A model generated the notes under the pieces. It worked only from the letters and a program-made list of their open reading frames with translations. It had not been told where the DNA came from and made no database searches. A stretch of DNA of 64,000 nt from Stenotrophomonas sp. 57 (GTDB lineage Bacteria > Pseudomonadota > Gammaproteobacteria > Xanthomonadales > Xanthomonadaceae). The stretch lies in contig NZ_CP127407.1 in the NCBI RefSeq assembly GCF_030291075.1, positions 4,028,001-4,092,000 on the forward strand, written 5' to 3'. Positions 1 through 64,000 of this stretch are shown here, in pieces; within the stretch, counting starts at the first letter, position 1; the number at the start of each line of letters is the position of its first letter. The translations under genes were made by a program, and so were the position numbers.

Positions 1-3
1 TGC

Positions 4-429
4 ATGTCCGCGCTTCCCACCCGTTCCCGACTCGCCCGCTGGGCGCCGCTGCTGGTTTCCGCCGGCCTGGCCGTGGGTGCCACGGTGGTGCTGCGCAACG
101 TCAACCCGTATATCGCCGGCAATCCGTTGCCGAGCTGCCCGCTGTACGCGCTGACCGGCCTGTACTGCCCGGGCTGTGGCAGCACGCGCTGCCTGTATTC
201 CCTGGTCCACTTCGACCTGCCAGGTGCGATGGCGATGAACCCGCTGCTGGTCATCAGCCTGCCGTTCCTGTTGTTGATGCTGCTGAACATCGCCGGCATC
301 CGTCCACGCGTGCTCGACCCACTGATGCGGGTACTGGCCAATCCCACGTTCTGGCTCTGGGTGCTGCCCGGGTATGCGCTGCTGCGCAACCTGCCGTGGG
401 CACCGTTTACCGCGCTGGCACCGATCTAG
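4..429 (+). CDS. DUF2752 family membrane protein
   Basis: Small 141-residue membrane protein with three hydrophobic stretches (about residues 13-31, 75-98 and 113-128). The cysteine motif CPGCGSTR at residues 55-62 is the hallmark of the DUF2752 family, and a further cysteine (C45) lies just before it. The biochemical role of the family is not established; the paired cysteines suggest metal binding or a redox role in the membrane, which is inference. The ATG at base 4 follows only three bases of window, so the ribosome binding site and any upstream partner gene are not visible. No gene follows on this strand for more than 500 bases. Confidence 0.8.
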   Translation: MSALPTRSRLARWAPLLVSAGLAVGATVVLRNVNPYIAGNPLPSCPLYALTGLYCPGCGSTRCLYSLVHFDLPGAMAMNPLLVISLPFLLLMLLNIAGIRPRVLDPLMRVLANPTFWLWVLPGYALLRNLPWAPFTALAPI

Positions 430-672
430 GATTCCAGCCAACGGCGCAGCCCCTCGTGGTGGGCGGCGTTTGAAGGCAGAAGCCTTGGGGTTGGCCGGGC
501 CGGATGGGGTTGCGGGGGACGCCGTGAATCCGTCCGTGGAGGCTTGGCCGCGGCATCCATGCCGCGGACACCCCCGCAACCCCATCCCGCCCGGCCACGG
601 ACAGTTTCCGTGTGCGTCCACCACGGAACAGAAAAAGAAGATCAAAAGCGAAAGCGGATCGCTTCGCTCCGC

Positions 673-720
673 ATCCACGCACGGCGTGGATCTACCGTGT
701 CGACCAAGGTCGACACCTAC
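673..720 (-). repeat. Two adjacent SMAG-like GTAG hairpins
   Basis: Read on the minus strand, two short palindromic units each begin with GTAG. One is GTAGGTGTCGACCTTGGTCG (its first 20 bases, from 720 down) and the other has GATCCACGC arms (695 down to 673). The GTAG start followed by a short GC-rich hairpin matches the SMAG elements described for S. maltophilia. They may act as transcript ends or RNA processing sites. Confidence 0.65.
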
Positions 721-765
721 CGGCAATCGCAGTTGACCCACCGTCACCGGGAAACTGTCGGGGGT

Positions 766-863
766 GGGGCGGTGTGGGGCTGCAGGACCGTTGGCGCCAT
801 GGATGGCGCCATCGAGCCCCCAAGGATGGGTTTACGGCGTGTCCTGCAGCCCCACACCGCCCC
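766..863. repeat. Perfect 23-bp inverted repeat enclosing a smaller palindrome
   Basis: The 23 bases at 766-788 are the exact reverse complement of 841-863. Between them lies a second palindrome (792-811, GGCGCCAT arms). The whole could fold as a cruciform or a long branched RNA hairpin. This fits a paired REP element (REPIN-like), but I do not recognise the family. Confidence 0.7.
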
Positions 864-888
864 GCCCAACCCTAAGCAATCCAGAGCC

Positions 889-921
<33 letters not shown>

Positions 922-957
922 TCTGCAGGTGCAGGGCTGCAAGCCCTGCCAAGACAC

Positions 958-1845
958 CTACGTCACCCAGCCTGCAATCACCAGCAGGGCGAGAATCGCC
1001 AGCCACAGCAGCAGCATCCGCCACACCAGGCTCATCGCATCGCGCAGGTCCGGCAGCCGCTGCCACACCGGCAACAGCCCCGCCTCGGTGTAATCGTGCG
1101 CGTCCTCGCGCAGTTCGGCGTTGACGCTGGCCCGCGCCACCGCGCCCAGGAACCCGATGTTGCCCGCCAGACGCTCGCCGTGCGCCTGGCGCCAGGCCTT
1201 CCACGCCGTATCGAAATTGCCGACCAGCGCCATCGAGAACGCCATCAGCTGCGCCACCGGCCACTCAACCCAACCGAGCAGGCGCTGCGCCAGCGCCAAC
1301 GGCTCCACCGGCACACGGGCACGCATCGGGCTTTCCGCCATCAGCGCCAGCAGCCGGTAACCGAGCGCACCGGCCGGGCCCAGCAACAGGAACCAGAACA
1401 ACACCGCGAACCAGCGCCGCAGTGCGTTGAGCACCGTCGCCTCGACCAGCGACGGAATGTCCGCGCGCAGGCTGCCGCCGGCCGACTGCAGGTTGCGCAC
1501 TGCAGCCTGCCGCGTCGCTGCATCGTCGGCATCGATGATGGCCTCGATATCTCGGTCCAGGTCACGCGGGCCCCAGCACCAGGCCAGCACCGCCACGCCC
1601 AGCAACAGCGACGGCAGGCCAAACAGCACGCCGCGCAGCAACCACGCCAGCAGCGCCATCAACAGCAGCGGCGGCAGCAATGCCAGGGCCACGCCTGCCG
1701 GGCCTTGCCAGACCTTGCCCCCGCGCGCGTCCAGCCAGCCCAACCAGCGCCGGAAGCCGTCGAAACGGCGCAGCGAGGCAGCAGCGGCCGGAGCGACATG
1801 GCCCAGGGCCAGTGCAACCAGCACGGCGGCCAGAGTGGTGAACAT
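958..1845 (-). CDS. ampE: AmpE-like inner membrane protein
   Basis: A 295-residue membrane protein of the AmpE family. Hydrophobic segments lie at the N-terminus, around residues 60-90 and 125-155, and at the extreme C-terminus. The stretch LFWFLLLGPAGALGYRLLAL corresponds to the conserved LFW...G...GYxxLR core of E. coli AmpE. AmpE is linked to beta-lactamase regulation through the ampDE operon, but here the neighbour upstream is nudC rather than ampD, so a second AmpE-like paralogue is possible. The ATG at 1845 is the only start that keeps the first hydrophobic segment. Family assignment is fairly secure; the role in beta-lactam signalling is inferred. Confidence 0.75.
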   Translation of the reverse strand: MFTTLAAVLVALALGHVAPAAAASLRRFDGFRRWLGWLDARGGKVWQGPAGVALALLPPLLLMALLAWLLRGVLFGLPSLLLGVAVLAWCWGPRDLDRDIEAIIDADDAATRQAAVRNLQSAGGSLRADIPSLVEATVLNALRRWFAVLFWFLLLGPAGALGYRLLALMAESPMRARVPVEPLALAQRLLGWVEWPVAQLMAFSMALVGNFDTAWKAWRQAHGERLAGNIGFLGAVARASVNAELREDAHDYTEAGLLPVWQRLPDLRDAMSLVWRMLLLWLAILALLVIAGWVT

Positions 1846-1979
1846 GGCGGGTCTCCCTACGAAACAGATCGCTCGGCGTCGCTACCTTACCTGTCGCAGC
1901 GACCCCCTCAGCGGTGAACCGGACTGTAACCCGGGCCGTGTTCAGGTGGCGGCAATACAGGCGCCATGGCCACCCCGGC

Positions 1980-2885
1980 TCAGCCCTTCTGCTGCCGGTA
2001 CCAGTGTTCGATCAGGCTGCGCGAAATCGAGATCGGCGGTGACAGGCGGATGCCCTGGCCGTCGTCCTCCACATCACGCGCCAGCGCTGCCCCCACCTCT
2101 TCGGCACTGAACCAGCGTGCATCTTCCAGTTCGCCATCCACGGTCGGCAGGTCGTCCTGCGCCTGTGCACGGAAGCCGACCATCAGCGCACCGGGGAACG
2201 GCCATGGCTGCGAACCGAGGTACTGGCAGGCGGTCACCCGCACCTTGCTCTCTTCGTGGACTTCCCGCACCACGGTCTGCTCGAAGGTCTCGCCCGGCTC
2301 GACAAACCCGGCCAGCACCGAATAGCGGCGCGGTGCCCAGTTCGACTGGCGGCCGAGCAGCAGCCGGCCCTGGTTCTCCACCGCCACGATCACCGCCGGG
2401 TCCACGCGCGGATAGTGTTCGGTGGAGCACTGCGCACAACGGCCCACGAAGCCACCCCGGGCGAAGGCCACCGCGCCCCCACACACGCCGCAGAAGCGGG
2501 TGCGGGAGTGCCAGTAGGACATGCCACGGGCGTAGCTGAAGGCGGTCGCGTCGGCCATCGTCCAGAGCAGCGCGGCTTGGCGCAGGTCGAGGCGGCGGGA
2601 TGCGGTGACGGTGACGTTGGTGGCTTCGACCGAGAACCACGCCTGCTCCCCGCGCAGGCCAAGGAAGATCGCGGCACCCGGGCCACCACCGATGTCGGCG
2701 CCGGTCAGCGCCAGCGGCTGATCGTCATCGCCGGTGAAGGCGCTGCCGTCCTGATCGAGCACGAGAATGCGCGCGCCCGGCCACAGGCGCGCCAGTGCAT
2801 CGGCATCTTCGCGCAGGGCATCGGCGCGCTCCAGCGGTTCGCCGACGAAGGCGAAACCGGAAAGCGGCGAAGGAGTATTGGGCAT
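1980..2885 (-). CDS. nudC: NAD+/NADH diphosphatase NudC (NAD-cap hydrolase family)
   Basis: 301-residue Nudix hydrolase that splits NAD(H) into NMN(H) and AMP; the family also removes NAD caps from RNA. A zinc ribbon is visible (C132, C135, C150, C153), then a Nudix box from about G193 (GFVEPGETFEQTVVREVHEE) and the NudC signature SQPWPFP at residues 225-231. The position after the box's EES is Lys, where a Gly is usual. The start at 2885 (MPNTPSPLSG) is chosen because the 28 upstream codons of the open frame do not resemble the family. The gene lies between the erpA cluster and the ampE-like gene on the same strand. Confidence 0.92.
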   Translation of the reverse strand: MPNTPSPLSGFAFVGEPLERADALREDADALARLWPGARILVLDQDGSAFTGDDDQPLALTGADIGGGPGAAIFLGLRGEQAWFSVEATNVTVTASRRLDLRQAALLWTMADATAFSYARGMSYWHSRTRFCGVCGGAVAFARGGFVGRCAQCSTEHYPRVDPAVIVAVENQGRLLLGRQSNWAPRRYSVLAGFVEPGETFEQTVVREVHEESKVRVTACQYLGSQPWPFPGALMVGFRAQAQDDLPTVDGELEDARWFSAEEVGAALARDVEDDGQGIRLSPPISISRSLIEHWYRQQKG

Positions 2886-3004
2886 CCGGCAAGCGTGCCG
2901 CCAATCGATGCGGGTGGCAAGCCGCAGGCTTTGCGGAAACTGTCTGTGGGTGTGGAGCCTGCTCCACACACCTTGTAGCGCGGGACGCAGGCCCTGCGCC
3001 CTGC

Positions 3005-3397
3005 CTACATGCTGAAGCTGCTGCCGCAGCCGCAGGTGGTCTTGGCGTTCGGGTTGCGGATCACGAACTGCGCACCGGTCAGACTCTCGGTGTAGTCCAC
3101 CTCGGCGCCCATCAGGTACTGCAGGCTCAGCGGGTCGACCAGCAGGGTCACCCCGCTGGTCTGTACCGCCAGGTCGTCCTCGGCACGGTTCTCGTCGAAC
3201 TCGAACCCGTACTGGAAGCCCGAACAGCCGCCGCCTTCGATGTACACACGCAGGGCCAGGTCGGTGTTGCCCTCTTCCTGGATCAGGGATTTGACCTTGG
3301 CGGCCGCCGACTCGGTGAAGTTCAGCGGGCGCTCCAGCGACTGGTAATCGGGCGCGGCGGCCGGGGTGGCGCCGGGCAGGGAGACTAGCGTGCTCAT
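3005..3397 (-). CDS. erpA: Iron-sulfur cluster insertion protein ErpA
   Basis: 130-residue A-type Fe-S carrier that passes clusters to apo-enzymes. The three invariant cysteines are in place: C58 in GGGCSGF, and C122 and C124 in the C-terminal TCGCGSSF. The start at 3397 gives a protein with the usual short N-terminal extension; a longer open frame upstream reads through sequence unlike the family. The gene is 31 bases downstream of the bactofilin gene and probably shares its transcript. Confidence 0.95.
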
Positions 3398-3428
3398 GCC
3401 GTCAGCATGGGGGCGCCGACGATGGCTT

Positions 3429-3893
3429 TCAAGCCATCGCCTCGGCCAGCTTGCGGCGCGCGGCGGTGTCGCCCTTGCCGGCATTGGCCTCATCGCCGTC
3501 CGGGGCTGGCAGTGCTGCCATCGGGGCGCTGGCGTGGATCAGGCGACCGTTCAGCTGGGCGCCCGCATTCATTTCCACCACCTGGTAATGGACGTTGCCG
3601 TTGACCCGCGCGCTCGGGGTCAGCTCGACCTTCTCGGTGGCATGCACGTCGCCGTCCAGGCGGCCACTGATGACCACCACCTGGGCGCGGATCTCGCCCT
3701 CGATCACGCCATGCTCGGCGACCGTCAGGGTCGCGCCACTGGCACCTTCGGCGGCGATCACCTTGCCGTGGATGCGGCCTTCCACATACAGCCCACCACT
3801 GAATTCCACATCGCCGCGGATCACCACCTGGTTGCCGATCAAGGCATCCACCACCAGCTGGCCGTCACGGTTGGATTTGCTGCTTCCGAACAT
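3429..3893 (-). CDS. Bactofilin (polymer-forming cytoskeletal protein)
   Basis: 154-residue bactofilin. The central part is a run of short beta-helix repeats with spaced glycines (for example [19 protein letters not shown]), flanked by polar tails with an alanine-rich C-terminus. Bactofilins form filaments that need no nucleotide and position cell-wall enzymes or polar structures. The start at 3893 follows the stop of the DUF6776 gene by four bases, implying coupled translation. The pairing with an anchored coiled-coil protein suggests the two act together at the membrane, which is inference. Confidence 0.92.
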
Positions 3894-3897
3894 CTGC

Positions 3898-4641
3898 CTA
3901 CTCCCCTTTGGCGGCCGGCGCACCGGCCTGTTTCCAGTCGAATACCTGGGTGGTACCCCCCGTACCACTCCCCAATGTCACCCGCACGCGTTGCGGGGTG
4001 AAGTCAGCCGGCAGCATCACGCTGCCGGTGAGCTGCTGGAAGTACCGGAACGAGTAATCCTGTCCCGGCACCTTGCTGCGCTGGTGCAGATCATCCCAGC
4101 TGATCGTCGCCAGCTTGCCGTTCTTCACGCCTTCCACGCTGAAACGCATCTGCCCCTGGCTGATGGCACCGCGGTTGAGGTTCTGGGTCAGCACTGCGGT
4201 GTACTGCCAGGTGCCGGCCGCTTCCGGGCTGAACTCGATCGAATGGGTGTTCAGGCCCTTGCGCTGGCTGGTTGAACCGACCAGGCGCTCGTAGAAGGCC
4301 ACGTCGGCGCGCAGGCCGGCAATTTCCTCGTCGCGCTCGGCCAGCGAGGACTGCACCTCGGTATTGGCGGCGCGGCTGATGCGATCGGAAGCTTCCAGCG
4401 TGGCCTGCTTCTGGCGCAGTTCGGTCAGCTGCGCCTGCAGCGTCTCGGCACGCTTCTCGGCGGCCTGCAGGCGCTGGCCCTGGGCATCGCGCGGGGTGGC
4501 CATCCAGCAGCCACCGAGCACCGCCAGCACCAGGCTGAGCAGCCAGATGCCGCCGATCACCAGCAGGCGGCGGCGGTCGGCCGGCGGTTGTGGCGCGCCC
4601 GGCAGGCGGACCTGCACGCGCATGGGAGGACGGTTGGTCAT
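3898..4641 (-). CDS. DUF6776-like anchored coiled-coil protein
   Basis: 247 residues: a basic, proline-rich N-terminus, one membrane segment (about residues 25-45), a long charged coiled coil (about 50-115, rich in Glu, Gln and Ala) and a C-terminal beta-rich domain. This matches the uncharacterised DUF6776 family often found beside bactofilin genes. The start at 4641 is preferred over one 18 bases upstream because the second Met immediately precedes the basic leader. It heads the cluster DUF6776-bactofilin-erpA. A role as membrane partner of the bactofilin filament is plausible but not shown. Confidence 0.7.
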   Translation of the reverse strand: MTNRPPMRVQVRLPGAPQPPADRRRLLVIGGIWLLSLVLAVLGGCWMATPRDAQGQRLQAAEKRAETLQAQLTELRQKQATLEASDRISRAANTEVQSSLAERDEEIAGLRADVAFYERLVGSTSQRKGLNTHSIEFSPEAAGTWQYTAVLTQNLNRGAISQGQMRFSVEGVKNGKLATISWDDLHQRSKVPGQDYSFRYFQQLTGSVMLPADFTPQRVRVTLGSGTGGTTQVFDWKQAGAPAAKGE

Positions 4642-4820
4642 GGGTGGATTCCGGGGCATCGCGAGAGCGACACCGGTACGGCCCCTGTGGCAAACGACGG
4701 GCTAGTGTATGACAGGACGGGCAGGTTTCCTGCGCACTGGCCGGCCACGGTCTGTGGCGTTCAGGCACGCCATCGCCGATAGTGTGGCCCCCTGCACAGT
4801 TCCGTCGCCGGAGCACCGAC

Positions 4821-5438
4821 ATGACCGAAGCCCACCTGTTCGTGATCGGCATCCTGCTGGCCTGGCTGGCCGGCATCCGCGTCTACCTCACCGTGTTCGG
4901 TGTCGGTCTGGCCGGCCTGCTCGGCTGGGTCGACCTGCCCCCCGCCCTGCAGGCCACCGAATCGTGGTGGGTGCTGGGCACGTCTGCGGCACTGGCGGTG
5001 ACCGAATTCTTCGCCGACAAGATCCCCGGCGTGGACTCGGCCTGGGATCTGGTGCAGACCCTGGCACGCGTGCCTGCAGGTGCTTTCCTCGCCGCGGCCA
5101 CACTGTCGCCGGATGGCCAGCTCGGCACCGGTGCACTCGCCGCCGGTGCGGGTGTTGCGCTGGCCAGCCATGGCTTGAAAGCCGGCACCCGTGCCCTGCT
5201 CAACACGTCGCCGGAACCGGCCAGCAACTGGGTGGCCTCCGCCGCCGAAGACACCGTGGTGATCGGTGGCCTGGCCCTGGCCCTGGCACACCCGTGGATC
5301 GCACTGATCGTGGTGCTGGCCTGCAGCCTGGCCGGCGCATTGCTGGTGTGGCTGGTCTGGCGCGCCCTGTGGAAAGGCGTGCGCTGGCTGGCACGCACGG
5401 CGTCGCCCGACAGTCCACGCCAGCCCGGCACCGGTTGA
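4821..5438 (+). CDS. DUF4126 domain membrane protein
   Basis: 205-residue hydrophobic protein with about five membrane segments and the DUF4126 pattern: an N-terminal GIRVYLTVFGVGL-type helix, a conserved FFADKIPGVDSAWD stretch near residues 68-82, and a glycine/alanine-rich middle. The family has no proven function. The start at 4821 is supported by GGAG about ten bases upstream. It reads away from the DUF6776 gene, so the spacer at 4642-4820 should contain divergent promoters. Confidence 0.8.
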   Translation: MTEAHLFVIGILLAWLAGIRVYLTVFGVGLAGLLGWVDLPPALQATESWWVLGTSAALAVTEFFADKIPGVDSAWDLVQTLARVPAGAFLAAATLSPDGQLGTGALAAGAGVALASHGLKAGTRALLNTSPEPASNWVASAAEDTVVIGGLALALAHPWIALIVVLACSLAGALLVWLVWRALWKGVRWLARTASPDSPRQPGTG

Positions 5439-5482
5439 TCGCCGGGCTTGTCGCATAATGGACGCGAACACCAGGAGCACCG

Positions 5483-7369
5483 ATGGCCGCAAACGAATCC
5501 CCCGCGGGCGCCCGCCCGGGACGCGCTGAAACCCCTCCGGCCGATCATTGGCAACGCTGGAGCCCCAGCGTGGCGGACCCGTCCACGGCAGCACCGGTGG
5601 CAGCCGCGCCGCCGGCCGCCATCGATGCCCCCGCAGGAATCGGCAGCGCACCGCCGCCGGTGCCCGGCCCTTCCGTGCTGGCCGAGACCGGCAGCAATGA
5701 TCCGGCACCGGCGCCGTCCGATTCGCCGTACCGCGTGCTGATCGTCGAGGATGATCGCGCCCAGGCGCTGTTCGCGCAGAGCGTGCTGCACGGCGCCGGC
5801 ATGCAGGCGATCGTGCACAGCGATGCCGATGCTGCCTTGCAGGCCATCAGGGAACACCGACCCGACCTGATCCTGATGGACCTGCACCTGCCCGGCCTGG
5901 ATGGCATGCGCCTGACCGCGCTGATCCGCCAGCAGCCCGGCCTGCAGCTGCTGCCGATCGTGTTCCTCAGCGGCGACCCGGACCCGGAGCGCCAGTTCGA
6001 GGTGCTCGACAGTGGCGCCGACGATTACCTGAGCAAGCCGATCCGGCCACGCCACCTGATTGCCGCCGTGGCCAACCGCATCCGCCGCGCGCGCGCGCAG
6101 GCCGCAACCCTGCCCGGCGTTTCCAGCACCCCGGCCACCAGCAATCCGGAAACCGGGCTACCGACACGGCATCACGTGCTGCAGCAGCTCAACGCCGCGC
6201 TCGCCCACCGCGACCAGGGCGGCGTGCTGTTCGTCGAGATCTCCAGCGCACTGGGCCTGCGCGAGCGCTACGGCTATGCCGCCTTCGAGCGCCTGATGGT
6301 GCAGGCCGGGCAGCGCCTGGCCGAAGCCGGCCATCCGCACCTGCTGGCACGCCTGAACGACAACAGTTTCCTGCTGCTGGCGCGCGATGCCGACGAGGAC
6401 AGCCTGGAAGGCATCGCGGCGGCCCTGCGCGAGCAGCTGTCCTCGCGCGCCTTCGTGATCCGCGATGACGAGTCGGTGCACCTGCGCGGCGTGGTCGGCT
6501 ACGCGCCGCTGTCGTCCGGCTTCGACGATGCCAACAGCGCCCTGGAAGCGGTGGAGCGCACCACCCTGCAGGCACGCCTGCTGAGTGCCGGCGTGGCCGG
6601 CCACGTACACCGTGACGTGGTCAGCGAGCAGGAACACCTCGCGCTGCTGGAAGGCCAGCTGGAACTGGCCTACCAGCCGATCGTCGCCGTCGCCGGCGGC
6701 AACACCGCGCAGTACCAGCTGCTGCTGCGCCTTCGCCAGGCCGACGGCACCCTGCTGGCGGCCGGCCAGGTGATTCCGGCCGCGGAAGCCGCCGGGCGCA
6801 TTGCCGATCTCGACCAGCAGGTCATGGACCACGCATTGGGCCTGCTGGACCTGTACCGGCACGCGACACAGCCGCTGAACCTGTTCGTCTCGCAGTCGCT
6901 GCGCACGCTGCAGCGCGATGCCTTCGCCGACTGGCTGCTGGAATCACTGCAGCAGCGCGACCTGCCCGGCAGCGCGCTGGTGATCGACGTGCGCCTGCCC
7001 GACGCACTGATCCACGCCGTGCCGCTGCAGCAGTTCTGCCAGCGCATGGCAGGGGCCGGTGTGCGCTTCTGCCTGAGCCAGTTCGAGCCCGGTGGCGAAG
7101 CCGATGCCCTGCTCACCCAGCTGCCGTTGTCATTCGTACGCATGGCCGCGCGCTTCTCCAGCAGCCATTCCAATCCGGCCACGCGCGAGGAGCTGCGCCG
7201 GGCGATTGAACGGGCACATGCGGCTGGTCAGCAGATCATCGGCCAGCAGATCGAAGATCCGCAGGCCGCCGCCGCGATGTGGGTGGGCGGTGTCGACTAC
7301 ATCCAGGGCAACATGGTGCAGTCGGCCGGCAGCGACCTGAACTTCGACTTCCACAACGCGGTGCTCTGA
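5483..7369 (+). CDS. Receiver protein with degenerate GGDEF and EAL domains (FimX-like)
   Basis: 628 residues. A Pro/Ala-rich tail (1-80) is followed by a response-regulator receiver domain (about 83-200; acidic pair E89/D90/D91, phosphorylation site D133, K185). A GGDEF-like domain (about 225-370) has NDNSF (292-296) where GGDEF should be. An EAL-like domain (about 385-620) has YQLLLRL where YEALLRW is expected, and it lacks the usual acidic metal ligands. It is therefore unlikely to make or break cyclic di-GMP and more likely binds it, as FimX-type proteins do. The stop is one base from the GTG start of the hybrid kinase, so the two are co-translated and probably act in one pathway. Confidence 0.85.
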   Translation: MAANESPAGARPGRAETPPADHWQRWSPSVADPSTAAPVAAAPPAAIDAPAGIGSAPPPVPGPSVLAETGSNDPAPAPSDSPYRVLIVEDDRAQALFAQSVLHGAGMQAIVHSDADAALQAIREHRPDLILMDLHLPGLDGMRLTALIRQQPGLQLLPIVFLSGDPDPERQFEVLDSGADDYLSKPIRPRHLIAAVANRIRRARAQAATLPGVSSTPATSNPETGLPTRHHVLQQLNAALAHRDQGGVLFVEISSALGLRERYGYAAFERLMVQAGQRLAEAGHPHLLARLNDNSFLLLARDADEDSLEGIAAALREQLSSRAFVIRDDESVHLRGVVGYAPLSSGFDDANSALEAVERTTLQARLLSAGVAGHVHRDVVSEQEHLALLEGQLELAYQPIVAVAGGNTAQYQLLLRLRQADGTLLAAGQVIPAAEAAGRIADLDQQVMDHALGLLDLYRHATQPLNLFVSQSLRTLQRDAFADWLLESLQQRDLPGSALVIDVRLPDALIHAVPLQQFCQRMAGAGVRFCLSQFEPGGEADALLTQLPLSFVRMAARFSSSHSNPATREELRRAIERAHAAGQQIIGQQIEDPQAAAAMWVGGVDYIQGNMVQSAGSDLNFDFHNAVL

Positions 7370-7370
7370 C

Positions 7371-9617
<2,247 letters not shown>

Positions 9618-9618
9618 A

Positions 9619-10089
9619 TTACTCTTCCAGCTTGCTCAGCAGGTACTTCGGTTCGCCGATGCGCTCGATCAGGTCCAGCTGGGTTTCCAGCCAGTCGATG
9701 TGCTCTTCTTCCGAATCGAGGATCTTCACGAACAGCTGGCGGCTGACGTAGTCACCGACCGAATCGGAATAGGCCACGGCCTCGCGCAGGGTGACCACGC
9801 CATCCCGTTCCAGCGACAGGTCGCACTGCAGGATCTCGGTCGGGTTTTCACCGATGCGCAGCTTGCCCAGCGCCTGGAAATTCGGCAGGCCTTCGAGGAA
9901 CAGGATGCGGTCGGCGAGCATGTCGGCATGCTTCATCTCGTCTATCGATTCCTTGTACTCGTGTTCGGCCAGTTCCTTGATGCCCCAGTTCTTCAGCATC
10001 TTGGCGTGCAGGAAGTACTGGTTGATCGCGGTCAGCTCGTTGTAGAGGACCTTGTTGAGAAATTCGATGACCTTGGTGTCGCCCTTCAT
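9619..10089 (-). CDS. bfr: Bacterioferritin
   Basis: 156-residue haem-containing ferritin that oxidises and stores iron in a 24-subunit cage. All dinuclear ferroxidase ligands are present (E18, E51, H54, E94, E127, H130), as is the haem ligand M52. The start at 10089 is fixed by alignment of these positions; an upstream in-frame start would add 11 unrelated residues. The gene lies 138 bases downstream of bfd on the same strand, the usual storage and release partner pair. It converges on the hybrid kinase gene with a one-base gap, so no separate terminator fits between them. Confidence 0.95.
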
Positions 10090-10227
10090 GGGGATGCTCC
10101 TGCACGCTGAAAACGCAGGCACTTTAGCGCCTTGCGTGCAGCCGTGAAGGAACGCGAATCGTGCGCATTGGCCAGTGCGGCCAGCAGTGAAGGACGAGGA
10201 AGCGGCGTCAACGCGCCGCGAAAAAGA

Positions 10228-10437
10228 TCAGGCGACCTGGGCCAGGCCGAGTACCGGCAGGGGCAGATCGTGGGTGGCACGTGCCTTGGCCAGCAGATCG
10301 CCGGCCATTTCCAGGCAGGAACCGCAGGTGGCGCCACAGCCGGTACGCATGGTCAGTTCGGCCACCGTGCTGACGCCATGTCTGGCGGCTTCGCGGATCT
10401 GGTGGTCGGTGACTCCGTTGCAGATGCAGACGTACAC
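10228..10437 (-). CDS. bfd: Bacterioferritin-associated ferredoxin Bfd
   Basis: 69-residue [2Fe-2S] ferredoxin that reduces bacterioferritin to release iron. The cluster cysteines C4, C6, C38 and C41 are in the Bfd pattern (VYVCICNG and CGATCGSC). The GTG at 10437 is chosen because family members begin with MYVCICNG. An in-frame ATG at 10512 would add 25 unrelated residues and would lie inside the inverted repeat at 10493-10530, which looks like a regulatory site. The GTG has no strong ribosome binding site, whereas the ATG has a weak AGG, so the start remains uncertain. Confidence 0.85.
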   Translation of the reverse strand: MYVCICNGVTDHQIREAARHGVSTVAELTMRTGCGATCGSCLEMAGDLLAKARATHDLPLPVLGLAQVA

Positions 10438-10492
10438 AGGCGGGAACCGGGATGACAGGCCAGAAGCGGCCTGTTGGGTATTCCAATGGAAA

Positions 10493-10530
10493 CGAGAATG
10501 GTTGTCAATCATAGACCTGAACCATTCTCG
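10493..10530. promoter_or_regulatory. Inverted repeat upstream of bfd, Fur-like half sites
   Basis: Perfect 11-bp inverted repeat CGAGAATGGTT (10493-10503) and AACCATTCTCG (10520-10530) with a 16-base spacer. Each arm matches 8 of 10 bases of a Fur-box half (GATAATGATT). Iron control of bfd is usual in other bacteria, so an iron-responsive operator is likely. A hairpin ending the rppH transcript is the alternative. Confidence 0.5.
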
Positions 10531-10545
10531 ATACCGTTCAGCCGG

Positions 10546-11166
10546 TCAGCTCGCCGGGCCGTCGCCCGTCGCCTTCTTCGGCCAGTAGCCGCGGGTGCGC
10601 GGGCGCTTGCGCGGGCGGTCATGGCCGGCGGTGTGGCCCGGCATCCAGGCCTCGGCGGCACTCTTGGGCATGGCGGTCACCCCCTGCCCGGCCACCCCGC
10701 GCGCCAGCGGCGCCAGATGTCGCAAGGCACGCGCGTAGACGCCGCGCTTGAACATCACCACGTGCTCCACCGGGTACCAGAAGTCCACCCAGCGCCAGTG
10801 GTCGAACTCGGGAGAGTCGGTGTGGTCCAGCTTCACGTGGGATTCGTCGCCGGTCAGGCGCAGCAGGAACCAGACCTGCTTCTGGCCGATGCAGACCTGC
10901 CGCTCGTTGCGGCGGATGGCCCGCGCCGGCAGCTTGTAGCGCAGCCAGCCGGGCGTTGCCCCGAGCACTTCCACATGCTCAGGCAGCAGGCCGGTCTCTT
11001 CCTGCAGTTCACGATACATGGCCTCGACAGGCGTCTCGTCGGTGTTCATGCCTCCCTGCGGGAACTGCCAACCATCCCGGCGCACGCGTCGTGCCCAGAA
11101 CACCTGGCCGTCCTGCCGCATCAGCACGATGCCGACGTTCGGTCGATAGCCGTCCGGATCGATCAC
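10546..11166 (-). CDS. rppH: RNA pyrophosphohydrolase RppH
   Basis: 206-residue Nudix enzyme that converts 5'-triphosphate or diphosphate RNA ends to monophosphate and so starts mRNA decay. The N-terminus ([17 protein letters not shown]) and the Nudix box from G38 ([20 protein letters not shown]) are characteristic. The C-terminal 40 residues are basic and Arg/Lys/Pro-rich, longer than in E. coli RppH, and may bind RNA. The gene reads away from tRNA-Met and toward bfd. Confidence 0.95.
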
Positions 11167-11244
11167 GATGCGGACTCCTAAGAAAATCTACTGGTCGGGA
11201 CTATCCCATGCCCTCTGTCGGCCCACAAGCGCGATACAAAAGTG

Positions 11245-11273
11245 TTGACAGGGGCGATACACATCCGCAGAAT
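11245..11273 (+). promoter_or_regulatory. Promoter of tRNA-Met
   Basis: TTGACA at 11245-11250 and CAGAAT at 11268-11273 are separated by 17 bases and end 14 bases before the tRNA. This is a near-consensus housekeeping promoter. Before island insertion it probably also served the tRNA-Gln now found at 22778. Confidence 0.7.
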
Positions 11274-11287
11274 AGCGGGCTCACCAA

Positions 11288-11364
11288 GGCTATGTAGCTC
11301 AGCCGGTTAGAGCACAGCACTCATAATGCTGGGGTCGGTGGTTCGAGTCCACCCATAGCCACCA
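11288..11364 (+). tRNA. tRNA-Met (CAT anticodon, elongator type)
   Basis: A 77-base cloverleaf with encoded CCA. The acceptor arm GGCTATG pairs with CATAGCC, the anticodon loop is CTCATAA, and the T-arm is GGTTCGAGTCC. Sequence and pairing resemble elongator tRNA-Met rather than the initiator. The last 17 bases form the left attachment site of the island, and the tRNA stays complete after integration. Confidence 0.95.
11348..11364 (+). repeat. Left attachment site (attL)
   Basis: The 17 bases TCCACCCATAGCCACCA at the 3' end of tRNA-Met recur exactly at 22706-22722. Together with the integrase gene 83 bases downstream this marks the left end of an integrated element of about 11.4 kb. Confidence 0.9.
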
Positions 11365-11425
11365 ATGCATCGCAAGTCATTGATGCCTCGGGAGAATCTA
11401 GCACTTTCGCTCTCTTTAGCCCTAC

Positions 11426-11459
11426 TGCTACAGCGAGTGCCCACAAAGTGCTACAGCGA
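11426..11459 (+). repeat. Left-end direct repeats, candidate integrase arm sites
   Basis: TGCTACAGCGA occurs at 11426-11436 and again at 11449-11459. The core TGCTACA also occurs twice near the right end (22613-22621 and 22625-22633). Short repeats at both ends of an element integrated by a tyrosine recombinase are typical of arm-type binding sites. The second copy overlaps the integrase start codon. Confidence 0.5.
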
Positions 11460-13010
11460 CGCGGTCAGATTTATACTTCGCGTATCGTCGTCCCCTCCCG
11501 TATCCGGGCCGTCTGGGGACGCACAGAACTCAACCGAAGCCTGCGAACCGGCGACCTCCGAGAGGCTCGCAGGCGCTTGATGTTGTGGGAAGCCCAAATG
11601 GGCGTCTTCCTGCACCAGATCGACCGGAACATTCAGTCGATGACCCGCGAAGAAATTGACACCATCTACCGCCAGTACCTGGCAACGAAGTTTGATGAGA
11701 TCGAGGCAAGGCTTTCCCAGCCTCTCGATGAAGACCAGAAAGACGGCACATCCTTCTACCTGAATGACGAAGCCCACCGCATCTCGGCGGCACTGGCCTT
11801 TGGGCAGGTGGACGAGCGCTTGCCGGAAGCCGCCCAGCTGGCCCCCAATGCAACCAGGGATACACAGCGCAGACTCGCAAGGCGCCTCTTGGAAGCGGAC
11901 CTTAAGGCCACCGTGGCCGAGCTAAAGGCACTTGAAGGTGAACCCTTGGAGCTTCCCCAGGAAATCCTTGCCACCACTGGCGGGGCCAAGGATCGGACGC
12001 AAAACTCACCCCTGCTCTCGCAGGTGGTTCAACTCTATTGCGAGGAACATATTGGCCTGAAGAAGTGGTCGGAACGCACCGCCGAGCAGAGCCGCAAGAT
12101 TTTCGAGCTGATCGTGGATTTGCTTGGGGACCGCCCCATTCACCAAGTTACCAAGGCCGAAATTCGCACCTTGGGTACGCAGATGCTTCAGCTGCCCAAG
12201 AACATGACCAAGATCTTCCCTGGCCTCACCCCTCGGCAGATCCTCGAAGCGGCAGCATCGCAGCCCGAGCTGCCGCGCCTGCAACCTCGCAGCATCAACA
12301 AGAACTATCAATACGTCCGTTCGCTATTCATCTGGGCCACAGAGCACGACCATCTGACCCAGAATCCAGCCACGATTTTGCGTGATGTCAACGAGGGACG
12401 CGCTCAGGATGCACGCAAGGCACTCGACGACGACGACGTGGCGAAGTTTATCAGATACACCAAGCAGCACGCCAAGGAGTCTTACGAGCTGTGGATATCT
12501 CGCATCATGGCCTATACCGGCTGCCGCATGGGCGAGGCAGCCAGACTGGAAAAGCGTGACGTCCGCCAAGTGGACGGATTATGGGTGTTCGACATCAATT
12601 CCGACCACCCGGAGAAGCGAGTCAAAACCGAGAACAGCCTGCGCCTGATCCCTGTGCATCCAAGGCTCATCGAGCTGGGGCTATTGGATTTTGTCAGCAG
12701 CTCCGCCGAAGGCTTCCTGTTCCCCCGCCGCATCCGGTACACCGATGACCCCAAGCGCAGCCCGGTGGACCTCCTGTCCAAGCAACTCAGCCGCTGGCTG
12801 CGAAAGGCCGGTGTGGAGGACAAGAAGAAGCAGGTGCAGAGCTTCCGGGAAACCATGGCCACCAAGCTAAAGGACCTGGGAACGCCGGAGTACCAGATCG
12901 CGGAAATCCTGGGGCACGAGAACAGCAACATTTCCACTGGCCGCTATGGCAAGCACACCAAGCTGAGCACACTGCACGAGGCTTTGGCCAAGGTCCACCT
13001 GCCGGTCTAA
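11448..13010 (+). CDS. Tyrosine-type site-specific integrase
   Basis: 520-residue integrase of the island. The N-terminal region (SRIVVPSRIRAVWGRTELNRS) resembles the DUF6538 arm-binding segment, followed by a SAM-like core-binding domain and the catalytic domain. Active-site residues: Arg near 359 (YTGCRMGEAARL), QSFRET near 464 where HxxR is usual, LGHE, and the nucleophile Tyr near 499 (GRYG). Gln replaces the first catalytic His. The GTG at 11448 is the first possible start, has no clear ribosome binding site and overlaps a candidate arm site. Reading outward from the tRNA next to attL is the normal arrangement for such islands. Confidence 0.9.
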   Translation: MLQRRGQIYTSRIVVPSRIRAVWGRTELNRSLRTGDLREARRRLMLWEAQMGVFLHQIDRNIQSMTREEIDTIYRQYLATKFDEIEARLSQPLDEDQKDGTSFYLNDEAHRISAALAFGQVDERLPEAAQLAPNATRDTQRRLARRLLEADLKATVAELKALEGEPLELPQEILATTGGAKDRTQNSPLLSQVVQLYCEEHIGLKKWSERTAEQSRKIFELIVDLLGDRPIHQVTKAEIRTLGTQMLQLPKNMTKIFPGLTPRQILEAAASQPELPRLQPRSINKNYQYVRSLFIWATEHDHLTQNPATILRDVNEGRAQDARKALDDDDVAKFIRYTKQHAKESYELWISRIMAYTGCRMGEAARLEKRDVRQVDGLWVFDINSDHPEKRVKTENSLRLIPVHPRLIELGLLDFVSSSAEGFLFPRRIRYTDDPKRSPVDLLSKQLSRWLRKAGVEDKKKQVQSFRETMATKLKDLGTPEYQIAEILGHENSNISTGRYGKHTKLSTLHEALAKVHLPV

Positions 13011-13717
13011 CAAGCTGCAACGTGCAGGCGTACTGCTTCCAAGTGCGCCTGCAGCGGCCTCGCTGCCCGCGCCAGACCCGCCCCCAGGTGCCACAGCACC
13101 CGCCCTCTGCTGGCCGGGTACTTGTGCAACTGGACCACCTTCCGCCGGCCGGCATTGTCGTGCTGTTCCCACTGTTTGTGCGTACCACCAGCCAGCCGGT
13201 GTAGCCATTTGGCGGCCTGCACCAGTCGGTAGCGGGCCTTGCGGTCCGGCTGCGCGTCATCCTGGTAGCGCAGCTGTACAGCAATCCAGATGGACAGAAG
13301 GGCGCTGGGGTCTACCTGGCGCTCTCGCAGGCGCGCCCAGATCTTGCTCGCCCGCTCCGCCGGCGGCTTCCCGACCAACCGGAAGGCCTCCTCTGGTGCA
13401 CCGCCGCGCATATAAAGAGTTACCAACGCCTCCCTAGCCTCCCTGACAGCCGGAAGATCCCGTTGTTCCTCTAGCCAATGCAGGGCAGCAACACGGTACG
13501 GCCGCAGCTCCGCAGCGGTGTAGCTGGGTTTTGAATAGCTGCCGTGGCGGCGGAAATGCTCGACATGGCGGCGGCAGTAAGCCTTGCTCAACCCGCTGCC
13601 TTGCTGCGCCATGGTGGGATGGCCGCAATCCAGCACTACGCAGGTTGCAAAGGCTGGATTGGCTTCTCTCATGCGCCGGTAGATGCCTTCCCGGCGTTTC
13701 TGGCGAACGGTGCTCAT
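13007..13717 (-). CDS. Island protein of unknown function with a zinc-finger-like N-terminus
   Basis: 236 residues, not recognised beyond its N-terminal part. Residues about 26-60 hold a C..C...C..H array (CVVLDCGHP, then YCRRHVEHFRRHGSY) like the zinc element found in some phage and HNH-associated proteins. The rest is helical, Arg/Ala/Leu-rich, with no catalytic motif I can name. Its ATG overlaps the stop of the polymerase-like gene (ATGA), so the two are translationally coupled. Its 3' end overlaps the integrase stop by four bases in convergent orientation. A DNA-binding partner of the polymerase-like protein is a reasonable guess only. Confidence 0.65.
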   Translation of the reverse strand: MSTVRQKRREGIYRRMREANPAFATCVVLDCGHPTMAQQGSGLSKAYCRRHVEHFRRHGSYSKPSYTAAELRPYRVAALHWLEEQRDLPAVREAREALVTLYMRGGAPEEAFRLVGKPPAERASKIWARLRERQVDPSALLSIWIAVQLRYQDDAQPDRKARYRLVQAAKWLHRLAGGTHKQWEQHDNAGRRKVVQLHKYPASRGRVLWHLGAGLARAARPLQAHLEAVRLHVAAC

Positions 13718-15057
13718 ACGCTTATGCCCCCCACTAATGGGGAGGACTGAGGATTCCCTATAGAGGAACGATGGAGCCCCGACGGTGGAGATCCCTCCAC
13801 CTCCACCCTGAGTTGTTGACCCAGTACATCCTTAGAAGCCTCTTCAAGCGCCCGCTTGGCCACCTCCATCCGGTGGTCAGCGACGAGGATGCAGTCATGG
13901 ACCGGTAGTGCCACCACACCGCGGTCTTTGAGCCGGAGCAGCGCCTCGACGATGATCTGGCTTTCGAGGTTCATCAATGCATGGGCCTGCCCCTTTTGGA
14001 AGAAGGGCACCAAGGCTGGGTGCCGCCGACTGATTCCCGCCACAACCGAATGCACCGTCTCGTGCTTGGCAAAGTGCGGCCTGGCCCCCTGCGGCATGCG
14101 CGACAGCATCTTGGTGCTAGCCAGTAGGGCGTTGAAAACCAGCTTCACGCCCTCGCGGTCGCCGCTCACCCCCGGTAGCTCGTAAAGGTCTCCATCGGGA
14201 GGCTCAATGCGCACAAGGGCATAGGCCGTCCTAACAGACATCTGGGCAAAATCCAGGCTGACCACGGGCGCGCCTTCGATGCGCAAGTAGTCCGCCCGGT
14301 CTTTCTTGGACATGTTCTGCCAGAAGCCGTGGTAGAGACGCCCTCCTTCCTGCAATGAGCCGTTGTTGAAGATGCGCCTGAGATACCGCTGGCCCAGGTC
14401 CACCTCCTCCGCCCCGACATACGAGATGTCAGCCTGGGCGAGCCACAGGTTGATCTGCTGCATCTGAGCACGGAGAGCACAAACCTCCTGCGTGTCAGGC
14501 AACGGCAGGGTCTCCGCCACACCCCTCACCTTGTCGCCGCGGAGCACAAGCGGATCACCCAGGAGCGCCTGGTTGCGCCCGATGTCCTCGTAGTGGATTT
14601 CGAGGTCGTCGATCCTGGCGGCCAGCCAAGGACTGGCCCGGATCATCGTGCGTTCTCCACCGAACCAGGATGCGTAGTAGCCGGGCTGCAGCTCGGCCGC
14701 GGCCACTTCCGGGTGGCATAGCAATTTCACGAGGTTCGGGAAGGCCTCCGTGAGGAAGGGGGCACGGCGTGCTTGGCCGGACAAGGCACCCTTGCTCATC
14801 TCGACCGTGAGCCAGGCATCGGGATCACCCAATGCCCGGTGGGCCAGGTCGCAGACAAGCGCCTCAGCGGCTGACTCATGGCGCTCCTGATCGGCTTTTC
14901 GACGCCGGCGCTGCCGCCTCTCCGCCTTTTCTACTCGCTCAAGCACTTCGGCAACGAGCTGCTTGCTCTTGGACGTTGCGGCATTCTTTCTTGGCCGGGT
15001 CAAAAAGCCTGGGCTTCTCGGCGCGGCTTTCGGGCGAGACCGCCCCAGCAGCCACAT
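13714..15057 (-). CDS. Diverged family A DNA polymerase-like protein
   Basis: 447 residues. The C-terminal half shows the three palm motifs of single-subunit polymerases in order. Motif A is VVSLDFAQMSVR (D269, R276; compare DYSQIELR). Motif B is REGVKLVFNALLAS (R301, K305; compare RRSAKAINFGLIYG). Motif C is LPVHDCILVADH (H387, D388; compare MQVHDELVFEV), and a later LRVEVEGSP resembles the PLLVEVGSG end of DNA polymerase I. There is no recognisable exonuclease domain. The first 220 residues, including a basic stretch at 46-56, are unfamiliar. The start at 15057 lacks an obvious ribosome binding site. A T7-like RNA polymerase relative is an alternative. Function is unknown; replication, repair or defence are all possible. 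Confidence 0.55.
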   Translation of the reverse strand: MWLLGRSRPKAAPRSPGFLTRPRKNAATSKSKQLVAEVLERVEKAERRQRRRRKADQERHESAAEALVCDLAHRALGDPDAWLTVEMSKGALSGQARRAPFLTEAFPNLVKLLCHPEVAAAELQPGYYASWFGGERTMIRASPWLAARIDDLEIHYEDIGRNQALLGDPLVLRGDKVRGVAETLPLPDTQEVCALRAQMQQINLWLAQADISYVGAEEVDLGQRYLRRIFNNGSLQEGGRLYHGFWQNMSKKDRADYLRIEGAPVVSLDFAQMSVRTAYALVRIEPPDGDLYELPGVSGDREGVKLVFNALLASTKMLSRMPQGARPHFAKHETVHSVVAGISRRHPALVPFFQKGQAHALMNLESQIIVEALLRLKDRGVVALPVHDCILVADHRMEVAKRALEEASKDVLGQQLRVEVEGSPPSGLHRSSIGNPQSSPLVGGISV

Positions 15058-15202
15058 CCACGCAAAGATCGACCACCCTCATACGCACGAACAAAAAACA
15101 AAAGGAACGAGAGGACACACGCTGCCCCGCCCCGGAGGCGCGCCGGGCCAATCGTGTGGCTGCCGTCGTATTCTATCGGGGCTATCATAGGAATCCACAA
15201 CC

Positions 15203-18200
15203 ATGGACAAGGCAGCTGCTGCCGATATTCGTAATGCCCTTTTGGAGTTGCTGCCGGAGGACGGGACCACCCTGGGAAACCTGAAGCTGCGTACCCAGAT
15301 TGCTGCCATGCTCGGCGCCGAGGTGCCTGAAGACGACTACTCGGCCGCACGGGATGCCTTGGTGGCCGAGGGGCTGCTAGCCAAAGGCCAAGGCCGTGGC
15401 GGCTCGGTGCGGAAGCTAGTGGACCACGCGGCGCCGCTGACCTTGCAGGTGCAGGAGAAGCCCGCTGGTGCAGATGCTCCGAAGCCGATGCAGCCAGGAC
15501 TGACGCTGGCCCAGGCCAAGCGTGCAAAGGCCGAGGTCAAGGCCAAGCGTACCGACGAAGACAACCAGGTCATCGCCTACCGGCACGACCAGAAGCGCCG
15601 CAACAATCCCGACGTTGGCGTGGTCACCCCGGACAACGATCCTGAGCAGCCCAGGACGCAATGGGCCTACGACCCGCACATTGACCCTGCCTTGCAGTTC
15701 GATGTTGGCCGCGCACAGATTGAAACCCTGATCGACGACGCCCTGGCCAGCGGCGACGAGGCCACCATGCGCGCCGCGCTGGAACAGCTCAAGCGCCAGG
15801 CCGCGCCCTACCTCAACTGGACCGGCAAGGCCGAGCGCACCAGCTTCGAGGTGGACACCGTCAGCCTGCACGTCCACGAGCGCATCGACCCGGCCAGCAT
15901 CCTGGCCGTCATCCAGAAGCGCATGAAGACCGATGCGGGTAAGACCGCCACTGGCGACATGTTCCGCGCTTGGTTCGAGGAGCCGCTGCCGCTGCGCGAG
16001 GCGGTGGACTTCTATAAGCACGATCGCGGCTGGAGCAACCGTCTGGTGGCTGGCGACAGCCTGCTAGTGATGAACAGCCTGCTGCAGAAGGAGGGCATGG
16101 CTGGGCAGGTGCAGATGATCTACATCGACCCGCCTTACGGGATCAAGTACGGCAGCAACTTCCAGCCGTTCGTCAACAAGCGAGACGTGAAGGACCGGAG
16201 CGACAACGACCTGACCCAGGAACCGGAAATGATCAAGGCGTTCCGGGATACGTGGGAGCTGAACATCCACTCCTACCTAACCTACCTACGCGACCGCCTG
16301 CTGATGTCGAAAGAGTTGCTGCATGAATCGGGCAGCGTGTTTGTACAGATCTCGGATGAGAATCTGCATCATGTTCGCGAACTGATGGATGAAGTCTTCG
16401 GCGCTGAAAACTTTCTGTCCATCATTTCTTTCACGAAAGCAGCCGGCGGACTGCAGGCCTCGAACCGGATCGGCGCGATTCTTGATTACATCGTCTGGTA
16501 TGCAAAGGACGCGACGCGCGTTAAGTACAACCCGCTGTACTCGGAAAAGAGCGATCCCGCTGCGGATGGGTACACGTTGCTTGGGTTGCCGGGCGGCTAC
16601 TACAGGACTGTTAGTGAGAATCGGAAGCTGACCGGGGGTGAGGTTGATCCCGGGACTACGAACTGCATGTCGGTGCTGCTGACTAAGCCTGGACCTGGTT
16701 CCAAGTTTGACGTTGAAGCAAACGGCAAGATCTTCGATTCAGGTAATCGTTGGTGGGGAACTACGCCAGAGGGCATACAGCGTGTCCTAAAGTCGCTTCG
16801 CGCGGTCGTTTCTGACGGCGCCATTCGCCTTGCTTCTAGATTTCAGGAATTTCCCTACACTTCGTACTCGAATTTGTGGTCTGGATTCGGTGGAGCAGCC
16901 AACCCTGTGTATGTAGTACAAACCAATGAAGTCATCGTGCAACGCTGCATGCTGATGACGACCGACCCCAGCGACCTTGTTCTAGATCCCACGTGCGGCT
17001 CTGGCACCACCGCTTTCGTCGCGGAGAAATGGGGCCGCCGATGGATCACCTGCGACACCTCGCGGGTGGCGGTCACCCTGGCCAAGCAGCGGCTGATGAC
17101 CGCCAGTTATGACTACTACGACCTCAAGTACCCGCACGAGGGCCTGAAGGCCGGCTTCATCTACAAGACCGTCCCGCACGTCACCCTGAAATCCATCGCC
17201 AACAACCCTGAGATCGACGACCTCTGGGAGCGCATGCACCCGGCCATCGAGCAGGCGTTGGGCCAGCTCAACGCTGCACTGGCCGGCACCCGAATCCCGT
17301 TCAAGGTCACCGAAGGCGGACGCAAGGGCGAAGACATCGCCTTCGACGCCAAGGGTATCCACACGCTGCCCACTGGCGAGCAGGTGCCTGCCAACGCCCT
17401 GCTGGAATGGGAGGTGCCGTTCGACTTCCCGGCAGACTGCCCCGCCGCTGCCCGCACCGCGTTCGACGCATTCCACGCCGCGCGCCAGGCGATGCAGAAG
17501 AAGATGGACGACTCCATCGCCGCCCACGCCGACCAGGAAGTGCTGTACGACCAGCCGCAGGTGGCCAAGGACAAGCTGCGCATCACCGGCCCGTTCACTG
17601 TGGAGGCGGTGCCGTTCCCCAGCGTGATGGTGCTGGACGAGGCGCAGCCCACGGCCGAGGCCGACGCCAGCATCGCCCGCAGCGGCGAATCCGCCCGTCA
17701 GCACCGCTGGCGCGACGAGTTGTTGAAGGCCGGCATCCGAGGCAAGGGCGGGCAGATGCTTCGCTTCGCCGAGCTGGAGAGCCTGCCCGACACCCCGCAC
17801 CTGCACTGCACCGGCCATCTGGACACCGGAGAGCGCGTGGTGGTGTGCTTCGGCCCGGAGCACGCCGCACTGGAGCAGCGCACGGTGGAGTTGGCCATGC
17901 GCGAGGCCGGCGATCTGTTCCCGCGGCCGAAGATGATCGTGTTCTGCGCCTTCGCCTTCGATCCGGAAGCCGCCAAGGACATTGACGCCACCAAGGGCAT
18001 CACCGCCCTCAAGGCGCAGATGAACACTGACCTGCTCACCGAAGACCTGAAGAAGAACGCCCGCCACAACCAGAGCTTCTGGCTGATGGGTCAGCCGGAC
18101 GTGGAAGTCCGCACCACCAAGGACGGCAAGTATGTGGTCGAGGTACACGGCTTCGACTACTTCGACACCGCCAGCGGCGAACTGAAGTCCGGCGGCAAGA

Positions 18201-18463
18201 AGAACATCGCCGCCTGGAGCCTGGACACCGATTACGACGAGCGCAGCCTGTTCCCGCGCCAGGTGTTCTTCCCCATGGCCGGCAAGAAGGACGGCTGGCA
18301 CAAGCTCAAGAAGGACATCAAGGCCGAGCTGGACGAGAGCAAGCTGGATAAGCTGCATGGCACCGTCAGCTTGCCGTTCGAGGCCGGGGACAACCGCAAG
18401 ATTGCGGTGAAGATCGTCGACGACCGCGGTATCGAGTCGCTGAAAGTCATGGCGCTGAGTTGA
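15203..18463 (+). CDS. Type III-like DNA methyltransferase (Mod subunit)
   Basis: 1086-residue site-specific amino-methyltransferase. An N-terminal winged-helix-like region (about 1-75) and a linker precede the catalytic motif DPPYG near residue 308 (motif IV). The AdoMet-binding motif LDPTCGSGTT follows near 593 (motif I). This order, with the target-recognition region between, is that of beta-class methyltransferases such as type III Mod. The recognition region (about 16380-16960) has lower GC by eye than its flanks. A C-terminal domain of about 450 residues is longer than in classical Mod. AGGA lies 11 bases before the ATG. The Res gene starts seven bases after the stop. Confidence 0.9.
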   Translation: MDKAAAADIRNALLELLPEDGTTLGNLKLRTQIAAMLGAEVPEDDYSAARDALVAEGLLAKGQGRGGSVRKLVDHAAPLTLQVQEKPAGADAPKPMQPGLTLAQAKRAKAEVKAKRTDEDNQVIAYRHDQKRRNNPDVGVVTPDNDPEQPRTQWAYDPHIDPALQFDVGRAQIETLIDDALASGDEATMRAALEQLKRQAAPYLNWTGKAERTSFEVDTVSLHVHERIDPASILAVIQKRMKTDAGKTATGDMFRAWFEEPLPLREAVDFYKHDRGWSNRLVAGDSLLVMNSLLQKEGMAGQVQMIYIDPPYGIKYGSNFQPFVNKRDVKDRSDNDLTQEPEMIKAFRDTWELNIHSYLTYLRDRLLMSKELLHESGSVFVQISDENLHHVRELMDEVFGAENFLSIISFTKAAGGLQASNRIGAILDYIVWYAKDATRVKYNPLYSEKSDPAADGYTLLGLPGGYYRTVSENRKLTGGEVDPGTTNCMSVLLTKPGPGSKFDVEANGKIFDSGNRWWGTTPEGIQRVLKSLRAVVSDGAIRLASRFQEFPYTSYSNLWSGFGGAANPVYVVQTNEVIVQRCMLMTTDPSDLVLDPTCGSGTTAFVAEKWGRRWITCDTSRVAVTLAKQRLMTASYDYYDLKYPHEGLKAGFIYKTVPHVTLKSIANNPEIDDLWERMHPAIEQALGQLNAALAGTRIPFKVTEGGRKGEDIAFDAKGIHTLPTGEQVPANALLEWEVPFDFPADCPAAARTAFDAFHAARQAMQKKMDDSIAAHADQEVLYDQPQVAKDKLRITGPFTVEAVPFPSVMVLDEAQPTAEADASIARSGESARQHRWRDELLKAGIRGKGGQMLRFAELESLPDTPHLHCTGHLDTGERVVVCFGPEHAALEQRTVELAMREAGDLFPRPKMIVFCAFAFDPEAAKDIDATKGITALKAQMNTDLLTEDLKKNARHNQSFWLMGQPDVEVRTTKDGKYVVEVHGFDYFDTASGELKSGGKKNIAAWSLDTDYDERSLFPRQVFFPMAGKKDGWHKLKKDIKAELDESKLDKLHGTVSLPFEAGDNRKIAVKIVDDRGIESLKVMALS

Positions 18464-18470
18464 GCACGGC

Positions 18471-21293
18471 ATGACGACTCCCAAATCCCTGATCATCAAC
18501 ACGCCTTTTGAGGCGCCTCGCTGGCACTGGATAGACCACCAAGGTGGCCTGAAGCTGACCGAGGGACGCCGTCCAGCTGGCTACGAGATCTTCGACACCC
18601 GCCATAACACACGCCGCACCGAGCGCCTCGACCTGGTGGAGCGCATCCGTGAACGCGTCGGCGAATGGCGTGCCTCGGCCTACCCGGGCGTAACCACCGT
18701 TACCCGCAGCCTGCTTGAACACTGGCACAACGCCAGCGCTCGCCAGCATCCGTTCTACTTTTGCCAGCTGGAAGCCATCGAGACACTGATCTGGTGGATC
18801 GAAGCGCCGGCCGATTTCAAGCAAGGCATCTACGTGCCGGGCGATGGCGGACCATGGCAGCGGCTCTGCAACAAGATGGCAACGGGCACCGGCAAGACGA
18901 CGGTGATGGCTATGCTCATCACTTGGCAGGTGTTGAACGCACTGGCTTACCCGAAGCGCAACAAGGATTTCTCCCGCGCCATCTTCCTGGTTGCCCCCGG
19001 CCTGACGGTGCGCGAGCGCCTGCAGGTGCTCTATCCGGGGCACCCGGACAACTACTACGACCTGTTCGGCCTGTGCCCGAATGAGGCAATGCGCAGCAAG
19101 TTGAATCAGGCCGAGGTGCTGGTAGAAAACTGGCACACGCTGATGCCGCTAAAGCAGCAGGATCGGTCGGTGGTCAGGAAGGGACCGGAGAGTGACAAGG
19201 CATTCGTCCGCCGAGTGCTCGGGAAGCTGGCGCAGCATAAGGACATCGTTGTAATCAACGACGAAGCCCACCACGCTTATCGGCAGTCCCCCGATGACAA
19301 GCGCAGCCGCGACGTGAAGCGCCGGGCTGAGGAAATGGGCCTGGACCAGGAAGAGGCTACCCGCTGGATTGAAGGCCTGGACCGCATACACAAGGAACTG
19401 CGCATACAGTGTTGCTTCGACCTGTCCGCCACCCCGTTCGCCCCGACCGGGCGCAGCAACACAGAAGGCGGCCTGTTCGAGTGGATCATCTCCGACTTCG
19501 GCTTGAACGATGCCATCGAGGCGGGCCTGGTCAAGACCCCGCGGGTGGTCGTGCGCGACGGCGTAGTGCCGGATACGCAGACACTCAAACCCAAACTCTA
19601 TCACCTGTACCGCGACCCGGCTGTCCAGGAAGACCTTGGCCGCCGCGGGGCACAGGCCCATGAACCGCTGCCGCCACTGGTGCAGCAGGCCTACACCCTG
19701 CTCGGCGCAGATTGGCGCAGGACTGCCGAGGCATGGGCAGAAGCCGGCCACACCTCGCCTCCGGTGATGCTGACGGTATGCAACGTGACCTCCACCGCTG
19801 CGCGCGTGGAGCGATTCTTCACCGAGGGTGACGTGCATTGGCCTGAGATGCGCGACGCCAACCGCACGCTCCGGGTTGACTCCCGCGTGTTGGAGAAAGC
19901 CGAGATCGGCGAGAAGGCGGGCGCCGACAAGGACTACGAGGAGCGGCTGCGGGCGATTGTCGAGGCCGCTGCCATCCCATCCGACCGAAAGAGCGAGCTG
20001 CTGCAACTGCGGAAGGAAGAACTGCTGCGCGAGATCGTCGACAACGTCGGCAAGCGTGGGACAGCCGGCCAGGACCTGCAGAACGTCATTTCCGTTGCGA
20101 TGCTCTCCGAGGGCTGGGACGCCAAGAACATCACCCACATCATGGGCCTGCGCGCCTTCACCAGCCAGCTGCTGTGTGAGCAGGTAATCGGCCGCGGGCT
20201 GCGTCGCGTCGGCTACGACACGGAGCCTGTGGTCTGTCCCGACGGTGTCGAGCGGCAGTTGTTCGTCCCGGAGTTCGTCAACGTCTTCGGCGTGCCGCTG
20301 TCGGTATTCCAGGACCTGAGTGGCGAGGGAGAGGCGCCGCCGCCGCCCAAGCAGAGCACCCAGATCGAATCCCTGCCGGAACGGAACAGCCTGGAGATCC
20401 GGTGGCCAAACGTGGTGCGCGTGGATGCCATCGTGCGGCCGGGCCTGACTCTCGACTGGCAGGCGATGGAGCCTTTGCGCCTAGACCCTGCAGCCACGCC
20501 GCTGGCGGCAGAGATGGCACCGGCACTGGGTGGCGCCAATGCGTGGGACCAGATACAGGCCATCGACCTGGAGTTGCTGCCCGACGAGTTCCGCCTGCAA
20601 CGGCTGGTGTTCCAGGCCGCGCGCCAAGCGTATGGGCAGATGCAGGACCAATACACCGGCACGCCGGAGTACCTGGCGTTCCAGTTGATCCACCTGATCG
20701 ATGAGTTCCTCGCATCCGACAAGCTGGTGGTGCCCTCGCTGTTCCACCAGGAGCCGCTGCGCAAGCGCATCCTGGTATCCCTGAACATCAACGCGGTGGT
20801 CCAGCACCTGCTGCGATACCTGTTGCAGCAGAACCAAGAGCGCATCGAGCCGGTGTTCGACGAGGAGTTCCCGGTCGGTTCAACGCGATACATGCGCACC
20901 TGGTACACCACCAAGACATGCCAGCCAGCGCAGAAGTCGCAAATCAGCCACGTGGTGGCTGACGGCGCTTGGGAAGCCCATGCAGCCAACCTGCTGGAAA
21001 GCAGCCCGTTGGTGCAGGCCTACGCAAAGAACGACCACTTGGGCTTCCAGGTCTACTACATGTGGAACGGGGCCAAGCGCCGCTATATCCCCGACTTCCT
21101 GGTCCGCCTCGCTAACGGCAAGACACTGGTGTTGGAGATCAAGGGCGTCGACGACGACCAGAACCGCGCCAAGCGCTCGGCACTGGACGCATGGGTAAAG
21201 GGCGTGAACCAGAAGGGGGGCTTTGGCACCTGGGCGTGGGACGTGGCCTTCGAGCCCCACCAGATCCAGGACATCCTGGCAGCCCATGGTTGA
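18471..21293 (+). CDS. Type III-like restriction endonuclease (Res; BPTD_3080-type)
   Basis: 940-residue helicase-nuclease. Walker A MATGTGKTT lies near residue 135, the DEAH box INDEAHHAY near 263, and a helicase motif VI-like QVIGRGLRR near 568. A C-terminal PD-(D/E)xK nuclease site lies near residues 874-895 (PDFLVRLANGKTLVLEIKG). With the methyltransferase it should form an ATP-dependent restriction-modification complex that cuts unmodified DNA. It resembles the group annotated as BPTD_3080 family restriction endonuclease. All helicase and nuclease residues I can check are present, so the system looks intact. Confidence 0.88.
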   Translation: MTTPKSLIINTPFEAPRWHWIDHQGGLKLTEGRRPAGYEIFDTRHNTRRTERLDLVERIRERVGEWRASAYPGVTTVTRSLLEHWHNASARQHPFYFCQLEAIETLIWWIEAPADFKQGIYVPGDGGPWQRLCNKMATGTGKTTVMAMLITWQVLNALAYPKRNKDFSRAIFLVAPGLTVRERLQVLYPGHPDNYYDLFGLCPNEAMRSKLNQAEVLVENWHTLMPLKQQDRSVVRKGPESDKAFVRRVLGKLAQHKDIVVINDEAHHAYRQSPDDKRSRDVKRRAEEMGLDQEEATRWIEGLDRIHKELRIQCCFDLSATPFAPTGRSNTEGGLFEWIISDFGLNDAIEAGLVKTPRVVVRDGVVPDTQTLKPKLYHLYRDPAVQEDLGRRGAQAHEPLPPLVQQAYTLLGADWRRTAEAWAEAGHTSPPVMLTVCNVTSTAARVERFFTEGDVHWPEMRDANRTLRVDSRVLEKAEIGEKAGADKDYEERLRAIVEAAAIPSDRKSELLQLRKEELLREIVDNVGKRGTAGQDLQNVISVAMLSEGWDAKNITHIMGLRAFTSQLLCEQVIGRGLRRVGYDTEPVVCPDGVERQLFVPEFVNVFGVPLSVFQDLSGEGEAPPPPKQSTQIESLPERNSLEIRWPNVVRVDAIVRPGLTLDWQAMEPLRLDPAATPLAAEMAPALGGANAWDQIQAIDLELLPDEFRLQRLVFQAARQAYGQMQDQYTGTPEYLAFQLIHLIDEFLASDKLVVPSLFHQEPLRKRILVSLNINAVVQHLLRYLLQQNQERIEPVFDEEFPVGSTRYMRTWYTTKTCQPAQKSQISHVVADGAWEAHAANLLESSPLVQAYAKNDHLGFQVYYMWNGAKRRYIPDFLVRLANGKTLVLEIKGVDDDQNRAKRSALDAWVKGVNQKGGFGTWAWDVAFEPHQIQDILAAHG

Positions 21294-21298
21294 CTGAG

Positions 21299-21976
21299 TT
21301 ACTGGACGGAGAGGCGGTCCAGCAGGTTGCGGACCGATGACTTGTGCCACGTGCCACCACGTGGCGTGAGCATGCCTCTCTCGTTCAGGGCTTTTGCTAT
21401 GCCTCCCAGCGAGGAAACCCCCTCTGCTGCCAGCGCGTCCACCACCGGGCGCAGCTGGTTTGCATGGTGATCCGCCTTGCCGCGGAGGGCCGCCACGGCG
21501 TCGCCATTGCCCCTCTGGGCACGCTGCAGGGCAACCGCCCCGTTGGGATTCCCCAGCTTCCTGCCGCGCGCCTTTGCGGCCTGCAGGGCTTCCTTGGTGC
21601 GCTTGGAAATCGCCTCGCGTTCCTGCTGGGCGACCAAGGCCATGATGCCGACGGTCAGCTCGTTGGCGTCGGGCATGTCCGCCGCGATGAATCGAACTCC
21701 GCTGTCCCGCAGCGTGAGCAGGAAGGCCGCGTTCCGGGACAATCGGTCCAGCTTGGCAATCAGCAGCGTTGCGCCGGTCACCTTCGCCAAGTGCAACGCA
21801 CGGGCTAGCTCCGGGCGATCCGCCCTCTTGCCACTCTCCACCTCGGTGAAGGCTTGGATGACCTCGGCTCCCCGCTGCCGGACAAAGTCGGCAATGGTGG
21901 CCTGCTGAGCTTCCAGGCCGAGCCCGCTGCGCCCTTGACGGGCGGTGGAGACTCGCATGTAGACTACGACGCGCAC
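21299..21976 (-). CDS. Serine recombinase (resolvase/invertase family)
   Basis: 225 residues. The catalytic domain starts VRVVVYMRVSTARQG, with the nucleophilic Ser in RVST; LDRLSRNA and the EREAISKRTKEAL helix follow. A C-terminal DNA-binding region ends in LNERGMLTPRGGTWHKSSV. The GTG at 21976 is favoured because translation from 22021 would read through the 40-bp dyad and add 15 unrelated residues. It lies tail to tail with the Res gene (five bases apart). Serine recombinases of this size act as resolvases or invertases at nearby dyad sites; the dyad at 21977-22016 is a natural candidate. Confidence 0.9.
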   Translation of the reverse strand: MRVVVYMRVSTARQGRSGLGLEAQQATIADFVRQRGAEVIQAFTEVESGKRADRPELARALHLAKVTGATLLIAKLDRLSRNAAFLLTLRDSGVRFIAADMPDANELTVGIMALVAQQEREAISKRTKEALQAAKARGRKLGNPNGAVALQRAQRGNGDAVAALRGKADHHANQLRPVVDALAAEGVSSLGGIAKALNERGMLTPRGGTWHKSSVRNLLDRLSVQ

Positions 21977-22016
21977 GGTACAAAATCCCCTAACCAACGT
22001 TAGGCTATTTTGTACC
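21977..22016. promoter_or_regulatory. 40-bp dyad abutting the recombinase start
   Basis: Two-part palindrome: GGTACAAAAT (21977-21986) pairs with ATTTTGTACC (22007-22016), and CCTAAC (21989-21994) pairs with GTTAGG (21999-22004), around a four-base centre. All 32 arm bases match. It sits directly before the recombinase start and beside the divergent small gene. Likely roles are a recombination (res-like) site, an operator, or both. Confidence 0.7.
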
Positions 22017-22045
22017 ATCATTCATCATCGTCAGACAAGAACTCC

Positions 22046-22519
22046 GTGGAACAGCAAATCACGTCCAGACGCCCCTACTCGAACGGGGCCGAGCTACGCC
22101 GGGAAGTAGCTCAGCTTCGCCAAGAGGTAGCCTGGCTGAAGCGGCACTATCAGCAGACCGTACGGGCGGCCATTGACGTCCTGCCCTTTGAAGCATGTTC
22201 TCATTACCTCGGCCTAGACAACCTGAACTCGCAAGATGAACTGAATCAATTCCTCTACGACCTACGTAGGCTGGTCAAACAAGAGGCGGAACTGCTGCCG
22301 CCAAGGTTCCCCGGCGATGATGACCGCGTAGCTTGCCCCTTGTGCGTCAGCCACGCACGAGGTCCCTATAGGGGGCGGGGTGATGGTTGGGGTGCAGAGA
22401 GAGGCATTGACTTGCACCTACAGCGAGATGCCGGAGAGAACGGCTGCCACATCATGCAGGTGCTACGCGAACACGCGGTTCGTGAGTACCGCAGCAGAGA
22501 ACACAGTCTTGAGAGGTAA
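22046..22519 (+). CDS. Small island protein of unknown function
   Basis: 157 residues if begun at the GTG at 22046; a TTG at 22010 is also in frame but lies inside the dyad. The N-terminal 40 residues look like a short coiled coil (ELRREVAQLRQEVAWLKRH). The middle is helical, and the C-terminal half contains CPLC near residue 98 and later Cys/His residues that could bind zinc. No family is recognised. It is transcribed away from the serine recombinase with the 40-bp dyad between, and ends next to an unusual C8G7 tract near the island's right end. Confidence 0.5.
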   Translation: MEQQITSRRPYSNGAELRREVAQLRQEVAWLKRHYQQTVRAAIDVLPFEACSHYLGLDNLNSQDELNQFLYDLRRLVKQEAELLPPRFPGDDDRVACPLCVSHARGPYRGRGDGWGAERGIDLHLQRDAGENGCHIMQVLREHAVREYRSREHSLER

Positions 22520-22520
22520 G

Positions 22521-22535
22521 CCCCCCCCGGGGGGG
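22521..22535. repeat. C8G7 tract after the small island gene
   Basis: Eight C followed by seven G directly after the stop codon at 22517-22519. It is self-complementary and could fold as a short hairpin or stall polymerases, and such runs are prone to length change. No T-run follows, so it is not a standard terminator. Confidence 0.7.
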
Positions 22536-22582
22536 TGAGGCCAAACAGTCGCTATCTAAGATGTCTTCACGGAAATTTTCGC

Positions 22583-22611
22583 TAGACCTTTCGGCCTCAC
22601 ATCCGTATAAT
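22583..22611 (+). promoter_or_regulatory. Outward-facing promoter candidate at the island's right end
   Basis: TAGACC (22583-22588) and a consensus TATAAT (22606-22611) separated by 17 bases. It points out of the island toward tRNA-Gln, whose mature sequence starts about 165 bases downstream. Only the -10 element is strong. Confidence 0.45.
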
Positions 22612-22612
22612 T

Positions 22613-22633
22613 TGCTACATCAGGTGCTACAGC
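22613..22633 (+). repeat. Right-end direct repeats, candidate integrase arm sites
   Basis: TGCTACATC (22613-22621) and TGCTACAGC (22625-22633) match the repeats near the left end (11426-11459). Confidence 0.45.
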
Positions 22634-22705
22634 TTCCCTTCTGAAGCACTTCGTAAGCCAGCAAAATTGCTAGGTTTAGGCTGTGTGTGGTGGCTATCTG
22701 CCAAA

Positions 22706-22722
22706 TCCACCCATAGCCACCA
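22706..22722 (+). repeat. Right attachment site (attR)
   Basis: Exact copy of the last 17 bases of tRNA-Met. It is also the 3' part of a 14-bp inverted repeat (22684-22697 with 22713-22726), so the remnant can fold into an acceptor-stem-like hairpin ending in CCA. Confidence 0.9.
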
Positions 22723-22777
22723 CACAGAAAATCAAGTTGTTTTTCAGTGTGAAAAGTGAGAAAATAGCTGCACGTTT

Positions 22778-22852
22778 TGCCCCGTCGCCAAGCGGTAAGG
22801 CACCTGACTCTGACTCAGGCATTCGGTGGTTCGAATCCATCCGGGGCAGCCA
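22778..22852 (+). tRNA. tRNA-Gln (CTG anticodon)
   Basis: A 75-base cloverleaf with encoded CCA. TGCCCCG pairs with CGGGGCA, the anticodon stem is CCTGA/TCAGG around CTCTGAC, and the T-arm is GGTTCGAATCC. It lies 55 bases beyond attR, so in an island-free chromosome it would follow tRNA-Met closely, probably in one transcript. A strong terminator follows at 22857-22898. Confidence 0.95.
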
Positions 22853-22856
22853 AATT

Positions 22857-22898
22857 AAACGCAAAAGGCCAGATCGAAAGATCTGGCCTTTTGCGTTT
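22857..22898 (+). terminator. Intrinsic terminator after tRNA-Gln
   Basis: Perfect 19-bp stem (AAACGCAAAAGGCCAGATC with its reverse complement) and a GAAA tetraloop, ending in a T-containing arm. It starts four bases after the tRNA's CCA end. Confidence 0.9.
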
Positions 22899-22929
22899 AG
22901 TTTAGGTCACGCATACCACCGACCAGGAG

Positions 22930-22955
22930 CAGGCGAGCATCGGCTCGCTCTACAG
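22930..22955 (-). repeat. Single SMAG-like hairpin
   Basis: Minus-strand unit ending in CTCTAC on the plus strand (GTAGAG on the minus) with GAGCATCGGCTC-type arms. It stands alone, without a facing copy. Confidence 0.5.
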
Positions 22956-22962
22956 AGACACA

Positions 22963-22997
22963 GGGTCGGATCTTTTCCGCAGGGAAAGGCCCTGACC
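22963..22997. repeat. Second palindromic repeat family, copy A
   Basis: Imperfect palindrome GGGTCGGATCTTTTCC...GGAAAGGCCCTGACC. Related copies are at 24781-24821 and 50264-50302. It differs from the SMAG family in sequence and has no GTAG end. Confidence 0.7.
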
Positions 22998-23029
22998 TCA
23001 CTCTCTCCAATGCACACCCCCAGAACGAC

Positions 23030-23055
23030 AAAAGCCCGGCCGAAGCCGGGCTTTT
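23030..23055. terminator. Terminator downstream of rpsI
   Basis: AAAAGCCCGGC, a CGAA loop and GCCGGGCTTTT form an 11-bp stem with A and T tracts on either side, so it can work on both strands. It lies 50 bases past the rpsI stop. Confidence 0.85.
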
Positions 23056-23104
23056 GCGTTTCCATCCAGCGGGCTCCCGAAGGAGCCCAACCAGGCGCGG
23101 TAAA

Positions 23105-23497
23105 TCAGCGCTTGGAGAACTGGGTGGCGCGGCGGGCCTTGTGAAGACCGACCTTCTTACGCTCGACTTCACGGGCGTCACGGGTCATGAAGCCGGCCTT
23201 GCGCAGCTCGGACTTCAGGGTTTCGTCGTACTCGACCAGAGCACGAGCGATGCCCAGGCGGATCGCACCGGCCTGGCCGGTGGTGCCGCCGCCAGCGGCG
23301 GTGACCAGGATGTCGAAGCTTTCGGTGTTCTTGGTCAGCTCGAGCGGCTGGCGCACGATCATGCGCGCGGTCTCACGACCGAAGAACTCGTCCAGCGGAC
23401 GGCCATTGACGGTGATGTTGCCCGAACCCTTGCGCAGGAACACGCGAGCGGTGGAGGACTTGCGGCGGCCAGTGCCGTAGTTTTGAGTGATAGCCAT
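23105..23497 (-). CDS. rpsI: Ribosomal protein S9
   Basis: 130-residue small-subunit protein. The N-terminus ([19 protein letters not shown]) and the basic C-terminal tail ending QFSKR, which reaches the ribosomal P site, are typical. It lies two bases after rplM, the conserved rplM-rpsI order, so both are made from one mRNA. Confidence 0.98.
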
Positions 23498-23499
23498 GA

Positions 23500-23928
23500 T
23501 TAGATATCCAGAACCTGCGGCTGCTGTGCGGCGTGCGGATGCTCAGTGCCGGCGTAGACCTTGAGCTTGCGGTACATCTGGCGACCCAGCGGGCCCTTCG
23601 GCAGCATGCCCTTCACGGCGATCTCGATCACGCGCTCCGGGTGGCGCTCCAGCGCCTGGGCCAGGGACTCGGTCTTCAGGTTGCCGATGTAGCCGGTGAA
23701 ACGGTGATACATCTTGTCCTGCAGCTTCTTGCCGGTGACGGCAATCTTTTCTGCATTGATGACGACCAGGTAGTCGCCGGTATCAACGTGCGGGGTGTAG
23801 ACCGGCTTGTGCTTGCCACGCAGACGGCGGGCCAGCTCGGTGGCGAGACGGCCCAGGGTCTTGCCCTCGGCGTCGACGAGGTACCAGTCGCGCTGGACGG
23901 TCTCGTTCTTGGCAGTGAAAGTGCTCAT
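23500..23928 (-). CDS. rplM: Ribosomal protein L13
   Basis: 142-residue large-subunit protein of full length, with the conserved stretches [30 protein letters not shown] and [18 protein letters not shown]. It is first gene of the rplM-rpsI operon, transcribed from the promoter candidate at 24020-24048, which leaves a leader of roughly 85 bases. Confidence 0.98.
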
Positions 23929-24019
23929 GAAGAACTCTAGGTTAGGTCGGGCTCATTGCGGCGAAAGGCTCGCCGGAACTCTGCCACGCGTTGTGAAAAG
24001 GTGAAGCGTAAGAGGCGGG

Positions 24020-24048
24020 ATTGTACTCACCTTGCAGGGCGCACGCAA
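24020..24048 (-). promoter_or_regulatory. Promoter of rplM-rpsI
   Basis: On the minus strand TTGCGT (24048-24043) and TACAAT (24025-24020) are spaced by 17 bases, about 90 bases before rplM. Confidence 0.65.
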
Positions 24049-24126
24049 CCCTGCCCCAGTGCCGGGTTGGCAGGGGCGCGGGGCCGGGCGAGAATCGAGG
24101 GGTCTTCCGCCCCACCGCTTACTGCC

Positions 24127-24771
24127 ATGCCCGTGCTCCGCCAGACCACCCCACTGGACCACCTGCTGACCGAGGCGCAGCGCGCCCTGGACACGGTGTT
24201 CGGCAATCCGCCGGCGGCCCGCCCCTACCCGGCGGCGGACACCGACGAACCCGGCATGGACAGCGCCGAGCGGCGCCATGCCGCGGGCCTGATGCGGATC
24301 AACCACGTGGGCGAAGTCTGCGCGCAGGGCCTGTACTTCGGCCAGGCGGCCGTGGCCCGCGACCCGGCCACGCGTGAACACCTGCTGGAAGCGGCGCAGG
24401 AAGAAACCGACCACCTGGCCTGGTGCGCCACCCGGCTGGGTGAGCTGGACAGCCGTCCGAGCCTGTTCAATCCGCTGTGGTACGCCGGCAGCTACACCAT
24501 CGGCACCCTGGCCGGGTTGCGCGGCGACGGCTGGAACCTGGGCTTCGTGGTCGAGACCGAGCGCCAGGTGGAGGCCCATCTGGACGAGCACCTGGTCGAC
24601 CTGCCGGCCGGGGACCTGCGCAGCCGCGCGGTCATCGCGGTAATGAAGGAAGACGAGGCCCGCCACGCGGACCACGCCGAGCAGGCCGGCGCACGCCGCC
24701 TGCCATTCCCGATTCCCGGGGCGATGGCGCTGGCCTCCAAGATGATGAAGACCATCGCCTACCGGTTGTAG
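24127..24771 (+). CDS. coq7: 3-demethoxyubiquinol 3-hydroxylase Coq7
   Basis: 214-residue di-iron monooxygenase that performs the last ring hydroxylation of ubiquinone synthesis. Iron ligands are visible in [10 protein letters not shown] (E63), in the EETDH motif (E93, H96) and in the C-terminal [11 protein letters not shown] repeat of the motif. The start at 24127 gives family length; upstream codons of the open frame are unrelated. Gamma-proteobacteria such as Xanthomonas use Coq7 in place of E. coli UbiF. It stands alone, divergent from rplM. Confidence 0.95.
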
Positions 24772-24780
24772 CCGCGACAC

Positions 24781-24821
24781 GGGGTCGGATCCCTTTTCCA
24801 TCGGAAAAGCGCTCTGACCCC
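24781..24821. repeat. Second palindromic repeat family, copy B
   Basis: GGGGTCGGATCCCTTTTCC and GGAAAAGCGCTCTGACCCC form an imperfect palindrome nine bases after the coq7 stop, where it may serve as a transcript end. Same family as 22963-22997 and 50264-50302. Confidence 0.75.
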
Positions 24822-24842
24822 ATCATGGATCGCGCCCGTCAA

Positions 24843-25163
24843 TCAGTTGGGCGAAACCAGCTTCAGGCCGATCACGCCGGCCACGATCAGCCCCACGCAT
24901 GCCAGGCGGGCCGGCGATGCGCTGTCGTTGAACAGGTAGATGCCCAGCACCGCCACGCCCATGGCGCCGATACCGGTCCAGATCGCATAGGCCGTACCAA
25001 CCGGGATGCTCTTCATCGCCTGGCTCATCAGGTACAGGCTGATCAGCGCGGACACCACCGTGGCAGCGGTGGGCAGGGGTTTGCTGAAGCCTTCGGAGTA
25101 CTTCATTCCGAGGGCGAAACCGATCTCGAACAGGCCGGCCAGCAGCAGGTAGATCCAGGGCAT
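24843..25163 (-). CDS. sugE: Small multidrug resistance family exporter SugE/Gdx-like
   Basis: 106-residue protein with four membrane helices. It follows E. coli SugE closely (AMKSIPVGTAYAIWTGIGA), with the proton/substrate glutamate E13 and with S42 and W62 that mark guanidinium exporters; position 16 is Phe rather than Trp. The probable role is proton-coupled export of guanidinium. The start at 25163 is supported by AAGGAG on the minus strand. Only about two dozen bases separate this ATG from the T-run of a strong upstream terminator, so expression probably needs read-through. Confidence 0.88.
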   Translation of the reverse strand: MPWIYLLLAGLFEIGFALGMKYSEGFSKPLPTAATVVSALISLYLMSQAMKSIPVGTAYAIWTGIGAMGVAVLGIYLFNDSASPARLACVGLIVAGVIGLKLVSPN

Positions 25164-25187
25164 GGGTGGGGGCTCCTTACCTTTCTT

Positions 25188-25227
25188 GAAAAAAACGAAA
25201 CGGCCCGGTGTTTTCACACCGGGCCGT
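25188..25227 (-). terminator. Strong intrinsic terminator between speD and sugE
   Basis: Minus strand: 12-bp stem ACGGCCCGGTGT with ACACCGGGCCGT, loop of four, then TTCGTTTTTTT. It ends about 24 bases before the sugE start codon and could work as an attenuator. Confidence 0.9.
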
Positions 25228-25331
25228 GGGTCGGTACATCACCGTGGAACCATATCGCCTGCGCGACACCAGTTCCACGGGGCGGGTCGTCCCGCCTGGG
25301 CGGCGATGCCTGCGGGCATCGCGCATGGGGC
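25228..25331 (-). ncRNA. Structured RNA candidate (speD 3' region / sugE leader)
   Basis: Between the speD stop and the terminator, three hairpins stand in a row on the minus strand. The first has GCGATGCC/GGCATCGC arms (25322-25303). The second has GGCGGG/CCCGCC arms with an ACGA loop (25296-25281). The third is a long-loop stem with CCGTGGAAC/GTTCCACGG arms (25280-25242). With the terminator this could be a riboswitch-type attenuator for sugE. I do not find the conserved core of the guanidine-I motif. The ACGA loop recalls guanidine-II, but that class needs two such loops and only one is present. A 3'-UTR sRNA of speD is the alternative. Confidence 0.4.
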
Positions 25332-26126
25332 TTACTCGGACAGGTTCCGGCCGTGGAACAGCTCTTCGATCTCGCGCTTGAGCAGCGCTTCGATCTTCAT
25401 GCGTTCCTTGAACGACAGGTTCTTGGCCTTTTCCTCGAACAGGTACTGGTCCAGGTCGAAGTCCTTCAGGTGCATCTTCGTGTGGAAGATGTTTTCCTGG
25501 TAGACGTTGACGTCGAACATCTCGTAACGCGACTTGATGTTCTTGGCCAGGAAGTTCTGGATCGAGTTGATCTTGTGGTCGATGAAGTGCTTCTTGCCCT
25601 TCACATCGCGGGTGAAGCCACGGACGCGGTAGTCCATGATCACGATGTCCGACTCAAGGCTTTCGATCAGGTAGTTCAGGGCCTTCAGCGGGGAAATCAC
25701 GCCACAGGTGGCCACGTCGATATCCGCGCGGAACGTGGCGATACCTTCCTGCGGATGGGTTTCCGGGTAGGTGTGGACAGTGATGTGGCTCTTGTCCATG
25801 TGCGCGACCACGGCATCGGAGATCAGCTCCTTGCCGGCCAGCTTCTTGTCGATCACCGGCTCTTCGGAGATCAGGATGGTCACCGAGGCACCCTGCGGGT
25901 CGTAGTCCTGGCGGGCCACGTTCAGGATGTTGGCGCCGATGATCTCGGCGACATCGGTCAAGATTTGAGTCAGCCTGTCGGCGTTGTACTCTTCATCGAT
26001 GTATTCAATGTAACGCTGACGCTCCTCTTCGGTGCGCGCGTAACACACGTCATAGATGTTGAAGCTCAGCGCCTTGGTGAGGTTGTTGAAACCCTGCAGC
26101 CTCAGGCGAGGCAACGGCTTGACCAC
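25332..26126 (-). CDS. speD: S-adenosylmethionine decarboxylase proenzyme (E. coli type)
   Basis: 264-residue enzyme that makes decarboxylated AdoMet for spermidine synthesis. It self-cleaves before S113 in [12 protein letters not shown] to create the pyruvoyl cofactor, and the length equals E. coli SpeD. Translation begins at a GTG (26126) shortly after the divergent clp promoter region. It lies upstream of sugE on the same strand, with a structured spacer between. Confidence 0.95.
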
Positions 26127-26209
26127 GGCGGTCGATTCCTGTGTAAGAAGGGAAAGGGGGAATTATGGGGCAAACTGCCCCCGGGGGGAACGTGAAGACG
26201 CAAGAGTTC

Positions 26210-26224
26210 TGGCACACTGTTTGC
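26210..26224 (+). promoter_or_regulatory. Sigma-54-type promoter motif before clp
   Basis: TGGCAC, five bases, then TTGC: the GG and GC pairs are separated by exactly ten bases, as in RpoN promoters. Predicted transcription would start near 26236, about 40 bases before the clp ATG. Confidence 0.5.
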
Positions 26225-26275
26225 CCTTAACAATTGCGCTGGTTAAGCTCCGCTATCGACCCCGTGAATCCGTTC

Positions 26276-26965
26276 ATGCGCAGAGGGAGCGCTCCTATCG
26301 TGTCAACCGTGCGCCTAGCTAGCAGTCCACTGGCCTTGGATATCGCCACCATCGATCGTTTCCTGGCGCACAGCCACCGGCGGCGATATCCCACCCGTAC
26401 CGACGTCTTCCGACCCGGTGACCCGGCGGGAACCCTGTACTACGTTGTCAGCGGCTCGGTTTCGATCATGGCCGAGGAAGATGACGATCGCGAGCTTGTG
26501 CTGGGCTACTTCGGTGCCGGCGAGTTCGTTGGCGAAATGGGCCTGTTCGTCGAATCGGACCGCCGCGAGGTGATCCTGCGGACCCGTACCGCCTGCGAGC
26601 TGGCCGAAATCAGCTACGAGCGCCTGCACCAGCTGTTCCTCGGCCCGCTGTCGGCTGATGCCCCCCGCCTGCTGTACGCGCTGGGCCAGCAGATCTCCAA
26701 GCGCCTGCTCGATACCAGCCGCAAGGCCAGCCGCCTGGCATTCCTGGACGTCACCGACCGGATCGTGCGCACCTTGCACGACCTGGCCCAGGAACCGGAA
26801 GCGATGAGCCATCCGCAGGGCAGCCAGCTGCGCGTGTCGCGCCAGGAACTGGCCCGCTTGGTCGGCTGCTCGCGCGAAATGGCTGGCCGCGTACTGAAGA
26901 AGCTGCAGACCGACGGCCTGCTGCATGCACGCGGCAAGACCGTGGTGCTGTACGGCACCCGTTGA
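26276..26965 (+). CDS. clp: Clp, CRP/FNR-family global regulator
   Basis: 229 residues from the ATG at 26276. A cyclic-nucleotide-binding domain (about 25-145, with FRPGDPAGTLYYVVSGSVSI and GEFVGEMGLF) is followed by a winged helix with SRQELARLVGCSREMAGRVL as the recognition region. It is nearly identical by eye to Xanthomonas Clp, which activates virulence and extracellular enzyme genes and is inhibited by cyclic di-GMP. GTG (26264) and TTG (26234) starts are in frame; the ATG is chosen because it matches the Xanthomonas length. No good ribosome binding site precedes any of them. The window also encodes a diguanylate cyclase and an EAL-like receptor. Confidence 0.9.
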   Translation: MRRGSAPIVSTVRLASSPLALDIATIDRFLAHSHRRRYPTRTDVFRPGDPAGTLYYVVSGSVSIMAEEDDDRELVLGYFGAGEFVGEMGLFVESDRREVILRTRTACELAEISYERLHQLFLGPLSADAPRLLYALGQQISKRLLDTSRKASRLAFLDVTDRIVRTLHDLAQEPEAMSHPQGSQLRVSRQELARLVGCSREMAGRVLKKLQTDGLLHARGKTVVLYGTR

Positions 26966-26978
26966 CCGTTGAGCACCC

Positions 26979-27003
26979 GGTGGGTGCGGACCTTGGTCCG
27001 CAC
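26979..27003. repeat. SMAG-like hairpin between clp and the TSUP gene
   Basis: GTGGGTGCGGACCTTGGTCC palindrome with a variant (GTGG) end; related GTGGGTGC forms occur near 34876-34920, 47016-47045 and 59045-59070. Confidence 0.45.
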
Positions 27004-27027
27004 TCCTTCGCGCGCTAGGCTCGGTGC

Positions 27028-27789
27028 ATGGAACTGAGCAGCGAATTCTGGTGGTTCATCCTCATCGGCCTCGGCGCGCAACTGGTCGACGGCGCGCTGG
27101 GCATGGCTTTCGGCCTGGTCTCATCGTCGGTGATGCTGAGCATGGGCCTGCCGCCGGCGCAGGTCAGCGCCAGCATCCACACCGCGGAAGTGTTCACCAC
27201 CGGCGCCTCGGGTGTGTCGCACCTCGCCGCCGGGAATGTCGATAAACGCCTGTTCCTGCGCCTGGCCCTGCCCGGCGCGGTGGGCGGCGCGGTGGGCGCC
27301 TACGTACTCACCCAGATCCCCGGCGACATCATCCGGCCATTGATCTACCTGTACCTGCTGGTGCTGGCGATCATCATCCTGGCCCGCGCCGCCGGGCGCT
27401 GGATGCCCAAGGGCGAGATCCGCCGGGTACCGGTGCTGGGCTTCTTCGCCGGCCTGCTGGACGCCAGTGGCGGCGGTGGCTGGGGGCCGGTGGCCACGTC
27501 CACCCTGCTCGCCCGCGGCGGCCAGGCGCGCACCACCATCGGTACGGTCAACGCCGCCGAGTTCATCGTCACCCTGACCATCTCGGCCACCTTCCTGCTG
27601 TCGATGGGCGTGCAGCACCTGCAGATCGTTGCCGGCCTGCTGATCGGCGGCATGATGGCCGCACCGGTAGCGGCGATCCTGGTCAAGCGGGTGAAGGAGC
27701 GCTGGGTGCTGGTGGCCGTTGGTGTGCTGGTGCTGGGCATCAGCCTGTTCCAGATCGGCCATGCGGTGTACGGGCACCTCTACCGCTGA
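27028..27789 (+). CDS. TSUP (TauE/SafE) family permease
   Basis: 253-residue membrane protein with about eight helices. The two halves each carry a glycine-rich first helix (ILIGLGAQLVDGALGMAFGL, and GFFAGLLDASGGGGWGPV), the duplicated pattern of the TSUP family. Members export sulfite, sulfoacetate or related organic anions; the substrate here cannot be told from sequence. It converges on the HAD phosphatase gene with an inverted SMAG pair between them. Confidence 0.88.
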   Translation: MELSSEFWWFILIGLGAQLVDGALGMAFGLVSSSVMLSMGLPPAQVSASIHTAEVFTTGASGVSHLAAGNVDKRLFLRLALPGAVGGAVGAYVLTQIPGDIIRPLIYLYLLVLAIIILARAAGRWMPKGEIRRVPVLGFFAGLLDASGGGGWGPVATSTLLARGGQARTTIGTVNAAEFIVTLTISATFLLSMGVQHLQIVAGLLIGGMMAAPVAAILVKRVKERWVLVAVGVLVLGISLFQIGHAVYGHLYR

Positions 27790-27799
27790 AGCATCTCCT

Positions 27800-27874
27800 G
27801 TAGAGCCGAGCCATGCTCGGCTGCGGACACACGGATCCCGCAACGAAGAGCAGCCGAGCATGGCTCGGCTCTAC
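27800..27874. repeat. Inverted SMAG pair between convergent genes
   Basis: GTAGAGCCGAGCCATGCTCG and its facing copy form a long hairpin with a loop of about 30 bases. The position between two convergent genes suggests use as a bidirectional transcript end. Confidence 0.9.
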
Positions 27875-27886
27875 AACAGGCGCGGG

Positions 27887-28603
27887 TCAGGCCTTGTCGC
27901 CGCCGCGGTCGACGCAGCCCCAGTTGAGGATGCGGGTGCCGGCCGGCAGCACGCTGCGGAAGAAATCCACCTTGGAGCGCTTCGGGTTCACCACCACCGG
28001 CGCCTTGGCGGCCAGCAGCAGCGGCAGATCGGCGGTGCTGTCCGAATACGCGATGTCGATCTCGCCGTAGCCGCGCTCGCGCAGCATGCGCATCTTCTCT
28101 TCGTTGTGGCAGTGGCGGGTCGGGCCGACGCCACCCAGTCGCGGGCCGACCTCGGTGCCGATCACCGGTACGTCCTGGTGGGCCACGAAGGCCAGGATGG
28201 CGCGAGCCAGTTCCGGCGGCGCGCCGGTGGCAACCACCACGCGGTCACCCTTGGCGCGGTGGGCCGCAAAGACCTCCAGCGCCTGCGGCAGCAGCTTGGC
28301 GCGCATCTGCGCCTCGTTGCGCAGCACGTAGGCGTCAATCACCTTGTTGAAATCGCGCGCACGGTGCAGGCCGAAACTGCCGATCCACACATAGACCGAA
28401 ATACCGGTACGCCGGGTCGGCAGCATCGCCACCAGCGGCCCGGCAATCGGCGTCACCAGCAGGGCGGCCAGCATGCGCAGCGGGTTGCGCTTGATCAGCG
28501 AGGCGAACAGGTGGGTGCCCGAATCGCCGTCGTAGAGGGTGTGGTCGAAGTCGAAGACCACCAGCGGCGCATCCCCGCGCGGCGTTGGATAGTGCGTTGT
28601 CAT
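27887..28603 (-). CDS. HAD-superfamily (IB) phosphatase
   Basis: 238 residues. HAD motif I is [13 protein letters not shown] (nucleophile D18, acid D20), motif II is VVATGAP near residue 125, and motif III is [12 protein letters not shown] helical cap inserted after motif I places it in subclass IB with SerB-like phosphatases. The substrate is unknown. Its ATG overlaps the trpC stop (ATGA), so it is the last gene of the trp operon; a link to indole or serine metabolism is tempting but unproven. Confidence 0.85.
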
Positions 28604-29394
28604 GCTGCGAAGAATAGCTGACGCAGGCCCTCGCCCGGCTCTTCCACGCGCATGAAGGCCTCGCCGACCAGAAAGGCATGGATGCCGGCATCGCGCATCA
28701 GGGCCACGTCCTGCGGGCCGAGGATGCCGCTTTCGGTCACGAGCAGGCGGTCGCGCGGCACGGCGTTCTGCATGTCCAGCGTGGTCTGCAGCGAGACCTC
28801 GAAGGTGCGCAGGTTGCGGTTGTTGATGCCGATCATCGGCGCCGGCACCTGCAGTGCGCGCTCCAGTTCGTCGATGTCATGCACTTCCACCAGCACGTCC
28901 ATGCCCAGCGACAGGGCCAGTTCGGACAGGGTGGCCAGCTGGGTGTCGTCCAGTGCAGCGACAATCAGCAGGATGCAGTCGGCACCCAGCACGCGCGCTT
29001 CGTATACCTGGTAGGCATCGATCACGAAGTCCTTGCGCAGCACCGGCAGCGTGCAGGCTTCGCGGGCCTGCTGCAGGTAGGCGTCGGCGCCCTGGAAGAA
29101 ATCGACGTCGGTCAGCACCGACAGGCAGCTGGCGCCGCCGAATTCGTAGCTGACGGCGATGTCAGCCGGGCGGAAGTCCGGGCGGATCACGCCCTTGGAG
29201 GGGCTGGCCTTCTTCACTTCGGCAATCACCGCCGGGTCGCCGTTGGCCACCGCCGCCTGCAGCGCGCGCACGAAGCCACGTAGCGGTGGGGCGCTGGCCA
29301 GGGCGGCCTGCAGCGCCTCGAGCGGGCGCTGGGCGCGGCGCTTGGCCACTTCTTCGGCCTTGCGGGCCAGGATCGTCTGCAGGATGTCGCTCAT
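28600..29394 (-). CDS. trpC: Indole-3-glycerol phosphate synthase
   Basis: 264-residue TIM-barrel enzyme of tryptophan synthesis, not fused to TrpF. Active-site stretches are [33 protein letters not shown] and ESGI. The start at 29394 (MSDILQTIL) is the family start. It follows trpD by 74 bases and overlaps the HAD gene. Confidence 0.97.
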
Positions 29395-29468
29395 CGTCTT
29401 CGGTTCGGTGCGGGGGCGGTGAGGACGGCCATTATCGGCCATCAAGGAGGTCAGGCTGAACCGCGCGC

Positions 29469-30500
29469 TCAGGCAGCCAGCGCGCGGGTGGTCTCGACAT
29501 ACTGCTGCAGGCGCTGGCGGGCGCTGCCGTTGGCGATGGCGGCACGGGCTCGGGCCAGGCCGTCACCGATATCGCTGGCCACGCCGGCCACGTACAGCGC
29601 GGCGCCAGCATTCAGCGCGACGATGTCCAGCGCCGGGCCGGGCTCGTTGTCCAGCACGGCGCGCAGCATCTGGATGGACTGCTCCGGGCCGTCCACGCGC
29701 AGGTTGCGGCTGGCCGACATGGCGATGCCGAAGTCTTCCGGGTGGATCTCGTACTCGCGCACCTTGCCGTCGCGCAGTTCGCCGACCAGGGTGCCGGCGC
29801 CCAGCGAGATCTCATCCATGTTGTCGCGGCCCCAGACCACCATCGCACGCTCGGTGCCCAGCTCACGCAGCACGCGTGCCTGGATACCCACCAGGTCGGG
29901 ATGGAACACGCCCATCAGCACCGAGGGCGCGCTTGCTGGATTGGTCAGCGGGCCGAGGATGTTGAAGATGGTGCGCACGCCCATTTCGCGGCGCACCGGC
30001 GCGACGACCTTCATCGACGGATGATGGATCGGCGCGAACATGAAGCCGATGCCGGTCCGGTCGATCGCAGCGGCCACCTGGTCCGGCTGCAGTTCGATCA
30101 CTGCGCCCAGCGCTTCCAGTGCATCGGCGCTGCCGGACTTGGACGACACGCTGCGGTTGCCATGCTTGGCCACGCGCGCGCCTGCAGCAGCGGCCACGAA
30201 CATCGAACAGGTGGAGATGTTGAAGGTGTGCGAGCCATCGCCACCGGTGCCGACGATATCCACCAGGTTGGAGGTATCGGCCACCGGCACTGGCCGGGCG
30301 AATTCACGCATCACGGTGGCCGCCGCGGCGATTTCGTCCACGGTCTCCTTCTTCACGCGCAGCCCGGTGAGGATTGCGGCGGTCATCATCGGCGAGACAT
30401 CGCCGCGCATGATCTGCCGCATCAGGTCGACCATTTCGTCGAAGAAGATTTCGCGGTGTTCGATGGTGCGGTGCAGGGCTTCCTGGGGGGAGAAGCTCAT
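29469..30500 (-). CDS. trpD: Anthranilate phosphoribosyltransferase
   Basis: 343 residues. The PRPP-binding glycine loop [15 protein letters not shown], the [20 protein letters not shown] stretch and the GPLTNPA motif are all present. It transfers phosphoribose to anthranilate. A separate gene rather than a trpGD fusion, 16 bases after trpG. Confidence 0.97.
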
Positions 30501-30516
30501 GGGAATGCTCCTTGGA

Positions 30517-31104
30517 TCAGGCCGCCGGGCGCTGCAGGAAATTGCGCAGCAGGGCGTGGCCGTGTTCGGTGAGGATGGATTCGGGGTGGAACTGCACGCC
30601 TTCCACCGGGAACTGGCGATGGCGCAGGCCCATGATCTCTTCGATCGAGCCGTCGTCGTTCTCGGTCCAGGCGGTCACTTCCAGCACATCGGGCAGGCTG
30701 TTCTTGTCCACCACCAGCGAGTGGTAGCGGGTGGCCTGGTAGCGGTCCGGCAGGCCGGCAAACACGCCCTTGCCTTCGTGGCGGATGGGCGAGGTCTTGC
30801 CGTGCATGATGTTGCCGGCACGGATGACCGTGCCGCCGTAGACCTGGCCGATGCCCTGGTGGCCCAGGCACACGCCGAGGATCGGCGTGGTCGGGCCCAG
30901 GCGCTCGATCAGCTCCAGCGACACGCCCGCCTCGTTGGGCGTGCACGGGCCGGGCGAGATGACGATGCGCTCGGGCTTCTGCGCAGCGATCTCGTCCACG
31001 CTCATCGCATCGTTGCGCACCACCTTCACCTCGGCGCCCAGCGTCTGCAGGTACTGCACGAGGTTGTAGGTGAAGCTGTCGTAGTTGTCGATCATCCACA
31101 ACAT
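30517..31104 (-). CDS. trpG: Anthranilate synthase glutamine amidotransferase subunit
   Basis: 195-residue class I amidotransferase. Nucleophile C79 lies in LGVCLGHQ and the His/Glu pair in VQFHPESIL. It supplies ammonia to TrpE and could also serve p-aminobenzoate synthesis. The start at 31104 ([15 protein letters not shown]) lies two bases after the stop of the SIMPL-domain gene, so translation of the two is linked. Confidence 0.96.
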
Positions 31105-31106
31105 GG

Positions 31107-31907
31107 TCAGGTTCCGTCGCTTATCAGGAAAATGGCGTATACGTTTTCGGTGTAGGTGATGGGCGCGGCCACCAGCAGTTCGCCAGCCGCCGGCGCCGGC
31201 GCCGCGCGGCTGCCAGTGACCTGTATCCGATCCAGTGCGGTACTCTCGCCGTCTGCATAGCCGTCTGCGCCTGCGGCCTGGCCTGCAGTCGGCCAACTGC
31301 CTGCCTGCACGCCGTAGGCGAAACTGGGGGCCACATCGGAGATGCTGTAGAGGCCGGTGATCTTCGCGCCATAAGCGCCGGCCAGCCCCTTCGCCGATGC
31401 GCGGGTCTCGGCAGCGGCCTCGGCCTTCAGTTCGGCGCGCAGACGGGCCGCGTTGGCATAGGTGGGCACGGCCGTGCTCACCTGCACTTCGCGGCTGGCC
31501 TTCAGATCACCCAGGAAGTCCTTCAGTGCTTCGGCACTGGCAAACGATGCCGTCAGGCTGCGGCTCGCCTCGATTCCGTTGAACACCTCTTCATCATCGC
31601 GGTAACGCGTCGACGGCGTGATGCTCAGGTTGTCCGCACGCACGCTGTCCTTCAGGGCGCCATGCTTCTCGAAGAGCTGCAGTACCCGCTCGGTATTTCC
31701 CTGCACGCGCTGGCGGGCAACGCTGGTCTGCATGTCGACCGACGCCAGCGCCACCTTCACGGTGAAGCGGTCCGGCATGACGGTGCGGGTGGCACTGCCC
31801 TTCACCAGCAGGTGCGGCTGCGAAGGAATGGTATTGGCCTGTGCCCACGCAGACGGGGCCATCGTGGCCAGCAGTAACGACCACAGCAATGCGCTCAGCA
31901 GCTTCAT
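31107..31907 (-). CDS. SIMPL-domain (DUF541) exported protein in the trp operon
   Basis: 266 residues with a signal peptide (about 1-22, ending SAWAQA) and a SIMPL/DUF541 domain (about 30-235) recognisable from [18 protein letters not shown] and the regularly spaced helices. Family members such as E. coli YggE are periplasmic and linked to oxidative stress, without a defined reaction. It lies between trpE and trpG, 67 bases after trpE and two before trpG. The context gives no clear functional link to tryptophan. Confidence 0.85.
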
Positions 31908-31974
31908 GCGGTACTCCTTGTCTTGAATGGGAACAGCAGGAGGTGCCGCGGCGCAGGCCACGGCACGGAAAGGC

Positions 31975-33450
31975 TCACAGGCCCTTGGCAGCCTGGGCGA
32001 CGGCGCGGAACAGCGCGCGGCCCTTGTTCATCGTCTCGTCCCATTCCTTGTCAGGGTCCGAGTCGTAGACGATGCCGGCGCCGGCCTGCACGTACAGGCG
32101 GCCATCCTTGATGACCGCAGTGCGGATCGCGATCGCGGTATCGGCATCGCCATGCCAGCCGATGTAGCCGATGCTGCCGGCGTACACATTGCGCTTGATC
32201 GGTTCCAGTTCGCGGATCACTTCCAGCGCGCGGATCTTCGGCGCGCCGCTGACCGTGCCAGCCGGGAAGGTGGCACGCAGCACGTCGGCGTAGCTCAGGC
32301 CCGGCTGCAGCTGCCCGGTCACTTCGCTGACGATGTGCATGACGTGGCTGTAGCGCTCGATCACGAACTGCTCGCCCACTTCCACAGTGCCAGCCCTGGA
32401 CACGCGGCCGGCATCGTTGCGGCCGAGGTCGATCAGCATCAGGTGCTCGGCGCGTTCCTTCGGATCGGCCAGCAGTTCGGCTTCCAGGGCCAGGTCCTGC
32501 TCGACGGTGGCACCGCGCGGACGGGTGCCGGCAATCGGGCGCACGGTCACTTCACCATCCTGCAGGCGCACCAGGATTTCCGGCGACGAACCGACCACCT
32601 GCAGGTCGCCGACATCGAGGAAATACATGTACGGCGACGGATTCAATGCACGCAGCGCCCGGTACACATCCACCGGGCGCGCCTTGAACGGCACGCTCAG
32701 GCGCTGGCTCAGCACCACCTGGAAGATGTCGCCGGCCCGGATGTATTCCTTGCTGCGCTGGACCGCATCGACGAAGCCTTCGCGGGTGAAACCGGAGACG
32801 AAATCGGACTCGTCCAGCACATCGCTGTTGAGCGGGGCGGGATAACCGGCCCCCGGTGCACGCAGCTTGGCGGTCAGTGCATCCAGGCGCGCCTGCGCCT
32901 GCTCGAACGCGCCCTCGACGCGCGGGTCGGCATGCACGATCAGGTACAGGCGGCCCTTGAGGTTGTCGAACACCGCCAGCTCGTTGGAGTCCAGCAGCAG
33001 GATGTCCGGGGTGCCCAGCTCATCACGGCCGGCCGGCGGCGCCAGGCGCGGTTCGATGTAGCCGATGCACTCGAAACCGAACCAACCAACCAGGCCACCG
33101 GTGAAGCCCGGCAGGCCGTCCAGCTTCGGCACCGAGTGGGCGCTGCGCAGCGCCTCGACCTCGGCGAACGGGTCGGCCACCTCGCGGGTGTCCACCACCT
33201 GGCCGTCCTCGCGCACGGTCAGCGTATGGCCGTGGAAGGCGTACACGCGGCGCGCCGGCAGGCCGATGATCGAGTAGCGACCAAAGCGCTCGCCGCCTTC
33301 GACGGATTCAAACAGGTAGGTATTGGGGCCGTCGGCGAGCTTCAGATAGACCGAAAGCGGCGTGTCCAGGTCGGACAGCACTTCGCGGACGACGGGAATA
33401 TGGGTGTGGCCTTCAGCGGCCTGCAGCTGAAACTGAGCATGCGAGTTCAA
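31975..33450 (-). CDS. trpE: Anthranilate synthase component I
   Basis: 491-residue chorismate-using enzyme. Catalytic-domain motifs include the PIAGTRPRG region, LIDLGRNDAGRV, FPAGTVSGAPKIRA and GYIGWHGD; the N-terminal feedback site has the LESV-like FESVEGGERFGRYS. The start is a TTG at 33450 with GGAAGGAAA on the minus strand just upstream. The in-frame ATG at 33498 would override that site and add 16 unrelated codons. It heads the operon trpE-SIMPL-trpG-trpD-trpC-HAD. A Trp-codon cluster lies 50-70 bases upstream. Confidence 0.96.
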   Translation of the reverse strand: MNSHAQFQLQAAEGHTHIPVVREVLSDLDTPLSVYLKLADGPNTYLFESVEGGERFGRYSIIGLPARRVYAFHGHTLTVREDGQVVDTREVADPFAEVEALRSAHSVPKLDGLPGFTGGLVGWFGFECIGYIEPRLAPPAGRDELGTPDILLLDSNELAVFDNLKGRLYLIVHADPRVEGAFEQAQARLDALTAKLRAPGAGYPAPLNSDVLDESDFVSGFTREGFVDAVQRSKEYIRAGDIFQVVLSQRLSVPFKARPVDVYRALRALNPSPYMYFLDVGDLQVVGSSPEILVRLQDGEVTVRPIAGTRPRGATVEQDLALEAELLADPKERAEHLMLIDLGRNDAGRVSRAGTVEVGEQFVIERYSHVMHIVSEVTGQLQPGLSYADVLRATFPAGTVSGAPKIRALEVIRELEPIKRNVYAGSIGYIGWHGDADTAIAIRTAVIKDGRLYVQAGAGIVYDSDPDKEWDETMNKGRALFRAVAQAAKGL

Positions 33451-33562
33451 GACGACTTTCCTTCCGGGACACAGCGTTATGGGGGCGGACGACGGCAACG
33501 GGCCACCATCGCCACCAACGGCGTGCGGAAGAAAGGGTATGCGGGGTCGTCAGGCTGGACAC
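33413..33562 (-). promoter_or_regulatory. Candidate trp leader frame with WWRWW
   Basis: An open frame starting at a GTG (33562) encodes RRWWRWWPV, with four Trp codons in five at 33503-33517. It runs on past the trpE start in another frame and stops at 33413. Such a cluster just upstream of trpE suggests ribosome-stalling control. I see no convincing terminator hairpin between the Trp codons and trpE, so any control may be translational. The GTG has AAGGG too close to be an ideal ribosome binding site. Confidence 0.4.
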
Positions 33563-33657
33563 CCCTTGACTGTATCGCAGGATCGGCGGGAGGGGAACCC
33601 TGGGAAACTGAACCACGGGAAAGCACAGGGCTGATGGCGGGGACCGGCGCGATAACC

Positions 33658-33745
33658 GGTCGAGTCGACTGTCAGTCGACTTGCGCGTGTAGCGCGGGGT
33701 TTTACGCCGTCGGAACGAAAAGCAGTCGACTAACCGTCGACTCTA
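33658..33745. repeat. SMAG-related pair (GTCGACT type)
   Basis: GGTCGAGTCGACTGTCAGTC on the left faces a GTAGAGTCGACGGTTAGTCG unit on the right (minus strand). The right unit overlaps the 3' end of the lipid kinase gene and supplies its last codons and stop. Confidence 0.8.
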
Positions 33746-34680
33746 CCCCCCTGCCCGGCCAGCAACGGGCAACCGGCCGGCAGGTGCATGCGCACCCGTC
33801 CCGCCACGCAGTCTATGCGGAACCGCTGGGCCTGCACCGGCTCACCATCCAGATTGAGGGTCAACGAGCGCTGCGATTCGATCTGCAGCCACGGCAGCCG
33901 CGCGCGCGTGGCCAGCTGTTCCAGCGCCGCCTGGGTACCGGCCTTGAACATCTGGCCAAGGGTGGCGGTGACCTCGCCTTCCAGCTCCGGCAGCACCGTT
34001 ACATCCAGCAGGCCATCGTCGATCAGCGCCTGCGGGCACAACTGCTGGCCGCCACCCGCCTGGCGACCGTTGCCGATGCCGAGGGCGATGAAGTCGCCTT
34101 CCCACGCGAAATCCGGCCCCGACAGGCGCGCGTTGATCGACTCGATCCGCCCCAGTTTGGCGATGCCGGTGATCACGTAGGCAAGGCCGCCCAGCATCTT
34201 CTTAAGCCCAGCATCGGTCTCCACGGTAACCTGCGTGCCGAAGCCACCGCTGGCGAGATTGGCGCACCACCACGGCGTGCCATCGGCGTCCACGCGCAAC
34301 AGATCAATGGCGTGTGGCGCGGCCTGCCCGATCAACGCGAAGGCCTCCTTCGGTTCGGTCGGGATGCCTGCAGCGGTGGCGAAATCGTTGGCGGTGCCCA
34401 TCGGGATCAGCGCCAGCGAGGGCAGCATGTCCGCCGCCTCCTCGCGATGCGCCAGCGTCTCGGCCACCGCACTGAGCGTGCCATCGCCACCGGCAGCAAC
34501 GATCACATCCACGCCGTGATCAATCGCCTCCGCCACGTAGCGCTCGGCATCACCGTCCTCCCAGGTCACCCGCACTTCCAGCTGCACACCCTGCCCGCGC
34601 CAGTGGCCGACGGCGTCGCGCAACTCATCGTTGCCAGCGGATTTGCCATTGAGGATCAGGCGCCAGCGCGGTGCGGCCAT
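33730..34680 (-). CDS. YegS-like lipid kinase (diacylglycerol kinase catalytic domain)
   Basis: 316 residues. The nucleotide-binding GGDGT motif is at 64-68 and the conserved PMGTANDFA is near residue 100; a C-terminal beta-sandwich follows, as in YegS. Members phosphorylate lipid hydroxyls; the substrate here is undefined. The start at 34680 is the family start ([17 protein letters not shown]). The last residues RVDG and the TAG stop are encoded by a GTAG-type repeat, so the original C-terminus has probably been replaced by repeat sequence. Confidence 0.9.
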
Positions 34681-34714
34681 GTGGTGCTTCCAGGACGGGG
34701 GCGCACAGGCTAGC

Positions 34715-34861
34715 AATGCGCTGTTTGTCTGCGGTGAATGTCACGCAGATGTCATTCAGCAACCGGAGAATGGAAGGCCATAGCAGGGACGATGGATGGA
34801 GGCAGGATCAGCCTCCCACGAATACAGCAGGGCCACGCCGGGGTTTGGCGTGGCTTTTTTT
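34715..34861 (+). ncRNA. Candidate GGA-rich small RNA
   Basis: No plus-strand gene lies here, yet a clean terminator follows at 34832-34861. The 43 bases at 34765-34807 hold six GGA triplets. One hairpin (GGAGGC, loop AGGATCA, GCCTCC; 34798-34816) shows AGGA in its loop, the preferred CsrA/RsmA site. The 5' end is a guess, because I could not find a convincing promoter. It could sequester RsmA, as CsrB/RsmY-type RNAs do. Confidence 0.4.
34832..34861 (+). terminator. Orphan intrinsic terminator
   Basis: GCCACGCC, a seven-base loop, GGCGTGGC, then seven T. It is plus-strand only, with no plus-strand coding sequence upstream. Confidence 0.9.
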
Positions 34862-34873
34862 GTGCACAGGGAT

Positions 34874-34922
34874 CGTGCGAACCAAGGTTCGCACCCACCG
34901 GGTTGCGGTTCGCACCCACCGC
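34874..34922. repeat. SMAG-like hairpin with partial second unit
   Basis: GTGCGAACCAAGGTTCGCAC palindrome followed by a half unit GGTTCGCACCCACC, just beyond the acetyltransferase stop. Confidence 0.6.
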
Positions 34923-34927
34923 AGACC

Positions 34928-35419
34928 TCACCCGTTGGCGAAATCGTGCAGCGCCTGGCCCTGCAGCCGGTACACGGTCCACTCGTCCTGCGGCTTGGCG
35001 CCGGCGGCGGTGTAGAACTCGATGGCCGGGATATTCCAGTCCAGCACCGACCATTCGAAGCGGCCGCAGCCTTCGGCCACGGCCTGCCGGGCGATGTATT
35101 TCAGCAGCGCCTTGCCTGCGCCGACGCCGCGCTTTTCCTGGCTGACGTACAGGTCTTCCAGGTAGATGCCCTTGCGGCCCAGCCAGGTGGAGTAGTTGTA
35201 GAAATACACCGCATAGCCGATGGCCTCACCGTCGGCTTCGCAGATCAACGCGCGAGCTGTCGCATCGGCGCCGAACAGGCTCTCGGCGATGCCGATCTCA
35301 TCGGTCTGCACCGAATGCTCGGCCTTCTCGTAGATGGCCAGCTCGCGGATGAAATGCAGGATCAGGCCAGCGTCTGCGACGGTGGCCGGGCGGATGTTCA
35401 ACACGGCCACCGTGCCCAT
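34928..35419 (-). CDS. GNAT-family N-acetyltransferase (diamine acetyltransferase-like)
   Basis: 163 residues with the acetyl-CoA loop RGVGAGKALL in motif A (near residue 97-106), preceded by YLEDLYVSQEK and followed by GCGRFEWSVLDWN. These stretches match the SSAT/thialysine acetyltransferase group that acetylates small amines. The exact substrate is unknown. It starts three bases after the rpe stop, so the two share a transcript. Confidence 0.88.
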   Translation of the reverse strand: MGTVAVLNIRPATVADAGLILHFIRELAIYEKAEHSVQTDEIGIAESLFGADATARALICEADGEAIGYAVYFYNYSTWLGRKGIYLEDLYVSQEKRGVGAGKALLKYIARQAVAEGCGRFEWSVLDWNIPAIEFYTAAGAKPQDEWTVYRLQGQALHDFANG

Positions 35420-35422
35420 GGC

Positions 35423-36100
35423 TCAGCCCCTTGCCGCAGCAACGTTCGCGCGCATCTGCGCGATCACGTCCGGGTAGCTGGTCTTGGCGTTGAAGATGGC
35501 GGAGCCGGCCACGAAGGTGTCAGCGCCGGCGGCGGCGATCTCGCCGATGTTGTCGGCCTTCACGCCGCCGTCGATCTCCAGGCGGATGTCCTTGCCACTG
35601 GCATCGATCTTCTGGCGGACCACGCGCAGCTTGTCCAGCGCCGACGGAATGAAGGCCTGGCCGCCGAAACCCGGATTGACCGACATCAGCAGCACCAGGT
35701 CCAGGTCATCCAGCACCCAGTCGAGGATGTCCACCGGGGTGGCCGGGTTCAGCACGATGCCCGGCTTGCAGCCCAGCGAGCGGATCAGCTGGATGGTGCG
35801 GTGCACGTGGCGGCTGGCCTCCGGGTGGAAGCTGATGTAGGTGGCACCGGCCTCGGCGAAGTCCGGGATGATGCGGTCCACCGGCTCGACCATCAGGTGC
35901 ACGTCGATCGGCGCGGTCACGCCGTGCTTGCGCAGGGCCTGGCAGACCATCGGGCCGATGGTCAGGTTCGGCACGTAGTGGTTGTCCATCACATCGAAGT
36001 GGACCCAGTCGGCGCCGGCGGCGAGGACGTTGTCGACTTCCTCGCCGAGACGGGCGAAGTTGGCGGAGAGAATGGACGGGGCGATGAGGCAGTTGGACAT
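35423..36100 (-). CDS. rpe: Ribulose-phosphate 3-epimerase
   Basis: 225-residue TIM-barrel enzyme that interconverts ribulose 5-phosphate and xylulose 5-phosphate. Metal-binding and loop motifs are [31 protein letters not shown] and LEIDGGV. Full length and all expected residues are present. It is followed by the acetyltransferase gene and preceded by the DnaJ-domain gene on the same strand. Confidence 0.97.
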
Positions 36101-36157
36101 GGCCGGGGCCTTCGGAACGGGGAAAGGATTCTCCCGCCCGCAGGCGGGACTGTCGGG

Positions 36158-36487
36158 TCAGCGCTTGCGCAGGGTCTTGATGCGATCGTAGGCGGCGTTG
36201 ATCCGCCGCGACTTCTGCTCGGCCTGCTGCTGCAGCTCGGGGGCCGCACCGCCCAGCTTGTCAGGGTGGTACTGGGAGATCAGCTTGCGGTAGGCGCGCT
36301 CGACCTCGGCATCGGTGGCCTCGGAAGTCAGCCCCAGCTCCCGGTAAGGGTTCTCCTTGTTCAGGCGGAACCAGTCCGAGTCGAAGGCGTGGCCGATCAA
36401 CAGGCCGACCACCGCGCCGAACAGGGGATTGGGCCGGAACAGCAGGGCGCCGGCGATGAATCCGAGCAGTTTTCCGTACCAGCGCAT
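36158..36487 (-). CDS. Short DjlA-like DnaJ-domain membrane protein
   Basis: 109 residues. The N-terminal helix with glycines (MRWYGKLLGFIAGALLF...GAVVGLLIGHAFD) resembles the membrane anchor of DjlA. A J-domain follows, with HPD at residues 74-76 and the NPYRELGL start. The TerB-like middle domain of true DjlA is missing, so this is a compact anchored Hsp70 co-chaperone. The start at 36487 aligns with DjlA; an ATG at 36523 would add 12 residues. Confidence 0.85.
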   Translation of the reverse strand: MRWYGKLLGFIAGALLFRPNPLFGAVVGLLIGHAFDSDWFRLNKENPYRELGLTSEATDAEVERAYRKLISQYHPDKLGGAAPELQQQAEQKSRRINAAYDRIKTLRKR

Positions 36488-36628
36488 GGCGCTCCGGGGG
36501 CGACCGACGAAATGGACGCTCATTTTACGTCACAGCGGGCCCGGACGGCTTTACACTAGGCCGCCCGCTGGTCAGCGGGCCCGCCGGGTCCGTTGGGCAG
36601 CCGTATCGACAACGCCCCAGGAGTGCCC

Positions 36629-37555
36629 GTGCCAACCACGCTGTTGCAATCCGATCTCCCCGGCCTGCCCTTGCGCCATCGCGGCAAGGTGCGTGATGTG
36701 TTCGATATCCCGCGCGAGCGGCTGCCTGCAGGGACCCCGCCGGGCGATTACCTGCTGATGGTGGCCACCGATCGCCTGTCGGCGTTCGACGTGGTGCTGC
36801 CCGACCCGATTCCGGGCAAGGGCGAGATGCTCTGCCAGGTGTCCAACTTCTGGTTCGCCAAGACCGCGCACCTGATGCCCAACCACCTGACCGGTATCGA
36901 CGTGGCCAGCGTGCTGCCCGAAGGCGTGGACCCGGCCCTGTACGCCAAGCGTGCGGTGGTCACCCGCAAGCTGAAGCCGGTTCCGGTGGAAGCGATCGCC
37001 CGCGGCTACCTGATCGGCAGCGGCTGGAAGGACTACCAGCGCACCGGCAAGGTCAGCGGCATCGACCTGCCAGACGGCCTGCGCCAGGCCGAGCAGCTGC
37101 CCGAGCCGATCTTCACCCCCTCGACCAAGGCCGCCGTCGGCGACCATGACGAGAACATCGATTTCGATGCGATGGTGAAGCAGGTCGGTGCCGACCTGGC
37201 CGAGCGCGTGCGCGACGCCACCCTGCGCATCTACAAGTTCGCCGCCCATTACGCCCGCGAGCGCGGCATCATCCTGGCCGATACCAAGTTCGAGTTCGGT
37301 ACCGATGCCGATGGCCGCCTGTACATCATGGACGAGATGCTGACGCCGGATTCCTCGCGTTACTGGCCGGCCGACGAGTACGAAGTGGGCACCAGCCCGC
37401 CGAGCTACGACAAGCAGTTCGTGCGCGACTACCTGGAGACGCTGGACTGGGGCAAGACCGCCCCGGGCCCGAACATCCCGGCGGAGATCATCGAGCGCAC
37501 CCGCGCCAAGTATGCCGAGGCACTGCAGCGCCTCGCCGGGATCAGCGTCGACTGA
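36629..37555 (+). CDS. purC: SAICAR synthase
   Basis: 308-residue ATP-dependent ligase of purine synthesis. The N-terminal GKVRDVFDI and [18 protein letters not shown] motifs and the later [10 protein letters not shown] and [12 protein letters not shown] stretches are those of the longer, yeast-like PurC group. The start is a GTG at 36629, with AGGAG ten bases upstream; upstream codons of the open frame are unrelated. Monocistronic, reading away from the DnaJ-domain gene. Confidence 0.96.
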
Positions 37556-37679
37556 TGCCCCTGCGCCCCCGGCCGGAACGGCTGGGGGCGTATTGAAGGC
37601 GCGACCGCCGACGGCGGTGCGTCTGCTGGGATGGAATCGGGCCGGGATGCGGTTGATTGGGATGAATTCGGCCGGGATA

Positions 37680-37753
37680 CGGTCGACTGCTCTTCGTTCC
37701 GACGGCGAAAATTCCCGCGCTGCGCGCGGTAGTCGACTGACAGTCGACTCTAC
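37680..37753. repeat. SMAG-related pair (GTCGACT type)
   Basis: GGTCGACTGCTCTTCGTTCC on the left and a minus-strand GTAGAGTCGACTGTCAGTCG unit on the right face each other downstream of purC. Same subfamily as 33658-33745 and 59601-59781. Confidence 0.8.
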
Positions 37754-37854
37754 CCGGTCGCCCCCGCCCCATCGGTCCCGCCCGGTGCGCCCCACCCCGT
37801 CGCTCCCCATTCGCCGCCCATCACCGCGCTGCCCCGGCGGAGTATGCTGGCCGC

Positions 37855-38340
37855 ATGCAGACCTCCACCGAGCTTGCGCGGCCGATCGACCGCTATTTCG
37901 CCAGCTATTCCGACGACCACCAGAACGTGATCAACCAGCGCATCCACGTGGTGGCAGTACCGGCCATCCTGTGGTCGGTGGTGGCCCTGCTGTGGTGCCT
38001 GCCGCCGTTGATCACCTGGTTCCAGTACGGCATCTGGTCGGCGTTCGCGATGTTCAGCGCCTGGTGCTTCTACAACAAGCTGTCGCGCCCGCTGGGCATC
38101 GGCATGCTCATCCAGTTCTTCGTGTTCGGCTGCCTGTGCCGCCTGCTGGAAGCAGAAATCGGCCTGCAGGCCCTGCGCTGGCTGGCGGTAGGCGTGTTCG
38201 TGGTGGCCTGGGTGGCGCAGTTCATCGGCCACACGTTCGAGGGCCGCAAGCCCAGCTTCCTGACCGACCTGACCTACCTGCTGATCGGCCCGGCCTGGGT
38301 GATGGCCAAGCTCTACCGCAAGCTCGACTGGCGCTACTGA
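37855..38340 (+). CDS. DUF962 (Mpo1-like) membrane protein
   Basis: 161 residues with four hydrophobic segments. Conserved histidine stretches (NQRIHVVAVP near residue 28 and IGHTFEGRKPSF near 125) are those of the DUF962/YGL010w family. The yeast member Mpo1 is an iron-dependent dioxygenase in fatty-acid alpha-oxidation; activity in bacteria is only inferred. Start ATG 37855. It stands alone between purC and the mrp operon. Confidence 0.85.
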   Translation: MQTSTELARPIDRYFASYSDDHQNVINQRIHVVAVPAILWSVVALLWCLPPLITWFQYGIWSAFAMFSAWCFYNKLSRPLGIGMLIQFFVFGCLCRLLEAEIGLQALRWLAVGVFVVAWVAQFIGHTFEGRKPSFLTDLTYLLIGPAWVMAKLYRKLDWRY

Positions 38341-38673
38341 CGTGCCGGCAGCCGGCAGCGGCCGTCGTTTCCTGAACGGGCGAATTCCGTCACCCGCACT
38401 CCACGGCGGCCCTGCCAGCCTGCCCCGGTGATCCGCTCCCCACCGCCCGCCCGTCGACGGCAGCCCATGTGCGACAGGGCCTGAGGTCTCCCTGCGTGGG
38501 CGTAGGGTGTCTCCCGAGGGCAGCCGGCGAGGCGATGCAGGAACGCGATGTTGCGCCGCAGAAAAAATGAATCAGCGAACGTTACATGCAATTGATCGCT
38601 GTTCGATGGGTTTCGGCGACATTTCGCAGCCTGTTATCCTCCCTGACCTGCTCGTGAATCATGGATTCCCTGC
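38341..38673. other. Gene-free upstream region of the mrp operon
   Basis: No gene, tRNA or SMAG unit was recognised in these 333 bases. The last 80 bases are richer in A+T and presumably hold the mrp promoter, but I cannot point to a convincing -35/-10 pair. No long hairpin was seen. Confidence 0.4.
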
Positions 38674-41502
38674 ATGCTCCCCAGCCTGCCCCTGCTGCTG
38701 GCCCTGCCGTTCCTGATGGCAGCGGTTGTTGCGGCCTTCCCCCGTAGTTCGCGCTCGACTGCTGCCTGGCTGGCGGCGTTGGCGCCGTTGGGCGGGCTTG
38801 CCATCCTCGGCTGGCTGACGCCTGCTGTACTCGATGGCCAGGTGGTCCGCACCCTGGTGCCGTGGCTGCCGCAGATCGGGCTGGACTTCACCCTGCGCCT
38901 GGACGGGCTGGCCTGGATGTTCGCCGGGCTGGTGCTGGGCATCGGCGCCCTGGTGGTGCTGTATGCGCGCTACTACCTGAGCCAGCAGGACAACGCCCAC
39001 CGCTTCTACTGCTACCTGCTGCTGTTCATGGGCGCCATGCTGGGCATGGTGCTGTCGGGCAACCTGCTGTTGCTGATGATCTTCTGGGAAATGACCAGCA
39101 TCAGCTCGTTCCTGCTGATCGGCTTCTGGTCGCACCGCCAGGACGCCCGCGAAGGCGCGCGCATGGCGCTGGTGATCACCGGTGGCGGTGGCCTGGCCCT
39201 GCTCGGTGGCGTGCTGCTGATCGGCCGCATCGTCGGCAGCTTCGACCTGGACGTGGTGCTTGCCGCCGGCGAGCAGATACGCGCCAGCGCGCTTTATCCG
39301 TATGCGCTGTTCCTGGTGCTGGCCGGCATCTTCACCAAGAGCGCGCAGTTCCCGTTCCACTTCTGGCTGCCGCACGCGATGGCCGCGCCCACCCCGGTTT
39401 CGGCCTACCTGCACTCGGCCACCATGGTGAAGGCCGGCGTGTTCCTGCTGGCGCGCCTGCACCCGGCGCTGGCCGGCAGCGACCTGTTCTTCTACACGGT
39501 CAGCGGCATCGGCGCGCTGACCCTGCTGATCGGTGCCTGGAACGCGATCTTCCAGCACGACCTGAAAGGCCTGCTGGCCTATTCGACGATCTCTCACCTG
39601 GGCCTGATCACCCTGCTGTTCGGCCTGTCCACGCCGATGGCGGTGGTGGCCGGCGTGTTCCACATCCTCAACCACGCCACCTTCAAGGCCTCGCTGTTCA
39701 TGGCCGCCGGCATCATCGACCACGAGACCGGCACCCGCGACATGCGCAAGCTGGGCGGCCTGCGCAAGCTGATGCCGTTCACCAGCGCGCTGGCGATCAT
39801 CGCCTCGCTGGCGATGGCCGGCATTCCCCTGCTCAACGGCTTCCTGTCCAAGGAAATGCTGTTCGCCGAAGCGATCACGGCCGGGGGCCCGGGAATCATG
39901 CGCACGGCAGTGTCGATCGCTGCGTTGCTGGCTGGCGTATTCGGGGTGGCGTACAGCCTGCGCTTCGTGCACGACACTTTCTTCGGCCCTGGCCCACATG
40001 ATCTGGACCGCGTGCCGCACGAGCCGCCGCGCTGGATGAAGGTGCCGGTGGAACTGCTGGTGGTGATCTGTATTGCGGTGGGCGTGGCACCGGCACTGAC
40101 CGTGGCGCCGGTGCTGCATGCCGCTGCGGCGTCGATCCTCGGCAGCGCCATGCCCGAGTACAGCCTGGCCGTATGGCACGGCTTCAACCTGCCGCTGGCG
40201 ATGAGTGCCATAGGCGTGGTCGGCGGCGTGGCGCTGTACTTCGGCCTGCGCAAGCTGATCAACCTGCACGCGGTGACCAACGTCAGCACTGGCCGCAACG
40301 TGTTCCACGCGCAGCTGGACGCGATCTCTGCGCTGGCCATGCGCCTGACCAACGGCATCGCCAATGGCAGCCTGCAGCGCATGCTGCTGGGCCTGGTGCT
40401 GGTGGCCATCACCGTGGCCGCCGCGCCCTACATCGCCCATCCGGCCTCACCGAACTGGACCCGGCCGCAGCCGATCCCACTGCTGGGCTGGGCGCTGTGG
40501 CTGGTGATGATGGCCTGTGCGGTGGCCACCCTGCGCGTCTACAAGCAGCGCCTGCTGGCGGTGCTGCTGGTCGGCGGCGTCGGCCTGATGGTGGCGCTGA
40601 CCTTCGTGTTCCTGTCCGCGCCGGACCTGGCGCTGACCCAGCTGCTGGTGGAGATGGTCACCCTGGTGCTGATGCTGCTGGGCATGAACTACCTGCCCGC
40701 GCAGTCCGGGCCGGAGCGGCCGCGCTGGCGCAAGCGGCGCGACGCGGTGATCGCGATCGTTGCCGGTGCCGGGCTTGGCGCGCTGGCCTATTCGGCGATG
40801 ACCCTGCCGCCGAACACCATGGCCGGCGAGCTGCTCGCCCGTGCCCTGCCCGAGGCGTACGGCCAGAACGTGGTCAACGTGATCCTGGTCGACTTCCGCG
40901 GTTTCGATACGTTTGGCGAGATCACCGTGTTCGGCATCGCCGCGCTGGTGGTGCACGCCCTGCTGCGCCGCACGCGGATGGCACCGGAACAGATCATGCC
41001 CGGCCCGCCGATCAAGCTGCCGGTACCGGCCGACCTGGCGCAGATCATGTTCCCGCTGACCCTGACGGTGTCGATCTTCCTGTTCCTGCGCGGCCACAAC
41101 GCACCGGGCGGCGGCTTCATCGCCGGCCTGGTGCTGGCGGTACCGTTGCTGATCCAGTACGTGATCCAGGGCACTGCCTCGGTGGAGTCGCGCTTCGGCT
41201 TCGACTACATCCGCTGCATCGGCATGGGCCTGCTGATCGCCCTGCTCAGCGGCTGCGCCTCGATGCTGTTCGGCGTGCCGTTCCTGACCAGCGGCCACCT
41301 CGACCTGCACCTGCCGCTGATCGGCGACGTGCCGCTGGCCAGTGCGATCGGTTTCGACATCGGCGTCTACCTGGTGGTGTTCGGCGGCGCCATGCTGATG
41401 CTGTCGATGATGGGCACGATCAAGCCCTCGCGCACCCGCACCGCCCGCAAGGGTGAGATCGACCTGCAACGCCGTTCGGCCCGCACCGGGGAGATGCACT
41501 GA
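38674..41502 (+). CDS. mrpA: Na+/H+ antiporter subunit A (fused MrpA/MrpB)
   Basis: 942 residues and some 20 or more membrane helices. The N-terminal two thirds is a NuoL-like proton-translocating unit (FMGAMLGMVLSGNLLLL, KSAQFPFHFWLPHAM, LLAYSTISHLGL). The C-terminus holds MrpB-type domains (LVEMVTLVLMLLGMNYLPA, then RGHNAPGGGFIAGLVLA). Such PhaAB-type fusions are usual in Proteobacteria. With MrpC-G it forms a large complex for Na+ or K+ extrusion and pH tolerance. Its stop overlaps the mrpC start. Confidence 0.95.
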   Translation: MLPSLPLLLALPFLMAAVVAAFPRSSRSTAAWLAALAPLGGLAILGWLTPAVLDGQVVRTLVPWLPQIGLDFTLRLDGLAWMFAGLVLGIGALVVLYARYYLSQQDNAHRFYCYLLLFMGAMLGMVLSGNLLLLMIFWEMTSISSFLLIGFWSHRQDAREGARMALVITGGGGLALLGGVLLIGRIVGSFDLDVVLAAGEQIRASALYPYALFLVLAGIFTKSAQFPFHFWLPHAMAAPTPVSAYLHSATMVKAGVFLLARLHPALAGSDLFFYTVSGIGALTLLIGAWNAIFQHDLKGLLAYSTISHLGLITLLFGLSTPMAVVAGVFHILNHATFKASLFMAAGIIDHETGTRDMRKLGGLRKLMPFTSALAIIASLAMAGIPLLNGFLSKEMLFAEAITAGGPGIMRTAVSIAALLAGVFGVAYSLRFVHDTFFGPGPHDLDRVPHEPPRWMKVPVELLVVICIAVGVAPALTVAPVLHAAAASILGSAMPEYSLAVWHGFNLPLAMSAIGVVGGVALYFGLRKLINLHAVTNVSTGRNVFHAQLDAISALAMRLTNGIANGSLQRMLLGLVLVAITVAAAPYIAHPASPNWTRPQPIPLLGWALWLVMMACAVATLRVYKQRLLAVLLVGGVGLMVALTFVFLSAPDLALTQLLVEMVTLVLMLLGMNYLPAQSGPERPRWRKRRDAVIAIVAGAGLGALAYSAMTLPPNTMAGELLARALPEAYGQNVVNVILVDFRGFDTFGEITVFGIAALVVHALLRRTRMAPEQIMPGPPIKLPVPADLAQIMFPLTLTVSIFLFLRGHNAPGGGFIAGLVLAVPLLIQYVIQGTASVESRFGFDYIRCIGMGLLIALLSGCASMLFGVPFLTSGHLDLHLPLIGDVPLASAIGFDIGVYLVVFGGAMLMLSMMGTIKPSRTRTARKGEIDLQRRSARTGEMH

Positions 41503-41894
41503 TGGAACTGGCCCTGGCTACCGCGATCGGCGTGCTGACCGCCATCGGCATCTACCTGCTGCTGCGTGCGCGCAGCTTCGATGTGATCCTCGGCATGACC
41601 TTCCTGTCCTACGCCACCAACCTGCTGATCTTCGCCGGTGGCCGCGTGGTGCTGGGCAAGGCGCCAGTGCTGCAGGAAGGCGTGGACAGCCACCTCGGCA
41701 ACTACACCGATCCGCTGCCGCAGGCGCTGGTGCTGACCGCGATCGTGATCGCGTTTGCGATGACCGCGGTCAGCATCGTGCTGGCCATGCGCAGCCGCAG
41801 CGACAACCACAGCGACCACGTGGACGCCCACGAGCCCGACGACGACCTGCAGGATGAGAGCGTGCCGCCGCGCCAGGGCGAGGACCGCGCATGA
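41502..41894 (+). CDS. mrpC: Na+/H+ antiporter subunit C
   Basis: 130 residues, NuoK-like, with three membrane helices (ELALATAIGVLTAIGIYLLL, DVILGMTFLSYATNLLIF, PQALVLTAIVIAFAMTA) and an acidic, charged C-terminal tail of about 35 residues. It overlaps mrpA by one base and mrpD by four. Confidence 0.94.
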   Translation: MELALATAIGVLTAIGIYLLLRARSFDVILGMTFLSYATNLLIFAGGRVVLGKAPVLQEGVDSHLGNYTDPLPQALVLTAIVIAFAMTAVSIVLAMRSRSDNHSDHVDAHEPDDDLQDESVPPRQGEDRA

Positions 41895-43426
41895 ACCATC
41901 TGGTGATCCTGCCGATCCTGATTCCGCTGCTGGGTGCTGCGCTGTCGCTGTTCGTCGAACATCGTCGCTACGGCCCCAGGGTGCAGCGCGCGGTGGCCTG
42001 GACTGCGCTGTCGGCGCTGGCGTTGGCGGTGGGCCTGCTGTTTGCCAGCACGGCCAGCGGTGACATCAACGTCTACCTGCTGGGTGACTGGCCGTCGCGG
42101 CTGGGCATCGCGCTGGTGGCCGACCGGCTGTCGGCGTGGATGCTGCTGACCACCCTGCTTCTGGCCATTCCCTGCCTGCTGCATGCCTGCTCGGGCTGGG
42201 ACCGTCGTGCGCCGCACTTCCATGCGCTGTTCCAGTTCCAGCTGGTGGGCCTCAATGGCGCGTTCCTCACCGGCGATATCTTCAACCTGTTCGTGTTCTT
42301 CGAGGTGATGCTGATCGCCTCCTACGGCCTGCTGCTCAGCGGTGGCCGCGGCCTGCGCATGCGCATCGGCCTGCACTACGTGGTGTTCAACGTCACCGCC
42401 TCGACGCTGTTCCTGATTGCACTGGGGCTGCTGTACGCCTCGCTGGGCTCGTTGAACATGGCCGAACTGTCGCAGCGCATCGCCGAAGTGCCGCCGGCGC
42501 AACTGACCCTGGTGAAGGCGACGATGGGCCTGTTGCTGCTGGTGTTCTGCGCCAAGGCCGCGCTGATGCCGCTGTACCTGTGGCTGCCGGAAGCCTATTC
42601 GCGCGCACCGGCCGCCGTGGCCGCGCTGTTCGCGATCATGACCAAGGTCGGCCTGTACTCGGTGCTGCGCATCCAGATGCTGTGGTTCGGCGATGATGCG
42701 GGCGCCATGGCCGGCTACGGCCGAGACTGGCTGCTGTGGGCCGGCGTGGCAACGCTGGTGCTCGGCGGCCTCGGTACCCTGGCTGCGACCCGCCTGCGCG
42801 TGCTGATCTCGTATCTGGTGATCGTCTCGGCGGCCACGCTGTTCATCGCCTTCTCGGTCGGCAACCCGCAGGTGCTCTCGGCCGGCCTGTACTACCTGCC
42901 GCACAGCAGCTTCGTGGCCGCTGCACTGTTCCTCATTGCCGATCTGATCCGCCGCCGCCGTGGTGGCGCCAGCGATCGCAAGGAAGTGGTGGCACCGATG
43001 CCGGGCAAGGAAACGCCGGCGGTGCTGTTCCTGATCGGCGCGGTGTCGGTGGCCGGCCTGCCGCCGCTCTCCGGCTTCCTGGCCAAGGCCGCGCTGCTGG
43101 CCGGCATGCCGGCGCAGTACACCGGCCCGGTCTGGACCGCGGTGCTGGTCAGCAGCCTGCTGGTGATCATGGGCCTGACCCGCGGCGGCATCCGCCTGTT
43201 CTGGCGCGTGCCGCCGGTCGATCCGGAGGCACCGAAGCCGCGCAAGGCACGCCTGCGCCGGGTCGAGTTGTACGCCGCCTGCATCCTGCTGGGCTACGGC
43301 ATCGGCATGACCCTGGCCGCCGCCCCGCTGATGCGCTACACCGACGCCACCGCTGCACAGCTGCTGCACCCCAGTGAGTACGTGCAGCAGCTGCGCGCGA
43401 CCACGCCGGAGATCCGCCAGCCATGA
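41891..43426 (+). CDS. mrpD: Na+/H+ antiporter subunit D
   Basis: 511 residues, NuoN/NuoM-like, about 14 helices. Landmarks include FNLFVFFEVMLIASYGLLL, a conserved Lys-containing helix with KAALMPLYLWLPEAYSRAP, and PPLSGFLAKAALL. It is a proton-pathway subunit of the Mrp complex. The start overlaps mrpC by ATGA and the stop overlaps mrpE in the same way. Confidence 0.95.
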   Translation: MNHLVILPILIPLLGAALSLFVEHRRYGPRVQRAVAWTALSALALAVGLLFASTASGDINVYLLGDWPSRLGIALVADRLSAWMLLTTLLLAIPCLLHACSGWDRRAPHFHALFQFQLVGLNGAFLTGDIFNLFVFFEVMLIASYGLLLSGGRGLRMRIGLHYVVFNVTASTLFLIALGLLYASLGSLNMAELSQRIAEVPPAQLTLVKATMGLLLLVFCAKAALMPLYLWLPEAYSRAPAAVAALFAIMTKVGLYSVLRIQMLWFGDDAGAMAGYGRDWLLWAGVATLVLGGLGTLAATRLRVLISYLVIVSAATLFIAFSVGNPQVLSAGLYYLPHSSFVAAALFLIADLIRRRRGGASDRKEVVAPMPGKETPAVLFLIGAVSVAGLPPLSGFLAKAALLAGMPAQYTGPVWTAVLVSSLLVIMGLTRGGIRLFWRVPPVDPEAPKPRKARLRRVELYAACILLGYGIGMTLAAAPLMRYTDATAAQLLHPSEYVQQLRATTPEIRQP

Positions 43427-43929
43427 CCGCCCAGCGCTCCCTGTTCCGCCGCGTCATTCCCTCACCGATGCTCAGCATCATGGTGGTGGCGTTCTGGCTG
43501 CTGATGTCCGACAGCTTCACCCTCGGCCAGATCGTGCTGGGGCTGGTACTGGGCGTGGTGGTGCCGCTGTTCGCCGCACGCCTGGACCGCGAGTTCGCCC
43601 GCATCGGCACGCTGCGCCCGCTGCCCAAACTGCTGTGCGTGACCCTGTGGGACATCCTGATGTCCAACATCCGCGTCGCCCTGCAGGTGCTCGGCCCGGA
43701 GAAGAACATCCATCCGGGCTTCATCTGGCTGCCGCTGGACATCGCCAACATCCACGGCATCGCCGCGCTGACCAGCATGATCACGCTGACTCCGGGCACG
43801 GTCTCGGCTGCGCTCAGCGACGACCGCAAGTACCTGCTGGTGCACGTGCTGCACCTGGAGGACCCGCAGGACCTGATCGATACGATCAAGCGCCGTTACG
43901 AGGCGCCGTTGATGGAGATCTTCCCATGA
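43423..43929 (+). CDS. mrpE: Na+/H+ antiporter subunit E
   Basis: 168 residues. Two N-terminal membrane helices (about 15-55) precede a cytoplasmic part with the conserved TLTPGTVSAALSDDRKYLLVH region. MrpE is required for assembly of the complex. ATGA overlaps on both sides. Confidence 0.94.
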   Translation: MTAQRSLFRRVIPSPMLSIMVVAFWLLMSDSFTLGQIVLGLVLGVVVPLFAARLDREFARIGTLRPLPKLLCVTLWDILMSNIRVALQVLGPEKNIHPGFIWLPLDIANIHGIAALTSMITLTPGTVSAALSDDRKYLLVHVLHLEDPQDLIDTIKRRYEAPLMEIFP

Positions 43930-44210
43930 CCGGTTTTGAAGTCATCCAGACCACCCTGGTGGTGTGCATGCACGTGGTCGGCCTGGCGATGCTGCTGGCC
44001 ACCTGGCGCCTGCTGCGCGGGCCGACCGTGCCCGATCGCATCCTCGCGCTGGACACCCTGTCGGTGACCGCGATCGCCGAGCTGATGCTGTTCGGCATGT
44101 ACCTCAACTCGCCGATCTACTTCGAGGCCGCGCTGATCATCGCCATGCTCGGCTTCGGCAGCACCGTGGTGCTGAGCAAGTTCGTGCTGCGCCGGGACAT
44201 CGTCGAATGA
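43926..44210 (+). CDS. mrpF: Na+/H+ antiporter subunit F
   Basis: 94 residues, three helices, with the family motif LLRGPTVPDRILALDTL after the first helix. The ATG at 43926 overlaps the mrpE stop; an upstream extension of the frame lies wholly inside mrpE and is rejected. Confidence 0.93.
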   Translation: MTGFEVIQTTLVVCMHVVGLAMLLATWRLLRGPTVPDRILALDTLSVTAIAELMLFGMYLNSPIYFEAALIIAMLGFGSTVVLSKFVLRRDIVE

Positions 44211-44596
44211 TCACCGCGATCCAGATCGGCCTGTCGATCCTGCTGCTGTTCGGCTGCTTCTTCATCCTGGTCGGCGCACTGGGCCTGGTGAAGCTGTCCA
44301 CCTTCTTCAAGCGCCTGCACGCGCCAACCAAGGCCAGCACGCTGGGCGTCGGCTGCGTGCTGGTGTGCTCGGTCTGCTACCACATCTTCCTGGGCCAGGA
44401 CCCGCAGCCGCGCGAGCTGCTGATCACCGTGTTCCTGTTCATCACCGCACCGATCAGCGCGCACATGATGGCCAAGGCCGCTTTGTCGCTGCTGATGGAA
44501 ACCCGCCCCAGCCTGCCCGGCAACGAGCCGGCCGCCGAAGAGCAGCTGCCGCCGCCGGAACCGGTGCGGGAAGAAGAAGCCACGCAGAACCGGTAG
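44207..44596 (+). CDS. mrpG: Na+/H+ antiporter subunit G
   Basis: 129 residues, three helices, with the MrpG motif LGLVKLSTFFKRLHAPTKAS and a long acidic, proline-rich tail (from about residue 100). The TAG stop at 44594-44596 is the TAG of a GTAG repeat, so the tail may have been altered when the repeat arrived. Last gene of mrpA-G. Confidence 0.92.
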   Translation: MITAIQIGLSILLLFGCFFILVGALGLVKLSTFFKRLHAPTKASTLGVGCVLVCSVCYHIFLGQDPQPRELLITVFLFITAPISAHMMAKAALSLLMETRPSLPGNEPAAEEQLPPPEPVREEEATQNR

Positions 44597-44668
44597 TGCC
44601 GGCCGCTGGCCGGCAATGGCAAGGGTTCCGTCAGAGGCAATGAGGTTGCCGGCCAGCGGCCGGCACTA
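44593..44668. repeat. Inverted SMAG pair between mrpG and the CaCA antiporter
   Basis: GTAGTGCCGGCCGCTGGCCG and its facing copy flank about 28 bases. It sits between convergent genes, overlaps the mrpG stop codon and ends two bases from the antiporter stop. Confidence 0.9.
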
Positions 44669-44670
44669 CC

Positions 44671-45630
44671 TCATGCCGCGCCCACCAGCAGCAGCTCCAG
44701 CACGAACCAGCCGACGAATGCGACCAGCAGGATCCCGCCTTCGCCTCGGCTGATCTTCAGGTCGCCGCGCAGCATCGGGTACAGCACCAGCGCGAACGCC
44801 AGCAACGCGGGCAGTTCCAGGCGTACGAACGAAGCCGGCAGTGCCAACGGCTGCAGCAGTGCCATCACACCGATCACCAGCAGCAGGTTGACCGCGCTGG
44901 AACCCAGTACATGGCCCAGCACCATGTCGCCATGCCCGCGGCGCGCGGCGGCGATGGCGGTGGCCACTTCCGGCAGCGCGGTGCCGATCGCCACCGGCAG
45001 CAGGCCGACCAGCAGCGGCGTCCAGCCCAGCGCAGCACCGAAGTCGGTGGCAGCCCCCACCACCAGGCGCGCGCCCCAGTACAGCGCCAGCGCCGCGATC
45101 AACACCCTCAGCACGTTCAACGGCAGGCTGGTGCGGCTCAGCGCGGATTCGGCGATGGCCGCCTGCACCTCGGCGTTCTCGCTGCGACCACGGCGCAGCA
45201 GCACGACCTGCACGACAATGAAGCCGGCCACCAGCACGCCACCTTCCCAACGCGCCAGGCGGCCATCCAGGCCGAACAGGATCAGCAGCACGCCGGCCGC
45301 CAGCAACGACCACCACAGCACCGTCTGCAGGCGTGCGCGCAGCAGCAGCGGCGCGGCGATGGCCGCCATGGCCAGGGTCAGGCCGAGGTTGACGATGCTG
45401 CTGCCCACCGCATTGCCCAGCGCCAGTTCCGGCTGACCCACCGCCAGTGCGCGCGCGTTGACCGCCAGTTCCGGCAACGAGGTGGGCACCCCGAGCAGCA
45501 GCAGGCCCGCAGTGAAGGGCGTGGCCCCGAAGCGTTGGGCCAGGCCGGAGACGGCCTTGACGATGGAGTCCCCGCCCAGCGCCAGCAGCAGCAGGCCAAG
45601 CAGGAACCAGGCAATGGCAATGGCGATCAT
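44671..45630 (-). CDS. CaCA-family sodium/calcium-type antiporter (YrbG-like)
   Basis: 319 residues and about ten helices in two inverted halves. The two alpha-repeats are GVPTSLPELAVNARALAVG...GNAVGSSIVNLGL and AIGTALPEVATAIAAARRG...GHVLGSSAVNLLL, with the acidic transport residues in place. The family exchanges Ca2+ (or other cations) for Na+ or H+. It faces the mrp operon, giving a cation-transport neighbourhood, though the genes are convergent and not co-transcribed. Confidence 0.9.
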   Translation of the reverse strand: MIAIAIAWFLLGLLLLALGGDSIVKAVSGLAQRFGATPFTAGLLLLGVPTSLPELAVNARALAVGQPELALGNAVGSSIVNLGLTLAMAAIAAPLLLRARLQTVLWWSLLAAGVLLILFGLDGRLARWEGGVLVAGFIVVQVVLLRRGRSENAEVQAAIAESALSRTSLPLNVLRVLIAALALYWGARLVVGAATDFGAALGWTPLLVGLLPVAIGTALPEVATAIAAARRGHGDMVLGHVLGSSAVNLLLVIGVMALLQPLALPASFVRLELPALLAFALVLYPMLRGDLKISRGEGGILLVAFVGWFVLELLLVGAA

Positions 45631-45703
45631 CGAGCACTCCCCCAGCGGTCGTGGCGCGATTCTACGCTGGGCCCGCGCGCAGGGCTGGGCCCTCGATCAA
45701 GAA

Positions 45704-46336
45704 TCAGCCACAGCCTTCCGCGTAATCGACCTGCGGGGTCTTTCCGACCCGCCAGGCGCTCACGCGGCCGTCGGCACCGAGCGCGAAGTCGATCACCGCA
45801 GCGCCTTCCTGCGCCGGGCGCACGCGCAGGTGCTGGGCCTTGTCGTCGTACTTGTCAGGGCCGACATCGGCCCGCTCCGGGTACAGTACCTGCAACTCAC
45901 CCAGCGTCATGCCGACCTTGCCGCCACCCGGGGCGGTGATGGCCGCGCTGCGTACGTCGTAACGCACCAGCTTGCGCGCCTCGATCATCAGGCGTGGATC
46001 CTCGGCATCCTGCGGACGCAGGAAGTAGCAACCGTCGTTGCTGTCGTCGGCCGGCAATGGCTTGCCGGCAGCGTCGGTGCCCAGCCCTTGCAGCGGTGTT
46101 CCGAAGCCACTGCGGACCTCGGCGATGCCGGCGCCCAGCGTCGCGCCGGCGTAGCCATCCAGCCGCGCAGGGCTGTCGGTGCGGGGATCGGCCGGCGACC
46201 GGCTCGCCAGATCGGCATCGGCCGCTGCAGTGGGCGGCGCCGTGTCTTTGGCCGGGGCCTCAGCGGGTGTTTCAGGCGCACGGCCGCAGGCGGCGAGCGA
46301 CAGGAGCAGAAGACCAGCGAGTGGAAGATGCTTCAT
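45704..46336 (-). CDS. Putative lipoprotein
   Basis: 210 residues. Signal peptide with lipobox LAAC (Cys near residue 17), then a low-complexity Ala/Pro/Asp stretch to about residue 60, then a beta-rich domain with GMTLGELQVLYPER and [20 protein letters not shown]. The C-terminal domain resembles proteins that read calculated values such as SmpA/YxeE-like folds only loosely, so no function is assigned. Start 46336 is set by the signal peptide. Confidence 0.75.
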   Translation of the reverse strand: MKHLPLAGLLLLSLAACGRAPETPAEAPAKDTAPPTAAADADLASRSPADPRTDSPARLDGYAGATLGAGIAEVRSGFGTPLQGLGTDAAGKPLPADDSNDGCYFLRPQDAEDPRLMIEARKLVRYDVRSAAITAPGGGKVGMTLGELQVLYPERADVGPDKYDDKAQHLRVRPAQEGAAVIDFALGADGRVSAWRVGKTPQVDYAEGCG

Positions 46337-46461
46337 CGGTGCGGTTCCCGGGCACGTGGTTGGCTGCACGCTAGCGCAGCGCGCGTGCAGGCGCTGCATT
46401 GTCATCGCCGTTTCATCGCCCTCGTTCAGGCTCGGCGTGCACCGACTTGGCTGTCCCTTCC

Positions 46462-47001
46462 ATGCAACCGCGCAAGACCGATCTCGCCCGAACCGCGCTG
46501 CAGGCCCACCGTGCGCCGCTGGACATGCGCCAGCGCCGGCTGCTGATCCTGTGCGACGGCCAGCGCACCGTTGCCGACCTGACCGGCCTGCTTGGCCAGG
46601 AGGCGCCGGCGATGGTGATCCAACTGGTGCAGGCGGGCTATCTGGCGACCGGCACGGCAACGGCGGCGGCCCCCCCTCACGCCGCTGCCGAACCGGCCAA
46701 TGCAGCGCCGGTGAAGGTGCCAACCAACACCAGCGCCACGCCGGTCGAACGTCGCCGTTCGCTGGTGGCGGCACGCATCTACGTGCTGGGCATCCTGGAA
46801 ATGCAGCGGCATCCGCAGGCAGCGGCGCTGTTCCGCGATCTGCAGCAGGCGCGTGCGGAGGATGAGGTGCTGCAGCGGCTGCAGTCGGCGATGCAGCTGC
46901 TGCCCGCGCTGACTTCGGATGGCTATTGCCAGCGCGTGCGCCAGCGCCTGCTGGAGGCGTTGCCGCTGGAGCATTGCGACGCCTTCGCCGAGGTGGCGTA
47001 A
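46462..47001 (+). CDS. Conserved-looking protein of unknown function
   Basis: 179 residues, no signal or membrane segment. The N-terminus has a helix-turn-like segment (RQRRLLILCDGQRTVADLTG, near residues 23-42) that resembles degenerate winged-helix sensors. A low-complexity linker (about 65-90) leads to an all-helical C-terminus with VARIYVLGILEMQRHPQA-like helices. The ATG at 46462 is preferred to upstream codons. No operon partner; it faces the hmgA end across a SMAG-like unit. Confidence 0.6.
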   Translation: MQPRKTDLARTALQAHRAPLDMRQRRLLILCDGQRTVADLTGLLGQEAPAMVIQLVQAGYLATGTATAAAPPHAAAEPANAAPVKVPTNTSATPVERRRSLVAARIYVLGILEMQRHPQAAALFRDLQQARAEDEVLQRLQSAMQLLPALTSDGYCQRVRQRLLEALPLEHCDAFAEVA

Positions 47002-47015
47002 GCGCAGGTTCCGGC

Positions 47016-47045
47016 GCAGCCGTGCCGACCAACGGTCGGCACCCA
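47016..47045. repeat. SMAG-like hairpin
   Basis: GCCGTGCCGACCAACGGTCG palindrome with a GTGGGTGC-type minus-strand end, in the gap between convergent genes. Confidence 0.55.
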
Positions 47046-47050
47046 CCTAC

Positions 47051-48358
47051 CTAGCGGGACGACCGGAAGTTGTTGCGCAGGCCGTTCCAGCACTGCTGGT
47101 AATCGCCCTGGCGATGGCCGGCAGCCAGCGCCTGCGCGGTCGGGCGGATCACCCCGCGGGTCTCGAACATGAAGGCCATCGTGTCCTTGATCACGTCGGC
47201 CTTGGACAGATCGGCATTGGACGCCTTGTCGAAGGTCGGTGCATCCGGACCGTGGCCGCTCATGCAGTTGTGCAGCGACGCGCCGCCCGGCACGAAGCCT
47301 TCGGCCTTGGCGTCGTAGGCACCGTGCACCAGGCCCATGAACTCGCTGGCGATGTTGCGGTGGAACCACGGCGGGCGGAACGTGTTCTGCGCCACCAGCC
47401 AGCGCGGCGGGAAGATCGCGAAGTCCATGTTGCTGGTGCCCGGCGTGTCGCTGGGCGAATGCAGCACCAGGAAGATCGACGGGTCCGGGTGGTCGTAGCT
47501 GATCGAGCCGATGGTGTTGAAGCGACGCAGGTCGTAGCGGTACGGCGCGTAATTGCCGTGCCAGGCCACCACGTCCAGCGGCGAATGGTCGATCGGCGCA
47601 CGCCACAGGCGGCCTTCGAACTTGGCGATCAGTTCGAAATCGCCATCCACATCCTCGAACGCCGCATGCGGGGTCTCGAAGTCGCGTGGATTGGCCAGGC
47701 CGTTGGAGCCGATCGGGCCCAGGTCGGGCAGCTTCAGCAGCGCGCCGTAGTTCTCGCAGATGTAGCCGCGGCTCGGGCCATCGGGCAGCTCCACGCGGAA
47801 GCGCACGCCACGCGGAATCACCGCGATCTGCTGCGGTTCGATCTCGATCACGCCCAGCTCGGTCAGCAGGCGCAACGCGCCCAGCTGCGGCACGATCAGC
47901 AGCTCGCCGTCGGCGTTGTAGAAATAGCGGCCGACCATGTCGCGGTTGGCGGCATACAAATGGATGCCCACGCCGGCATGCGCATCGGGCGAACCGTTGC
48001 CGCCCATCGTGTACAGGCCTTCGACGAAGTCGGTCGGCAGTTCCGGCAGAGGCAGCGGGCTCCAGCGCAGCTGGTTCGGCGAGGCCGGCTGCGAGCCGAA
48101 ATCACACTGCAGCTGCGACTGCGCGAACGGGGTGAACTCGCCATGGGCCACCGCCGGGCGGATCCGGTACAGCCAGCTGCGGCGGTTGCTGCCGCGCGGC
48201 GCGGTGAACGCGGTGCCGGTCAGCTGTTCGGCGTACAGGCCGTGGGCCACCTTCTGCGGTGAGTTCTGCCCGACCGGCAGCGCACCTGCAACGGCCTCGG
48301 TGGCGAATTCGTTGCCGAAGCCGGACTGGTAGCCGCGGGCGGTGATGGCGCTGGACAT
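47051..48358 (-). CDS. hmgA: Homogentisate 1,2-dioxygenase
   Basis: 435-residue iron enzyme that opens the homogentisate ring in tyrosine breakdown. Conserved stretches include [13 protein letters not shown] at the N-terminus, [11 protein letters not shown], the [11 protein letters not shown] region, and NFMGLVHG-type [12 protein letters not shown] with [15 protein letters not shown] near the C-terminus, which carries the metal ligands. Start 48358 ([15 protein letters not shown]) is the family start. It is 102 bases downstream of hpd on the same strand; the later enzymes of the pathway are not in this window. Confidence 0.96.
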
Positions 48359-48394
48359 GGGGGCTCCTGGATACGGCAAAACCGGAACGGAAAG

Positions 48395-48420
48395 CAGCCG
48401 GGCACGGCTCGGCTCTACAG
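48395..48420 (-). repeat. Single SMAG unit between hpd and hmgA
   Basis: CAGCCGGGCACGGCTCGGCT followed by CTAC, a minus-strand GTAGAGCCGAGCCGTG unit. It may process or attenuate the hpd-hmgA transcript. Confidence 0.65.
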
Positions 48421-48460
48421 AGGGGCAGGCGCCGGGACTGGCCCGGCGCTGCTGATGACC

Positions 48461-49573
48461 TTACAGCACGCCGCGGCGGATCTGGTCGCGCTCGATGCTC
48501 TCGAACAGCGCGGTGAAGTTGCCTTCGCCGAAGCCCTCGTTGCCCTTGCGCTGGATGATCTCGAAGAAGATCGGGCCGATGCAGTTCTGGGTGAAGATCT
48601 GCAGCAGCTTGCGCTGGTGGGTTTCGGGATCGGCATCGATCAGGATCTTGTTCTTCGCCAGGCGCGGTACGTCTTCACCGTGGTTCGGCACGCGCTGGTC
48701 GATCACGTCGAAGTAGGTCTCCGGCGTGTCGAGGAAATCCACGCCCTGCGCGCGCATGGCTTCGACGGTCTCGTAGATGTTCTCGGTGAAGCAGGCGATG
48801 TGCTGGATGCCCTCGCCCTTGTACGCATCCAGATACTCGTTGATCTGGCTCTTCGGGTCGGACGATTCGTTCAGCGGAATGCGCACGATGCCGTCCGGCG
48901 CGGTCATCGCCTTGGACACCAGGCCGGTCTTGAGGCCCTTGATGTCGAAGTAGCGGATCTCGCGGAAGTTGAACAGGCGCTCGTAGTAGTCCGACCACTG
49001 CTGCATGTTGCCGAAGTACAGGTTGTGGGTCAGATGGTCGATGAAGGTCAGGCCGAAGCCCACCGGGTGCAGGTCGGCACCGGCGATCGGCTCGTAGTCG
49101 CCGTCGTAGATGCTGCCAGCGCTGCCATAGCGGTCGACCAGGTACAGCATGCAGTCGCCGATGCCCTTGATGACCGGCGCGCTGACCGCTTTGCTGTCCG
49201 GCTTGAAGGCGATGGCTTCGGCGCCGTTGCCCAGCGCGGTCTGATAGACCTCCTGGCCCGGCTTCTTGAAGCGGATGGCGAAGCCGCAGGCGCACGGACC
49301 GTGCTTCTCGGCGAAGTCGGCGGCGAAGGAATCCGGGTCTTCATTGACCAGGAAGTTGACGTCGCCCTGGCGATAGACGGTAATCGGACGCTGCTTGTGC
49401 TTGAGCACCGCGCTGAAGCCCATCTTCCGGAAGTACTCGTGCAGTTCCCGGCCACGACCGGCCGGGGCGGCGAATTCGACGAACTCGAAGCCGTCGATGC
49501 CCATCGGGTTCTCGAAGGTGGTGACCTGCATGCCGGGGTTGGGGTGCGAGGCGGTCGGGACTGCGGTATTCAT
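48461..49573 (-). CDS. hpd: 4-Hydroxyphenylpyruvate dioxygenase
   Basis: 370-residue iron enzyme that converts 4-hydroxyphenylpyruvate to homogentisate. Iron ligands lie in FIDHLTHNLYFG (first His), GIQHIACFT (second His) and FFEIIQRKGN (Glu). The C-terminal NEGFGEGNFTALFESIERDQ helix that closes the active site is present. It is upstream of hmgA in one transcription unit and divergent from a MarR-type gene, whose product probably controls both. Confidence 0.96.
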   Translation of the reverse strand: MNTAVPTASHPNPGMQVTTFENPMGIDGFEFVEFAAPAGRGRELHEYFRKMGFSAVLKHKQRPITVYRQGDVNFLVNEDPDSFAADFAEKHGPCACGFAIRFKKPGQEVYQTALGNGAEAIAFKPDSKAVSAPVIKGIGDCMLYLVDRYGSAGSIYDGDYEPIAGADLHPVGFGLTFIDHLTHNLYFGNMQQWSDYYERLFNFREIRYFDIKGLKTGLVSKAMTAPDGIVRIPLNESSDPKSQINEYLDAYKGEGIQHIACFTENIYETVEAMRAQGVDFLDTPETYFDVIDQRVPNHGEDVPRLAKNKILIDADPETHQRKLLQIFTQNCIGPIFFEIIQRKGNEGFGEGNFTALFESIERDQIRRGVL

Positions 49574-49666
49574 GGCGTGGCTCCGAATCGGTACCGCATC
49601 GGTACAAACCAGGTGCGGGCAGGTAGGGACCCGGCGAGAATGCAGGGTCTGGACCTACCCCTTATA

Positions 49667-49680
49667 GTTACACTTGAAAC
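49667..49680. promoter_or_regulatory. Candidate MarR-type operator between hpd and its regulator
   Basis: GTTACACTTGAAAC fits an imperfect palindrome GTTnCAnnTGnAAC. It lies 22 bases before the regulator's ATG and about 95 bases before hpd, where binding could affect both promoters. Confidence 0.35.
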
Positions 49681-49702
49681 CACCAGCAAGGTGCACCGCA
49701 AC

Positions 49703-50194
49703 ATGAGCCCCGATCCCGCCTCGACCCGCCTGCGTGCCTCGCACGTCCTGCTCGACCTGGAACAGTTCCTGCCGTACCGGCTGAGCGTGCTGTCCAATCG
49801 GGTCAGCGGCAACATCGCCAAGCTATACGGCGATCGTTACGGTCTGGCGATTCCCGAATGGCGGGTCATCACCATCCTGGCGCTGTATCCGGGCTCCTCG
49901 GCCAGCGAGGTCTCCGACCGCACGGCGATGGACAAGGTGGCGGTAAGCCGCGCCGTGGCCCGCCTGCTGGAACGCGGCTTCATCAAGCGCGAGACCCACG
50001 GCGACGACCGCCGCCGCTCGGTGCTGGCGCTGTCGGCGGCTGGCTTCGAGGTGTACGAGACCATCGCCCCGATGGTGATCGAGATCACCCGCAAGCTGAT
50101 GTCGGTGCTGAGCGAGGAGGAGGAGCAGCTGCTGGAAAAGCTGATCCTGCGCCTGGCCGGCGATGGCCTGGAACGGATGGGCGAAGGGGCGTAA
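49703..50194 (+). CDS. MarR-family transcriptional regulator
   Basis: 163 residues. The winged helix is typical: AIPEWRVITILALYPGSSASEV, then the recognition part DRTAMDKVAVSRAVARLLERGFI, the wing KRETHGDDRRRSVLALSAAG, and flanking dimerisation helices. The divergent position next to hpd-hmgA suggests it controls homogentisate catabolism in response to a pathway intermediate; this is inferred. No start alternative is close. Confidence 0.9.
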   Translation: MSPDPASTRLRASHVLLDLEQFLPYRLSVLSNRVSGNIAKLYGDRYGLAIPEWRVITILALYPGSSASEVSDRTAMDKVAVSRAVARLLERGFIKRETHGDDRRRSVLALSAAGFEVYETIAPMVIEITRKLMSVLSEEEEQLLEKLILRLAGDGLERMGEGA

Positions 50195-50214
50195 CCATGC
50201 CGAGCGCGGCGATT

Positions 50215-50240
50215 GGTAGATCCACGCCATGCGTGGATGG
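50215..50240 (+). repeat. Single SMAG unit
   Basis: GTAGATCCACGCCATGCGTG hairpin on the plus strand, 20 bases after the regulator's stop. The same arm sequence recurs at 673-695 and 59117-59145. Confidence 0.7.
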
Positions 50241-50263
50241 CGACGCGCCGGTGTGGCTTCGGT

Positions 50264-50302
50264 GGGGTCAGAGCCCTTTCCTGCGGAAAGGGATCCGACC
50301 CC
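50264..50302. repeat. Second palindromic repeat family, copy C
   Basis: GGGGTCAGAGCCCTTTCC with GGAAAGGGATCCGACCCC, in the opposite orientation to the copy at 24781-24821. It lies between convergent genes. Confidence 0.75.
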
Positions 50303-50315
50303 GGCGTGCGCGGGG

Positions 50316-51455
50316 TCAGCTCAGATGCTTGCGGCGCGCGTGGATCCACGGCACGGCCAGCGCCGCGATGGCGCCACCGGCGAAGCCGAGCGAGGCGGCA
50401 ACCGTGGCCGCTTCGACCGCCCCCGGCAACGCCAGCGCCGCAGCCACCAGCAACAGCGACGGCAGGCCGACGAAGGTGCCCAGGAAGAAGTGCCAGCGCG
50501 GCGACCAGGTGTTGAGCTGCAGCAGGCTGACCGGTTGCCACGCCTGCGACGCGGCATCCTCGGCAATCTTTGCCACCGCCTTGGCCAGATCCACTTCGGG
50601 CAGCGCGCGCCCCAGGCGTGCGGTGGCCAGCAGTTCGGCCACGGCGTCCACCGGGGGGAAGCTGGACGGCCACGCCACCGGTGCCGGCACGCCGTAGGCG
50701 GTCAGCAGCGGCACGCTCAGCCAGGGCGCCACCAGCGGGCGCATGCGGCGGCGGCCATGCACGCACCAGATCTGTTGCTGGCCATGTGCGGTAACGCTGT
50801 ACAGCGCCAGTTCGTTGGCCGGCGGATAGCCCAGCATGGTCACCCGCGCCGCCAGGCTGTCCTGGCCCATCGCGCGCAGGAAGCCGGGGCGGCTGCGCCC
50901 TTCCTGCATCCAGGCCAGGCCAAGCGCGCCCACCAGGTAGGCTTCCGCCACGTCCTTGCTGCCAGCGGTGGCGCGTTCGTCACTGGCCAGGTACCAGGCC
51001 AGCGATTTCGGTTCGGACACATCGTCCAGGCCCCAACGGCTGTCGTCGCCCAGCACATGGCGCACCGGCAGGCGCGCGGGAGCGGTCTCACCACGCTCGC
51101 CCGGCTGCAGGAACGGCAGCACCCCCTGGATGAAGGTGGACAGCTCGATTGCACGCACGCCGGGGCCCTGCCATTCCGGCGGCAACAGCCCGGCCAGCTG
51201 GCCGTCGGCGGCCAATGCGTCGAGCCGGGACTTCTGCTCGACCAGCTTCTGTACCGCGCCCTTCAGCACCACGTTGTCGGGCAACGCGATCTGCGGCAGG
51301 CGGTGGCGGGGCGGTGCCAGTTCAACAGCGTCCTCGCCGGTACCGGCGTCATCCAGCAGCGCTTCCTGCGGCGGCAGGGTCACGCCCTCGCCTGCTCCGC
51401 CCTCGGCCAGGTCGCTGGCGGGTTCGGGCAATCGTTCGGCGTGGTCGCTGTGCAT
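50316..51455 (-). CDS. Membrane-anchored protein of unknown function
   Basis: 379 residues from the ATG at 51455; another ATG is at 51476. The acidic N-terminal 50 residues look disordered. A large cytoplasmic part (about 50-300) of mixed helices and strands has no motif I recognise. Two C-terminal hydrophobic segments (about 325-350 and 353-372: FFLGTFVGLPSLLLVAAALA and TVAASLGFAGGAIAALAV) anchor it. GGAA precedes the chosen start. Flanked by repeats on both sides, so it is probably a single-gene unit. Confidence 0.65.
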   Translation of the reverse strand: MHSDHAERLPEPASDLAEGGAGEGVTLPPQEALLDDAGTGEDAVELAPPRHRLPQIALPDNVVLKGAVQKLVEQKSRLDALAADGQLAGLLPPEWQGPGVRAIELSTFIQGVLPFLQPGERGETAPARLPVRHVLGDDSRWGLDDVSEPKSLAWYLASDERATAGSKDVAEAYLVGALGLAWMQEGRSRPGFLRAMGQDSLAARVTMLGYPPANELALYSVTAHGQQQIWCVHGRRRMRPLVAPWLSVPLLTAYGVPAPVAWPSSFPPVDAVAELLATARLGRALPEVDLAKAVAKIAEDAASQAWQPVSLLQLNTWSPRWHFFLGTFVGLPSLLLVAAALALPGAVEAATVAASLGFAGGAIAALAVPWIHARRKHLS

Positions 51456-51563
51456 GGGCGTTCCGGTAGGGTGCATCGACGGGATGTCGACTGAGGTCCT
51501 TGCCGGTAGCGGCGAGCGCGTAGCGAAATTGAGATGCCGCTTCCGGGAATGTGACCGCACCCA

Positions 51564-51641
51564 CAGTAGAGCCACGCCATGCGTGGATGCGACCCGGCAT
51601 CAGTCCCGACCCACCCTGCCGGCCATCGGCCGGCACTACCG
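51564..51641. repeat. SMAG pair of two different units
   Basis: A plus-strand GTAGAGCCACGCCATGCGTG unit and a minus-strand unit ending CCGGCACTAC face each other between the thioredoxin-like gene and the unknown membrane gene. The two halves have different arm sequences, so each folds alone rather than with the other. Confidence 0.75.
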
Positions 51642-52235
51642 GTCAGGTGCCCATTGCTTCAGGAAGGCGCTCACCCGCGCAGGCTGGAACGCCTCGCCCC
51701 GGCGCAGCTCACCGGTGGCCTGCGACACCAGCAGGCTTCCATCGGCATCGAGCACCAGCAGGCGCGGATAGTCGCGCTCCATCTCGGGGAACTGGGCGAA
51801 GAAGGCCGTGTTGGGCTGCTCGTCGCTGGCGTTGACCTTCACCCACACAAAGTGGGCATCGCGGAAGCGGCGCAGGTCGCCGTTGCCTTCCACAATCTCA
51901 TCCAGCGCATGGCAGCGGTCGCAGGCGGCGTTGCCGACCTCCAGCAGGATGCGCTTCCTGCCGCGCTGGGCTTCCACCTTGGCGGTGGCCAGATCATCGG
52001 CGGGGTCGCGGGCCGGGTCGAACTGCGCGCCGAGCCCGGCGATGGCGGCGATATCCGCCGCCACCGGCGTGTTGCCCGAGGCCACCGGCTCGCTGGGGTC
52101 AGCGACCGGTGGCTCGGTGGGTCGGGTATCCAGGGGCTGCGTGGGCTCGGCGGCGGCAGGCGGTTGCGGTTGGGAACAGGCGCCGATCAGCGCCGCACAG
52201 ACCACCACCACTGCTCCACCGAGCTTCATGCGCAT
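51636..52235 (-). CDS. Thioredoxin-fold lipoprotein
   Basis: 199 residues. Signal peptide with lipobox LIGAC (Cys near residue 20), a Pro/Thr/Glu-rich linker to about residue 55, then a thioredoxin-like domain with VGNAACDRCHALDEIV, where CDRC takes the place of the usual CxxC, and ERDYPRLLVLDADGS. Likely a periplasmic, lipid-anchored disulfide reductase or chaperone. Its last codons overlap the edge of a SMAG unit. It starts 19 bases after the peptide transporter stop, so co-transcription is likely. Confidence 0.82.
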   Translation of the reverse strand: MRMKLGGAVVVVCAALIGACSQPQPPAAAEPTQPLDTRPTEPPVADPSEPVASGNTPVAADIAAIAGLGAQFDPARDPADDLATAKVEAQRGRKRILLEVGNAACDRCHALDEIVEGNGDLRRFRDAHFVWVKVNASDEQPNTAFFAQFPEMERDYPRLLVLDADGSLLVSQATGELRRGEAFQPARVSAFLKQWAPDR

Positions 52236-52254
52236 GCCTTCTACCCTCTCATCG

Positions 52255-53754
<1,500 letters not shown>

Positions 53755-53935
53755 GCGGGTTTCCTGGTTCGGTGGATGACGAGCACGTCCGCTGTGCAGT
53801 TGGAGCAACGCGCGAGGATCACCGACTTCTGGCGTTCACGTCAAATACACGCCGTTTGAGGCAGGTGCCGGCCTGCTCGCTGAACTTGCATCTGAAACGA
53901 TCCAGCCAAGGGTCGGGATCCAAGCTGAATACGGA

Positions 53936-54811
53936 TCAGCCCTGTGCTGGCGGGGGTCCGGCCTGCAGGCTGGTGCGCACCTGGAACAGCTCGGGGAAGA
54001 AGGTCAGTTCCAGCGCCTTGGCCAGGAAGCCGACCCCGGACGAGCCGCCGGTGCCGCGTTTGAAGCCGATCACCCGCATCACCGTGCGCATGTGGCGGAA
54101 GCGCCAGAGCTGGAAGGCGGTCTCCAGGTCCACCAGGTCCTCGCACAGCGCGTACTCGCGCCAGTAGCGGTCGGTGTCCTGGTAGATGCGCTCGAAGACC
54201 GGCTGCAGTGCGTCGTCGGCTACATGCGGCTGGGTCCAGTCGTGGTTTTCATACACGGCCGGTACGGCGTGGCCGAAGCGGGCCAGGTACTTCAGGAATT
54301 CCTCGTACAGGCTGGGCGCTTCCAGCACGGTGCGCAGCTGCGCCTGGCCCACCGCGTCGTGCTCGAACACCTGCAGCATCTGCGCGTTCTTGTTGCCCAG
54401 CAGGAACTCGATGTAGCGGTACTGCAGCGACTGGAAGCCCGACGAAGGACCCAGTACGTCGCGGAAGCCCATGTACTCGGACGGGGTCAGCGTTTCCAGC
54501 ACCGACCACTGCTCGGTCAGCTGGCGCAGCACCTGCTTGCTGCGCGCCAGCACCTTGCGGCACTGCCAGACTTCATCGCGCTGCAGGAAACCGATCGCGG
54601 CCCGCAGTTCGTGGCCCAGCAGCTTCAGCCACAGCTCCGAGGTCTGGTGCTGGATGATGAAGAGCATCTCGTCGTGGTGCGGCGGGTTGGACAGCGGCTG
54701 CTGCGCGCTGAGCAGCTGGTCCAGCCGCAGGTAGCCGCCGTAGGTCAGGCGCCCCTGCAGGTCGGTGTGGATGCCGGCTTCGAGATCGCGTTGGTTGTTG
54801 TCGACGGACAT
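53936..54811 (-). CDS. kynA: Tryptophan 2,3-dioxygenase
   Basis: 291-residue haem enzyme that opens the indole ring to N-formylkynurenine. Conserved parts are [36 protein letters not shown] and [40 protein letters not shown] carries the haem-ligand His. The start at 54811 ([13 protein letters not shown]) fits the family; upstream codons do not. The other kynurenine-pathway genes are not adjacent. Confidence 0.96.
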
Positions 54812-55146
54812 GGGTGCGGCCAGATCGGGGGCGGCAAGGGTAGCGCGTTGCCGCCATGCTGGCAGCCGCCACGTCCATACCGGGGCGTCCGGTTGGCCGT
54901 GGAGCATCGGCCGATGCCGGGCCTGCGCGTGGAACCGCCCATGCCGTTGTACTGGCGGTCAGCCAGAGGCGTATTCTGATGCTTTGCAGCAACGACTGAA
55001 TACGTTGTTGTTATTGGCCCCCCACCCGCCGGCAGGGGTAAAACGGGGAATCGCCGTGTTGCGGCGCAGGAAGGCTATTCCGTACGCGTTCCTTAACATG
55101 GGGATTCATATCATTTGTAACTTCTCTGTCGAAGGTGCAGTACGCA
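54812..55146. other. Divergent promoter region of kynA and the E1 alpha gene
   Basis: No gene in these 335 bases. The right 100 bases are A+T-rich and should hold the dehydrogenase promoter. A small palindrome CAACG-N8-CGTTG is at 54990-55007. No riboswitch or SMAG unit was recognised. Confidence 0.4.
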
Positions 55147-56229
55147 ATGACGGTTGCCGCTGAATTCAAGATCGAATACCTGCAGTACCTGGACGCGGAC
55201 GGCAAGCTCGTCCGCGATGACCTGCCCGCGTCGCTGCGCGACCCCAAGGTCCTGGTACCGCTGTTCAAGCAGATGCTGTACGTACGCACGTTCGACAGCA
55301 AATCCATCGCGCTGCAGCGCACCGGCAAGCTCGGCACCTATGCCGCCTGCCTGGGCCATGAAGCCGCGCACGTGGGCATCGGTGCCGCAATGCAGAAGGA
55401 CGACGTGTTCGCCCCGTCGTACCGCGAGTATGGCGCGATGTTCATGCGTGGCGTGCGTCCGCACGACGTGCTGATGTACTGGGGCGGCGACGAGCGCGGC
55501 AACGACTACGGCGGCGACGCAGCCAAGGACTTCCCGTTCTGCGTGCCGATCTCCACCCAGTGCCTGCATGCCGCAGGTGCCGCGCTGAAGTTCAAGCTCA
55601 ACAAGGAACCGCAGATCGCCGTGGCCGTGTGCGGCGACGGCGGCAGCTCCAAGACCGACTTCTACGCTGCACTGAACTCGGCCGGCGCCTACAAGCTCCC
55701 GCTGATCCTGTGCATCGTCAACAACGGCTGGGCCATCTCGGTCCCGCGTTCGGCCCAGACCGGCGCCGAGACGCTGGCGCAGAAGGGCCTGGCCGGCGGC
55801 CTGCACTGCCTGCAGGTGGACGGCAACGACCTCATCGCGGTGCTGGCGGCGATGGAGCAGGCGCGCGAACGTGCGCTGGCCGGCGACGGTGGCACCGTGC
55901 TGGAACTGATGACCTACCGCCTGTCCGACCACACCACCGCCGATGACGCGCGCCGCTACCGCGACGACGCCGAAGTGAAGGATGCCTGGCAGCGCGAGCC
56001 GATGCTGCGCCTGCGCAAGTACCTGACCGCCGCCGGCGTGTGGAGCGAAGAAGAAGAAACCGCCTGGATCGCCGAGTGCGGCACGCGCGTGGACGAAGAA
56101 GTGAACCTGTACCTCAACACGCCGGTGCAGCCGGTCGAGGCGATGTTCGACTTCCTGTATGCCGATCCGCCGCCGGACCTGCTGGCCCAGCGCGCCCAGG
56201 CGATCGCCCTGGAGAAGCGCCATGGATGA
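55147..56229 (+). CDS. pdhA: 2-Oxo acid dehydrogenase E1 alpha subunit
   Basis: 360 residues. The thiamine diphosphate-binding motif is VCGDGGSSKTDFYAALN followed by CIVNNGWAISVP; the phosphorylation-loop-like YRLSDHTTADDARRYR is present. It decarboxylates pyruvate or a branched-chain 2-oxo acid together with E1 beta. Sequence features do not separate pyruvate from branched-chain use with certainty. It is the first gene of the operon; its stop overlaps a possible early start of E1 beta. Confidence 0.92.
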   Translation: MTVAAEFKIEYLQYLDADGKLVRDDLPASLRDPKVLVPLFKQMLYVRTFDSKSIALQRTGKLGTYAACLGHEAAHVGIGAAMQKDDVFAPSYREYGAMFMRGVRPHDVLMYWGGDERGNDYGGDAAKDFPFCVPISTQCLHAAGAALKFKLNKEPQIAVAVCGDGGSSKTDFYAALNSAGAYKLPLILCIVNNGWAISVPRSAQTGAETLAQKGLAGGLHCLQVDGNDLIAVLAAMEQARERALAGDGGTVLELMTYRLSDHTTADDARRYRDDAEVKDAWQREPMLRLRKYLTAAGVWSEEEETAWIAECGTRVDEEVNLYLNTPVQPVEAMFDFLYADPPPDLLAQRAQAIALEKRHG

Positions 56230-56302
56230 GATCAAGAACGGCGCGCCCGGCGCGCACACCAACGCCGCCGACAGCGCTGCTGTCGCGCGCGGAGAAGAGA
56301 GC

Positions 56303-57289
56303 ATGACCACCACGCCGATCACCCTCATCGAAGCCATCACACAGGCGCTGGCCTGGGAGCTGGAGCACGACCCGTCGGTGCTGGTGCTGGGCGAGGACGT
56401 GGGCGTCAACGGTGGCGTGTTCCGCGCCACCGCCGGCCTGCAGCAGCGCTTTGGCTCCGAACGCATCCTCGACACCCCGCTGGATGAAACCACCATCGCC
56501 GGCCTGACCATTGGCCTGGCCGCGCAGGGCATGAAGCCGGTGGCCGAAGCCCAGTTCGACGGCTTCATGTACCCGATGGTCGACCATATCGTCTGCCACG
56601 CCGCACGCCTGCGCTACCGCACGCGTGGCCGCCTGCACTGCCCGATGGTGCTGCGCGTGCCGTGGGGCGGTGGCATCCGCGCGCCGGAACACCACAGCGA
56701 AGCCAACGAGGCGATCTTCACCAACGTGCCGGGCCTGCGCGTGGTGCTGCCGTCCTCGCCGCAGCGTGCGTACGGCCTGCTGCTGGCTGCGATCCGCGAA
56801 CCGGATCCGGTGATCTACATGGAGCCCAAGCGCATCTATCGCCAGTACAAGGAAGTAGTCGTCAACGACGGCGAAGCCTTGCCGCTGGACGTCTGCTTCG
56901 TGCTGCGCGACGGCACCGACGTGACCCTGGTGACCTGGGGCGCACAGGTGAAGGAAGCGCTGGAAGCGGCCGACAAGCTGGCCGGGGAAGGCATCAGTGC
57001 CGAAGTCATCGACGTGGCCACGCTGCGCCCGCTGGACTTCGCCACCATCGCCGAATCGGTGGCCAAAACCGGCCGCTGCGTGATCGTGCAGGAGGCCCCG
57101 AAGACCGCGGGCTTCGGCGCCGAGATCGCCGCGCGCCTGGCCGAGGAATCGATCTACGACCTGCTGGCGCCCGTCGAACGCGTTACTGGCTACGACACCC
57201 ACATTCCGCTGTTCCGCCTGGAAATGAAGTACCTGCCGAGCGTTGAGCGGATCGTGGCGGCGGCCAAGCGCGCGGTGGCGGCCGGCTGA
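56303..57289 (+). CDS. pdhB: 2-Oxo acid dehydrogenase E1 beta subunit
   Basis: 328 residues from the ATG at 56303, which has GGAGAAGAGA just upstream. Motifs: LVLGEDVGVNGGVFRAT, DTPLDETTIAGLTIGLA, AEAQFDGFMYPMVDHI and the C-terminal EAPKTAGFGAEIAARLAEE. An in-frame ATG at 56222 overlaps the E1 alpha stop and also has a ribosome binding site; it would add 27 Ala/Asn-rich residues, so a longer form is possible. Partner of E1 alpha. Confidence 0.92.
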   Translation: MTTTPITLIEAITQALAWELEHDPSVLVLGEDVGVNGGVFRATAGLQQRFGSERILDTPLDETTIAGLTIGLAAQGMKPVAEAQFDGFMYPMVDHIVCHAARLRYRTRGRLHCPMVLRVPWGGGIRAPEHHSEANEAIFTNVPGLRVVLPSSPQRAYGLLLAAIREPDPVIYMEPKRIYRQYKEVVVNDGEALPLDVCFVLRDGTDVTLVTWGAQVKEALEAADKLAGEGISAEVIDVATLRPLDFATIAESVAKTGRCVIVQEAPKTAGFGAEIAARLAEESIYDLLAPVERVTGYDTHIPLFRLEMKYLPSVERIVAAAKRAVAAG

Positions 57290-57290
57290 C

Positions 57291-57644
57291 ATGCGGGCCC
57301 GCCTTCTGGGGGCTTACCGCAGCCAGTATCCCAACCCGCTCCGGTTCCACACCGGCCAGATCGTCGAAGTAGGTGTCCGTGACGAGGAATGGCCGGCGTT
57401 TGCCTGGGTACGCACCAACGATGGGCGCGCTGGATGGGCGCCCATCGCCTGGTTGCAGCTGCTGGACGAGGGTCGCGCCGAAGCCCTGTGCGACTACGAT
57501 GCCCGCGAGCTGGATGTGGAAAGTGGCGAGATGGTGAAGCTTCATCACGAACACGGTGGGTGGTGGTGGTCCGAGCGCGCCAATGGCGCGACGGGCTGGC
57601 TGCCGGCCCGCGAACTGGAACTGCTGGAAGAGAACTGCAAATGA
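57291..57644 (+). CDS. SH3-domain protein in the dehydrogenase operon
   Basis: 117 residues from the ATG one base after the E1 beta stop. Two SH3-like halves are visible. The second follows the eukaryotic-type SH3 pattern (ALCDYDARELDVESGEMVKL, then WWWSERANGATGWLPARELE); the first is weaker (GQIVEVGVRDEEWPAFAWVR). Its stop overlaps the E2 start (ATGA), so it is translated with the complex. A scaffold role for the E1-E2 complex is a guess. Confidence 0.82.
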   Translation: MRARLLGAYRSQYPNPLRFHTGQIVEVGVRDEEWPAFAWVRTNDGRAGWAPIAWLQLLDEGRAEALCDYDARELDVESGEMVKLHHEHGGWWWSERANGATGWLPARELELLEENCK

Positions 57645-59032
57645 GCCAGACCAAGAACTTCAACCTGCCCGACCTGGGCGAAGGCCTGCCGGACGCGACC
57701 ATCGTCGAGTGGTTCGTCAAGGAAGGCGATGTGATCAAGCTGGACGAGCCGCTGGTCTCGATGGAGACCGCCAAGGCCGTGGTGGAAGTGCCCTCGCCGT
57801 TCTCCGGCAAGGTGCTGAAGCTGTCCGGCGGCGCCGGCGACATCATCCCGACCGGCTCGGTGCTGGCCAGCTTCGAACTGGACCCGAACCTGCCGCAGCG
57901 CGCCGATGGCCAGGACACCGGCCACAGCCACGGCCACGCCGCACCGGCGGCGCCGGCTGCCGCACCGACCCCGCCGCCGCTGCCGGCCGCGCCGGTCGCT
58001 GCGGAAGAAGCCAAGCCCGCCGCAGCCGAGCGCGATGACGCGGGTACCGTGGTCGGCGCGATGCAGAGCTCCAATGCCGTGCACGCCGAGCAGGCGCTGG
58101 CCGTCGGTGGCGTCAAGGCCGTGCCGGCCGTGCGTGCGATGGCGCGCAAGCTGGGCGTGGACCTGAGCCGCGTGCCGGCCACCGGCACCGATGGCGCCGT
58201 GACCATGGCCGACGTCAAGCAGGCCGCCGCCAACGGCAGTGCCAAGCTCGGCGCTGCTCCGGCACCGGTCGCTGCTGCCGCCTATGCCGCGCCAGCCCCG
58301 GCGCAGGTGTCTGCCCCGGTGCAGAGCGAAGCGCGCACCCCGCTGTCCGCCGCCGGCAAGCCGATGCGCACCCAGCCGCCGGGCGTGGTCGCCAAGGGTC
58401 AGCCGGAACCGCTGAAGGGCGTGCGCCGCAACATGGCGCGCGTCATGGCCGACGCGCACAGCAAGGTCGTGCCGACCACGCTGAACGATGACGCCGACAT
58501 CCACGCCTGGCTGCCGGGCAACGACGTCACCGCCCGCCTGGTTCGCGCCATCGTCGTTGCCGCACAGAAGGTGCCGGCCATGAACGCCTGGTTCGACGGT
58601 GAAGCGCTGACCCGCACCCTGCACGCCCAGGTGGACATCGGCATCGCCGTGGACACCGACGACGGCCTGTTCGTGCCGGCCCTGCGCAATGCCGACATGC
58701 TCGATGCACGCGGCATCCGCGAAGGCGTCAATCGCCTGCGCGAGCAGGTGGAATCGCGTTCGATCGCCGCCTCGGAACTGAGCGGCTACACCATCTCGCT
58801 GTCCAACTTCGGCATGTTCGCCGGCCGCTACGCGACCCCGGTCGTGGTGCCGCCGTGCGTGGCCATCGTCGGTGCCGGCCGTGCCCGCCACCAGATGACC
58901 CCGGTGATGGGCGGCGTGGAAGCGCACAAGGTAATCCCGCTGTCGGTCACCTTCGACCACCGCGCGGCTACGGGTGGTGAAGCCGCCCGCTTCCTGCGCG
59001 CGATGATGGACGACCTGGCGCTGGCCAGCTGA
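57641..59032 (+). CDS. 2-Oxo acid dehydrogenase E2 (dihydrolipoyl acyltransferase)
   Basis: 463 residues. One lipoyl domain (1-85, lipoylated K45 in SMETAKAVVEV), a long Ala/Pro linker, a peripheral subunit-binding domain (about 165-200, AVRAMARKLGVDLSRV), a second linker and the catalytic domain. The catalytic motif reads TFDHRAATGGEAARFL: the usual DHRxxDG Asp is Thr. A variant subgroup with this motif exists to my memory, so activity is not excluded. No E3 gene follows; lipoamide dehydrogenase must come from elsewhere. Confidence 0.92.
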   Translation: MSQTKNFNLPDLGEGLPDATIVEWFVKEGDVIKLDEPLVSMETAKAVVEVPSPFSGKVLKLSGGAGDIIPTGSVLASFELDPNLPQRADGQDTGHSHGHAAPAAPAAAPTPPPLPAAPVAAEEAKPAAAERDDAGTVVGAMQSSNAVHAEQALAVGGVKAVPAVRAMARKLGVDLSRVPATGTDGAVTMADVKQAAANGSAKLGAAPAPVAAAAYAAPAPAQVSAPVQSEARTPLSAAGKPMRTQPPGVVAKGQPEPLKGVRRNMARVMADAHSKVVPTTLNDDADIHAWLPGNDVTARLVRAIVVAAQKVPAMNAWFDGEALTRTLHAQVDIGIAVDTDDGLFVPALRNADMLDARGIREGVNRLREQVESRSIAASELSGYTISLSNFGMFAGRYATPVVVPPCVAIVGAGRARHQMTPVMGGVEAHKVIPLSVTFDHRAATGGEAARFLRAMMDDLALAS

Positions 59033-59044
59033 TCCAGCTGATCG

Positions 59045-59070
59045 GTGGGTGCCAACCTTGGTTGGCACAT
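59045..59070. repeat. SMAG-like hairpin
   Basis: GTGGGTGCCAACCTTGGTTG palindrome just after the E2 stop; variant with GTGG in place of GTAG. Confidence 0.55.
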
Positions 59071-59080
59071 GAATTGGAGA

Positions 59081-59108
59081 AACGCCGGGCACTGCCCGGC
59101 GTTTTCTT
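59081..59108 (+). terminator. Terminator of the dehydrogenase operon
   Basis: AACGCCGGGC, a three-base loop, GCCCGGCGTT, then a T-rich tail (TTTCTT). It lies 48 bases after the E2 stop. Confidence 0.85.
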
Positions 59109-59116
59109 GTGCCCGC

Positions 59117-59145
59117 ATCCACGCATCGCGTGGATCCACAAAATG
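59117..59145. repeat. SMAG-like hairpin at the VOC gene end
   Basis: GCATCCACGCATCGCGTGGA palindrome; no GTAG end is complete. It lies between convergent genes. Confidence 0.5.
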
Positions 59146-59152
59146 CCCGCGA

Positions 59153-59539
59153 TCAATCGCGAGCGACCATACCCTCGGCGCGGCTGTAGACACGCAGGCG
59201 GTGCCCATCAGGATCGGCGCCGACGAAAGTATGGCCGAATTCCAGCGTCACCGGTGCCTGCAGGATGTGCACACCGAGCGCGCGCCACGCATCGTGCGTC
59301 TGCTGCACAACGTCGGGGTTGGCGACCACCATCGCCAGTTCCGCGGCGCCGGCCTGCGCGGACACCGGCGGTTGCACATCGTCGCGCTGCCACAGGCCCA
59401 GTGCGGCGCCATCGCCGAGCAGAAACAGCGCAAACCCGGGCGACTGTTCGACCGGCGGCTTGCCGAGGATGCCGCTGTAGAAAGTGGCGCTGGTGGCGAT
59501 GTCGCGCACGTACTGCAGCAGGGTGCTGGGCGTGAACAT
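59153..59539 (-). CDS. VOC (glyoxalase/bleomycin-resistance fold) protein
   Basis: 128 residues, one vicinal-oxygen-chelate domain: YVRDIATSATFYSGILGKPPVE at the N-terminus and [20 protein letters not shown] at the C-terminus with the typical His-Thr-Asp pattern. Whether it binds a metal or a drug cannot be said. Start ATG 59539. No operon partner. Confidence 0.85.
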   Translation of the reverse strand: MFTPSTLLQYVRDIATSATFYSGILGKPPVEQSPGFALFLLGDGAALGLWQRDDVQPPVSAQAGAAELAMVVANPDVVQQTHDAWRALGVHILQAPVTLEFGHTFVGADPDGHRLRVYSRAEGMVARD

Positions 59540-59600
59540 GGGGAGGCTCCGTTGTTGGGAGCCTTCATGGTGGTACGGGCCTGCTGACAGATTCTGTCAG

Positions 59601-59781
59601 TAGAGTCGACTGTCGGTAGAGTCGACTGTCAGTCGACTGCTCTTCCTTCAGCCTGCTTGAAACCCCGCGCTGCGCGCGATAGTCGACTGTCGGTAGAGTC
59701 GACTGTCAGTCGACTGCTCTTCCTTCAGCCTGCTTGAAACCCCGCGCTGCGCGCGATAGTCGACTAACAGTCGACTCTACC
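59601..59781. repeat. GTCGACT-type SMAG array with a 77-bp tandem duplication
   Basis: Two identical 77-bp units (59611-59687 and 59688-59764) sit inside a longer array of AGTCGACTGTCAGTCGACT-type palindromes closed by a minus-strand GTAGAGTCGACTGTTAGTCG unit (ends 59781). The repeat lies between the VOC gene start and the WYL regulator end. Confidence 0.85.
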
Positions 59782-59808
59782 CGCGCCCGCGTCCCGCTGT
59801 TGCTGTGG

Positions 59809-60516
59809 TCATGAGCGATCCAACCAGTCCGGCGCGATGCCCTGCGCTTTCTGCCAGCGTCGCAGCAGGGTGGCGCGTGGCACCCGATAGCGATCCTCCA
59901 GCACGCGCACCTGACGGATGCGGTCCAGCCTGAAATGCCGGAAGTCCCCGCGGCTTTCGCACCACGCCGCCAGCATCGGTACTTCATCGAAGTAACCCAG
60001 CGCGAACGGCCAGACGATGCGCTCGCTGCGCTGGCCGTGCGCGTCCTCGTAAGCGAACTTCAAGCGCTGCTGCGAACCCACAGCTTCACGCACGGCCTGC
60101 AGACGCGCAGCCGGCACCTTGGCTGCCGCACGCGAGGGACCCACGCGCAGGCCGCTGTCACGCAGCGCTTCGCGCCGTGCTGCAGGCAACACATGCGCGA
60201 TACGCGCCAGGGCGTCGCGTGCGGCCTCGGCCAGCGCCGGTTCGGTGCGGGCGGCGACCCAGCGCAGGCCCAGCACCAGCGCATCGATCTCGGCCGGTGG
60301 CAGGGTCATGGGAGGCAAGGTATCGCTCGGCGCCAACTGGTAGCCGACGCCGGCCTCGCCACGCAGGTCAGCGCCCTGCTCGCGCAGGGTCTCGATATCG
60401 CGGTACAGCGTGCGCAGGCTGATGCCCAGCGCGTCGGCCAGCGCCTGCCCGGCCACCGGACGTCGATGACGGCGCAGCAGCTGCAGCAACTGGGTCAGGC
60501 GCAGCGCACGCGACAT
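59809..60516 (-). CDS. YafY/WYL-family transcriptional regulator
   Basis: 235 residues. An N-terminal helix-turn-helix (about 5-60: RLTQLLQLLRRHRRPVAGQA and DALGISLRTLYRDIETLREQ) is followed by a WYL domain (about 145-220) with RIVWPFALGYFDEVPMLAAW and RHFRLDRIRQVRVLEDRY, where the W-Y-L core is only partly kept. The start at 60516 overlaps the stop of the upstream NAD(P)-binding protein gene by one base (TGATG), so both are co-translated. The WYL ligand is unknown. Confidence 0.88.
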   Translation of the reverse strand: MSRALRLTQLLQLLRRHRRPVAGQALADALGISLRTLYRDIETLREQGADLRGEAGVGYQLAPSDTLPPMTLPPAEIDALVLGLRWVAARTEPALAEAARDALARIAHVLPAARREALRDSGLRVGPSRAAAKVPAARLQAVREAVGSQQRLKFAYEDAHGQRSERIVWPFALGYFDEVPMLAAWCESRGDFRHFRLDRIRQVRVLEDRYRVPRATLLRRWQKAQGIAPDWLDRS

Positions 60517-61151
60517 CAGCCGACCAGCGCGCTCGATGCCACCACGTGCTCGCCCGGCTGCGGGGCCAACGCGGCCTCGACCAGCGCCTTGGCAATTTCG
60601 CTGGCCGGATTGATCCGCCACGCCCGCGGCAATACCGGCCCCAGCGCGCCCAGCACCTTCAACGCGAGGCGCTCACCGCGGCGCACCTCGCTGCGCTCCC
60701 CACCGATCAGCCCTGGGCGGACCAGGGTCAACGAGTTGAAGCCCAGCGCGCGCAGGTCACGCTCCAGCTCCCCCTTCACGCGGCTGTAGAAGATCGACGA
60801 CTGCGGGTTGGCACCGGCGGCGGAATTCAGCACATAGGCCTGCGCACCCTGCGCCTGTGCCAGGCGGGCGAACGCAAGTGGGTAGTCATGATCAATGCGA
60901 TGGAAGGCCTCGCGGCTGCCGGCCTGGGCAATGGTGCTGCCCAGCGCGCAGATGACCGCGTCCACGCGCGCCCATTCGGGCGAGGTGGGCAACGCATCGA
61001 AGGCCAGCACCGGGTTCTCCAGCTTCCCGCGGGTCAACCCCAGCGGGCGGCGGGTGGGCGCCACCACGGCGCTGCAGCGTGGGTCGTCCAGCAGCCTGGG
61101 AAGGGTCAGCCCACCGACCAGGCCGGTCGCCCCCAGCAACATCACGCGCAT
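60516..61151 (-). CDS. NAD(P)-binding Rossmann-fold protein (atypical short-chain dehydrogenase)
   Basis: 211 residues. The N-terminal GATGLVGG dinucleotide loop (7-14), CALGST near residue 70 and YSRVKGELERDL near 125, where a Tyr-x3-Lys pair fits the SDR catalytic pattern, place it in the NAD(P)H-binding/HTATIP2-like group. The substrate is unknown. First gene of a two-gene unit with the WYL regulator. Confidence 0.85.
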   Translation of the reverse strand: MRVMLLGATGLVGGLTLPRLLDDPRCSAVVAPTRRPLGLTRGKLENPVLAFDALPTSPEWARVDAVICALGSTIAQAGSREAFHRIDHDYPLAFARLAQAQGAQAYVLNSAAGANPQSSIFYSRVKGELERDLRALGFNSLTLVRPGLIGGERSEVRRGERLALKVLGALGPVLPRAWRINPASEIAKALVEAALAPQPGEHVVASSALVG

Positions 61152-61257
61152 CACCACCTCCACTGCGGCATCCTGTCGCCCATCGTAGCCGTTCAAGCCA
61201 TCGGCAGCCGCGCCGATATGCTGGAACCTGCCCCCTGCCAGCCCCAGGATTCGCTCC

Positions 61258-62796
61258 ATGACGGACCAGCCCGACCACCGCCCTGCCCCCGGTACTGCCC
61301 TTGGGCCGCCGGCACGCGTGCGCGCGGTGGTGGACGATGGCCTGGGCGACCGCGTGGTGCTGCAGGGCGGCGGTGGCGTGGCCCTGCAGCAGCTGTTCGC
61401 CGGTGCCGACGCGCCGGAACCGCTGCTGGCGGCGTTCGCCAACGGCATGGCCACCCTGCCCGGCGAGCTGGGCGACATGGGCGACCGCCTGCAGTCGGCG
61501 CAGGCCAGCGCCGATTGGCCACGTTACGGCCGCGCGATGCGGCAGCTGATCGACAAGTACATCCGCACCATCGAGCAGCATTCGCCGGACGGGCAGCCGG
61601 AAAGCCTGCGCCTGTCCGAGCAGCTGCGGCTGCTGCTGGGCGGCGCGGTGGTGGCCCTGCTGCAGCACGACCCGGACCTGCGCGAGCAGGCGCAGGCGCT
61701 GGCCACGCGCCTGCGCCAGTGGCAGCCGGGCACGGCACTGGAACCCATCGAACAGGGCGTGCGCGAGCTCGGCTACCAGGTTGGCGTGCGCGCCGAAAGC
61801 TGGCAGGAGCAGCAGGCGCTGCTGCTGGAGCTGTTCGCGCTGTTGCTGGAGAACGTGAGCGAGCTGCTGGACGACCGCAGCTGGCTGCAGGGCCAGATCG
61901 CCGCGGTGCGTCAGCTGCTGGATGGTCCGCTGGAAGCCGAAGCGGTCGAACGCACCCGCGCCGAGTTGCGCGAAGTGATCTACAAGCAGGGCCTGCTGCG
62001 CCAGGGCATCGACGATTCGAAGGCCGCGATGCGCGGGTTGATGGGCGAGTTCATCGAGCGCATGGATGGCATGGCCACCAGCACCGGTGAATATCACGAT
62101 CGCATCGGCAGTTACGCGCTGCAGCTGCGCGAGGCGCGCAGCATCGCCGACCTCAACCAGCTGCTGCAGGACGTGATGCGCGACACCGGCAAGGTGCAGC
62201 AGCAGGCCGCACAGGCGCGCGATCACCTGGCCAATGCGCGGCAGGAAGTGGAACGTGCAGAGCAACGCATCGCCGAGCTTGAGCAGGAGCTGCGTGCCGC
62301 CGGAGACCTGGCACGCATTGATCCGCTGACCCAGGCGCTGAACCGTCGCGGCCTGGACGAACTGCTGCAGCGCGAGCTGGCGCGCGCCGCGCGCAACAAC
62401 TCACCACTGGGCGTGGCGGTGATCGACCTGGATGATTTCCACCAGACCAACGACGCGCACGGGCACGCGGGTGGCGATGCGCTGCTGCAGCACCTGGTGT
62501 CCGTGTGCAAGCTGCTGCTGCGCGCCACCGACGGCATCGCGCGGCTGGGCGGCGATGAGTTCGTACTGGTACTGCCGGAAACCCAGGGCGCCGACAGCAT
62601 GGCCACCGTGCAGCGCCTGCAGCGTTCGCTGGCACATCGCGTGCTGACCGTGCAGGACCAGCGCGTGCCGGTGCATTTCAGCGCCGGGCTGGCGCAATGG
62701 CAGCCCGGCGACGATACCGAGACCCTGTTGCGCCGCGCCGATGACGCGCTGTATGCCGCCAAGCGGCAGGGCAAGAACCGGGTACAGGCGGGGTGA
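61258..62796 (+). CDS. Diguanylate cyclase (GGDEF)
   Basis: 512 residues and no membrane segment. A long helical sensor region (about 1-330, with coiled coil near 300-345) precedes a complete GGDEF domain. IDPLTQALNRRGLDELL opens it, VIDLDDFHQTNDAHGHAGGD follows, and the active-site GGDEF lies near residue 430 in ARLGGDEFVLVLP. No RxxD inhibitory site is evident five residues upstream. It should make cyclic di-GMP, which would act on Clp in this organism. The ATG at 61258 lacks a strong ribosome binding site. Confidence 0.92.
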   Translation: MTDQPDHRPAPGTALGPPARVRAVVDDGLGDRVVLQGGGGVALQQLFAGADAPEPLLAAFANGMATLPGELGDMGDRLQSAQASADWPRYGRAMRQLIDKYIRTIEQHSPDGQPESLRLSEQLRLLLGGAVVALLQHDPDLREQAQALATRLRQWQPGTALEPIEQGVRELGYQVGVRAESWQEQQALLLELFALLLENVSELLDDRSWLQGQIAAVRQLLDGPLEAEAVERTRAELREVIYKQGLLRQGIDDSKAAMRGLMGEFIERMDGMATSTGEYHDRIGSYALQLREARSIADLNQLLQDVMRDTGKVQQQAAQARDHLANARQEVERAEQRIAELEQELRAAGDLARIDPLTQALNRRGLDELLQRELARAARNNSPLGVAVIDLDDFHQTNDAHGHAGGDALLQHLVSVCKLLLRATDGIARLGGDEFVLVLPETQGADSMATVQRLQRSLAHRVLTVQDQRVPVHFSAGLAQWQPGDDTETLLRRADDALYAAKRQGKNRVQAG

Positions 62797-62815
62797 TGAT
62801 CCAGCATGCGGACGC

Positions 62816-62889
62816 TGTAGCGCCCGAGCCCATGCTCGGGCGGCGGCGTCCAGCGCCGTAGAACAGCCGAGCGTGGGCTCGGTTCTACA
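62816..62889. repeat. Inverted SMAG pair
   Basis: GTAGCGCCCGAGCCCATGCT on the left and a minus-strand GTAGAACCGAGCCCACGCTC unit on the right, between the cyclase gene and the convergent DUF808 gene. Confidence 0.85.
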
Positions 62890-62891
62890 GA

Positions 62892-63818
<927 letters not shown>

Positions 63819-63925
63819 GGCACATCCAAAGAGGGAATGGGCGGATTCTGACCGATACCGGGGTACCTGCGGAAGCGGGTGGATTCACTGCGTGCCTACC
63901 GCCCCCCGGCGACACTGCGGAACCC

Positions 63926-63955
63926 GGACACTGCCGGCCAACGGCCGGCACGACC
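63926..63955 (-). repeat. SMAG-related half unit
   Basis: TGCCGGCCAACGGCCGGCAC palindrome upstream of the last partial gene; the flanking bases do not form a complete GTAG end. Confidence 0.5.
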
Positions 63956-63979
63956 GTCTTTGCCGCATGGGAGTTCCGC

Positions 63980-64000
63980 TTGAGCAACCCGTCCACCGCC
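63980..64000 (+). CDS. Start of a gene running off the window
   Basis: A TTG at 63980 with GGAG eight bases upstream begins MSNPSTA, a plausible N-terminus. Only seven codons are visible, so neither the start nor the product can be confirmed. An ATG at 63967 in a different frame is the alternative. Confidence 0.35.

Follow-up and report, generated by a model that had tools for sequence, protein, structure and literature searches.

A single open reading frame on the minus strand of the window (the whole 64,000-nucleotide stretch analyzed), running from 15057 to 13714, encodes a 447-amino acid protein that is best filed as a TV-Pol, a member of a polymerase family first described in 2008. The protein is probably a minimal family A-type polymerase of an integrative island, serving to prime and extend the island's copies, perhaps with RNA. 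The predicted fold, the conserved catalytic residues, the exact borders of the island and the recurrent gene company of TV-Pol in other loci are directly supported parts of this account.

Assignment to the TV-Pol family

The frame at 13714..15057 that an earlier note on this DNA had read is genuine; it starts with ATG and spans 447 codons. Homologs numbered 89 at E<=1e-3; the few named sources included Luteimonas, Novilysobacter and Rhodobacterales, and one homolog is entered in UniRef under a name beginning 'DNA-directed DNA polymerase family A palm'. Neither Pfam nor NCBIfam recognized the protein, in agreement with the earlier statement that no exonuclease domain is recognizable, and PF00476 was absent among the Pfam families matched by any of 68 TV-Pol members (E<=0.1). 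The PHROGs match was to phrog_4756, a group without assigned function (E 1.2e-22). Sequence searches of the PDB with the TV-Pol protein, the TV-Pol alignment and the alignment of a zinc-finger neighbor gave zero matches. The host Pol I is encoded by a separate gene. TV-Pol relatives were found in 3 of 52 candidate stretches of viral contigs, and the TV-Pol search matched 4 plasmid records and 130 phage records, although none of the phage matches extended over 80% of the query. In a Rheinheimera phage (L123:859-2166) and a Vibrio phage (L124:622-2262), distant TV-Pol-like genes carry the annotation 'hypothetical'; the phage genomes with such genes are 80-127 kb in size.

TV-Pols were defined by a thumb, an Arg hairpin, an RRM-like palm with two Asp residues, and fingers that follow the first palm strand and carry an Asp and an RxxxK motif (Iyer, Abhiman, and Aravind 2008, PMC2579912), the thumb being two antiparallel helices before the palm. 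Three of these four core features were found here, namely the R240 hairpin, the two-Asp palm, and the fingers Asp with RxxxK. The earlier treatment of the polymerase as unclassified was therefore not supported. The parts follow in the order N-terminal domain (about residues 20-185), thumb-position helix (190-207), Arg hairpin (224-244, with R240), motif A (D269), fingers (D290, R301 and K305) and motif C (H387 and D388).

Catalytic residues and predicted structure

Conservation was assessed in an alignment of 68 sequences, comprising the window protein and 67 of the 89 homologs (22 were dropped by eye for their length or for belonging to the window's own cluster), and in a larger set of 141 distinct sequences, made of the 68 alignment rows and 74 locus ORFs of at least 380 amino acids, minus one duplicate. 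Among the 68, D269, R301 and K305 were invariant, and Q272, H387 and D388 were at least 90% conserved. In the larger set R240, D269, R301 and K305 were present in 141/141, D290 in 140, H387 in 137 and D388 in 139, the two exceptions for D388 being P0041 (a 308-amino acid row with a gap) and L069 (a misaligned row cut near a contig end). Because these residues are near-invariant across homologs, the right order and spacing of motifs A, B and C, as first noticed in the window sequence, cannot be put down to chance. Other signs read from that sequence fared less well: R276 is indeed present in motif A but is conserved in only 105 of 141 members, and the LRVEVEGS ending, taken as Pol I-like, is weak evidence, the last strand of the model lying at 418-421 and being followed by a low-confidence tail. 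An inactive relic is not favored, as the catalytic residues are retained.

When the family profile was aligned to one of 30 Pol I sequences, weakly overall, the stretch D269-F-A-Q272-M-S274-V-R276 fell on motif A (D-Y-S-Q-I-E-L-R) and HD388 fell on motif C. The proposed correspondence of D269 and D388 with the catalytic aspartates of Pol I thus agrees with this alignment, weak though it is as a whole. Motif A failed to align in the corresponding profile alignment with seven T7-like RNA polymerases (RNAPs). The best structural matches of the predicted model included yeast mtRNAP and T7 RNAP, tied with DNA polymerases, and these matches support the palm fold that had been postulated. The matches begin at about residue 160, and one long helix (190-207) and the R240 hairpin (strands 224-230 and 238-244) precede motif A, so that the earlier claim of no recognizable thumb was too strong; a second helix was not identified at the thumb position of the model. 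The N-terminal domain of about 165 residues is modeled with both helices and strands.

Ribose-gate residues

Glu-710 of E. coli Pol I discriminates against ribonucleotides, according to PMC7581432. The profile alignment on Pol I motif A makes S274 the counterpart of this residue. Position 274 carried Glu in 0 of 141 members and was small in 114 (A 39, G 38, S 31, C 4, T 2), with N in 12 and other residues in 15; the residues found in these 27 members were N, F, L, M, V, I, Y or Q. The residue after D388, which we take to be the counterpart of Pol I Glu-883, was A, C, G or S in 140 of 141, one of these being the misaligned truncated row. Phe was found in 0 of 141 at position 309, a position set by counting from K305 along one helix. 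The 30 Pol I controls carried Glu at both gate positions and Phe-762/Tyr-766 in 30/30. Of seven T7-like RNAPs, six matched the motif A pattern, all with Gly five residues after the Asp, and six matched the motif C pattern, with Ser (4) or Asp (2) after the Asp. By alignment, positions 274, 309 and 389 would lie in the nucleotide pocket, which suggests that the positions excluding ribonucleotides from Pol I are altered throughout the TV-Pol branch. Since the whole family lacks these residues, its primers may be made partly or wholly of RNA. In the searched text of PMC2579912, PMC7581432 and PMC10061031, ribose-gate residues are treated for CCPol only (PMC7581432).

The gate residues bear on two other readings of the enzyme. 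It could be a dNTP-using primase-polymerase of the CCPol-MP type, in which other residues make up for the missing Glu. CCPol, the only characterized relative, makes primers from dNTPs only (Bebel et al. 2020, PMC7581432), and the 27 members with a gate residue other than A, G, S, C or T are in keeping with such an enzyme. This reading is somewhat doubtful, as CCPol keeps the equivalents of E710 and F762 by the same account, whereas in the TV-Pol branch neither Glu nor, at the position counted from K305, Phe occurs in any of the 141 members. It is considerably less probable that the protein is a single-subunit RNA polymerase dedicated to the transcription of the island, in the way that T7 RNAP transcribes phage genes. 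The lack of Glu at the two selectivity positions is shared with T7-like RNAPs, which are also among the top structural matches, tied with DNA polymerases; but the protein has 447 residues against 883 for T7 RNAP, its motif A is DxxQ as in Pol I, and its recurrent gene neighbors are recombinases.

Island borders and genes

The polymerase gene lies in an island of 11,358 bp delimited by att repeats. The attL core, TCCACCCATAGCCACCA, occupies 11348..11364 (plus strand) at the 3' end of a predicted tRNA-Met gene (11288-11364, plus strand), and the attR core at 22706..22722 (plus strand) is a 17-nt direct repeat of the last 17 nt of that gene. A left-flank search of 30 further congeneric genomes found the tRNA-Met site in every one, and the right flank followed it within 55 bases in 29 of 29 congeneric loci. 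Eight of these 29 (L126-L133) are empty sites with the exact join 11364/22723. A TV-Pol match (E<=0.001) was missing from 40 other genomes, 24 of them of the same genus. The exact joins and this absence show that the island inserted precisely into a tRNA gene and occurs only sporadically among members of the genus.

The island genes are, in order, an integrase, a zinc-finger gene, TV-Pol, a methyltransferase, a restriction enzyme, a resolvase and a small ORF. The tyrosine integrase (11448..13010, plus strand; DUF6538 and Phage_integrase, PF20172 1.1e-12 and PF00589 3.4e-12) adjoins the tRNA-Met att site. The restriction-modification (RM) pair that had been reported beside the polymerase is confirmed and counts as cargo: a Type III-like DNA methyltransferase (15203..18463, plus strand; PF01555 6.3e-29, PADLOC MTase_III 2.2e-159) and a BPTD_3080-family restriction endonuclease (18471..21293, plus strand; NCBIfam NF046055, 1140 bits against a cut-off of 800). 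A small serine resolvase/invertase follows on the minus strand (21299..22021; PF00239 4.1e-28), with a true start probably downstream of 22021, and a 169-amino acid ORF on the plus strand (22010..22519; best Pfam E 0.045, under the cut-off) overlaps the annotated resolvase start. Pfam scanning of the seven island proteins found no phage structural family, which argues against a prophage, and no D5-like helicase; neither a replication helicase nor an origin was identified in the island.

An imperfect 40-bp palindrome lies at the start of the resolvase gene (21977..22016) and is a candidate resolvase or operator site. Its arms match at 16 of 18 positions, a score that 0 of 300 base shuffles reached (maximum 14). 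Look-alikes with GTAC-type arms and scores of 11-16 were seen by eye at the resolvase-cluster genes of L065, L003, L002, L038, L022, L015 and L045; most resolvase-cluster genes of related loci are without one. In L002, L003 and L065 the look-alikes stand upstream of the resolvase, with arms that have changed but still match, and the palindrome is perhaps a binding site for the resolvase.

Gene company of TV-Pol in other loci

A genome scan found 118 TV-Pol relatives, of which 80 were kept; with three viral-contig loci these made 83 loci, which were searched by profiles in six frames. The kept relatives were mostly from Pseudomonadota, and six came from elsewhere (Planctomycetota, three from Desulfovibrio or Humidesulfovibrio, Mycobacterium and Nitrospira). 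An integrase was found in 63 of the 83 loci and a resolvase in 51; 37 loci had the zinc-finger gene and 24 had all three. These are raw counts, and the profiles behind them derive in part from the loci themselves, namely the integrase profile, the resolvase profile and one of the two for the partner. Among the 43 loci flanked by 8 kb or more on either side, the respective numbers were 37, 33 and 23, and 42 of the 43 had an integrase or a resolvase. Together with the att repeats and the two recombinases in the window, this bears out the mobile-island setting first suggested from the window alone. In single representatives, Pfam recognized nearby genes for type I RM (HsdM, HsdS and HsdR), for a Bro-N/KilA-C protein, for a GmrSD-like protein and for an RHS protein. 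TV-Pol is adjoined in L003 (4863-9362) and L082 (2919-7538) by proteins of about 1500 amino acids that are related to each other, the L003 copy having RHS repeats. L067 comes from a species named in PMC2579912 and has a DUF5906 protein beside TV-Pol, presumably the D5-like helicase of that paper.

A defense polymerase acting with the RM pair, which the earlier note had offered as defense synthesis, is very improbable, since the adjoining pair, the type I RM clusters (three clusters, type I being the RM type counted) in 11-13 of 83 loci and a weak PADLOC match to PDC-S05 (E 0.021) that spans 45 residues are set against integrase and resolvase genes that are far commoner.

RNase HI (cluster 17; PF00075, E 1.5e-36 for the L062 member tested) was found by profile in 6 of the 83 loci. 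It lies on the same strand as TV-Pol in four, overlapping it in L084 and L062, 97 bp off in L057, and 465 bp off as a 72-codon open frame in L053; in L038 and L077 it is on the opposite strand, at distances of 2.2 kb and 7.7 kb. RNase HI removes RNA from RNA-DNA hybrids, so a touching RNase HI gene fits RNA priming. Against this stand the small number of such loci and their gate residues, which are bulky in L062 (Met) and L084 (Leu), with Ala in L057 and Gly in L053; because the gate is bulky in two of the three loci with a touching RNase HI, RNase HI and a small gate are not linked. In the main text of PMC2579912 the words 'ribonucleotide' and 'steric' gave no match, nor did 'RNase H' in the sense of an enzyme in its own right, and no RNase H enzyme was found in the searched text of the two papers on these polymerases that were examined for it.

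The putative zinc-finger neighbor

Downstream of TV-Pol and overlapping it by 4 bases, a gene on the minus strand (13007..13717) encodes a putative zinc-finger protein of 236 amino acids. Its motif runs C26, C31, C48, H51 and then R57 H58 G59, and the first four residues were present in 36 of 36 rows, a pattern that suggests zinc binding. Homologs numbered 197, and 60 of the best 120 were aligned. Where the gene was found beside TV-Pol (37 of 83 loci), it was always on the same strand and within 500 bp. The other 46 loci, among them 20 of the 43 fully flanked ones, gave no match to the gene, which is therefore not a universal partner. A zinc-like motif beside TV-Pol gave five matches in the 46 partnerless loci, of which only that in L009 looked similar. 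That the gene is a detached part of TV-Pol found no support (hhalign probability 0.4%).

Distances to TV-Pol co-varied with r 0.53 for the zinc-finger protein (35 loci), 0.30 for the integrase (59) and 0.25 for the resolvase (47). In the 20 loci with all four genes the values were 0.49, 0.30 and 0.21, and those between integrase and resolvase and between integrase and zinc-finger protein were 0.52 and 0.42, so that co-variation gives only mild support for a unit of TV-Pol and the zinc-finger gene.

Proposed function

A role in island replication is likely and is the most likely of the readings in the earlier note, for which 'priming' is the more exact word. We infer priming, ribonucleotide use, partnership with the zinc-finger protein and replication as a circle. 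The tyrosine integrase would excise the island at the tRNA-Met att repeats. New strands on the circle would then be begun and extended by TV-Pol, perhaps together with the zinc-finger protein, while the host provides helicase and replicase. The serine resolvase would separate multimers, and the integrase would reinsert the product. It may tentatively be suggested, further, that the members of the TV-Pol branch, most of them from Pseudomonadota, are family A primases that work with RNA and have lost the ribose gate, with RNase HI removing primers in some elements and the zinc-finger protein binding the template. If so, the branch would make RNA primers while belonging to neither the DnaG nor the AEP family, and would be a surviving intermediate between Pol I and the single-subunit RNA polymerases. 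The gate loss and the few RNase HI neighbors make RNA-and-DNA synthesis by such enzymes a biochemically testable proposal, for which the compact, exactly bounded 11.4-kb island is a possible test system.

Comparison with known systems

TV-Pol differs from Pol I in having no PF00476 match and no recognized exonuclease domains. With T7-like single-subunit RNAPs it shares the fold and the absence of Glu both five residues after the motif A Asp, where the matching controls have Gly, and directly after the motif C Asp, where they have Ser or Asp, but it is about half as long, has the Pol I-like DxxQ motif A, and contains no recognized promoter-recognition parts. The PolA-SSB primases of Bacillota, as described in Rice 2023 (PMC10061031), likewise pair a family A polymerase of mobile elements with a small partner, a predicted OB fold in 16/17, and occur with a helicase in 17/17; the relatives here are instead mostly from Pseudomonadota and the neighbor has a cysteine/histidine motif. 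CCPol-MP of SCCmec, compared by its published description (PMC7581432), is also a minimal family A polymerase with a small partner gene, a serine recombinase and a mobile island. It keeps the gate equivalents, has MP and the Cch2 helicase as partners and forms a complex without a zinc-binding domain, whereas the island here has changed gate residues and no evident helicase gene.

A further close likeness is to the TV-Pol subset with an N-terminal domain, whose genes stand beside a gamma-delta resolvase, lambda integrase or transposase and in many cases amid RM operons (PMC2579912). The Arg hairpin, palm aspartates, fingers Asp with RxxxK and an extra N-terminal domain occur in both, and so do neighboring genes for a resolvase, a lambda-type integrase, Bro-N/KilA-C proteins and RM systems; the published N-terminal domain was predicted to be all-helical, whereas the model here also has strands. 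The same paper predicted primase and polymerase activity for TV-Pols and described a D5-like helicase, which is not required for the N-domain subset, as the mark of another subset. It also reported a Gemmata TV-Pol in which a predicted Zn-chelating domain, found standing alone in viral genomes, replaces the thumb. To this description the present analysis adds the ribose-gate loss across the branch, the recurrent zinc-finger neighbor, the few RNase HI neighbors and the exact island borders.
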